Below are positions 1 through 36,602 of a stretch of DNA of 36,602 nucleotides, one piece after another. Where the stretch lies: NCBI GenBank assembly GCA_028287505.1, contig JAQBPN010000091.1, positions 1-36,602 of the forward strand. Direction: 5' to 3'. The DNA is from Fibrobacterota bacterium. Lineage in GTDB: Bacteria; Fibrobacterota; Fibrobacteria; UBA11236. The notes below the pieces were generated by a model. That model saw only the letters and a list, made by a program, of their open reading frames with translations. It had not been told where the DNA came from and did no database searches. The position numbers and the translations under genes are program-made. Every line of letters starts with the position of its first letter. Within the stretch, counting starts at the first letter, position 1.

Positions 1-15
1 GGCGTTAAGAAAGAG

Positions 16-59
16 AAAAAACCCGAGCATCGTGCTTCCACGAGCTCTTTGGGTTTTTT
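16..59. terminator. Bidirectional intrinsic terminator
   Basis: Six A then CCC (16-24) pair with GGG then six T (51-59). Inside, GAGC (25-28) pairs with GCTC (44-47) and CGTG (31-34) with CACG (39-42), leaving a CTTC loop. The A tract on one side and T tract on the other allow it to work in both directions. It lies about 60 bp past the mlaE stop, so it probably ends the long minus-strand cluster. Confidence 0.88.
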
Positions 60-60
60 C

Positions 61-88
61 GCCCGACGCCCGACGCCCGACGCCCGAC
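61..88. repeat. Four tandem copies of a 7-bp unit
   Basis: GCCCGAC is repeated four times without interruption, directly beside the terminator. The unit is too short and too few in number to assign a role. It may be a slippage-prone spacer. Confidence 0.85.
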
Positions 89-118
89 GGCGCCAGCTTC
101 GAACCACCGGAGCTTCAT

Positions 119-910
119 TCATCTGAGTAGAAAGTTAGAAATCAGGAATCCCGATATCAGCACGGAGACGTTGGAGGCGACCACGGAAGCCATGGTGGCG
201 CGTCCCACGCCTTCCGCCCCATGGGTGCTGGTATACCCGTAGTAGCACCCGAAGAGCGAGATGATAATGCCGAAAACGAAAGATTTCAGGATGCCGACGA
301 ACATGTCCCAGTTGGTATAGAACAGACGGACGCCATAGAAGAAGGATTCGGGGGACAGGTCCTTGAACAGGGTGACCACGAGCAGGGCCCCGAGAATGGC
401 GATGAAGGAAGAAAAGATGGTGAGCATGGGCAGCATGATCATCCCGGCAAGCAGGCGAGGGGCCATCAGGAAGCGGAAAGGATTGAGATCCAGCACCTTC
501 ATGGCATCCAATTGCTCCGTAACCGCCATGGTGCCCAGCTCCGCGGTCATGGCGGCCCCTACGCGGCCCGCCACCACCAGAGCGGTCAGGACCGGCCCCA
601 CCTCCAGCATGACCGATTTGCCCACCGCCGTGCCCACATAGCGCAAGGGAACGTAGTCGGCGAAATTGTAGGCGGCCTGCCAGGCGGCCACCGCTCCGGT
701 GAAGATGGAGGTCAGGCCCACAAGGGGGATGGAAGTGATGCCGATCAGGTACATCTGGTCGATGGTGAAATGGAAGTTCTTGAACACGGAGGGGATGGCC
801 ATGAACATATCCAGGCAGAAGCGGAGGAAAACCAGCACGTTGGCGCACATCCTGAGGAAGGATTCCCCGAATCGCACCACCCGCGCATCTATCCACATCC
901 AAAGTCGCAA
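119..910 (-). CDS. mlaE: MlaE-family ABC transporter permease
   Basis: Inner-membrane permease of an Mla-type phospholipid transporter, which moves lipids between inner and outer membranes together with an MCE protein (MlaD) and an ATPase (MlaF). The 263-residue protein has the family's normal length and hydrophobic pattern. Its most conserved stretch is at about 105-140 (GPVLTALVVAGR, then AELGTMAVTEQLDA), with a second one at EGVGRATMASVV (233-244). The start is probably TTG at 908-910, because GAGGGGG lies about 6 bp before it and overlaps the upstream gene's stop. An ATG four codons further in has no well-placed ribosome site. The gene begins 10 bp after the DUF4175-like gene and is the last one before the terminator. 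mlaD is 11.8 kb upstream in the same direction, and no ATPase or MlaB/C gene is in the window. Confidence 0.92.
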   Translation of the reverse strand: MRLWMWIDARVVRFGESFLRMCANVLVFLRFCLDMFMAIPSVFKNFHFTIDQMYLIGITSIPLVGLTSIFTGAVAAWQAAYNFADYVPLRYVGTAVGKSVMLEVGPVLTALVVAGRVGAAMTAELGTMAVTEQLDAMKVLDLNPFRFLMAPRLLAGMIMLPMLTIFSSFIAILGALLVVTLFKDLSPESFFYGVRLFYTNWDMFVGILKSFVFGIIISLFGCYYGYTSTHGAEGVGRATMASVVASNVSVLISGFLISNFLLR

Positions 911-920
911 ATAATCCCCC

Positions 921-3900
921 TCAGCGAGTCAGCAAGCTTTCATAGTACTCATCAAGGTACTTCCGCTGCCCTTCCGACAAACGGAGCCCCTTGGCGTTCT
1001 TACGGCCTTCACGGAGCAACTGAAGCATCCGCGCCTCGTCGGCCGCTTTGGACGGGACGGAAACCTCGGCCGGACGTCCCCGGCTGGTTTCCGCCTGGCG
1101 CGATTCGCTTTGACCTCTCTCTTGCATGGCGTTGGAAGCTTCCAACAGCTTCGACTGGAACCGCTCCTGGCGCCGGCGCACCTCTTCGGGAGTCAAACGG
1201 CCCTGCCTCAGGTCCTCTTCCAAGCGGCGCGCCTCATCGGCGAGGCCGCGGATTTTCTGGGCACTGCCCCCCTCCTCGCCCAGACCTTCCGCCAGGGATT
1301 CCAGGCTCTCGCCCAGTTCGCCCTGCTTGTTGGCCATGCCGCCCATGGATCCTTCGCCTTCCCCGCCTTGCTGTCCGCCTTCGCCCTCTTTGCCGCCCTC
1401 GCCGCCTTCCGATCCCTGGCCATTCTCTCCGCCGGCCCCGCCGGGCTGTTTGCCGGATTGGCCGCCGGGCTGGCCGCCTTTCTGCCCGGGACCCGGTTGG
1501 CGGCCTTCCATCATCGCCTTGAGAAGCTGGTAGGTGGCCTGGTTGATGGCCATCTGCTTGCCGCTCATGCCTTGCAACTGGCCGGAGAGGTCCCCCCCCT
1601 GTCCGCCGCTCTGGCCGGAAGCGCTGGGGGAACCGGAACCCGATCCCGAACCGCTTCCCTGCCCGGAGTTCTGGGCCATCTTCAGGAGCTTGAGCAGTTC
1701 CCGGGAAAGACCCTGGTTGTGCCGGAGGGATTTCTCCGCGATGTCCCAGGTATATTGCCGCGATGCCTCCCGGGAAGCCGCGGCCAGGTTACGCGACTCG
1801 CCCGTGAGAGCCTGTCCCATGAAAGGGACCTTGGCGGCCAGGACCTTCACGCGTTCGTTCAGCCATTGCGCGGTCTGGGCCACGCTGCCGTAGAGCGCGG
1901 CTTCGTCGGACTCCCAGCCTTCGGACTGCCGCTTGGCGGATCCGCTGCGGATGAGGATTTGGAGCCGGGAAAGGGCCAGGGATTCCTGCAGCAGCTCCTG
2001 GGCCTCGGAGATGTCCACGGAGGCTTCCATGCCGGACATGGCGTCTCCCAGCATCTCCCCCATCTCGCCCAGCTTGTCCGCCGCGGAGGAGGCCGACTTG
2101 GCGGCGGAGGCCGAAGCGGCGGCCTGATCCTTTTTCGATTTGCCGTTGGAAGCCTTGGAAGCGGAGGCCAGGGACTGGCGGACATCCTGCATGTCCTTTT
2201 GCACCGGTCCCGGTTTCAGCTTCTTGTCCATCTCCTGGAGTTCCTTTTTGCCGGCAGCCGCCTGGGATGAGAAATCGGAGAGCGCCTTCTGGGTTTCCTG
2301 TTGGATGGCCTTCTGTTCGGCATCCTCGGCGGGGCCCGCCTGTCCGGCTTCCAGGCGCTTTTCCAGGGCCTGCTCGCGCGCCTGCAATTCGCCCAGCATC
2401 TGCTTCAACTCGCCCATGCGCTTGCGATCCTTCAATTGCTCGAGCATGGCCAGGGCCCGGTTCAGATTCTCCGCCAGTTCGGCCTGCTTCTCCAGCATTT
2501 CCTTCAACTTTTCCCGGAGTTCTTCTTCGTTCACTTCCTGTCCCTGCAGTTTGCTTTCCATCAGCTTCTGCAGGCTGTCCGGCAGCACCTCCTTGAGGAG
2601 CTCCTGCACCTTTTTCATCTTCTCCATAAGTTCCGGGGAAAGCAACCCGTTCTTGGCTCCCTGCTCCATGGACTTTTTCAAATCGTCGTTGGCGCCCTTC
2701 ATATCCTCCGCCATGCGCATCTGCTCCTGGATGGCCTGGTCCATCATATCGCTTTTCGCCTTGGCCTGGGCGGCCTGCTCCTGAAGCATTTTCTGCAGAT
2801 CCGTCTGGTTCTGGATGTTCCTGTCCAGATCCTTGGACAGATTCTCCAATTGCATCCTGGCCAGATCCATCTGCGGCTTGCCGGGCGCCGGCTTTTCCAG
2901 CTTGTCTTTCAGAGCGGCGAGCTTGGCGGCCTGCTCCTTTTGTGTCTTGAGAAGGTTTTCCAGGTTCTTCCGCCGTTCCTCCACGGGAAGCATCCCCTGG
3001 TTGCCCCGGGGCAGGGACGGCTCGCTCTTCTTCAGGAAGTCCTGCATCTCCTTGGCCGCGCTCTGGGCCTGGGCCATGTCCTTTCCCGCCTTGGCGGTCT
3101 TGTCGCCGCCGTTGGCATCCTGCTTGGCCTGCCGCTCCATGGATTGCTGCAATTGGGCGAGGGTGGCTTCCGCCCGGCGCTGATGTTCGCCGGGATCATC
3201 CACCATGATGCGGTTGATCTCGTAATCGGCCAGCATAGGCGGGCCTTCCTCCCGGGGCGACTGCTTTTCGCGTTCCAACTTCCGCTCCAACTGCTTTTCC
3301 CGCTGGATGGCGCTTTTCAGGTTGGCGACGGCGCTCTGTTCCTTTTGCCGCGTGGCCGCCAATACTTCCTGCACCGTGGGCATGCGCAGAGTGCGCGTGG
3401 CCGAGCGCCCGGTCTTGGGGCCGTTCACGGTATCGTTGTCGACGGCGGCCAGATGGAATTCCACCACGTTGTCCGGGCGCAGGTTCAGAGGACGGAGATC
3501 CCATTCCGTTTCCACCAGTCCGGCGCGCGCCTGCCGCAGCCAATCCTTGCCGTCGCGCTGCCCCTCGCTGCGCACCTTTCCGTCGGCGAGCACCCGGTAG
3601 ACGAGCTTCAGGGAGGTCAAGCCGTAGTCGTCCTTGACGCGGAATGCCAGCGGCATTCCCGCGTCCCGGTCGAGGACCGTGTCCGCGCCGGGGGAAACCA
3701 GATCCACCTCCGGCGCCAGATCGGGAATGATGTCCACGCGATATGGGACCATGGGCCGGGAACGGATCCCCTCCTTGTCCTCCAGCCAGAAGGAATAGTC
3801 CTGGGGCGAGCGGATTTCCCGGACCACGCTGAAAACCTTTCCCGGACCCAGGGTATCCTCCGGGATACGGGCTGGGGCCGCGTTCCCGGCGCCGGGAACG

Positions 3901-4916
3901 CCTTGGGAATCGATCGTGGACGCGCCGCCCGTGGCCGGGCCGCGGAAACTCCAAGCCAGCCGGCGCAGGGCGCGATCGGATTCCACCAGCCAGGTCACGC
4001 GCGTGCCCGCGAGCACGGGAAAGCGGGCCACGCCCTGGGGCAGGGTGTCCGCGCGCAGGCGCGTGTAGGCGGGCGGTTGCAAGACCGCTTGCATGCGTTC
4101 CAGGAAGGGCGCGGCCAGAACGCGGTAATGCAAAGCCGCGCTGCGGCCGTTGTCGCCCGCGAAGTAGATGGAGAAGTCGGCTTGGGCGGGACCGAAGGCG
4201 AAGGAAAAACCGAGGTCCGGAGCGACGGCCAGGGGAAAGCGGGTTTCACCGTCCGGGGATCGGACATAAGCGTAGACCGCTTGGCCCGGGATCAGGTTCC
4301 GGGCGCGGCCTTGCACCCTCGCCGTATCCCCCGCTCCCAGGACCAGGGTCGATGGATCCAGATCGAAGCGCAAAGTGGGAAGCCGATCCAGGGCGAGCCA
4401 GGGGAGCGATGCGCGCCGGAAGAATTCCCCGGGCCTTCCGGAGAGAAGGGCCGAGGCGACAAGAGCCAGAATGCCCGCGGCCAGGAGGAGGCGCTGGGCC
4501 TTGGGGAAATACCGGGGCCTGGGCAGGGAGAGGCGCGGCAGGAAGGAGGCGAACAGGCGATCGAGATGCCCCAGGGTTTCCGGGTTGTGGTTCCCGAGGG
4601 ACAGAACGGTGCGGAAGGGATCCGGAGCGCCGGGATTGGCGCGGTCCAGGTCGCGGGCCACGGATTCGGGAGCGTTGGCGCGGGCCCGCCAGCGGATCCA
4701 ATAGGCGAAGGGGAACAGAAGATAGATGCCGTAGGACCAGGACATCAGGATCAGGCAGGCCGGCGACAAAGGAAAGCGCAGGGATATCCAACCGAGCACG
4801 GCCAGCGTAGCCAGGTGGATGCCCGTCAGGATCCACAGGACGCCCAAGGCGCCCGCCGCGGCGCGCAGCCTGCGTTGGCGCGACAAGAGGGCGGGAATGC
4901 GGCGCAGGGCGTCCAT
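921..4916 (-). CDS. Giant DUF4175-like membrane coiled-coil protein
   Basis: A 1331-residue protein with three N-terminal hydrophobic helices (about 21-46, 52-74 and 142-160), then a beta-rich, presumably periplasmic region (about 180-500), then a very long charged coiled coil (about 530-1010) rich in Glu, Lys, Gln and Met. The C-terminal third holds a Gly/Ser/Gln low-complexity stretch (about 1110-1220) and ends in a basic/acidic helix. This layout matches the DUF4175 (TIGR02302-like) family, whose function is unknown. ATG at 4914-4916 has GAAGAG just upstream. It sits 18 bp after a DUF4159 gene and 10 bp before mlaE. DUF4159 and DUF4175-like genes are often found with MoxR/DUF58/von Willebrand (Bat-type) genes, but none of those are here. 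The family call rests on architecture and context, not on a catalytic motif. Confidence 0.75.
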   Translation of the reverse strand: MDALRRIPALLSRQRRLRAAAGALGVLWILTGIHLATLAVLGWISLRFPLSPACLILMSWSYGIYLLFPFAYWIRWRARANAPESVARDLDRANPGAPDPFRTVLSLGNHNPETLGHLDRLFASFLPRLSLPRPRYFPKAQRLLLAAGILALVASALLSGRPGEFFRRASLPWLALDRLPTLRFDLDPSTLVLGAGDTARVQGRARNLIPGQAVYAYVRSPDGETRFPLAVAPDLGFSFAFGPAQADFSIYFAGDNGRSAALHYRVLAAPFLERMQAVLQPPAYTRLRADTLPQGVARFPVLAGTRVTWLVESDRALRRLAWSFRGPATGGASTIDSQGVPGAGNAAPARIPEDTLGPGKVFSVVREIRSPQDYSFWLEDKEGIRSRPMVPYRVDIIPDLAPEVDLVSPGADTVLDRDAGMPLAFRVKDDYGLTSLKLVYRVLADGKVRSEGQRDGKDWLRQARAGLVETEWDLRPLNLRPDNVVEFHLAAVDNDTVNGPKTGRSATRTLRMPTVQEVLAATRQKEQSAVANLKSAIQREKQLERKLEREKQSPREEGPPMLADYEINRIMVDDPGEHQRRAEATLAQLQQSMERQAKQDANGGDKTAKAGKDMAQAQSAAKEMQDFLKKSEPSLPRGNQGMLPVEERRKNLENLLKTQKEQAAKLAALKDKLEKPAPGKPQMDLARMQLENLSKDLDRNIQNQTDLQKMLQEQAAQAKAKSDMMDQAIQEQMRMAEDMKGANDDLKKSMEQGAKNGLLSPELMEKMKKVQELLKEVLPDSLQKLMESKLQGQEVNEEELREKLKEMLEKQAELAENLNRALAMLEQLKDRKRMGELKQMLGELQAREQALEKRLEAGQAGPAEDAEQKAIQQETQKALSDFSSQAAAGKKELQEMDKKLKPGPVQKDMQDVRQSLASASKASNGKSKKDQAAASASAAKSASSAADKLGEMGEMLGDAMSGMEASVDISEAQELLQESLALSRLQILIRSGSAKRQSEGWESDEAALYGSVAQTAQWLNERVKVLAAKVPFMGQALTGESRNLAAASREASRQYTWDIAEKSLRHNQGLSRELLKLLKMAQNSGQGSGSGSGSGSPSASGQSGGQGGDLSGQLQGMSGKQMAINQATYQLLKAMMEGRQPGPGQKGGQPGGQSGKQPGGAGGENGQGSEGGEGGKEGEGGQQGGEGEGSMGGMANKQGELGESLESLAEGLGEEGGSAQKIRGLADEARRLEEDLRQGRLTPEEVRRRQERFQSKLLEASNAMQERGQSESRQAETSRGRPAEVSVPSKAADEARMLQLLREGRKNAKGLRLSEGQRKYLDEYYESLLTR

Positions 4917-4934
4917 GGCTCTTCGCGTCCGTCC

Positions 4935-5684
4935 TCAGGGAACGGATGCGGTCCCGGGTACCGTGGCGGCGGCCTGCGAAGGCGTCGGGGCCGACGTCGC
5001 GCCTTGCAGGAACCAGGCTACCACATTGACTCCCATGCGCAGGGCGGCTTCGTGGAGTTCGGGCGGATCCTTGTGGACTTCCGGATCCTCCCAACCGTTC
5101 CCGAGGTCGCTTTCATAGCTGTAGAATACCACGGTCCTTCCTTCCACCGCAATTCCGTACGCGGTGGCGCGCTTGCCGTCATGCTGGTGGATCTTGGGAA
5201 GTCCTTCCGGGAACCGGTAGTGGGAACTGAAGACGGGGTGGCGCAGGCCCATTACCGTCATCGGGTGGTTGGGGAAAAGGACCTTCATCTCGCGCCGGAA
5301 GGACGTGTCCATGCCGTAATTGTCGTCGGCGAAAAGGAGTCCGCCGCGCAGCAGGTATTCGCGCAGGACTTTCCGCTCTTCTTCCGAAAAAGCCACGTTG
5401 CCATGGCCCGTCATGAAGAGAATGGGGAATTCATAGAGGTTGCCGTCCATGACCGCCACCTGGCGCTCTTCCGGACAGGCGTTGAGGCCGAGATCGGAGC
5501 GAAGCCGCTTGGAGAGGTTCACGAGCATGGAAGGGCCCGCGTACCAGTCCCCGCCGCCGCCGTATTTCAGGCGGGCCACCGACCAGCATTTCGCCTGGGA
5601 TGCGCGGACCGGGGCCAGGCCTCCGAGGAGGAACAGGGACCCCAGAACCAGGCCGATCCACATGCCGTAAACCCGCCGACGCAT
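4935..5684 (-). CDS. Exported DUF4159-domain protein
   Basis: A 249-residue protein starting at the ATG at 5682-5684. The first 28 residues form a signal peptide (MRRR, a hydrophobic core, then VRA at the likely cleavage site). An in-frame extension upstream would bury this signal, so it was not used. The mature part has YGGGGDWY (41-48), FMTGHG (90-95), then LLRGGLLFADDN (111-122), with later G-H-P and H-D-G segments. This is the pattern of DUF4159, a domain with a class I glutamine amidotransferase-like fold and no known reaction. No clear Shine-Dalgarno is present. It lies 47 bp after the transglycosylase gene and 18 bp before the DUF4175-like gene, so the three are probably co-transcribed and may act together in the periplasm. 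Confidence 0.82.
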   Translation of the reverse strand: MRRRVYGMWIGLVLGSLFLLGGLAPVRASQAKCWSVARLKYGGGGDWYAGPSMLVNLSKRLRSDLGLNACPEERQVAVMDGNLYEFPILFMTGHGNVAFSEEERKVLREYLLRGGLLFADDNYGMDTSFRREMKVLFPNHPMTVMGLRHPVFSSHYRFPEGLPKIHQHDGKRATAYGIAVEGRTVVFYSYESDLGNGWEDPEVHKDPPELHEAALRMGVNVVAWFLQGATSAPTPSQAAATVPGTASVP

Positions 5685-5731
5685 AGGGGATAAACTAGAA
5701 AATGCGGGTCCCGCAGGGGCGGAAGCGAAGG

Positions 5732-8371
5732 TCAACGCGCCGCGGTTTGCGCCGGGGCGCGGGCGCGGTTGTTCCACAGGATCCGGTAGGTCCAATAATT
5801 TCCCATCACCTTTTTGACGTAATCGCGGGTTTCCCAATAGCTGATGTCCTCGATGGTGGATTCCAGGGGCTTTTCCACGCCCGTCGCCCCGGTGGCCAGG
5901 CCCTGCCAGCGCTTGGTGGGTTCCGGACCGGCGTTATAGTTGGCGAGCACCCAATAATGATTGCCCCTATAATCCTTGTGGAGGTCGCGGAGATAGGCCG
6001 TCCCCAGGCTGATGTTCACTTCCGCTTCCGTGAGGCTGTAGGGATCGAAGCGTTGCCACTTCTCCTTTTTGGCCACGATCTTTCCGGTGGCCGGCATCAA
6101 TTGCATCAGTCCGATGGCCCCGGCCCCGGATTTGATATCGCGATCGAATCCGGATTCCTGGCGCATGAGGGCATACACGAAGGCCGGATCGAGGCTGCGC
6201 TTGGCCGCGTACTTCTGGACCAGGCCTTCGTAAGGCCGGGGGAAAATAAGGCGCAGCACCTCCTTGGGCGCCTCGCCCCATTTGTCCGGCGCGATCTTGT
6301 AACTGAGTTGCAGCCCCAGCTTGTAGGATTCGCGCCAAAGCTGGCGGTTCTTGAACATGCGGGCGGTGGTGTACAGGAACCAGGGATTGTTCTTGACCTT
6401 GGCGGGCACCGTGCGCAAGGTGAGGATTGCCAAAGTGTCCAAGCGGAATTGCAGGAGTTTGCCGATGGAGAGATAGTCGCTTTCGAACTCGGTGTCCAGG
6501 CGCTCGCGGTACCCGGACATCTCCTCCTTCATCCAGGCCTTGATGCCTTCGGGGTTGGACGGCGCGAAGCGGCGCCAGGGCTCCAGGCTGTCGGCCCAGG
6601 CTCCGCGCGCTTGCAAGATCTGGCGCGCCATATGGCCGTAGAAATTCAGGGGGTAGCGGGTGGTCAGCAGAGCCATGGTCGCGCGGGCTCCCGCGGAATC
6701 CCCCAGGGAATCCTGCGCCTTGGCTTCCCAGAACAGACCAGCCGGGTACGCGTTGGAATTCACCTGATCGCGGATGGCTTTGAAGGCCTGATAGGCCGCG
6801 CCGGCGTTGCCCGCCTTGTATTGGCACAGGCCGATGCGGAAGTTGGCCCAATCGCCGCGCTTGTTGGCGCTGAAGTCGGCCAGTTGGCGGAAATAGAACT
6901 CGATGGCCTCCTCGTAGTTGCCCTGCTGTTCCAGATCCCACGCCCGCAGCCAATAGATCTCCGAGGTCTTGTCGGCCTTGGGGAATTTCTCCAGGAGTTT
7001 GTCGTACCAGATGATGGCTTTCTTGGGCTCCTCCAGGCGATCGTAGCAGCGTGCGATCTGCAGGATGGCGTCCGGAGTCTCTCCGTACTTCTCCATGAAT
7101 TTCACGTAAGAAGGAATGGCCTTCTGGAAATCCTTGGTCTTGAAGATGAGATTGGCGTAATTCCAATGCAGTTGCTGCTTCTCGGGTTTGCCCGGCACCA
7201 GCTTGAGCGCGGCCTCGCTGCGGGCGATGGCCTTATCGTTGAGCCCGAGCTTGGTCTCCAGGTCCAGCATCAGGTCCTGCAATTCCCAGGTGCCCCACCC
7301 GGGAGGAATGTTCGGGGCCAACATCTGGTACAAAGTGTCCAGGCGCCGATCCGCGGGGGCGGAAGCGACGATGCGCTTCAGGAGCATGTCGAATCCGCTG
7401 GGCGATCCGGTGAAGCCCTGCAGGCGGAGCAGGCCGTACAGGAAGTTGATTTTCACCTGGCTGGAGACCGGCGCCTGGATGACCTTGGTGTAGAATTGCA
7501 GGCGCGTGGAATCGCTGGGCTGGGTGAGCGGAAAAACCTGGATGCGGCGGTTTAGCAGATAGCTCTGCCAAACCGATCCCCCTACCCATTCCAGGCAGGC
7601 TTGCAGCACGCTGTCCGCCCGGGTGTAATCCTCCAACCCCATGTAGACGTTCGCCATCAGGATGGCCTTGTACACCTGGGCGAGCCGTTCGGTAGGTTCC
7701 GCCTTGGAAAGGGTGCGCTTGGCCTTGGCGAAGTCGTTCTTTTCCATGGCGGTCACGGCGCCCAGGATGGAAGCCTGGAAGACGGCGATTTCCTTGCGGG
7801 TAGGCTTCTTCATCACGAAGGGCAATCCCGGTTTCCCTCCCGGGGCGGAGCCGGAATCCGCTTCCGCCTGGGCCAGACTGTCGTCGTCCCGATTTACGAT
7901 GGATCCGTTCTTCAACAGGGAGTCCACGGTGGCCCGCACGGCGGAAGATCCCGCGGCCGTCGCGGGAGCGGGAACGGGAGGAGGCGAAACGGTGGGGGCG
8001 GAAGCCGGAGCGGAGGAAATCGGTCCGTTGGGACCGGTCGCATGCGCCGGGGCCTGCAGGGAATCCGCATGAACGGCTTTCGAGGCGGCCATCTTGGCCG
8101 CGGCCACGGTGGAATCGTTGGCCCGCCGTACGGCGGCGGCCAAGGCGGCGGCGGCTTTGGCGGAGTCGGTGTCCGCGCCCGGACCGGGTGTCGTCGTCGT
8201 TCCGCCGGTCACCGGGGGGGCCATGGCCGCCTTCGGAACGGCCTTGAAGGAATCGGGTTTGGCCGAACCGGCGGCCTGCGGTTTGCCCAGATGCCTGATC
8301 GATGGCCTCGCGGCAAGACACAGCGTGCCAAGGCACCCCATCAGGGCCAGAAATTTCCAGGCTCCACCCAT
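5732..8371 (-). CDS. Slt-type lytic transglycosylase with long helical region
   Basis: Periplasmic enzyme that cleaves peptidoglycan glycan strands, leaving 1,6-anhydro ends. With the ATG at 8369-8371 it has 879 residues. A signal peptide (MGGAWKFLALMGCLGTLCLA) is followed by an Ala/Pro/Ser/Thr linker of about 130 residues. A long TPR-like helical stretch follows (about 190-690), like the superhelix of Slt70, and then the SLT domain. The catalytic Glu lies in MRQESGFDRDIKSGA (about residue 739), followed by GLMQLMPATG and LANYNAGP, all canonical. A GTG 36 bp upstream would put 12 residues before the signal and is less likely. It follows ptsI by 76 bp and leads the DUF4159/DUF4175 group. It is longer than Slt70 (about 645 residues), mostly because of the linker and extra helices. 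Confidence 0.9.
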   Translation of the reverse strand: MGGAWKFLALMGCLGTLCLAARPSIRHLGKPQAAGSAKPDSFKAVPKAAMAPPVTGGTTTTPGPGADTDSAKAAAALAAAVRRANDSTVAAAKMAASKAVHADSLQAPAHATGPNGPISSAPASAPTVSPPPVPAPATAAGSSAVRATVDSLLKNGSIVNRDDDSLAQAEADSGSAPGGKPGLPFVMKKPTRKEIAVFQASILGAVTAMEKNDFAKAKRTLSKAEPTERLAQVYKAILMANVYMGLEDYTRADSVLQACLEWVGGSVWQSYLLNRRIQVFPLTQPSDSTRLQFYTKVIQAPVSSQVKINFLYGLLRLQGFTGSPSGFDMLLKRIVASAPADRRLDTLYQMLAPNIPPGWGTWELQDLMLDLETKLGLNDKAIARSEAALKLVPGKPEKQQLHWNYANLIFKTKDFQKAIPSYVKFMEKYGETPDAILQIARCYDRLEEPKKAIIWYDKLLEKFPKADKTSEIYWLRAWDLEQQGNYEEAIEFYFRQLADFSANKRGDWANFRIGLCQYKAGNAGAAYQAFKAIRDQVNSNAYPAGLFWEAKAQDSLGDSAGARATMALLTTRYPLNFYGHMARQILQARGAWADSLEPWRRFAPSNPEGIKAWMKEEMSGYRERLDTEFESDYLSIGKLLQFRLDTLAILTLRTVPAKVKNNPWFLYTTARMFKNRQLWRESYKLGLQLSYKIAPDKWGEAPKEVLRLIFPRPYEGLVQKYAAKRSLDPAFVYALMRQESGFDRDIKSGAGAIGLMQLMPATGKIVAKKEKWQRFDPYSLTEAEVNISLGTAYLRDLHKDYRGNHYWVLANYNAGPEPTKRWQGLATGATGVEKPLESTIEDISYWETRDYVKKVMGNYWTYRILWNNRARAPAQTAAR

Positions 8372-8447
8372 ATTTGGAAAACTAGCAATCAAGCCGGTGC
8401 CGGGCACGGCATAGGAAGGGAAGAATCCGGGACGGATCCCCGCTTAT

Positions 8448-10247
8448 TCAGAAATGGGAAGGCGTCTTGCCCGGGAACTTGATGATCCCCAGGTCGGCGA
8501 GCTTGGCGCCATAGCGATCGCGCAAATACGAGCCGATCTCGTCCGCCGTCGTCAGTTTGAGGACGTCTTCGCTGCAGACGCGGGCTTCTTCGAAGGATGT
8601 GGAGCGGATCAGCTTCTTCATTTCAAGCAGCACGCCCGGTCCCATGGACAGTTCGTCGATGCCCATGCCGATGAGCACGATGGCGGCGAAGGGATCGCCG
8701 GCCATTTCCCCGCACACGCAGACCTGGATGCCGTGGCGTCTCGCGACCTCGATCACGCTCTTGATCTGGCGCCACACCGCGGGGCTGTTGGGTTCGAACA
8801 ATTCCGCGATGCGCTCGTTGGCCCGGTCCACCGCCAGGGTGAATTGGATCAAATCGTTGGTGCCGATGCTGAAGAAATCCACTTCCCGGGCCAGTTCGTC
8901 GGCCATGACCACGGCGGAAGGCACCTCCACCATGCAGCCGATCTCCAGCTGCGCATTGTAGGCGATGCCGTCCCGATCCAATTCCCGGCGCACCTCGTCC
9001 AGGATCTTCTTGGTTTCCCGGATTTCCCAGAGGTTCGAAATCATGGGGAACATCAGGCGGATGTTGCTGTAGGCCGTGGCGCGCATCACCGCCCGCAATT
9101 GGGTCTTGAAGATGTCCCGGTTGTCCAGGCAGACGCGGATGGAGCGCCAGCCCATGTAGGGATTGAGCTCGCCGGCCATTTTAAGGGCCGGAACCAGCTT
9201 GTCCCCGCCCGCGTCCATGGTCCGGATGGTCACGGCTCTGGGGCTCATGCGCTCGCCGATATACTTGTAGGCCTGGTATTGCTCTTCTTCGCTCGGCATG
9301 TCCTCGCGGGTCAGGAACAGGAACTCGGAGCGGTAGAGGCCGACCGAATCCGCGCCGTACTGGAGCACGCTTTCCACTTCGATGGGCAATTCGATATTGG
9401 CGGACAACTCGATGTACTTTCCGTCCGTGGTGACCGGCTCCAGATCCCGCAGGGTGGAAAGCTCCCGCTCCATGGCGAAGAAGGCGGCCTTCTTGATCTC
9501 GTATTCCTTGATGTCCCGGAGGGAGGGATTCAGGATGATGAAGCCTGCGGTGCCGTCCAGGATCACGGTCTGGCCGGGCTCGATGTCCAGGCCGGACAGG
9601 GAGATGCCGGATACGGCCGGGATCTCCAGGGAGCGCGCCAGGATGCTCACATGCGAGGTCTTGCCCCCCACTTCCGTGGTCAGGCCCAAAGTGTTCTTGC
9701 GGTTGAACTGGGACAGCACGGAGGGCGTCAGGTTCCGGCTCATGACGATCACGGGCTCGGGCACGTCCAGATAGGAAAGGTTGTTCTCGCTCAGCATGAG
9801 GATGTCGATGACGCGGGTGGCCACGTCCCGCAGATCGCTCATGTGATCCTTGAGGAAGCCGCCGCTCATGTTCTCGAAGCGCTCGGCCAGGGAATTGATG
9901 CGCGCGCTGTAGGCGTATTCCGCGTTGTGCAGGTTTTCGTGGATGTCCTTGATGACCGCGTCCACGATCTCCACGTCCTGGAGCATCATCATATGGCTGT
10001 CGAAGATGCGCGCTTCGTATTCGCCCACGTCCCCGCTGATGCGGGTCTTGATGCCGAGGATCTCCTTATGGGCCTTGTCCAGGGCGCGCTTGAGGCGGGC
10101 CACTTCCTGTTCCACTTTTTCCGGGGGAATGACGCGCTTCTTGACGATGCGGTCTTCCGGATGGAGCAGATACGCCGGGCCGATGGCGAACCCGGGCGAA
10201 GCGGGAACCCCCTGCAGCACCACGCGCTTGGGCTTGGGACCAGACAT
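8448..10247 (-). CDS. ptsI: PTS enzyme I (PEP-protein phosphotransferase)
   Basis: Takes phosphate from phosphoenolpyruvate and passes it to His15 of HPr, the first step of the phosphotransferase relay in the cytoplasm. The 599 residues are normal for plain enzyme I. There is no N-terminal GAF domain, so it is not the PtsP paralogue. The active His is His199 in GGKTSHVSILAR, the PEP-site Cys is Cys512 in VCVCGEMAGDP, and the PEP-binding segments YRSEFLFL and GTNDLIQF are intact. The start ATG (10245-10247) has AGGAT just upstream and lies 9 bp after ptsH. No EIIA, EIIB or EIIC gene is in the window, which suggests a regulatory rather than a transport role, with components elsewhere not excluded. 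Confidence 0.96.
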   Translation of the reverse strand: MSGPKPKRVVLQGVPASPGFAIGPAYLLHPEDRIVKKRVIPPEKVEQEVARLKRALDKAHKEILGIKTRISGDVGEYEARIFDSHMMMLQDVEIVDAVIKDIHENLHNAEYAYSARINSLAERFENMSGGFLKDHMSDLRDVATRVIDILMLSENNLSYLDVPEPVIVMSRNLTPSVLSQFNRKNTLGLTTEVGGKTSHVSILARSLEIPAVSGISLSGLDIEPGQTVILDGTAGFIILNPSLRDIKEYEIKKAAFFAMERELSTLRDLEPVTTDGKYIELSANIELPIEVESVLQYGADSVGLYRSEFLFLTREDMPSEEEQYQAYKYIGERMSPRAVTIRTMDAGGDKLVPALKMAGELNPYMGWRSIRVCLDNRDIFKTQLRAVMRATAYSNIRLMFPMISNLWEIRETKKILDEVRRELDRDGIAYNAQLEIGCMVEVPSAVVMADELAREVDFFSIGTNDLIQFTLAVDRANERIAELFEPNSPAVWRQIKSVIEVARRHGIQVCVCGEMAGDPFAAIVLIGMGIDELSMGPGVLLEMKKLIRSTSFEEARVCSEDVLKLTTADEIGSYLRDRYGAKLADLGIIKFPGKTPSHF

Positions 10248-10256
10248 GCTATCCTA

Positions 10257-10523
10257 TCAGTCGTATTTGAAACGGGAAAGGAAAAGCGCTTCGATGGCCG
10301 CCAAGGCCTCGGCCTCGTCGGGGCCTTCCGTCTCCACGCGGATGACGGCTCCCGGTTCGGCGGCCAGCAGCATGATGTTCATGATGCTTTTGGCGTTGGC
10401 GCGCATCCCGTCCTTGATGAAGATGACGTTGCTCTTGTATTTGGTGGCCGTCTCCACGATCAGGGCGGCCGGCCGGGCATGGATGCCGGAATCGTTGATG
10501 ACGGTAAGTTCTATGGTGACCAT
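10257..10523 (-). CDS. ptsH: HPr phosphocarrier protein
   Basis: An 88-residue HPr. His15 lies in SGIHARPAA, the site phosphorylated by enzyme I. Ser46 lies in RANAKSIMNI, the site phosphorylated by HPr kinase, and both match the standard HPr numbering exactly. The ATG at 10521-10523 was chosen because it gives the normal length and the canonical MVTIEL start. Longer frames only add basic filler overlapping the GH57 gene. It starts 5 bp after the GH57 stop and ends 9 bp before ptsI, so GH57, ptsH and ptsI are almost certainly one transcript. hprK is in the same cluster (14274-15290), so dual His/Ser control of this HPr is likely. Confidence 0.97.
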   Translation of the reverse strand: MVTIELTVINDSGIHARPAALIVETATKYKSNVIFIKDGMRANAKSIMNIMLLAAEPGAVIRVETEGPDEAEALAAIEALFLSRFKYD

Positions 10524-10528
10524 GGCTT

Positions 10529-12661
10529 TCAGGCTCCCTCTACGAATTGGATGGACAGGGCGGCCGCGCCTTCGGCCCCGGGTGCGAGTTTCAAATCCCA
10601 AACGGGTATCAGGACGGTGCCCTGGTACACCCGCTCATAACCGCCTTCGGATTGGCTGACGGTTTCAATTGCGTCCCGCCACGCGCGACCGGCGCCCGGG
10701 AACCTGGCTTCGCAACGCAGCTTAAGCCATTCATCGGTGATCTTCACCCGCGTGGCCCCGGTCATCTCGCCATGGGAGGCAAGGATGTCCCGTTGCAGTT
10801 CGCTCGCCGGTTTGCTTCCGGCCGAGGCGGGAAGCTCCCACTCGATGTATCGATCATGGGCGTTTCCGGCCAAAAGGCAGAACAGGGCTTCGCTGCCGAA
10901 ACGGAATTCCACCGGGGCTTTTCCGGAGTTGGTCACGGGATTGGTGAACTTCCATTCCACCCGCAGATTGGGCGAACCCTTCTCCAGGATGATGGACTTT
11001 TCCACGCCGATCACGGTTCCGTCCGGGGTCTTGGCGATCCCGAGAAAACGGACCTCCGTTTCCTTGGGGCGGCGCTCCAGCACCGTTTCCTTGGCTTCGA
11101 ATTGCAGGGCGATGGGATAGTCCTGGGTGGCGTACTCCTTGAAGGTGGCGCCGGGCTTGAGATACACATCGGACATGGAGCGGCGCTTGCGGCGGTCGTA
11201 GATGAGGTAACCGCGGAGGTTGGCCTCCTTCTCGCCCAGGGTATTCTCGAGCTTGGTCCCCGCTTCGCCCTTGCCGCCGATCAGCTCATGATACGCCTCG
11301 TATCGCCGGGTCAGCGTGTCGGTAAGGTTGATGCCGGTGTCCTTGAGCCAGAACTGATCGATCTCGCCGCCATGGGTGATGCTCAGATAGACTTCATGGG
11401 AGTTGAGCGTGTACTCCAGCTTGCCGTCGCAGTTCCAATCCGTGATCTCCCACAGCGGGTCTTCCTTGGAGGCGAACAGGCCCACGTCCAGCAGGCGCTG
11501 GGCCTGGATGAGCTGGCGGTACAGGGCGAAGCGGAGATGAGGCAGGTACAGCCCGCCGAAAACGCCATGCCAATACGCGCAATTGCACTCGGATTGCCAG
11601 ATATGATCCTGGGCCTGGTTCTTGACCTTGGCAGGCAGGGTGCTTTGCAGGCGATCGTAGACCCGGGACAGGCGGATGCCCTGCTTGTGGATCTGGTTGC
11701 TCTCGGAGTACTTGTTGAAGAAATTGCGCCAGAAGGTGCCGCGCAGGAACTTGACGGAATCATCGCCGTCGACTTCCGCCAGGATCTTCTGGGCGCGGCG
11801 GAATTTGCCGATATCGTGGGCATCCTGGGCCCAGACCATCATTTCCTGATAGGACGCGGGCGGCAGATACACCAGCCCCAGGTTCTTTTCGGGCTTGAGG
11901 CCCGCTTCCAGCGGCACCACGCGGATCCGATCGGAAAGGCCTTCGATTTTTTCGAAAAAACGGTGCAGCCAGCGGTCCGTGTACACGGTGTGATGGGTGC
12001 CCGGCCAATCGCCGAACTTCTCGCCGTCGTCCCCGAAAACCACCTGTACGTCACCGCCGTGATCCAGGGCAAGCAGGGTGTCCGTCACTTCGTCCACGGA
12101 ACGGAAGGGGATGTAATCCCGCACCACGTCGTGGATGGGAAAAAGCTTCAGGGTATGGCCCTGATCCTCGGACATGAAATAGCCGTCCATGTCCGCGTCG
12201 GTCTTCCCCACCATCTTGAAATGGCTGCCGTCCAGGACCACGTATTCCAGGCCCGCCTCCGAGATGGGTTTGACCAGGGTGGGCTCCCAGACGCGTTCGG
12301 CCAGCCAAATGCCTTTGGGCGCGGTGCCGAACAGGCGCCGCACCGAGTCGGAAAGCTTCTTCAACTGGCCGATTTTATGGGAGTCGGAAATCACCGGCAG
12401 GATGGGCTCATAGAAGCCGCCGCCCAGGATTTCCAGCTGACCGCGCTCCACCAGGCCGCGCAGGCCGGCCAGATATTGCGGGCGCTTGGCCTCCAGCCAA
12501 TCCAGCAGGATGCCGGAGAAGTGCATGCTCATGCGGATCTTGGGATGGGAACCGAGCACGTCCAGGAACGGACCGTAGGCCTGGTTGAACGCCCGTTCGA
12601 AAATGAAGTCGAAATTTCCCACCGGTTGGTGGTTGTGGATCGCCCAGTGGAGGTTGATCAT
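10529..12661 (-). CDS. GH57 4-alpha-glucanotransferase / amylase-like enzyme
   Basis: Glycoside hydrolase family 57 enzyme acting on alpha-1,4-glucans (glycogen or maltodextrin). The family includes 4-alpha-glucanotransferases and alpha-amylases. The 710-residue protein opens with HWAIHNHQPVGNFD. The nucleophile Glu122 lies in GIWLAERVWEP, and the acid/base Asp lies in VFGDDGEKFGDWP (Asp211 or 212). After the catalytic barrel (to about 310) come regions matching DUF1925 and DUF1926, the two C-terminal domains of the Thermococcus litoralis glucanotransferase type. There is no signal peptide, so it is cytoplasmic. It begins 10 bp after mlaD and ends 5 bp before ptsH, an unusual place for a glucan enzyme. 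Transferase versus hydrolase cannot be decided from the sequence alone. Confidence 0.9.
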   Translation of the reverse strand: MINLHWAIHNHQPVGNFDFIFERAFNQAYGPFLDVLGSHPKIRMSMHFSGILLDWLEAKRPQYLAGLRGLVERGQLEILGGGFYEPILPVISDSHKIGQLKKLSDSVRRLFGTAPKGIWLAERVWEPTLVKPISEAGLEYVVLDGSHFKMVGKTDADMDGYFMSEDQGHTLKLFPIHDVVRDYIPFRSVDEVTDTLLALDHGGDVQVVFGDDGEKFGDWPGTHHTVYTDRWLHRFFEKIEGLSDRIRVVPLEAGLKPEKNLGLVYLPPASYQEMMVWAQDAHDIGKFRRAQKILAEVDGDDSVKFLRGTFWRNFFNKYSESNQIHKQGIRLSRVYDRLQSTLPAKVKNQAQDHIWQSECNCAYWHGVFGGLYLPHLRFALYRQLIQAQRLLDVGLFASKEDPLWEITDWNCDGKLEYTLNSHEVYLSITHGGEIDQFWLKDTGINLTDTLTRRYEAYHELIGGKGEAGTKLENTLGEKEANLRGYLIYDRRKRRSMSDVYLKPGATFKEYATQDYPIALQFEAKETVLERRPKETEVRFLGIAKTPDGTVIGVEKSIILEKGSPNLRVEWKFTNPVTNSGKAPVEFRFGSEALFCLLAGNAHDRYIEWELPASAGSKPASELQRDILASHGEMTGATRVKITDEWLKLRCEARFPGAGRAWRDAIETVSQSEGGYERVYQGTVLIPVWDLKLAPGAEGAAALSIQFVEGA

Positions 12662-12671
12662 GCGGCTGCTT

Positions 12672-13577
12672 TCAGAAAAGATTCACGTTTACGTCCAGCC
12701 CCTTTTTCTCGATATGGCGGAACAGCGAGTCCGCGCTGTTCAACGTGCCGCGAAGCTCCAGGTAGAACGTGGAGTCGTTCAGCATCGCCCCGAGGGTGCT
12801 GTTGCTCGAATTGACCTTGGCCAACAGGCGGTTCATCTCGTCGGCCACGCGATCGGCTTTTTCCACCACTTCGCGCAGCTTGCCGGAGACTTCCTGGCCG
12901 TTCTGGATGATATTCTTGACGGGAACCTCCTGATCCTTCAGGAGGATGTGCACGCGGGAACTCGCATCTTCGAGATTGGCGAGGCTGTGCTTGACCTTGG
13001 GGTCGATTTCGGTGATGAAGCTGTTCAGGCGGGTGCTGAGTTCCTCGGTCTGGCTCACCACGTTGTTGAAGGAGGCCACGAACTCGGGCTTGCCCACCGT
13101 GCTGTCCATGATGTTGCGCAAGGAATGCACCAGGGTCTCCGATTCCACGAACACTTCCCCGGCCACCCCCATGGCTTCGGCGATGCCGGCGTCCAGGTTG
13201 CCTTCCAGCTCCGCGCCGGTGGGCCAATACTCGGGGGATTTGCCCAGAAGGATGCCGATTTGGCGTTCGCCCATCAGGCCGATGTTCTGGATGCGCACGT
13301 CGGAATCCTTGGGCAGCCTCAGGCCGCGGTCCAGCTTCAGGTTCACGCGGACCTTGTTGCCCTGGAGTTCGATGCCTTGCACCTTGCCCATCTTCACTCC
13401 GTTCACCTTGACCGGATCGCCGTCCTGCAAAGTGGACACCTGGGAGAAAATCACATGATAGTTGTCCGATTTACGGCCCGGCACGGTCTCTTTAAGGAAA
13501 TAAACCCCGAAAAGAAGGATCAACAGGGACAGAATGACGAACAGTCCCACCACGATGTTGTTTTTGCGGTTGGTCAT
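12672..13577 (-). CDS. mlaD: MCE-domain (MlaD-like) lipid-binding protein
   Basis: Substrate-binding subunit of an Mla-type phospholipid transporter, anchored in the inner membrane with its MCE domain in the periplasm. The 301-residue protein has an N-terminal transmembrane helix (about 7-28), then an MCE domain (about 39-113: VIFSQVSTLQDGDPVKVNGV, then GKVQGIEL and QIGILLGK). A long helical C-terminal part (about 125-300) has heptad-like Leu/Val spacing and probably forms a helical tunnel or stalk. It is longer than E. coli MlaD (about 183 residues), as is common for MCE proteins outside Proteobacteria. Its promoter would have to lie in 13578-13735, since the next gene upstream faces the other way. 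The likely permease partner, mlaE, is at the far end of the cluster. Confidence 0.9.
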   Translation of the reverse strand: MTNRKNNIVVGLFVILSLLILLFGVYFLKETVPGRKSDNYHVIFSQVSTLQDGDPVKVNGVKMGKVQGIELQGNKVRVNLKLDRGLRLPKDSDVRIQNIGLMGERQIGILLGKSPEYWPTGAELEGNLDAGIAEAMGVAGEVFVESETLVHSLRNIMDSTVGKPEFVASFNNVVSQTEELSTRLNSFITEIDPKVKHSLANLEDASSRVHILLKDQEVPVKNIIQNGQEVSGKLREVVEKADRVADEMNRLLAKVNSSNSTLGAMLNDSTFYLELRGTLNSADSLFRHIEKKGLDVNVNLF

Positions 13578-13637
13578 GTCCTACTGCCGGCAACCTGGAA
13601 CGGCGCCGGCGGAAACCTCCATTTTCCTTTATTATCG

Positions 13638-13645
13638 CAAATATA
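13638..13645 (-). promoter_or_regulatory. Candidate -10 box for mlaD
   Basis: Read on the minus strand this is TATATTTG, in the AT-rich patch 13618-13655 between mlaD and the opposed small gene. It fits the TAnnTTTG form known from Bacteroidota and relatives. The implied 5' leader is about 55 nt. No convincing upstream TTG box is visible at the expected distance. Confidence 0.4.
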
Positions 13646-13735
13646 GCTTATTGAGTGAAGGGAAAAGACGGAGCAGAGGTTTCCCCGCGGCGGATCGTAC
13701 GCGTCAAACGATTGAAAACCCAGGAGACTGCCGCC

Positions 13736-14272
13736 ATGCGCATCGCCATTCTGCTCACTCTCGTTCCCATGCTGGCCTCGGCCGATCCAGCCTTCGCCTT
13801 TCCGGACCGGGAACTGCGGCTGCCCGCTCAAACCGCCTTCGCGACTCCGGAAACCGCTCCCGGGCAGGCCGCGGCCGCTCCGCTTCGCTGGTCCCGGCCC
13901 GCTTCGCTCGGTCTCGAAAGCGGCCTTGGCCTTGCCCTGGGCGGAGCCGCCGCCGCTATTGGCTTCTATTCCACGGTCGGATCCGCGCAATCACTGGCAG
14001 GTTTCGGGACCTCGGTCGGAATCGCCGGAGTGGCGGGCGGACTCGGAAGCGGCATCGGCGTTCTGCTGGGGGGGCACGCCGCGGGCCGTCGGGGATCGGC
14101 CGCCTACACCCTGATGGCTTCGCTGGCGGGCCAGGCATTGGGGGGATTCGCCGCGATGAAGTTGTACGAATCCATGGATGGGGCGACCGGGGACACCCCA
14201 ATCTGCGTGGGCGTGGCCTTCACGATACCGACGTTACTCGGGGCGCTGGCCTACAACCTGAGCGGGAACTGA
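13736..14272 (+). CDS. Small Gly/Ala-rich exported membrane protein, unknown
   Basis: A 178-residue protein I do not recognise. ATG at 13736 has AGGAG 9 bp upstream. The first 21 residues look like a signal peptide (ending AFA). After a Pro/Ala-rich stretch come about four Gly/Ala-rich hydrophobic segments (roughly 56-77, 83-112, 121-141 and 155-174), reminiscent of glycine-zipper helices. It is the only plus-strand gene within the first 20 kb and interrupts an otherwise co-directional cluster. Its stop is separated by a single base from the hprK stop, so the two transcripts converge with no room for a terminator. It may be a later insertion into an ancestral hprK-mlaD junction. Confidence 0.75.
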   Translation: MRIAILLTLVPMLASADPAFAFPDRELRLPAQTAFATPETAPGQAAAAPLRWSRPASLGLESGLGLALGGAAAAIGFYSTVGSAQSLAGFGTSVGIAGVAGGLGSGIGVLLGGHAAGRRGSAAYTLMASLAGQALGGFAAMKLYESMDGATGDTPICVGVAFTIPTLLGALAYNLSGN

Positions 14273-14273
14273 A

Positions 14274-15290
14274 CTACTCGTAGACTTCCGTCGACAATCG
14301 GGTCAGCGAATTCAAGCGGCTCTTGTTCTTCATGGTCTCGATGAGCTTCTCGTTGAAGAGCTTGGCCGCGTCGATTCCGTTCATCTTGAGCAGCATGTTC
14401 ATGGCGATGACTTCGGAAATCACCGTGATGTTCTTTCCCGGGGAAATGGGGATGATGACCTTGGAAACCGGCACTCCGATGACGTCCGTGGTCAGGGGAT
14501 CGAGGCCCGTGCGCTCGTAATTCTCCCCGTCCCGCCATTTCTGGAGCTCCACCACCACTTCCACCTTCTTGGTGTTGCGGATGGCGCGGATGCCGAAAAG
14601 CTTGCCCACGTCCACGATGCCGATGCCGCGGATCTCCATGTGGTGGCCCAGGATCTTGTTGCCCTTGCCGATGATGGAATGCCCTTTGCGGATGAGATGG
14701 ACGATATCGTCCGCCACCAGGCGGTGGCCGCGCTCGACGAGGTCCAGCACGCATTCGGATTTGCCTACGCCGCTTTCCCCTACGTAAAGCATACCCACCC
14801 CGTACACGTCCACCAGGGAGGCGTGCACGGAGCAATAGGGCGCGAACCAATCCTCGAGGATGTCCTGGACTTCCGTGCAGAAATCCAGGGTTTCCCGGGA
14901 GGTGGTGATGATGGGGACGTTCTGGGTGAGGCACATCTGCAAGAGCTCCTCGTGGAGCCCGGCGTTATGGGTCAGCACCCACAGCGGCGAACGGTAGTCC
15001 TGGAGCCGGGCGAAAATCTCCCGGCGCTTTTCCGCGCCCACGGATTCCAGATAGGACCACTCGGTGGTTCCGATGATCTGGACGCGCTGGTACGAATAGA
15101 CGCCGGTGAATCCCGCCAGGGCAAGGCCCGGGCGGTGCAGGTTGGCTTCGATGATTTCCGTGCAGAGGGAGGACTCGGGAGTCTTCAGCGTCAGGGACAA
15201 TTCGTCCTTGAACTGATAATAGAAATCCCTCACGGGGAGGGATCTCTTTCGGTTTATTTCGAGACGGTTGAATTCGATGCTATCGGGCAA
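14274..15290 (-). CDS. hprK: HPr kinase/phosphorylase
   Basis: Phosphorylates and dephosphorylates Ser46 of HPr, coupling metabolic state to PTS-based regulation. The 338-residue length is normal. The N-terminal domain (about 1-135) is followed by the kinase domain, with Walker A GESGVGKS (171-178), the acidic pair VADD (192-195), the HPrK signature HHMEIRGIGIVDV (216-228) and the C-terminal loop ISPGKNITV (282-290). The start is TTG (15288-15290). The next in-frame ATG falls deep inside the kinase domain, so TTG is the only sensible start. It follows hpf by 15 bp. Presence with HPr-Ser46 argues that the Ser-phosphorylation switch works in this organism. Confidence 0.95.
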   Translation of the reverse strand: MPDSIEFNRLEINRKRSLPVRDFYYQFKDELSLTLKTPESSLCTEIIEANLHRPGLALAGFTGVYSYQRVQIIGTTEWSYLESVGAEKRREIFARLQDYRSPLWVLTHNAGLHEELLQMCLTQNVPIITTSRETLDFCTEVQDILEDWFAPYCSVHASLVDVYGVGMLYVGESGVGKSECVLDLVERGHRLVADDIVHLIRKGHSIIGKGNKILGHHMEIRGIGIVDVGKLFGIRAIRNTKKVEVVVELQKWRDGENYERTGLDPLTTDVIGVPVSKVIIPISPGKNITVISEVIAMNMLLKMNGIDAAKLFNEKLIETMKNKSRLNSLTRLSTEVYE

Positions 15291-15305
15291 ATTTGGCTCA
15301 GTGCC

Positions 15306-15629
15306 TCATTCCGCCACGAGCGCCGACGTAGGTACGGACTTGTGGATCTTCAATTTTTCATTCTCTTTCTTCAGTTGCCGTTCGACCTTGTCCAGCATGC
15401 TTTCGATGGCCTTATACATGTTGTCTTCTTCAGCGTGCGCGCAGACTGTCTTGTCCAGGACCTTGACGATTATTTCCGCCCTCCTGACTCCGCTCTTTTC
15501 CGCGTCCAATATCACGTGGGCGCCGGTGATGGAGTCGTTGAACTTTTCGATTTTATTCAGGCTTTCTTTCAGACTGGCATGAAGTTGGGGGGAGGCATGG
15601 AAATGCCGCGCGGTTATCTGAATCTTCAT
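15306..15629 (-). CDS. hpf: Ribosome hibernation promoting factor, short form
   Basis: Binds the small ribosomal subunit between the mRNA and tRNA sites to silence or dimerise ribosomes in slow growth. The 107 residues match the short (HPF/YfiA-type) form, with MKIQITARHF at the start, a central AEIIVKVLDKTVCAHAEEDN strand-loop and DKVERQLKKENEKLK near the end. It lacks the extra C-terminal dimerisation domain of the long form. The ribosome site AAAGGAG lies 6 bp before the ATG, one of the best in the window. Its place just after rpoN is the same as in Proteobacteria, but here a 421-bp gap separates them, suggesting its own promoter. Confidence 0.94.
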   Translation of the reverse strand: MKIQITARHFHASPQLHASLKESLNKIEKFNDSITGAHVILDAEKSGVRRAEIIVKVLDKTVCAHAEEDNMYKAIESMLDKVERQLKKENEKLKIHKSVPTSALVAE

Positions 15630-15782
15630 GTGTTTCTCCTTTGAAGAAGAGCCTCCGTGCCGGTGGTCGGAAGCGGGGTTACCCGATAATTAATCTACAT
15701 AAATGGTCCGCGAGGGGGTGAGCACTTTGCCGTGCCGTTTTTGCATGGTCGGGGCGGGCCGAACCCGTTAGTGTCCTGTAAT

Positions 15783-15820
15783 GTTCCCCCCAGCAAAAAC
15801 CATCAAACCCAGAGGGGAAC
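15783..15820. repeat. Inverted repeat with flanking 8-bp direct repeat
   Basis: GTTCCCC (15783-15789) pairs perfectly with GGGGAAC (15814-15820) across a 24-nt loop. TGTAATGT occurs both at 15777-15784 and at 15831-15838, bracketing the hairpin. GTGTCCT (15771) and AGGCAC (15824) could extend the stem imperfectly. Role unknown. Confidence 0.55.
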
Positions 15821-15930
15821 GAGAGGCACATGTAATGTATCTTACGCGACTAGTACGGATTTTGTCAAGCCGTTCCTGCGGCCATTTTCTTCCCGGAAAA
15901 GTTTCCCCGCCCCTGCCTCCAGTCCGCTGA

Positions 15931-15992
15931 TTTCCCGGCACTTAAGGCGAAAAAGCTGGCAGGGGGTTTGCGAGTGCCGGGAAAATCCCGGT
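15931..15992. repeat. 12-bp perfect inverted repeat with competing hairpin
   Basis: TTTCCCGGCACT (15931-15942) pairs perfectly with AGTGCCGGGAAA (15973-15984) across a 30-nt loop. The 3' arm can instead fold locally as CCGGG-AAAAT-CCCGG (15978-15992). The two folds exclude each other, as in attenuators or riboswitch-like leaders. It lies about 60 bp past the rpoN stop. Confidence 0.65.
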
Positions 15993-16050
15993 TTAACCAT
16001 CCGGTTCCCGAAAGTGACGGTGCCGTCCGGATCCGGCCGGACCCAAAACT

Positions 16051-17820
16051 TCAATATTGTTTACGAAGTCTGGCCGGCAGGATTTCCAGCTGGTCCCGGT
16101 ACTTGGCCACGGTGCGGCGCGCCACGTCCAATCCCTTCGACTTCAGGATCTCCACGATCTTCTGATCGCTCAGCGGTCGCTTGGTATCCTCGGACTCGAT
16201 GAGCTTCTTGATTTCATCCTTGGTCGTGACCGAGGAGACTTCCCGTCCGTCCGCCTGGGTGACTCCGGCTGTGAAGAAATACTTCAGTTCGAAAATCCCG
16301 TGGCTGGTCTGCACGTACTTGCCGTTGGTGACCCGGCTGACGGTGGAGATGTGCATGCCGATCTTGTCCGCCACGTCCTGGAGGATGAGGGGACGAAGGT
16401 TGGTGGGGCCCTGCTTGAAAAAGTCCGGCTGGCTTTCGATGATGGCCTGCATCACCTTGAGCATGGTGGATTTGCGCTGTTCGATGGCCCGGATGAGCCA
16501 GGTTGCGGAGTTCAGCTTCTCGCGGACGTATTTCTTCTCGTCCGTGGAGGCGCGGCTGCCCTTTTTCAGGAGCTCGGCGTACGCGCGGGAGACTTTCAGG
16601 GAAGGGACGGTGCGATCGTTGAGCATCAGCACCAGCTCCCCGTCCACGTCCTCCACGATAAGGTCCGGCGTGATGGGCGTGGCCACGGTGGCGCTGACCT
16701 GGCGGCCGGGGTGCGGTTCCAGGGACCCGATCTCCTTCATCGCCGTCTGGATCTGATCGGGGGGCACATCGAATTTCTTGGCGATGGCGGCGACCTTCAG
16801 CTTTTCCAGCAGCTCGAATTCCTCTTCCACGATGCGCTTGGCCAGGGGGCTGACGCGGCCATAGCGGTAGATTTGCAGCAGGAGGCATTCGCGCAGATTG
16901 CGCGCGCCGATCCCGGCGGGATCCAGGGCTTGCAGGACATGGAACGCTTCGCGCACCACGGGCGACGCGTCGTCCAGCTCGACGGAGCCGTCTATGATGG
17001 ATTGGATTTCGCTGAGGAGAGGATTGTTGGCGGCCAAGGCGGCGTTGCGCGCGGCGATGACGTCCGTGGCCGCGGCCACTTCCGACCGCGGGGCCGGAAC
17101 CGGCTTGGCTTCCGGCTCCGCTTGGGCGCCCGCGCTTTTCGCGGCCGGCGATACGCCGTTTCCGTTTCCGTCCGGGGCGGCGGAGGTCTTTCGGGGCTTG
17201 GCCCTGCCCTCTTCCCCATCGTCTTCGTCGTCCCTGGCCAGGAGCTTGCTTTCCGGGACCAGGTATCCGCGCTCGTCCAGGCTGTTGATCAGGTATTCAA
17301 CCAGGGCCGACACGTCCGCCGCCACCGTGCGATCCTGGAGTTGGCCAAGGAGGTGATCCTGCAAAGTCTTGGAATAGACGGGGATCTTCTCGAACCGCTC
17401 ATCGGGGCTTTCCAATTCCTCCGTGCGCTTGTTGCCGAGATCGAAACCGTCTTCGAGATAGGTTTCCCAATCGATTTCCTTGGTGTCCTTGGGATCGTCC
17501 GAGATGACCCGGTCCAGGTCGTTCTGATCGGGAGGCGCGGGGATGTCGGATTCTTCCACGCTGTTTTCCGGCGCGGCGATTTCAGGGGTGCGATCCTCGG
17601 CGGAAATGGATCCGTCGTCGCTGGACTCGGACTGGGGCCGTTCCTGCTCTTCCTCCACCTCTTCCACGGTCTCGAGAAGGGGATTGGTCTCAAGCTCCTG
17701 CTTGACCACCATTTCCAGCTCCAGGGAGTTCATCTGCAAAAGCTTGAGGGATTGGATCATCTGAGGCGAGAGCTTTTGCTCCAGCCCGACGTGTAGATTC
17801 AGATCGAGACCGAAATTCAT
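16051..17820 (-). CDS. rpoN: RNA polymerase sigma-54 factor
   Basis: Alternative sigma factor that needs AAA+ activators to open promoters with -24/-12 boxes. Region I is clear at the N-terminus (LEQKLSPQMIQSLKLLQMNS, then ELETNPLLE). The core-binding and DNA-binding regions follow, and the RpoN box ARRTVAKYR is exact at about 567-575. At 589 residues it is some 110 longer than E. coli sigma-54 (477). The extra length is an acidic stretch (about 50-110) and an Ala/Pro/Lys-rich insert (about 205-255), both low complexity. The start ATG lies 7 bp after the lptB stop. The lptA-lptB-rpoN-hpf order is the same as in Proteobacteria. No sigma-54 activator gene is in the window. Confidence 0.96.
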   Translation of the reverse strand: MNFGLDLNLHVGLEQKLSPQMIQSLKLLQMNSLELEMVVKQELETNPLLETVEEVEEEQERPQSESSDDGSISAEDRTPEIAAPENSVEESDIPAPPDQNDLDRVISDDPKDTKEIDWETYLEDGFDLGNKRTEELESPDERFEKIPVYSKTLQDHLLGQLQDRTVAADVSALVEYLINSLDERGYLVPESKLLARDDEDDGEEGRAKPRKTSAAPDGNGNGVSPAAKSAGAQAEPEAKPVPAPRSEVAAATDVIAARNAALAANNPLLSEIQSIIDGSVELDDASPVVREAFHVLQALDPAGIGARNLRECLLLQIYRYGRVSPLAKRIVEEEFELLEKLKVAAIAKKFDVPPDQIQTAMKEIGSLEPHPGRQVSATVATPITPDLIVEDVDGELVLMLNDRTVPSLKVSRAYAELLKKGSRASTDEKKYVREKLNSATWLIRAIEQRKSTMLKVMQAIIESQPDFFKQGPTNLRPLILQDVADKIGMHISTVSRVTNGKYVQTSHGIFELKYFFTAGVTQADGREVSSVTTKDEIKKLIESEDTKRPLSDQKIVEILKSKGLDVARRTVAKYRDQLEILPARLRKQY

Positions 17821-17827
17821 AGAACCA

Positions 17828-18550
17828 TCATCCTAGGGAGAAGGATTTGCCCAGGTATATCCGCCTGGCTTCTTCGTCTTGCGCCAAATGTTCCGCCGTT
17901 CCTTCCACCAGTACCTTGCCTTCGAACATAATATAGGCCCGATTGGTGGTAGCCAGGGTTTCGCGTACGCTGTGATCCGTAATCAGGATTCCCATGCCCT
18001 TGTCCCTGAGGTTAAATATAACCGATTGGATGTCCTCCACGGCGATGGGATCGATTCCCGCGAAGGGCTCGTCCAGCAGCAGGAATCTGGGATTGGTGGT
18101 CAGGGCGCGGGCGATTTCCAGGCGCCGGCGCTCGCCGCCGCTCAAGGTGTTGGCCTTGTTTTTCCGCAGGTGCGAGATTTTGAACTCCTCCATCAGGCGG
18201 TCCGTCTCCCTGCGGCACTCGGCGCGGGACAGCTTGCGGGTTTGCAGGATCGCGAGGATATTCTGCTCCACGGAAAGCTTGCGGAACACGGAGGTTTCCT
18301 GGGCCAGGTAGCCAAGCCCCAGGCGCGCGCGCTTGTACATGGGCATGGAGGAAACGTCCGCGTCGCCCATATGGATGCTGCCGGAATTGGCGCGGATCAT
18401 CCCGACGATCATGTAGAAAGAGGTGGTCTTGCCCGCGCCGTTGGGGCCGAGCAGACCCACCACTTCGCCTTGGTTCACGTGGAAGCTGACGCCGTCCACC
18501 ACCCTGCGGCCGTTGTAGACCTTGACCAGGGACTCCGCCTTGATCTGCAC
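17828..18550 (-). CDS. lptB: LPS export ABC transporter ATPase
   Basis: ATPase of the LptB2FG complex that pulls lipopolysaccharide out of the inner membrane. The 240-residue protein has Walker A GPNGAGKT (35-42), the Q-loop Gln84 in [17 protein letters not shown] (typical of LptB), signature LSGGE (136-140), Walker [13 protein letters not shown] and switch His193. It starts with GTG (18548-18550), whose first base is also the last base of the lptA-like stop codon. GGAGGG lies about 8 bp upstream. This tight overlap implies translational coupling. Partner permeases LptF and LptG are not in the window. Confidence 0.96.
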
Positions 18551-20013
18551 TATTTTACCCTCCAGGGAATGTTTGGCCGCATGGGACCGGAACGCGGCTT
18601 GGCCGGAACAGGCTTACCCGCGGGGGGAACGGCTTTTACGTCCGGCTTGGGCGCGGTCTTGAGGCTGTCCGCGGCCGGCGATTTCACGGCAAGGCTGTCC
18701 GGGCCTTTGCCCGCGCCGGCTTTGTTCGGCTTCTCGCCGAAATAGGTTCCCTTGGCCATGCCTTTCACCATCACTTCATCGACCTTGCCGTTCTTGAAGG
18801 CGAAATCGATGGTGTCTCCTTGCGCATCGTTCTTTCCCTTGAGCAGTTTTTTCTCGAAATGGTAGTACGTGCTCTTGGCGCCTCCCAGCACGTTGGCGCT
18901 GGCCACCTGTTTGCCGTTGAAGCGGAGCACCATATAGTCGCCGCTCATCTTGTTGACGAAATCCGGCTTATCCACGTCGAAGTAGGCGCCGTTCGCGTTC
19001 TTGAATACCTGCACGCTGTCGATCGCCTTCTGTTTGAATGCCAGGAACAGCGAATCCCCGTGCACGTCGGATTGGCGCGCCACGGAAGTATCCGTGGCCG
19101 GTTCCACGGAATGGGCCTGGGCCGAACCTTTGACCAGGAGACTCTTGATTTCCTCGCCGTGCATGCCCATTCGCATGATTTCGCCTTTGACCTGGTTGTC
19201 GTCCACTACTACCTGCGGTTCGCCGAGAAGATACAAGGAGTCGGTGGGATCATGGTATTCGGCCTTCTTGCAGGTGATGTTGAGCTTGTCCCGGTGGATG
19301 CGCACATTGCCGTCCGCGATCGCCACCTGGGACGAATCGTCGTAGGTCATGATATCGCCCTTGATGGACAGGGTATCCGGGCCATTGGACCCGGAAGTAT
19401 CGGCTTTCACGGGAGCTTTGGCGGGAGCCTTTGCGATGGCCTTGGGATCCTTCGGCTTGGGCGCCGCGGCCGAATCCTTGGCGGACGGGGATGCCGCGGA
19501 ATCTTTGGCGGTATAGAACCGGCGCACCTCCGGATTGCCCGTAAGCGTGGCCAAATGGCGGAAGCGCAGATATACGATGCTCTGCCCCGTAGCGGTCACA
19601 TCGCCGCTGCTGTCGCGCATGAAGACGTTGCCCTGGGCCGTGGCCTGGCCCAGATTCTTGTCATAGGTTCCGCGATCGGCGGTGAGCACGGATCCGCCGC
19701 GGGTGATGCGCATGCTGGATTCGCAAAAGATGATATTGCGATCCTTCTGCCACACGGCCCGTTCCGTCTCCACGTGCAAATCCCCGTGGCGGAAGCGGAC
19801 CTTGCCGCTCAGGACATACTCGCCGCGGCTGCGGTAGCCTTCGAATTTGTCCGCGTTCTCCATGATCAACGGAGCATTGCGCTCCTGCGCGGGCGGCAGG
19901 GTCGCGATCGCATGGACCGGAACCACCGTCAGACTCCAAACCGACAAACTGATAAAAGCGAGGAACGTAGAGTTTGCCCCGCAAACTCTGTAGCTGAATG
20001 GGAATAGGTTCAC
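18550..20013 (-). CDS. lptA: OstA/LptA-like periplasmic protein with repeat-derived leader
   Basis: Probable periplasmic bridge protein of LPS export. The 487 residues are far longer than E. coli LptA (185). OstA-type beta repeats start at about 50 ([20 protein letters not shown], then [13 protein letters not shown]) and resume after a Lys/Ala/Pro/Asp-rich insert (about 165-215). The C-terminus (about 440-487) is again Ala/Pro/Lys-rich. The GTG start (20011-20013) overlaps the lptC stop as GTGA, with no Shine-Dalgarno, so translation is probably coupled. Residues 1-35 look like a signal peptide ending VHA. Residues about 7-19 of it are encoded by a copy of the hairpin repeat seen at 35589-35799. 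It could also be an OstA_2-type relative rather than a true LptA orthologue. Confidence 0.82.
19958..19998 (+). repeat. Hairpin repeat copy D, inside the lptA-like gene
   Basis: GCGAGGAACG leads into AGAGTTTGC (19969-19977), loop CCC, GCAAACTCT (19981-19989), then GTAG. It aligns with copies B and C at 35689-35799, including the bases before the stem (ATAAAAGCGAGG here, ATAAACGCGAGG in copy B). Similarity fades after about 19994. It is read in antisense by the lptA-like gene, which stays open through it. Confidence 0.8.
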
Positions 20014-20744
20014 GGGGCCGACCCGCGACCGTGTTTGCCGGTGTCGGCGGCGGGATGCTTGGCGCTGTCGATGGACGCGGCGGCGGACTTGGGGCCCGGG
20101 GCATGGGCGGAATCCGCCGGCTTGGCCCCACCCGCAGCGGGAACCGCGGCGGGTATGGCGCCCGGAGACGCAGCCGGTTTGGCGCCGGTGGAATCCTTGT
20201 CCGCTTCATGGATGCGTTGCTCCACTTTCTGGAACACGCCCTTGACGTCCGAGAGGATTTGCCAGTTGTCCAGCTTCGCGTCCGACAGGAATCCCTTTCC
20301 CGTGAGCACGTCCCCTTCTTCGGAAATCACGCGCACGCGCGCTTCCGTGCTGATCTGGTTGATGGCCTTGTTCCAGCGCAGAGAGTCCGAAGTGATGTCC
20401 ACGCCTTTCTCGGAATGCCCGTGCACGTGACCGGAGGCCACCAGAAAGCTGATCCCCTCGTCCACGGTGCCGGAATCGGCCGTGACCCGGAACAGGGTCT
20501 TGCCCAAGGTATCGTAAACAATCAGGTCGACGGGCCGGGCCCGGACCAGGTCCGTCCTGGGCCACTTGACCAGGTACTGGGTCTTCAAGACCCAGCTTTT
20601 ATGGGAACCTTCGTACATATCCAGAATAGTGGTGTCCCGGTATTCCGCGAGGGGCAACTCACGCCTGGGGCCTTTGGCCTCGGGCACGTCGCCGACTTTG
20701 CTGCACGCAGACAACAGGAGCAAAATAAATGCCACCCAATACAT
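20010..20744 (-). CDS. lptC: LptC-like lipoprotein
   Basis: Probable inner-membrane-associated component that receives LPS from LptB2FG and hands it to LptA. The 244-residue protein starts MYWVAFILLLLSACSK with a lipobox ending at Cys14, so it is predicted to be a lipoprotein, as in LptC-like proteins of several non-proteobacterial phyla. An LptC/OstA-like beta region covers about 35-175 (including VTADSGTVDEG, then ITSDSLRWN). The C-terminal 65 residues are an Ala/Pro/Lys/Asp-rich tail ending in GKHGRGSAP. Its stop overlaps the lptA-like start (GTGA). It is the first gene of the minus-strand cluster; the promoter should lie in the 239-bp divergent gap before the MATE gene, where I see no clear box. 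Confidence 0.83.
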   Translation of the reverse strand: MYWVAFILLLLSACSKVGDVPEAKGPRRELPLAEYRDTTILDMYEGSHKSWVLKTQYLVKWPRTDLVRARPVDLIVYDTLGKTLFRVTADSGTVDEGISFLVASGHVHGHSEKGVDITSDSLRWNKAINQISTEARVRVISEEGDVLTGKGFLSDAKLDNWQILSDVKGVFQKVEQRIHEADKDSTGAKPAASPGAIPAAVPAAGGAKPADSAHAPGPKSAAASIDSAKHPAADTGKHGRGSAP

Positions 20745-20983
20745 GGCCTTAAAATACTTAAACAGGATGCTTTTCAGGTACTCTCCAAAAGGTCATGTCC
20801 GGGTTTATGGTACCCTGCCCGATTCCATTTATTCAATCATCCCCCGGCAATTCCGCTTCCGCTCTTATAGCTATTCCCCGCAAGCCTGTCTTGGCGTGCC
20901 TGCGTTTACGGGCCGGCCGGGAGAAGTTATCATTAACGGCAAGGCCAAATGCCGATGTATTGGATTAACCAAGGCTTCCTAAG

Positions 20984-22387
20984 TTGCGAAAAACCAAAGA
21001 TTTAACAGAGGGACCGCTCTTTCCCCACATGCTACGCATGGCCCTCCCGATGATGATCGGGATGACCTCGCATATGTTCCTGAATATCATCGATGGCATC
21101 TATGTCAGCCGCCTGGGAATGGAAGAAAGCCTGGCGGTCCTCAACTACGGATTTCCCTTCTTCTACCTGATTTTCGCCGTCTTCAACGGGTTGACCAGCG
21201 GCACCACGTCCGTGATGGCGCGCTTCCTCGGCGCCAAAGAGAAGCAAAAAGCGGAGAACGCCCTGGGCCAGTTGGTCTGGATCGCCTTGGGAATTTTCCT
21301 GGCCTTCCTGGTGCTTTATCCCTTCGTTTTGCCCGCTTACCTGAGCGCGCAGAAAGCATCCGTAGTGGGCGGCGCCCTGACCCGGGACTACCTCAATACC
21401 ATGTTCTTGGGAGTTCCCTTCCTGATCCTGGCTCTGCTCTGGGGCTCGGGCCTGCGGGCGGAGGGGAATACCCGCACCCTGATGACCGGCTTGATGGTCG
21501 GCACCCTGCTCAATATCGCCGGCGCGCCCTTCCTCATCTTCTCCCATTTCCGCTTCTGGGGCGTGGACTGGACCGGGATGGGATTGGGCGTCAGGGGCGC
21601 GGGGCTTGCCTCCTCCGCTTCCAACGTCATCACCGCGGGCGTCGTGCTCGCCATCTACCTCCGCAAACGCACCATCCTCAGCCTCCGCTTCTGGCCGGAC
21701 TGGAGCGAGCGGACCGGGATGAAGGATGCTTTCAGCGTGGGCCTCCCGTCCATCGTTTCCCAATCCCTCACCGGCATCAATATCTTCGTCCTGACGCGCC
21801 TGGCGGCGGACTTCGGCCCGGCCGCGCAAACCGCCATCGGGATCGGAGCGCGCCTGGAAACCCTGGCGGTCTTCCCCTCCCTGTCCATCATGGTCGCCGT
21901 GCTTTCCCTGGTCGGCCAGAATTTCGGAGCCAAGCGTTATGATCGCGTCGCGCAATCGGTACGCATGGGATTGGCGACGGCATTCCTCACCCTGACCGCG
22001 GTGGGCATCCTGGTGCATATTTTCCGCGCCGGTCTGTTGGCCAAATTCCATCCCGACGCAGCCGCCTTCCCGGCCGCCTACCACTATCTGGGCCTGACTA
22101 CCCTGGCCTATGGGTTTGCCGGCATCAGTATCGTGTCCAGCGGAGCCTTCCAAGGCCTGGGACGGGGATTGCCGTTCCTGTTCCTCAGCATGATGCGCCA
22201 ATTGCTCATCGCCGCCCCCCTGGGCTGGTTCCTGGCGCGTACCCGCGGGGAATACGGCCTGCATTACGCCCCTCTTATCGCCAGCGGATTCACCGCCATC
22301 GTCGCCACATCCTGGATCCTGGCGGCGGTCGGCAGGCTGGAAAAAAGCCCCGCGCCCGTGGCCGCGGCCGTCACCGTACCGGTTTGA
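20984..22387 (+). CDS. MATE-family multidrug/Na+ exporter
   Basis: Inner-membrane transporter of the multidrug and toxic compound extrusion family, which exports cationic compounds in exchange for Na+ or H+. The 467 residues with about 12 hydrophobic helices are the normal size. The N-terminus KTKDLTEGPLFPHMLRMALP and the repeated half (LGLTTLAYGFAG, then GAFQGLGRG) are typical. The start is TTG (20984-20986): an in-frame stop lies 15 bp upstream and the next ATG would cut off the conserved N-terminus. Divergent from lptC across 239 bp. Its stop overlaps the possible start of the thioesterase gene. The substrate cannot be told from the sequence. Confidence 0.9.
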   Translation: MRKTKDLTEGPLFPHMLRMALPMMIGMTSHMFLNIIDGIYVSRLGMEESLAVLNYGFPFFYLIFAVFNGLTSGTTSVMARFLGAKEKQKAENALGQLVWIALGIFLAFLVLYPFVLPAYLSAQKASVVGGALTRDYLNTMFLGVPFLILALLWGSGLRAEGNTRTLMTGLMVGTLLNIAGAPFLIFSHFRFWGVDWTGMGLGVRGAGLASSASNVITAGVVLAIYLRKRTILSLRFWPDWSERTGMKDAFSVGLPSIVSQSLTGINIFVLTRLAADFGPAAQTAIGIGARLETLAVFPSLSIMVAVLSLVGQNFGAKRYDRVAQSVRMGLATAFLTLTAVGILVHIFRAGLLAKFHPDAAAFPAAYHYLGLTTLAYGFAGISIVSSGAFQGLGRGLPFLFLSMMRQLLIAAPLGWFLARTRGEYGLHYAPLIASGFTAIVATSWILAAVGRLEKSPAPVAAAVTVPV

Positions 22388-22839
22388 AGGCCCAGGAACG
22401 GGATGCGCACGTGAGCGGGCCAGGCGTGTCACCCGGACTCTCCAACCAAAGCGAGATCCGCATCCAGGTCCGGTATTCGGAAACGGACGCCATGAAGTTC
22501 GTGTATTACGCCAATTACCTGGTCTACTTCGAAGTGGCGCGCACCTCGGCCCTGGCGGAATTGGGGCATCCCTATTGGGAAATGGAAAAGGCGAACGTCC
22601 TGATCCCGGTGCTCACCTCCCACTGCGAGTACCTGAAACCGGGGCGTTACGGCGATCAACTGACCATCCGCACCTTACGCTGGCGCTTGGGCCTGGCCAG
22701 GATCCGCTTCGAATACCAGGTGTTGCGGGGAGAAGAGTTGCTGGCGCTGGGCCATACCGAGCATGCCTTCATGCATCCGGAAGGCCGCCCGATCCGCCCT
22801 CCCAAGGCCATCGCCGACCTTTTTCCGACCCGGGATTAA
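22384..22839 (+). CDS. YbgC/4HBT-type acyl-CoA thioesterase
   Basis: Hot-dog-fold thioesterase that hydrolyses acyl-CoA thioesters in the cytoplasm. The active-site segment YSETDAMKFVYYANYLVYFEVAR (31-53) carries the family Asp (Asp35), and the length (about 140-150) is normal. The start is uncertain. TTG at 22384 overlaps the MATE stop as TTGA but has no ribosome site. GTG at 22411 has GGGAT 6 bp upstream and gives 142 residues, without the unconserved leader. Its stop is 12 bp from the convergent pyrF stop. The acyl substrate is unknown; no fatty acid or Tol-Pal genes adjoin it. Confidence 0.87.
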   Translation: MKAQERDAHVSGPGVSPGLSNQSEIRIQVRYSETDAMKFVYYANYLVYFEVARTSALAELGHPYWEMEKANVLIPVLTSHCEYLKPGRYGDQLTIRTLRWRLGLARIRFEYQVLRGEELLALGHTEHAFMHPEGRPIRPPKAIADLFPTRD

Positions 22840-22851
22840 GCGGATCAGCTT

Positions 22852-23712
22852 TCAACGGAAGCGGGCGATTTCCCCGATCAATTCCTCCAGCGCATTCACG
22901 GACGCCTCCGCCGGCTTCAGCGAGGGGTATTTCTCGTACGCGTAGTTGATGCCGGAGGAACTGTTGATGAGATGCAGATCCGCATCGCTTCCCGCGTCCT
23001 TGATGGCCTGCTGGACCTCCGCCACGCTGCCGGTCTGTCCGCCGGAAACACCCGCGATGGCGATGCCCGGTATCAGCACCGGCACTTCCCTGCCCTTGCT
23101 CTTCCATAGCGACAGCAGCTCGCGAAGCTCGCGAGGCGCGGTGGCGCCCACTACGGCGCCAAGATTGCCGTCGTTCCATTCCGCCACCTTCTCGGCCACT
23201 TTGCGGTAAAGCGGCACGCCGTCCACGGAGAGTTCCTGGAAATCCCCGGCGCTGGGATTGGACGTGCGCACCAGAACGTAGATGCCCTGGTCCCTGGCCA
23301 CATCCTGGAACGGTTTGATGGTATCCAGTCCCATGTAGGGAGCGGCGGTCACGGCATCCGCGCCGAAGACGTTGAAGGCCATTTGCGCATAGGCGCCGGA
23401 AGTGCTGGAGATGTCCCCGCGCTTGGCGTCCAGCAGCACCAGCATGCCCGCGGCGCGATAGGCGGCCATCAGGTCCTTGAGCACTTGCAGACAGGAGAGA
23501 CTGACCCCTTCGTAGTAGGCCATATTGGGCTTGACCGCCGCGGGCAGCACGTTCCGGGCGAGCATGGCTTCCAGCAGATCGGAATAGAAGCGCTTGATCT
23601 TCTCTTCCGGCGTTCCCGCGCCCGGGATCTTTTTCAGAACCGGATCCATGCCCACGCATACCGTATTGCCGGCTTTGCGGGTCCTCTGCAGCAGCTTTTC
23701 CTGATAGGCCAT
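22852..23712 (-). CDS. pyrF: Orotidine 5'-phosphate decarboxylase, type 2
   Basis: Converts OMP to UMP, the last step of de novo pyrimidine synthesis. The 286-residue protein has the catalytic DAKRGD motif (95-100, Lys97), VCVGMDPVL (18-26), KPNMAYYE (61-68) and the phosphate loop VLIPGIAIAGVSGGQTG. Length and pattern fit the longer mycobacterial-type (subfamily 2) enzymes rather than the roughly 245-residue E. coli type. ATG at 23710-23712 was chosen because GGAGGA lies just upstream; an earlier in-frame start adds nine unconserved residues. It is a single-gene unit, divergent from the slyX-like gene. Confidence 0.95.
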   Translation of the reverse strand: MAYQEKLLQRTRKAGNTVCVGMDPVLKKIPGAGTPEEKIKRFYSDLLEAMLARNVLPAAVKPNMAYYEGVSLSCLQVLKDLMAAYRAAGMLVLLDAKRGDISSTSGAYAQMAFNVFGADAVTAAPYMGLDTIKPFQDVARDQGIYVLVRTSNPSAGDFQELSVDGVPLYRKVAEKVAEWNDGNLGAVVGATAPRELRELLSLWKSKGREVPVLIPGIAIAGVSGGQTGSVAEVQQAIKDAGSDADLHLINSSSGINYAYEKYPSLKPAEASVNALEELIGEIARFR

Positions 23713-23847
23713 TTTTCCTCCGTCGGTAAAACTACTCAAATCTGGAAAAGGATCCGCCGGTGCCGGCGAAGGGGACCCATGGAGATGGGCGGGGGAATAA
23801 GTTATTTATGGGTATCCACTCCCTTTATCCCCTTCAAGGAGCAGGCC

Positions 23848-24114
23848 ATGAGCGAAACCTCCCGAACCCAGGACCCCGAGACCGAACAGGCCGGCAGACT
23901 GACCGACCTGGAAAAAAAGGTCGAGGAATTGGAAATCAAATCCGCGTTTCTGGAAAAGGAACTGGAAGAATACAAGGAAGCCAGCCGGACTTTCTACGGC
24001 AAATTGAAGGCATTGGAAGAATCCGTGGAGAAGCTGGACAAGGAAATCCCCTCTTCCGAACTCCCGGTGCCGGAACCCTCATGGGACAGCGAAAACCGCG
24101 ACGTCCACCCCTAA
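23848..24114 (+). CDS. slyX: SlyX-like short coiled-coil protein
   Basis: An 88-residue protein. AAGGAG lies 6 bp before the ATG at 23848, and this start excludes a long unlikely upstream extension antisense to pyrF. Residues about 16-65 form a strong coiled coil (RLTDLEKKVEELEIKSAFLE, then KELEEYKEASRTFYGKLKAL), and the tail is Pro/Glu-rich. The ExxLExKxAFxExxLEE spacing resembles SlyX, a small protein of unclear function, but coiled coils of this length match many families, so the name is tentative. Its stop overlaps the stop of the convergent unknown gene by 4 bp. Confidence 0.7.
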   Translation: MSETSRTQDPETEQAGRLTDLEKKVEELEIKSAFLEKELEEYKEASRTFYGKLKALEESVEKLDKEIPSSELPVPEPSWDSENRDVHP

Positions 24115-24452
24115 GGTGCAGGGACGGTTTCCCAATCCAGTTCGGGAATGCGCTTGCGCGCATAGACCAGGAAATCCCCCCAATCCGATTGCGGCTTGGA
24201 GCCTTGGGCGGCGCACCAGACCGTGAAGTCGGCCGCGCGGGAGGACTCCACGCATCCCTTCCCATCGCCCAGCCACACGGAAAAATCGTAAAGCTGGGAA
24301 CAGGTCTTGCGGCGCACCAGGTTGGAGATGAAGCGCTCTTTGAGCCAGACCTGGAACACATCCTCGATGCGTTTTTGCAAGCCTTCCCGATCGGGGTAAT
24401 GCGGCTTGATGGGAAACCTGGGGATGCGATTGTTGATGACGTAGGTGGACAT
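24111..24452 (-). CDS. Unknown 113-residue soluble protein
   Basis: Not recognised. Starting at the ATG at 24450-24452 it reads MSTYVINNRIPRFPIKPHYP. The protein is Arg/Trp-rich, with RRKTCSQLYDFSVWLGDGKG, ADFTVWC and SDWGDFLVYARKRIPELDW. There is no signal peptide or membrane segment. An upstream ATG (24498-24500) would add 16 residues, but that stretch looks like promoter sequence (TAGTACTTTATTGC) rather than protein. Neither start has a clear ribosome site. The four Trp and regular Phe/Trp spacing suggest a compact folded domain. It is convergent with the slyX-like gene and divergent from the ferredoxin reductase gene. Confidence 0.6.
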   Translation of the reverse strand: MSTYVINNRIPRFPIKPHYPDREGLQKRIEDVFQVWLKERFISNLVRRKTCSQLYDFSVWLGDGKGCVESSRAADFTVWCAAQGSKPQSDWGDFLVYARKRIPELDWETVPAP

Positions 24453-24540
24453 GGATTGGAATCGGTTTTTGCAATAAAGTACTAGAATCACAAGCCTCAT
24501 GCCAGATAACCGGTATTACATTTGAAGGCTGGAGCCGCCC

Positions 24541-25368
24541 ATGGATGCCGTATCCGAAAAATACAATGCCGTCGTGGTGGCCAGGCAAGCCCTGACCCCG
24601 GATTTATTCATCCTGAAGGTGATGCCGGACAAGGCCATGGCCGAGTTCGTTTCAGGCCAGTACGTCCTGCTCGGCATCTCCTCCAACGTGGTCCGCCGCT
24701 CCGGTAGCGAACCGGAGTTCAAGGAAAGCAAGGCCGACAGGATGATCCTGCGGGCCTATTCCATCGCCTCCGCGGGCCATGAACCCAATCTCCTCGAATT
24801 CTACATCTCCGTGGTTTCCAACGGTTCCCTCACTCCCCGCCTGGTCTCCCTGCAGCCCGGGGACCGCCTGATGGTGGGCGACAAAATCCGCGGCTTCTTC
24901 ACCTTGGACACCGTGCCCAAGGAACATAAAACGGTGGTGCTGGCCGCCACCGGAACCGGCCTTGCACCCTATGTCTCCATGATGCGCCGGCATGCCGTGC
25001 AACCCTATCCCTTCCGGTTCGTCATCCTCCATGGGGCGCCGCGGAGCTGGGAACTTGGATATCTCGATGAATTGCGGCTGCAGGCCCGTTACCTGCCGCG
25101 GGTGGCCTATATCCCGTCCATCACGCGGACCAAGGAAGACCCGTGGTGGCCGGGAGAAACCGGGCGCATCACCCAGTATTTCCAATCGCACGTGTTGCGG
25201 GACAGGTTGGAAGTGGAACTGGATCCCGCCAAGACGTCGGTCTTCCTGTGCGGGAATCCCGCCATGATCCATGAAGTGGGAACCCTTCTGGAACCGCTGG
25301 GCTACACGGCCTATACCACCCAGGCCACGCAAAAACCCGGAAGCCTGCATACCGAGGAATACTGGTAG
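24541..25368 (+). CDS. fpr: Ferredoxin/flavodoxin-NADP+ reductase
   Basis: FAD enzyme that exchanges electrons between NADPH and ferredoxin or flavodoxin in the cytoplasm. The 275 residues fit the bacterial Fpr subclass. FAD-binding RAYSIAS is at 71-77, NADP-binding AATGTGLAP at 135-143, FLCGNPAMI at 235-243, and the C-terminal aromatic is in TEEYW. GGAG lies 6 bp before the ATG. An insert at about 50-68 (VVRRSGSEPEFKESKADR) lengthens the loop before the RAYS motif. It appears to be monocistronic and ends just before a bidirectional terminator. Confidence 0.93.
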   Translation: MDAVSEKYNAVVVARQALTPDLFILKVMPDKAMAEFVSGQYVLLGISSNVVRRSGSEPEFKESKADRMILRAYSIASAGHEPNLLEFYISVVSNGSLTPRLVSLQPGDRLMVGDKIRGFFTLDTVPKEHKTVVLAATGTGLAPYVSMMRRHAVQPYPFRFVILHGAPRSWELGYLDELRLQARYLPRVAYIPSITRTKEDPWWPGETGRITQYFQSHVLRDRLEVELDPAKTSVFLCGNPAMIHEVGTLLEPLGYTAYTTQATQKPGSLHTEEYW

Positions 25369-25377
25369 AGTAGGGAT

Positions 25378-25425
25378 AAGAGAAGATTTTGCAAATTGAA
25401 AATTGCAAAATTCCGATCTCTTTTA
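25378..25425. terminator. Bidirectional terminator between fpr and the SirB1-type gene
   Basis: ATTTTGCAA (25386-25394) pairs perfectly with TTGCAAAAT (25403-25411) around an 8-nt loop. Outside it, AAGAGA (25378-25383) pairs with TCTCTT (25417-25422), followed by more T. It lies between two converging stop codons (25368 and 25437), where a two-way terminator is expected. Confidence 0.85.
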
Positions 25426-25436
25426 TTCTTCAGACC

Positions 25437-26495
25437 CTATTCCGTCTCCCGGTCCCGTTGCTCCGGATCCGCATCGTCTTCCCGTTCCCCGCGCAAGTCC
25501 TCCGCCAGGGACCACATGAATTGGCTGGCCTGGCGCTCCCCGGCCAGATGATAGGCGTTGATCAGGTTGCGTAATACGCGGGCTACGATGGCTTCCGGCT
25601 TCGCGGTGGTTTTCAGCAGCCGGGAGAATTCCGGCGCGTACTTCTGCTCAAGTTGGGCGAGTCTGTCGGCTTCCAGGATCCTGCCGCCATCGAAGCAATC
25701 GATGATGACATCCTTTCCGTCTTCGGCGACCCGCGTGAGGAAATGCTCGGGGACGTCGCATCCGGATATGTCGAAACCCAGGCGGTGGCCCACCAGCATG
25801 TAGATGCAGGCGAGGCTGATGGGAATCCCCTGGTTTTTTTCGATCACCTGAACCAGATCGCTGTTGCCGGGATTGTAATAGTCGCCCTCGGCGCCCTTGA
25901 AACCTTTTTGCGAGAACAGGAAACGGGCCAGGGCGGTTGCACGCAGGGGTTCGCCGGACAGGCGGAATTCACCGGCCAATCCGTCGAGCATGCTTCCCAG
26001 GGCGGGATGGCGGGGGGCCTCGGGGGCCGTCACGCCCAGGTTACCCGGGGGGTCGATCCGCCCCTCCCCGGCGGCCTGGATCGCGGACGCGGGCCCTTCC
26101 ACGGGTTCGAAATCGGCATGGTAGTCGACGTTTTCCCGGTGATTCCCGTTTTCCCCCGGGCCCGGATTCTCTTCCTTGACGCCCCGCTCCCGGCGGACCT
26201 TGTCTTCGGCCAGATACCAGGACAATCCGGACAGGGCCGCCTCCAGCTTTTCCATATCGTTGGGCATATCCCGCCAGCGGAGCCATGAGGTGCGGAATCC
26301 CTTTCGGGCCCGGCCCGAAAGCAGATCCATCAGCTTGCGGCGGGGAACGCTCGGAAGTTCGTCAAGCCGCGCGCGGATGCCCGCCTCCCATGCCGGGAGG
26401 TTGGCTTCCAGCTTTTCCCAGACACGATTGCGCACTTTCGGGCTTTCATCGTCCAGGAGTTTCAGGATGTGTACCAGATCTTTATCGTCAGCCAT
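25437..26495 (-). CDS. SirB1/transglutaminase-like (core2) protein
   Basis: A 352-residue cytoplasmic protein. The N-terminal 30 residues look like a HEAT-type helix pair (DLVHILKLLDDESPKVRNRV). A Gly/Pro/Asn-rich linker spans about 105-165. The C-terminal half matches the SirB1 / Transglut_core2 family: YYNPGNSDLVQVIEKNQ (206-222), GIPISLACIY (223-232), HFLTRV (251-256) and IIDCFDGG (264-271). The family's reaction is not established. Cys230, His251 and Asp266 could in principle form a transglutaminase-like triad, but most family members lack the Cys, so this may be chance. It is divergent from the phosphatase gene across 123 bp. Confidence 0.8.
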   Translation of the reverse strand: MADDKDLVHILKLLDDESPKVRNRVWEKLEANLPAWEAGIRARLDELPSVPRRKLMDLLSGRARKGFRTSWLRWRDMPNDMEKLEAALSGLSWYLAEDKVRRERGVKEENPGPGENGNHRENVDYHADFEPVEGPASAIQAAGEGRIDPPGNLGVTAPEAPRHPALGSMLDGLAGEFRLSGEPLRATALARFLFSQKGFKGAEGDYYNPGNSDLVQVIEKNQGIPISLACIYMLVGHRLGFDISGCDVPEHFLTRVAEDGKDVIIDCFDGGRILEADRLAQLEQKYAPEFSRLLKTTAKPEAIVARVLRNLINAYHLAGERQASQFMWSLAEDLRGEREDDADPEQRDRETE

Positions 26496-26599
26496 TACCT
26501 ATCCAAAGTCGTAGTTTATCCAATGTCGGGTTTTGTCCGTCGACTGGCCGCAAATCCGGTTGTGTAACGGGAGAAGTTAAAAAAACCGCGGCCAGGATG

Positions 26600-26607
26600 T
26601 ATATTCC
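26600..26607 (+). promoter_or_regulatory. Candidate -10 box for the phosphatase gene
   Basis: TATATTCC lies within GGATGTATATT (26595-26605). The same 11 bp recurs at 28801-28811. A start of transcription about 7 bp further on would leave only a very short leader before the ATG at 26619. Confidence 0.4.
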
Positions 26608-26618
26608 TTCAAGGGACC

Positions 26619-27299
26619 ATGACCAGCGCTTCCAATGCCCGTCGATTGTTCGTAGGCGACCTCCACGGTTGCCTGGCCGAGCTGAATGAGCTGTTGGACC
26701 GGTTCGGGTTCCACCCCGGGCGGGACAGGCTTTTTTCCGTGGGAGACGTCATCGGCAAAGGTCCGGACGTTCCCGGCACCTTGCGGCGCCTCAAAGATCT
26801 CGAAGCGCAGGCCGTACTTGGAAACCACGACTTCGCCTTGCTGCAGGCGGCCCGCCAGATTAAAGCCGGCAAACATCCCAAACATCGCGACTATCCGGAA
26901 TCATTGGGGCCGGAACGGGACGAGTGGATCGCATGGATCTCCGCCTGGCCCGTGTTTCTCGACCTGCCCGACATCATCATGGTGCACGCGGGCCTGGAAC
27001 CGGGCGAACAGGATCTTTCCGCCATGGCCCCGCGCATCCTGATGCAAATCCGTACCTGGGACGGCAAGGGAGCCCATCTCGACCGCGAGGGAGATCCCCC
27101 CTGGTTCGAATGCGTGAAACCGGAGAAGACGGTGGTGTTCGGACATTGGGCCCAGCGCGGGCTTATCGATTTGCCCAAGTTCAAGGGACTGGACACGGGC
27201 TGCGTCTACGGCGGCAAATTGACCGGCTGGTGCCCGGAGGAAAACCGCTTCCTCCAGGTGGACGCGAAACGCGCCTACACCCCCATCCACTACCACTGA
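26619..27299 (+). CDS. ApaH/PrpE-like metallophosphatase
   Basis: Calcineurin-type phosphatase of the ApaH/PrpE/serine-threonine phosphatase group, using two metal ions. The metal and phosphate motifs are all present in order in the 226 residues: GDLHGC (13-18), GDVIGKGPD (42-50), GNHD (68-71), HAGL (123-126), GHW (175-177) and DTGCVYGG (192-199). Likely substrates in the family are diadenosine tetraphosphate, other dinucleotide polyphosphates or phosphoproteins. Shorter length than ApaH (about 280) and the GKGPD variant leave the substrate open. AAGGGA lies just before the ATG. It is convergent with pyk, with 12 bp between stops. Confidence 0.88.
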   Translation: MTSASNARRLFVGDLHGCLAELNELLDRFGFHPGRDRLFSVGDVIGKGPDVPGTLRRLKDLEAQAVLGNHDFALLQAARQIKAGKHPKHRDYPESLGPERDEWIAWISAWPVFLDLPDIIMVHAGLEPGEQDLSAMAPRILMQIRTWDGKGAHLDREGDPPWFECVKPEKTVVFGHWAQRGLIDLPKFKGLDTGCVYGGKLTGWCPEENRFLQVDAKRAYTPIHYH

Positions 27300-27311
27300 A
27301 GGCCGCGCAGC

Positions 27312-28766
27312 CTAGGCTTTTTTGCTTTTCCGCTTCGGTTGGCTGGAAGGGACGTCCACGACCCAACGACGGATGCTGTTGGTCCCCAAGCGGGTATGGA
27401 TGGGATGCCCGAAGGCGAATACGATGACGTCGCCGGCAACGACCAGCCCTTCCGCCTTCAGTTCGCTTTCCAGTTGCCGGAACACCAGCTCGGGATTGCT
27501 GACCGCTTTGATCATGGTCGGCTGCACGGAATAATAGAGGCTGCTTCTCCGATAGATGTCCTCATTGAGGCATGCCACCACCACGGGGATGTTGCCGCGA
27601 TAGGTGGAGAGAATGCGGGGCGAGGTTCCGTGGGTGCTGATGACCACCAGGACCTTGGCGCCGCTGTTGGCCGCCAGGTACAGTCCCGCTTCGCAGACCA
27701 GGGCGATGGTTTCCGGATGGGAGATGCCGACGATTTCATCGTCCAGGTTTATTTCCGTGGTGCGGATGATGCGATCCATCATTTCCACCGCTTCCACCGG
27801 GTATTTGCCGGTGGCGGTTTCGCCGGAAAGCATGAGGGAATCCACGCGCGCCAGCGCGGCCGTGGATACGTCCGTCACTTCCGCGCGGGAAGGACGGGAG
27901 GAGGTGGTCATCGACTCCAGCATCTGGGTTGCGATGATGGTGACCTTGCCCAGTTCGCGCGCCAGCATGATGACGTTCCGCTGCACGGTGGGGATCAATT
28001 CCAGGTCCAGTTCCACGCCCAGATCGCCGCGGGCCACCATCACGCCTTCGGCGGCTTCCACGATGCCCCGCAGATTCACCACGGCTTCGGCGCTTTCCAC
28101 CTTGGCCACCAGCGGGACGCGGAACTCCAGGGTCTCCATGAACCTCTTGATGGTGCGCACGTCGTCGCCCGATCCGATGAAGGAGGCCGCCACCCAGTCG
28201 AAACCGGCGGTGGAGATGAAGCGGAGATCTTCCTTGTCTTTTTTGCTCAGGATGGGGAGGCGCAGGCTCACGCCCGGTACGTTCAGGGACTTGTTGGGCT
28301 TGAGGGATCCCCCGCGGATGACGCGGCAGACGATCTTTTTGCCCGCGCCCTTGTCGCGTTTGGCCAGGCGCTCGGCGCAGATTTCCAGCTTGCCGTCGTC
28401 CAGAAGGATGCGCTGGCCGGGCGCGATCAGCTCCACGAGCCCGGGATAGGAAATGCCGATTTCCGCGCGGGCGGGATCGCCGGGCCTGGCCACCAGGGAG
28501 ACTTCGGCGCCGTTTTCCAACTGGTACTCGCGGGCGTCCACGCGCACCTTGGGGCCCATCAGATCGGCGAGGATGCCGCAGGGGCGCTTCAGCTTCTTGG
28601 CGACGGAACGGATCAGGGCGAGGTAACGGACATGTTGCTCCCGGTCCCCGTGGGAAAAATTGATGCGGAAGGCGTTCGCCCCCGCTTTCATGACCCGTTC
28701 CAGTACGGCGGGATCTTCCAGGGCGGGGCCCATCGTGGCAAGGATTTTGGCTCGGCGAGGCTTCAT
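27312..28766 (-). CDS. pyk: Pyruvate kinase
   Basis: Last glycolytic step: phosphoenolpyruvate plus ADP gives pyruvate plus ATP. With ATG at 28764-28766 the 484-residue protein starts MKPRRAKILATMGPA, the usual N-terminus. An ATG six codons earlier is possible. Substrate motifs RINFSHG (34-40) and DLMGPKVR (68-75), the catalytic-Lys signature LVAKVESAEAVVNL, ARGDLGVELDL and the ATQMLESM motif are all intact. The C-terminal regulatory domain is complete and ends in a Lys-rich KRKSKKA. It competes for the same PEP that feeds enzyme I but is in a separate unit. It is divergent from the glycosyltransferase gene across about 36 bp. Confidence 0.96.
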   Translation of the reverse strand: MKPRRAKILATMGPALEDPAVLERVMKAGANAFRINFSHGDREQHVRYLALIRSVAKKLKRPCGILADLMGPKVRVDAREYQLENGAEVSLVARPGDPARAEIGISYPGLVELIAPGQRILLDDGKLEICAERLAKRDKGAGKKIVCRVIRGGSLKPNKSLNVPGVSLRLPILSKKDKEDLRFISTAGFDWVAASFIGSGDDVRTIKRFMETLEFRVPLVAKVESAEAVVNLRGIVEAAEGVMVARGDLGVELDLELIPTVQRNVIMLARELGKVTIIATQMLESMTTSSRPSRAEVTDVSTAALARVDSLMLSGETATGKYPVEAVEMMDRIIRTTEINLDDEIVGISHPETIALVCEAGLYLAANSGAKVLVVISTHGTSPRILSTYRGNIPVVVACLNEDIYRRSSLYYSVQPTMIKAVSNPELVFRQLESELKAEGLVVAGDVIVFAFGHPIHTRLGTNSIRRWVVDVPSSQPKRKSKKA

Positions 28767-28802
28767 GGTCGGGAAAGATAGCATCCGCCCGACCCCTGCC
28801 GG

Positions 28803-30122
28803 ATGTATATTTTCCACTACCATGTCGCGGGATCCGAATTGATCATAATTGTCATTTTCCTGACCGTGGTCTACTGCGGCATGATGGCGTTTTTCATCCT
28901 GGGCGGATTGCGCCTGGGCCGCGCGCGCGGCGCAAAAGGAGCCGGCCCGGCAATCGACCGGGAGGCCGCTCTCGGCGCCGCTTCCGGCGCGCATGCCTCC
29001 GCAAGCGCCGCCTCCCGATCGGAATCCTCCCTAGCCCAAGCCGTCCATTCCCGATCGGGAACGCAGGAATCCTCCATCGCCGAATCCGCATCGGATGAAG
29101 ACGGGGACTCGGACTTTCCCTACCTTCCCAGCGTATCCGTCATCGTCCCCATGCGCAACGAAGAAGCGCATGCGCCCGCCACTCTGCTCGCGCTTTCCAT
29201 CCAGGACTACGCGGGCGACTGGGAGATCATCTGCGTCGATGATCGCTCCACCGACGGCACCGAGCGCGTAATCCGGGAATACTGCGCCCGCGATCCCCGC
29301 TTTTCCCTGGTGAGCGTTCCGGCGGACGCGCCCAGCATTCCCAGCCCCAAGAAGCGCGCCCTGGCCGCGGGCTTCGCCGCCGCCAAAGGCGAGATTCTCA
29401 TGACCACGGACGCGGACTGCCTGGCGGAACCCGGATGGCTCCGCTCCATGGCCGCGTGCTTCGCGGCGGACACGGGCATCGTCCAGGGGCCCAAGCGCAT
29501 CCGCGGGGACGGCACCGTTCTGTCCCGATACCAGGAGCACGAGGTCTTCGGCCTGGTGAGCATCGAGGCCGCCACGTTCGCCCTGGGCCGGCCCATGATC
29601 GCGAGCGCGCCTTCCCTCGCCTATCGGAAAACCCTGTACGAAAGCGTGGGCGGCTTCCAGGGGATAGAAGACTCCATTTCCGGGGACGACGATCTGCTGG
29701 TCCGCAAAATGCAGAAGGTCCCCCGCTGGAAGGTGGCCTACAATCCGGATCCGGAAGCCTGCGTCACCACTTCGCCGGCCGGGACCTGGGCGGGCATGTT
29801 GCAACAGCGCGCCCGTTGGGCCAGCAACGGCGCCCATTACGAGGAAAAGGGATTCGTCGCCCTGCTTTCCTGCATCTATGCCTTCTATTGGTGGCTGGTC
29901 CTGGGACCCATCCTGGCCGCGGCGGGACTGGTGCCCTGGAGCCTGTACGCGGCCACCGTGGCCGCCAAAATCCTCTGCAACGGAATCTTCCTGACCATCA
30001 CCTCCCGCCGCCTGGGCCACCAGGGCATCCTGCGGGATCTGGTCTGGTGCGAAATCCTGCACGTTCCCATCATCCTGGCGGCGGTAATCATGGGCCACCT
30101 TGGTCTCTACCGCTGGAAGTAG
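28803..30122 (+). CDS. Membrane GT2 glycosyltransferase (processive type)
   Basis: Inner-membrane family 2 glycosyltransferase, probably making or elongating an envelope polysaccharide or glycolipid. An N-terminal transmembrane helix (about 12-34) is followed by an Ala/Ser-rich linker (about 40-105). The GT-A domain has VSVIVPMRNEE, CVDDRSTDGT (144-153), TTDADC (201-206) and GDDD (294-297). QQRARW (334-339) supplies the QxxRW motif of processive enzymes such as cellulose or PNAG synthases. About three C-terminal membrane helices follow. The start is uncertain. ATG at 28803 overlaps a likely promoter box and has no ribosome site, while TTG at 28839 begins right at the membrane helix. The acceptor and sugar are unknown. 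Confidence 0.87.
   Translation: MYIFHYHVAGSELIIIVIFLTVVYCGMMAFFILGGLRLGRARGAKGAGPAIDREAALGAASGAHASASAASRSESSLAQAVHSRSGTQESSIAESASDEDGDSDFPYLPSVSVIVPMRNEEAHAPATLLALSIQDYAGDWEIICVDDRSTDGTERVIREYCARDPRFSLVSVPADAPSIPSPKKRALAAGFAAAKGEILMTTDADCLAEPGWLRSMAACFAADTGIVQGPKRIRGDGTVLSRYQEHEVFGLVSIEAATFALGRPMIASAPSLAYRKTLYESVGGFQGIEDSISGDDDLLVRKMQKVPRWKVAYNPDPEACVTTSPAGTWAGMLQQRARWASNGAHYEEKGFVALLSCIYAFYWWLVLGPILAAAGLVPWSLYAATVAAKILCNGIFLTITSRRLGHQGILRDLVWCEILHVPIILAAVIMGHLGLYRWK
28806..28813 (+). promoter_or_regulatory. Candidate -10 box upstream of the glycosyltransferase
   Basis: TATATTTT within GGATGTATATT (28801-28811), an 11-bp match to the site before the phosphatase gene (26595-26605). If it is a promoter, the ATG at 28803 cannot be the translation start and TTG at 28839 becomes likely. 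The pyk promoter must lie in the same small space on the other strand. Confidence 0.4.
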
Positions 30123-30165
30123 CTATTTTCCAATCCGTCTTTCACCGCATCGTCCGAGGAATTCC

Positions 30166-30615
30166 ATGAAGGCTGCCCGAGTCCTGTACACCGCAACCGG
30201 AGCCGCGGCTCTGGTGTTCGCATTGGGCGCCTCCAAATGCGAGCAGACCACGACCATCGTGCCATATGTCGCGGAAATCTGCAACGACAATCTGGACAAC
30301 GATACGGACGGCAAGACCGATTGCCAGGATTCCGATTGCGATACCCAGTGCGAAGTACACGTTCAGATCAACCCCATCCCCCCCACCATCACCGCGGATA
30401 CCCTCAAGGTCACCGGTACGAATTTCAAGGCCACGGGAATCGCCTTGCAGCTTCTCCCGACCGGTACGGCCGGAGCCGTGACGATTACCGGAGAGACCTG
30501 GTCCGCCGTGCTGACCAATCTGGGCACTCGCGGGCAATACACCTTGACGGCCATCGCCTCCGATGCCCAAAGCCGTCAGGACACGGCGGTCGCCGTTTTC
30601 GAACGGACCAACTGA
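30166..30615 (+). CDS. Small exported protein with Asp/Asn/Cys motif and Ig-like tail
   Basis: A 149-residue protein starting at ATG 30166 (AGGA 6 bp upstream). The hydrophobic N-terminus (about 6-22) is an export signal; Cys25 follows in LGASKC, which is close to but not a standard lipobox (Lys at -1). Next comes EICNDNLDNDTDGKTDCQDS (38-57) and more Cys, a Ca-binding-like repeat often seen in secreted proteins of Myxococcota and relatives. The rest (about 70-149) is rich in Thr/Val/Gly and looks like a bacterial Ig-like beta domain. It is 43 bp after the glycosyltransferase gene and 15 bp before the next gene, so likely co-expressed. The function is not known. Confidence 0.75.
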   Translation: MKAARVLYTATGAAALVFALGASKCEQTTTIVPYVAEICNDNLDNDTDGKTDCQDSDCDTQCEVHVQINPIPPTITADTLKVTGTNFKATGIALQLLPTGTAGAVTITGETWSAVLTNLGTRGQYTLTAIASDAQSRQDTAVAVFERTN

Positions 30616-30630
30616 AATGGCCCATCGCGC

Positions 30631-32415
30631 ATGAGGGCGCTTCCCCTGGCCAACCTGGCCGTTCTGGCGGCCCTCTGCTTTTCCTCACCCGCCCGTTCCG
30701 CCCCGGCCCACGCTTCGTCCAAAGCTCCTGCGGCCTCCACGGGCGCACCCGCTTCCACCGCGGCGCCGGCGCCCGGAGCGGCCCGCCCGGCTTCCGCCCC
30801 GGCCGCCTCCCGTCCCATCGAAGGCCCTTGCCGCGATCTCCTTTCCGCCCTGCCTTCCGGAAAGTTGGAACCCGCCCCCTATCTCGCGGCCGCCGCGTGC
30901 CTGCGCCTCCAGGATTCCCTGGCCGCGCGCCCCGGCGACAAGGGGCCCCACTCTCCCTTGGAGCGGATGATCCGCTCCGCTTCCGGACGCTCCCCGTCGG
31001 CATCGGACTCCATTCTCAAAGCCAGGCTTCCGGACGACAAGAACTGGCTCATGACCTGCATGGAGCGGATGCGCGTGCGCCGGGACGTCGCCGGGATCCA
31101 GGACATGGCCTATCTGGCGGAAGCGAAGGGGACGGCCGACCCGGACCTCTACCGGGAACTCTCCGCTTTGTACCTGACGATCCCGGATACCTATCGCGCC
31201 GGCCTGGCTTTGCTGCGGCAGGCCGAAGTGGATTCCCTTCAGGGCGGGTACATCCAATACCAACTGGAAAGCCTCACCCACTATGCGGGGTCGGACGTCC
31301 CCGCGGAAGAGTTGCTGGACTCCCTCACCTCCGGATACGTCCACAGGAACATCCGCACCGCCGAGATGCTCGAGTCGCTGTGCTGGTCCTCCCGCGCCTA
31401 TCCCGCCGCCTACCGCAACCTGCTGGCCATGATGGATTTGAAAAATCCCGGTCCCTCGCTGGTGCTGGAGCGCGTGAACCGTTTCCAATCCCTGGGATAT
31501 TTCGACTATGCCGCCGCCATCCTGGACAAACTGGCGTGGCGCAAGCTTTCCCAGCCCTGGTTGACGCTGGCGCGCACCTTGCATCTGCAGATCCGCAACC
31601 AGCTCCAGGATTGGCCGGCCATCACCGCGGAGGCGCAGGCCTCCACCGTAACCGGCCAGGTACGTCCGCCGCAGCTCAGCGACGAGGAAACCTTCATCGT
31701 CGCCAACGCGTTTCTGAAACTGGGAAGGCCGGAAGAGACGCTGGCCCGGGTCAAGGGTCTTGAGGACAAAGGCGAGGCGCCCTGGGGCTTCCGGGGAAGG
31801 CTGCTCAAGGCCCAGGCCCAGATGGCCTTGGGCAGATCCAAGGAGGCGGGACAGACCCTGGACGCCTTGAAGCGCGATCCGAAACGGCGGGAAGCCACCG
31901 GCCCCATCCTGTTCTGGCAGGCTTGTCTGGCCCTGGATCAGGGGCGCGATGTCTCCGCGGACTCCCTCCTGGTGCTGGCCTCGGCCTATACCGGAGCGGA
32001 GGAGTCCCAGCGGGCGTTGGAGTACCGATTCTTCCTTTTGGTGGATACCGGCAAGGCGCGGGCCCCTTTTTTCAAGGGTCTTCCCGAATCCCCCCACAGC
32101 CCCGCGGAACGCAGAATATCCCTGGATCGGGTGGACGCGCAGTCCGGTTTATGGCCGTTCGCCCAGCTTGAAAAAGCCCAAATCCTCCTGCAAAACGGCG
32201 AACCGGACTCGGCAGAGGCGGTCTTCGACCTGGTCAGCAAGCGCAGCCCGGACCGGTTGGCCGGTTTCCAGGCGGAGGCCAAGGCCGCCTTCACCGCGGA
32301 GAAACTCCCCGGAGGCCGTCAAGCCGCTCTTGCCAGATACGAGGACCTCCTGATAAAATACCAGCAAGGCGTCATCCCCGAATTTTCCCGGGGGAGGATC
32401 AAAGCCTTGAGGTGA
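30631..32415 (+). CDS. Exported helical-repeat (TPR-like) protein
   Basis: A 594-residue protein with a signal peptide (about 1-23, ending in ARS), an Ala/Pro/Ser-rich linker (about 24-62) and then alpha-helical repeats to the end with TPR-like spacing (for example LRQAEVDSLQGGYIQYQLES, ANAFLKLGRPEETLARVK, LEKAQILLQNGEPDSAEAVF). No enzyme motif is visible. It resembles exported TPR scaffolds that hold envelope or secretion complexes together. The ribosome site before ATG 30631 is weak. Its place in a run with a membrane glycosyltransferase and a small exported protein suggests a role in building or exporting the product of that enzyme, which is inference only. Confidence 0.75.
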   Translation: MRALPLANLAVLAALCFSSPARSAPAHASSKAPAASTGAPASTAAPAPGAARPASAPAASRPIEGPCRDLLSALPSGKLEPAPYLAAAACLRLQDSLAARPGDKGPHSPLERMIRSASGRSPSASDSILKARLPDDKNWLMTCMERMRVRRDVAGIQDMAYLAEAKGTADPDLYRELSALYLTIPDTYRAGLALLRQAEVDSLQGGYIQYQLESLTHYAGSDVPAEELLDSLTSGYVHRNIRTAEMLESLCWSSRAYPAAYRNLLAMMDLKNPGPSLVLERVNRFQSLGYFDYAAAILDKLAWRKLSQPWLTLARTLHLQIRNQLQDWPAITAEAQASTVTGQVRPPQLSDEETFIVANAFLKLGRPEETLARVKGLEDKGEAPWGFRGRLLKAQAQMALGRSKEAGQTLDALKRDPKRREATGPILFWQACLALDQGRDVSADSLLVLASAYTGAEESQRALEYRFFLLVDTGKARAPFFKGLPESPHSPAERRISLDRVDAQSGLWPFAQLEKAQILLQNGEPDSAEAVFDLVSKRSPDRLAGFQAEAKAAFTAEKLPGGRQAALARYEDLLIKYQQGVIPEFSRGRIKALR

Positions 32416-32424
32416 TCGCCAACT

Positions 32425-32670
32425 ATGAGCATACGCTGGATTCGCAACGTCGTCGTCGACGGGAGGCAAACCACCCTGGAAGTGCTCCTGGGCGAAGCCC
32501 GCATCGCGGACAAGTGCTACATACGCGTCAACCAGGACGAAGAGTTCTGGTTCAGGCCGTCCTCGGACAACCGCCAAGCCATCCTGCAGCAGGGCATCGA
32601 CATGTTGAAGAACCGCTTTGACGGCAAGAACGTGACCGCCCAGAACGGTTCCTCGTTTCCCTGGCATTGA
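32425..32670 (+). CDS. Unknown 81-residue protein
   Basis: Not recognised. ATG at 32425 follows the previous stop by 9 bp, with AGGTGA about 9 bp upstream. The protein starts MSIRWIRNVVVDGRQTTLEV and has no signal or membrane segment. It is probably a small beta-alpha fold (DKCYIRVNQDEEFWFRP, then RQAILQQGIDMLKNRFDG) ending in GSSFPWH. It is likely the last gene of the glycosyltransferase run, since an 81-bp gap with its own promoter-like box follows. Confidence 0.65.
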   Translation: MSIRWIRNVVVDGRQTTLEVLLGEARIADKCYIRVNQDEEFWFRPSSDNRQAILQQGIDMLKNRFDGKNVTAQNGSSFPWH

Positions 32671-32734
32671 AAAGAACCCCCTGAATCTCCGGTTACCCGG
32701 CTGAAACTACTGCCCCTCGGCAAGTGGAAATAGG

Positions 32735-32742
32735 TACATTTC
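32735..32742 (+). promoter_or_regulatory. Candidate -10 box for the second GH57 gene
   Basis: TACATTTC lies 10 bp before the GH57 ATG and resembles the other TAnATT boxes of the window. No Shine-Dalgarno is visible before the ATG, so the transcript may be nearly leaderless. CTGAAA (32701-32706) and TTTCAG (32739-32744) form an inverted repeat around the region. Confidence 0.35.
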
Positions 32743-32751
32743 AGTCTTAAT

Positions 32752-35223
32752 ATGTCTGACACCAAGACCAACCGCTATTTCTGCGTCCACGGCCATTTCT
32801 ACCAGCCCCCGCGCGAAAACCCGCTCATCGAACAAGTGGAGTTGCAGCCGTCCGCCCTGCCCGGCCACGATTGGAACGAGAGGGTTTTCCTGGAGTGCTA
32901 CGCGCCCAACGGGGCGTCGCGCATCCTGGACAGCCACGGCCGCATCGAAGACATCCTGAACAATTACGCCTATATGAGCTTCAATATCGGCCCCACGCTT
33001 TTTTCGTGGCTGGAAGAGAAGCATCCTTACACGTACTCCCGCATCCTGGACGCGGATCGCCAGAGTTGCGAACGTCTGGGCGGCCACGGCAACGCCATCG
33101 CCCAGGTGTACAACCACGTGATCATGCCCTTGGCCACGGCCGAGCAGAAGCGCCTCCAGGTCAAGTGGGGCATCGCCGATTTCGAACGCCGCTTCCACCG
33201 GCGCCCGGAAGGCATGTGGCTGGCGGAAACCGCCATCAACATGGACAGCGTGGTGGCCATGATCCGCGAAGGCATCAAGTTCACGGTGCTCGCGCCCACC
33301 CAGGCCCACCGCGTCCGCGCCCTCGCCGAGGATACCTGGACGGATGTCGCCAACAACACCATCGATCCGCGCAGGCCCTACCGCATCTTTCCCGTGGCGG
33401 AAGACGGCACGCCCATCGAGAAGGGTTACCTGGACGTTTTCTTCTACGACGGCCCTCTCTCCCACGGCGTCGGTTTCGAGCATCTGCTCAAGAACGCCAG
33501 CCATTTCGGCGACCGCATCGGCCAGGCCTTCGATCGCAACGATCACGGCGACCAGTTGGTTTCCGTCTGCACGGACGGGGAGTCCTACGGCCACCACGAA
33601 CCTTTCGGCGACATGTGCGTCGCCTTCCTCTTCAAGGATATCGCTCCCCGCCAGAACATGGTGCCGGTCAACTACGCCTGGTTCCTGGCCAACCATCCGT
33701 CCCGCCACGAGGTCCGGCTCAAGAACGCCCACGGGGACGGTACGGCCTGGTCCTGCGCCCACGGCGTGGGACGGTGGAAAGAGGATTGCGGCTGCTCCAA
33801 CGGCGGCCAGGAGGGTTGGAACCAGAAATGGCGCGGCCCATTGCGCCGCGCCTTCGACATCCTCTACGGGTACGCCGAGAAATATACGGAAGCCACGGGC
33901 CCCTCGCTTTTCAAGGATTGGTCCATGGCCAAGGATACCGCCATCCTCGCCTGGCAATTGGATCCCTCCGTCCGCAAGGCCTGGTGGGAAGCCAACCTCC
34001 GCCCCGAAGCCGATCGTTCCAAGGCTTCCGACCTGATCGAGATCCTGCGTTATTCCCATTACATCTTCACGAGCTGCGCCTGGTTCTTTTCGGAAATCAC
34101 CGGCATCGAGACCGTGCAGAACCTCAAGTACGCCCAACGCGTGCTCCAGCTCCTGGAATCCGCCGGGATAACCTCGGACCTGCGCACCGCCTTTCTGGCG
34201 GCCCTTTCCAAGGCGGAGTCCAATGTTTCCGCCAAACCCGGCGACAAGGTTTTCCTGGATCTGGAGCATGAGACCCTGCCGCTGCACGCTTATCTGGCCC
34301 TGGGGCAATGGGTGAAGGACTTCACGGAAGCGCCGTTCGCCTACGCGGAAAGCCCGGCTTGGCATCTCGTCGCGGAGGGGCGCCGGACCTTCGGTTTGTG
34401 GACCATCCGCGAGTCGCGCTTCGTCCACGAAGTCACGGGCGCGAGCGAGACCGCCTGGCTGGTCTTCCACCAGGATGGATTCGACGCGGACGTGTTCGCC
34501 TATTGCCGCAATCCCCCCGTTCCCCTGGAAACCTGGGAACCGGATACGGATCCCCACTCGGACACGGCGCAGCAATGGCTGGCCCCGCTGAATCCCACCG
34601 TGCTCGGCGCCAAGAGCCTGCCCTTGGATATCAAGGACAACATGGCCGTGCATCTCAAGAACGAGTTCTGGCATGAGTCCGAACCGGAAGTGCGCATGCA
34701 GGAATGGCGCCTTGCCGTAAAGCAGAAGCAATTCCAACGCTTAGGGTGGCCCTTGCCGGTCAGCATCCAGCAAACGCTCCATATCATCGAGAACTTCAGG
34801 CTGGTGGAAGCGCTGCTGGCGGGCATGAAAAAGGACGATATCGGGGAAATGCTGCGGGCCCTGGTCATGGCCACGCGCCTGCGGAGCCAGGGAATCGTGG
34901 CGCATCTGGGGCCGGCGAAGGCCCAGTTGCACAGCTACATGCTGCTTTTGGGAAGGCGCTTGATCGAGTCCAGGGAAAAGGCGGACCTTAAGCCGTTTTT
35001 TGTGCTTTTGGATCTTGTCGATACCCTTAAATTGAACCTGGAACGGTATCGGATCGAGAATTTGGCTTTTCCCATCCTAAAAGCCCTAAATTCGTGGAAT
35101 GAGTCGAAACCTCTGGGCATGAATTTCGATCCCGAAGACGCCATTTTGCTATTGGATAGATTAAATTTCAATACAGAATCTGCAAAAAAGTATCTTGATT
35201 CCCGGAAAGCCATGGAACCATGA
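32752..35223 (+). CDS. GH57-family protein with DUF3536 region
   Basis: An 823-residue cytoplasmic protein of glycoside hydrolase family 57, DUF3536 type, presumed to act on alpha-glucans. The barrel opens with CVHGHFYQPPRENP (11-24). The nucleophile candidate is Glu159 in GMWLAETAIN, and the acid/base candidate is Asp275 in VCTDGESYGHH. DGTAWSCAHGVGRWKEDCGC marks the end of the barrel; the long C-terminal half is helical. It differs strongly from the GH57 protein at 10529-12661, so the two are not recent duplicates. The stop overlaps the start of the next gene (ATGA), implying coupled translation. Members of this subfamily are poorly characterised, so substrate and product are not assigned. 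Confidence 0.87.
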   Translation: MSDTKTNRYFCVHGHFYQPPRENPLIEQVELQPSALPGHDWNERVFLECYAPNGASRILDSHGRIEDILNNYAYMSFNIGPTLFSWLEEKHPYTYSRILDADRQSCERLGGHGNAIAQVYNHVIMPLATAEQKRLQVKWGIADFERRFHRRPEGMWLAETAINMDSVVAMIREGIKFTVLAPTQAHRVRALAEDTWTDVANNTIDPRRPYRIFPVAEDGTPIEKGYLDVFFYDGPLSHGVGFEHLLKNASHFGDRIGQAFDRNDHGDQLVSVCTDGESYGHHEPFGDMCVAFLFKDIAPRQNMVPVNYAWFLANHPSRHEVRLKNAHGDGTAWSCAHGVGRWKEDCGCSNGGQEGWNQKWRGPLRRAFDILYGYAEKYTEATGPSLFKDWSMAKDTAILAWQLDPSVRKAWWEANLRPEADRSKASDLIEILRYSHYIFTSCAWFFSEITGIETVQNLKYAQRVLQLLESAGITSDLRTAFLAALSKAESNVSAKPGDKVFLDLEHETLPLHAYLALGQWVKDFTEAPFAYAESPAWHLVAEGRRTFGLWTIRESRFVHEVTGASETAWLVFHQDGFDADVFAYCRNPPVPLETWEPDTDPHSDTAQQWLAPLNPTVLGAKSLPLDIKDNMAVHLKNEFWHESEPEVRMQEWRLAVKQKQFQRLGWPLPVSIQQTLHIIENFRLVEALLAGMKKDDIGEMLRALVMATRLRSQGIVAHLGPAKAQLHSYMLLLGRRLIESREKADLKPFFVLLDLVDTLKLNLERYRIENLAFPILKALNSWNESKPLGMNFDPEDAILLLDRLNFNTESAKKYLDSRKAMEP

Positions 35224-35480
35224 TTTCGGAGACAATCCTCATCCTGACCATCCTCGCGGCCGTGTTCATCACGGGCGCGTCGCTGGGACAGTTATTGCTC
35301 CGCATCCGCCTCGCCAAGCTGGAGCGGATGAACCTGGAGATGGAACAGAAGCGGATCGTGGATCTGAAGAAGGCCATCAACTCCCGGGCCATCATCATCG
35401 AGCGCCGCCGTCCCACCAAGTTCGAACAGGAAGTCCAGGACGAGATAGACGAAATCCTCGGAGACATCGAGAACTCCTGA
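35220..35480 (+). CDS. Small membrane-anchored coiled-coil protein
   Basis: An 86-residue protein coupled to the GH57 gene by an ATGA overlap. It has one N-terminal membrane helix (about 5-27: ILILTILAAVFITGASLGQL), then a charged amphipathic helix (about 28-65: LAKLERMNLEMEQKRIVDLK) and an acidic end (EQEVQDEIDEILGDIENS). I do not recognise a family. The coupling hints that it may tether or regulate the GH57 protein at the membrane. A terminator follows 60 bp later. Confidence 0.72.
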   Translation: MISETILILTILAAVFITGASLGQLLLRIRLAKLERMNLEMEQKRIVDLKKAINSRAIIIERRRPTKFEQEVQDEIDEILGDIENS

Positions 35481-35538
35481 TACCGGGCAGCGCCATCGCG
35501 TTCCCGCCCCGCATTTTTTCCATCCACTTCGATGATTC

Positions 35539-35569
35539 ATCCCGGTCCCGACCCGGGATTTTTTATTTT
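35539..35569 (+). terminator. Intrinsic terminator after the GH57 unit
   Basis: ATCCCGG (35539-35545) pairs with CCGGGAT (35553-35559) around a 7-nt loop, followed by TTTTTATTTT. It lies about 60 bp past the last stop and separates the GH57 unit from the epimerase gene's leader. Confidence 0.88.
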
Positions 35570-35588
35570 CAACCCGTTCAGATTGTAC

Positions 35589-35640
35589 GCTAGGAAGCGT
35601 GGAGTTCGCGTAACCAACTCCATAACGACCAGCCGCCCAA
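35589..35640 (+). repeat. Hairpin repeat copy A (degenerate)
   Basis: TAGGAAGCG, then stem TGGAGTT (35600-35606) with AACTCCA (35616-35622), a 9-nt loop, and ATAACGACCAGCC. It matches copies B and C in order and spacing but has a shorter stem. It is the first of three copies in the 329-bp gap between 35480 and the epimerase gene. Confidence 0.7.
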
Positions 35641-35688
35641 CACCCCAACCTGGCGAACCGCGAAGCGGGAGCCGGCGGGCTTATAAAC

Positions 35689-35739
35689 GCGAGGAGCGTG
35701 GAGTTTGCTTCGGCAAACTCCATAGGGACGAGCCACTGA
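35689..35739 (+). repeat. Hairpin repeat copy B
   Basis: GCGAGGAGCG, then a 10-bp stem TGGAGTTTGC (35699-35708) with GCAAACTCCA (35713-35722), then TAGGGACGAGCCACTGA. The loop is TTCG closed by C-G, the extra-stable cUUCGg tetraloop if transcribed from the plus strand. It is the most regular of the four copies. Confidence 0.88.
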
Positions 35740-35749
35740 CATCTAAAAG

Positions 35750-35799
35750 GTGAGGAGCGGGCAGTTTGCGTAGCAAACTGTATAGCGACGAACCACTAA
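35750..35799 (+). repeat. Hairpin repeat copy C
   Basis: GTGAGGAGCG, stem CAGTTTGC (35762-35769) with GCAAACTG (35773-35780), loop GTA, then TATAGCGACGAACCACTAA. The first stem pair is C-G where copy B has G-C, a compensating change. Its end abuts the AAGGAG ribosome site of the epimerase gene. Confidence 0.87.
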
Positions 35800-35809
35800 A
35801 GGAGAAAGC

Positions 35810-36602
35810 ATGATTCCCATCCTCACCTTGGCCGAAATCAAGGACGTCGAGCGCAAAACCGCGAGTGAATCCGGGCTGAGCGAGTATGACATGATCCAGA
35901 GCGCCGGGGAGGCCGTCTTCGAGACCATCAAGACGATGTTGGAGCAGAACGATTCCGGTGACGACATCCGCGAAGACGAATTGGACGAGGACGTGGATCC
36001 GCCCGATGAACCGCCCCGCCCCGGCCGGCGCGAAGAAAGCATCGCCTTCGTATGCGGCCCCGGCCACAACGGAGCGGACGGTCTCGCCGCCGCCCTGCTG
36101 GCTTCCCAGGCGGGCTTTCCCGTCGTCATCTACCAGATTCCCGCCGAGCGCGGCTTCTCGGCGGAAACGGAAAAGTTCCACGCCGCCATCGCCGACGCGG
36201 ACCTTACCATCCATTCCATCCGTTCTCCCCTGGACCTGCCCGTGTTCCAGGACATCTCCTTGATCGTGGACGCCTTGCTGGGCAGCGGAATCAGCCGGGA
36301 TCCGGAAGGGTTGATCCAATCCTGCATCTTCGGCATGAACCAGAGCGGCGTCCCCATCCTTTCCGTGGACCTGCCTTCCGGAGTGCGTTGCGACTCCCCG
36401 GCCCTGTCCGGCAGCACCGTCCAGGCTTCCGCCACCGTCTGCCTGGGGGCCATGAAGATTTCCGCGGCTTTCTACCCCGCGTCGCTCGCCTACGGCAAGG
36501 TGGGCTACAGCCCCATCTGCTTCGATGAGAAGCTGCTCATGAGCCAGCCCTCGCGCATGCGCCTGTATACCCTGGACGACGCGGTATCCGACTATCCCGA
36601 AC
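35810..36602 (+). CDS. nnr: NAD(P)HX epimerase (YjeF_N), 3' end outside window
   Basis: Repairs damaged (hydrated) NADH and NADPH by epimerising NAD(P)HX. ATG at 35810 has AAGGAG 5 bp upstream. The 264 visible residues start MIPILTLAEIKDVERKTASE and cover the YjeF N-terminal domain, with FVCGPGHNGADGLAAALLAS (canonical GPGNNGGDG), IVDALLGSGISR and VDLPSGV. An acidic, Pro-rich insert (about 47-75) is not usual. The open frame runs off the end at LYTLDDAVSDYPE, which looks like the linker to the C-terminal ADP/ATP-dependent NAD(P)HX dehydratase domain found in bifunctional bacterial Nnr proteins; that half is not visible. Confidence 0.9.
   Translation, partial: MIPILTLAEIKDVERKTASESGLSEYDMIQSAGEAVFETIKTMLEQNDSGDDIREDELDEDVDPPDEPPRPGRREESIAFVCGPGHNGADGLAAALLASQAGFPVVIYQIPAERGFSAETEKFHAAIADADLTIHSIRSPLDLPVFQDISLIVDALLGSGISRDPEGLIQSCIFGMNQSGVPILSVDLPSGVRCDSPALSGSTVQASATVCLGAMKISAAFYPASLAYGKVGYSPICFDEKLLMSQPSRMRLYTLDDAVSDYPE

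Follow-up and report, generated by a model that had tools for sequence, protein, structure and literature searches.

We find that a copy of a short hairpin repeat, of a family whose members mostly lie directly behind stop codons, has in one member of the Fibrobacterota very probably become coding through the overlap between lptC and lptA, and now appears to form part of the export signal of an LptA-like protein. The locus lies in the stretch of 36,602 nucleotides analyzed here (hereafter the window), which is a contig of a 6.07-Mb draft genome in 130 contigs.

The lptC-lptA junction and its repeat copy

On the reverse strand the window contains, in order of transcription, an lptC-like gene (20010-20744; Pfam LptC, 9e-9), an lptA-like gene of 487 codons with a GTG start (18550-20013; Pfam LptD_N, 9e-12 and OstA_2, 4e-10), and a gene for an ABC-transporter ATPase (17828-18550; Pfam ABC_tran, 2e-36) that we assign as lptB by position. 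The LptA/OstA domain together with the lptC-lptA-lptB order identifies the product of the central gene as LptA. As the first-pass annotation had stated, the GTG of lptA overlaps the TGA stop of lptC (20012-20010), the two being joined as GTGA at 20013-20010. Orthologs of lptA were recovered from all nine other genomes of the family, where the lptC-lptA order is kept and lptA starts at or beside the lptC stop in every case, mostly in the form NTGA; the exceptions at this junction are G007, with TGATG, and G004, with TTGATTATG. Between the preceding in-frame stop and the GTG at 20013 there are no alternative in-frame starts, and the nearest alternative, an in-frame TTG directly behind the repeat (19945-19947, minus strand), would leave a stub of only 13 residues ahead of the likely cleavage site, with no basic residue among them. 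Given the position of the start in the relatives, the lack of any other upstream start and the nature of this stub, the sequence strongly favors the GTG at 20013 over the TTG, and the GTG is presumably the codon used in the cell.

The repeat copy occupies 19949-19995 on the minus strand, in the family's sense orientation relative to lptC and lptA; the plus strand of this segment reads CTGATAAAAGCGAGGAACGTAGAGTTTGCCCCGCAAACTCTGTAGCT. A covariance model (R1) built from 24 other copies, with the lptA copy excluded, recovered it with 42 bits at 19949-20003 (E = 3.4e-9 in the window and 5.6e-7 genome-wide). At its center is a stem-loop of 9 base pairs, AGAGUUUGC-GGG-GCAAACUCU (19969-19989, minus strand), which is an exact palindrome with a folding energy of -10.9 kcal/mol on its own. 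Comparison with the consensus indicates that the copy is 5'-truncated: it lacks the 5' outer arm and retains the inner stem alone, because of which the 18 nucleotides between the lptA start and the repeat (19996-20013) show no detectable similarity to the family. These may derive from either the ancestral gene or the element. The TGA of lptC lies at -10 from the copy. An earlier delineation of the element at 19958-20013, covering residues 7-19 of LptA, was thus right that a repeat is present and that it overlaps the signal peptide, but the recognizable part is 19949-19995 and the encoded span slightly larger, about residues 7-22. It was also right that the repeat is read without a break of frame, lptA being open for 487 codons.

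Structure and distribution of the repeat family

A 20-base pattern of the family, allowing up to 3 mismatches, gave 36 matches in the genome as against 1 for the reversed control. Searches with the covariance model (E<=0.01) recovered at least about 71 copies in this genome and from at least 6 to at least 59 in each of five congeners, these counts being lower bounds, as scoring was confined to 150 of the first-look candidates in each genome, which numbered up to about 1,700; among the candidates scored in a sister genus and in another family of the order there were none. Three further copies lie within one intergenic space of the window (35580-35643, 35680-35743 and 35741-35803, plus strand; covariance model). 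The family is a short palindromic stem-loop present in tens of copies that are mostly intergenic and beside gene 3' ends, and on this sequence evidence we classify it as a genus-specific, REP-like hairpin. An Rfam scan of the window matched no family, and a general repeat search did not list this one at the settings used because the copies are short and diverged.

The sense consensus, GGCTCSTCGCTnn-GGAGTTTGC-nnn-GCAAACTCC-AC-GCTCSTCGC-TTTTAT, describes an element of about 45-60 nucleotides. Its inner stem is 98% paired, with compensatory changes, and its outer arms have the appearance of direct repeats, yet also pair in antiparallel fashion, flanking pyrimidine mismatches that are conserved. 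In 60 of 67 copies the central base of the arms is paired (as GC, CG, AT or TA), a level that none of 10,000 shuffles equaled. Together, the inner stem and the pairing outer arms indicate that members of the family, whether as RNA or as single-stranded DNA, can form a single long hairpin with imperfect pairing. The pyrimidine mismatches are strongly conserved outside a set of variants (L107, L109, L104, L113 and others), in which they are replaced by pairs with both sides changed. Integron attC sites were considered as a counterpart and tentatively set aside, the outer arms of this family being direct repeats.

To place the copies relative to genes we considered the best-scoring ones, among which 41 had an upstream sense gene supported by a codon model. 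In 37 of these the repeat begins 1-15 nucleotides past the stop of that gene, with peaks at -2 and -4; the scan for stops began 30 nucleotides upstream of each copy and was thus biased toward close stops, though the peak is much narrower than this limit. The remaining copies of the family lie beside gene starts or are unassigned. A function at gene 3' ends, as a terminator or at the mRNA end, is possible. Judged by flanking sequence, two to four species have a copy at one and the same gene end in several instances (L061, L132, L146 and L149; L067, L137 and L142; L122, L151 and L155), and this occupation of the same ends in several species suggests that these copies are long resident rather than very recently mobile. 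The Y1/RAYT transposase domain (PF01797) was not found in this genome or in four of the five congeners; in the fifth, G001, Y1 (RAYT/IS200-like) transposases are present (L095, L096), none of which adjoins a copy. We therefore rejected such a transposase as the mobilizer. Hence, the mobility earlier ascribed to the hairpin, and with it the way the repeat spread, is something we can only infer, there being no Y1/RAYT gene here and many copies at shared orthologous gene ends. Nor does the location in lptA call for the special capture that had been proposed: the family sits behind stops, and here the stop is that of lptC.

Three other copies, all in the orientation opposite to that of the lptA copy, are also read in frame and lie in conserved proteins. 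The N-terminus of MnmE in this genome, MMQRDERGVYASKLQSEEPNYG, is read from a repeat copy (L072:174-1565; G000:C70:43739-45130, minus strand); since there is no start codon between the copy and the conserved N-terminal block, the copy must encode the first ~20 residues of this protein. In the congeners a TTG or ATG is found directly behind the copy at mnmE. A second copy (L112:2006-2066; G000:C5:24775-24835) forms part of the interdomain linker of a sugar-transferase/polysaccharide-deacetylase fusion, the linkers of the congeners' glycosyltransferase-deacetylase proteins being different and mostly shorter, and a third, in a congener, lies in the variable linker of FlhF (L157:1506-1567; G003:C39). 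An apparent case in G002 and G004, of a gene with its C-terminus running into the repeat, was rejected, the gene being mnmE on the other strand.

Contribution of the repeat to the predicted LptA signal peptide

By inspection and hydropathy we predict for LptA a signal peptide of 35 residues (19909-20013, minus strand), of which the repeat encodes residues about 7-22. These include R9, the sole basic residue ahead of the hydrophobic core, whose AGA codon comes from an AGAG/CTCT variant of the stem that is common to other copies, and the first part of the core itself, TFLAFI. Each of the nine relatives has at least one basic residue before the hydrophobic core of its LptA; with the repeat-encoded residues taken away, 19 residues of the N-terminus would be left here, none of them basic. 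The predicted segment presumably works as a signal peptide in LptA export. Of 83 real copies, 60-62 are free of stops in any one of the three sense frames, so that an in-frame, stop-free landing would be expected by chance about 1 time in 4; with selection against a broken lptA in addition, nothing further is needed to explain why the frame was kept.

Searches of the lptC-lptA junction in the nine relatives, including ones with filters off, gave no match to the repeat, so that among the ten genomes of the family only this one has a copy at that site. The conserved block of LptA is preceded by 46 residues in the window and by about 30-34 in most relatives. The comparison of orthologs proposed in the first-pass annotation thus bears out its expectation in that the relatives lack the repeat and most have a shorter N-terminus, but not in the case of G004, in which the N-terminus is also long (48 residues) without any repeat; length alone is hence no proof of insertion. 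Taken together, this pattern points to the repeat having been gained in this genome rather than lost from the relatives.

We accordingly consider how such a state might have come about. A 5'-truncated copy would have arisen just behind the lptC stop, the family's usual place, and because lptC and lptA overlap as GTGA, this site would at the same time be codon 7 onwards of lptA. With the frame kept, translation of the repeat would yield about residues 7-22 of the export signal. It might at first have been tolerated at a permissive site, as a signal peptide needs only charge and hydrophobicity, and the likely later course is a dependence on R9 and the core residues, with no new function.

Alternative explanations

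The codons of the repeat would have no part in the protein if it were only a 5' leader, LptA starting at the TTG at 19947 and the GTG being a relic kept by the stop of lptC. The TTG does lie directly behind the repeat, a TTG in the same position seems to be the start of mnmE in two congeners, and Di Nocera 2013 (PMC3733652) warned that many N-terminal REPs are extragenic, with translation starting downstream. Yet the 13-residue stub has no basic residue and falls short of the length of a normal signal peptide, the relatives begin lptA at the lptC stop, and the frame across the repeat is open, for which reasons we regard this explanation as unlikely. That the similarity arose by chance or through an assembly join appears very remote: the missing 5' outer arm and the draft state of the genome would allow it, but the genome-wide E-value of about 6e-7, the lptC-lptA order kept in relatives and the intact frame of 487 codons speak against it.

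The repeat might instead be kept for translational control, its arm and loop pairing with the lptA start and being opened by ribosomes finishing lptC. A candidate alternative helix of 11 base pairs joins GCCCCGUGAAC (20018-20008), which includes the start codon, to GUUUGCGGGGC (19986-19976) in the repeat (19976-20018 overall, minus strand). This pairing covers the lptA start and has the lowest energy when short windows are folded, no window tried left the start codon unpaired, and the energy of the start-region duplex was reached by none of 1000 shuffles of the repeat and by 2 of 86 copies, the lptA copy included. This form is nevertheless sensitive to the length of sequence folded: with a longer window, pairing of the repeat with itself prevails and the alternative helix falls to 0.19. 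Folding of the 91-nucleotide context against shuffles gave z = -0.71, a stability that is not unusual; copies with a GGGG loop elsewhere score nearly as well, so that the signal may be one of composition; and no second genome carries the pairing. We hold it improbable that the repeat is kept for this role, and put forward control by a start-codon helix as a testable idea only. Both roles might also be combined, the repeat providing the charge and core of the export signal and a lock on the start codon opened by ribosomes leaving lptC. This we consider more doubtful still; if true, it would be a repeat-born device uniting a protein part and a translation switch. Our preferred reading remains that a stop-linked copy became coding through the gene overlap.

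Relation to known repeats and significance

Rickettsia provides established cases of palindromic elements read in frame, the RPEs (Ogata 2000, 2002, as cited in PMC10969869 and PMC2229807). As described there, RPEs are, like the present family, dispersed palindromes, several of which lie in frame within conserved housekeeping proteins, some of them N-terminal; the in-frame copies in lptA, mnmE, the glycosyltransferase-deacetylase linker and the FlhF linker show the same behavior. They differ in length, RPEs being about 150 bp as against about 45-60 nucleotides for our family, which moreover lies mainly behind stops. A precedent involving a signal peptide is the Yersinia YPAL/RU-2 MITE, which in YPO1552 makes up part of an exported protein's predicted signal peptide (Delihas 2007, as cited in PMC2229807). 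That account, however, concerns a 168-bp MITE that contributed to the formation of a putative new gene, whereas the lptA copy lies in an existing, conserved gene of envelope biogenesis.

Di Nocera 2013 (PMC3733652) also lists N-terminal and intragenic REPs. The GTAG and CGTC REPs described there resemble our family as short stem-loops in tens of copies, occurring in groups and at gene 3' ends, with some intragenic; the CGTC REPs, as with this family, have no known transposase. Unlike either type, the outer arms of our family combine a direct-repeat sequence with mutual pairing in which pyrimidine mismatches are conserved. We rejected its assignment as a GTAG REP mobilized by RAYT, the consensus having no terminal GTAG tag and the Y1 association being absent, and as a CGTC REP (terminal CGTC, stem beginning with AT pairs, CCA tail) on structure: its CGTC is confined to the interior of the outer arm, and its stem starts with GGAG or AGAG, without initial AT pairs.

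A literature search on Fibrobacter with REP returned nothing relevant, and no report of this hairpin family was found. The family is thus new, while the kind of repeat capture is one already described, of which lptA is a real but small example; the in-frame copies in mnmE and the two linkers, together with the RPE and MITE precedents, take away the rarity claimed for it earlier. What the placement of the repeat offers is an explanation of the capture: a family that lies behind stops turns coding wherever genes overlap. It adds a new phylum to such cases. Because conserved proteins contain several of its copies in frame, and congeners have sites without a copy, how well repeat codons are tolerated in signal peptides, at N-termini and in linkers becomes directly comparable; the family also brings hairpins that combine conserved pyrimidine mismatches with strong covariation.
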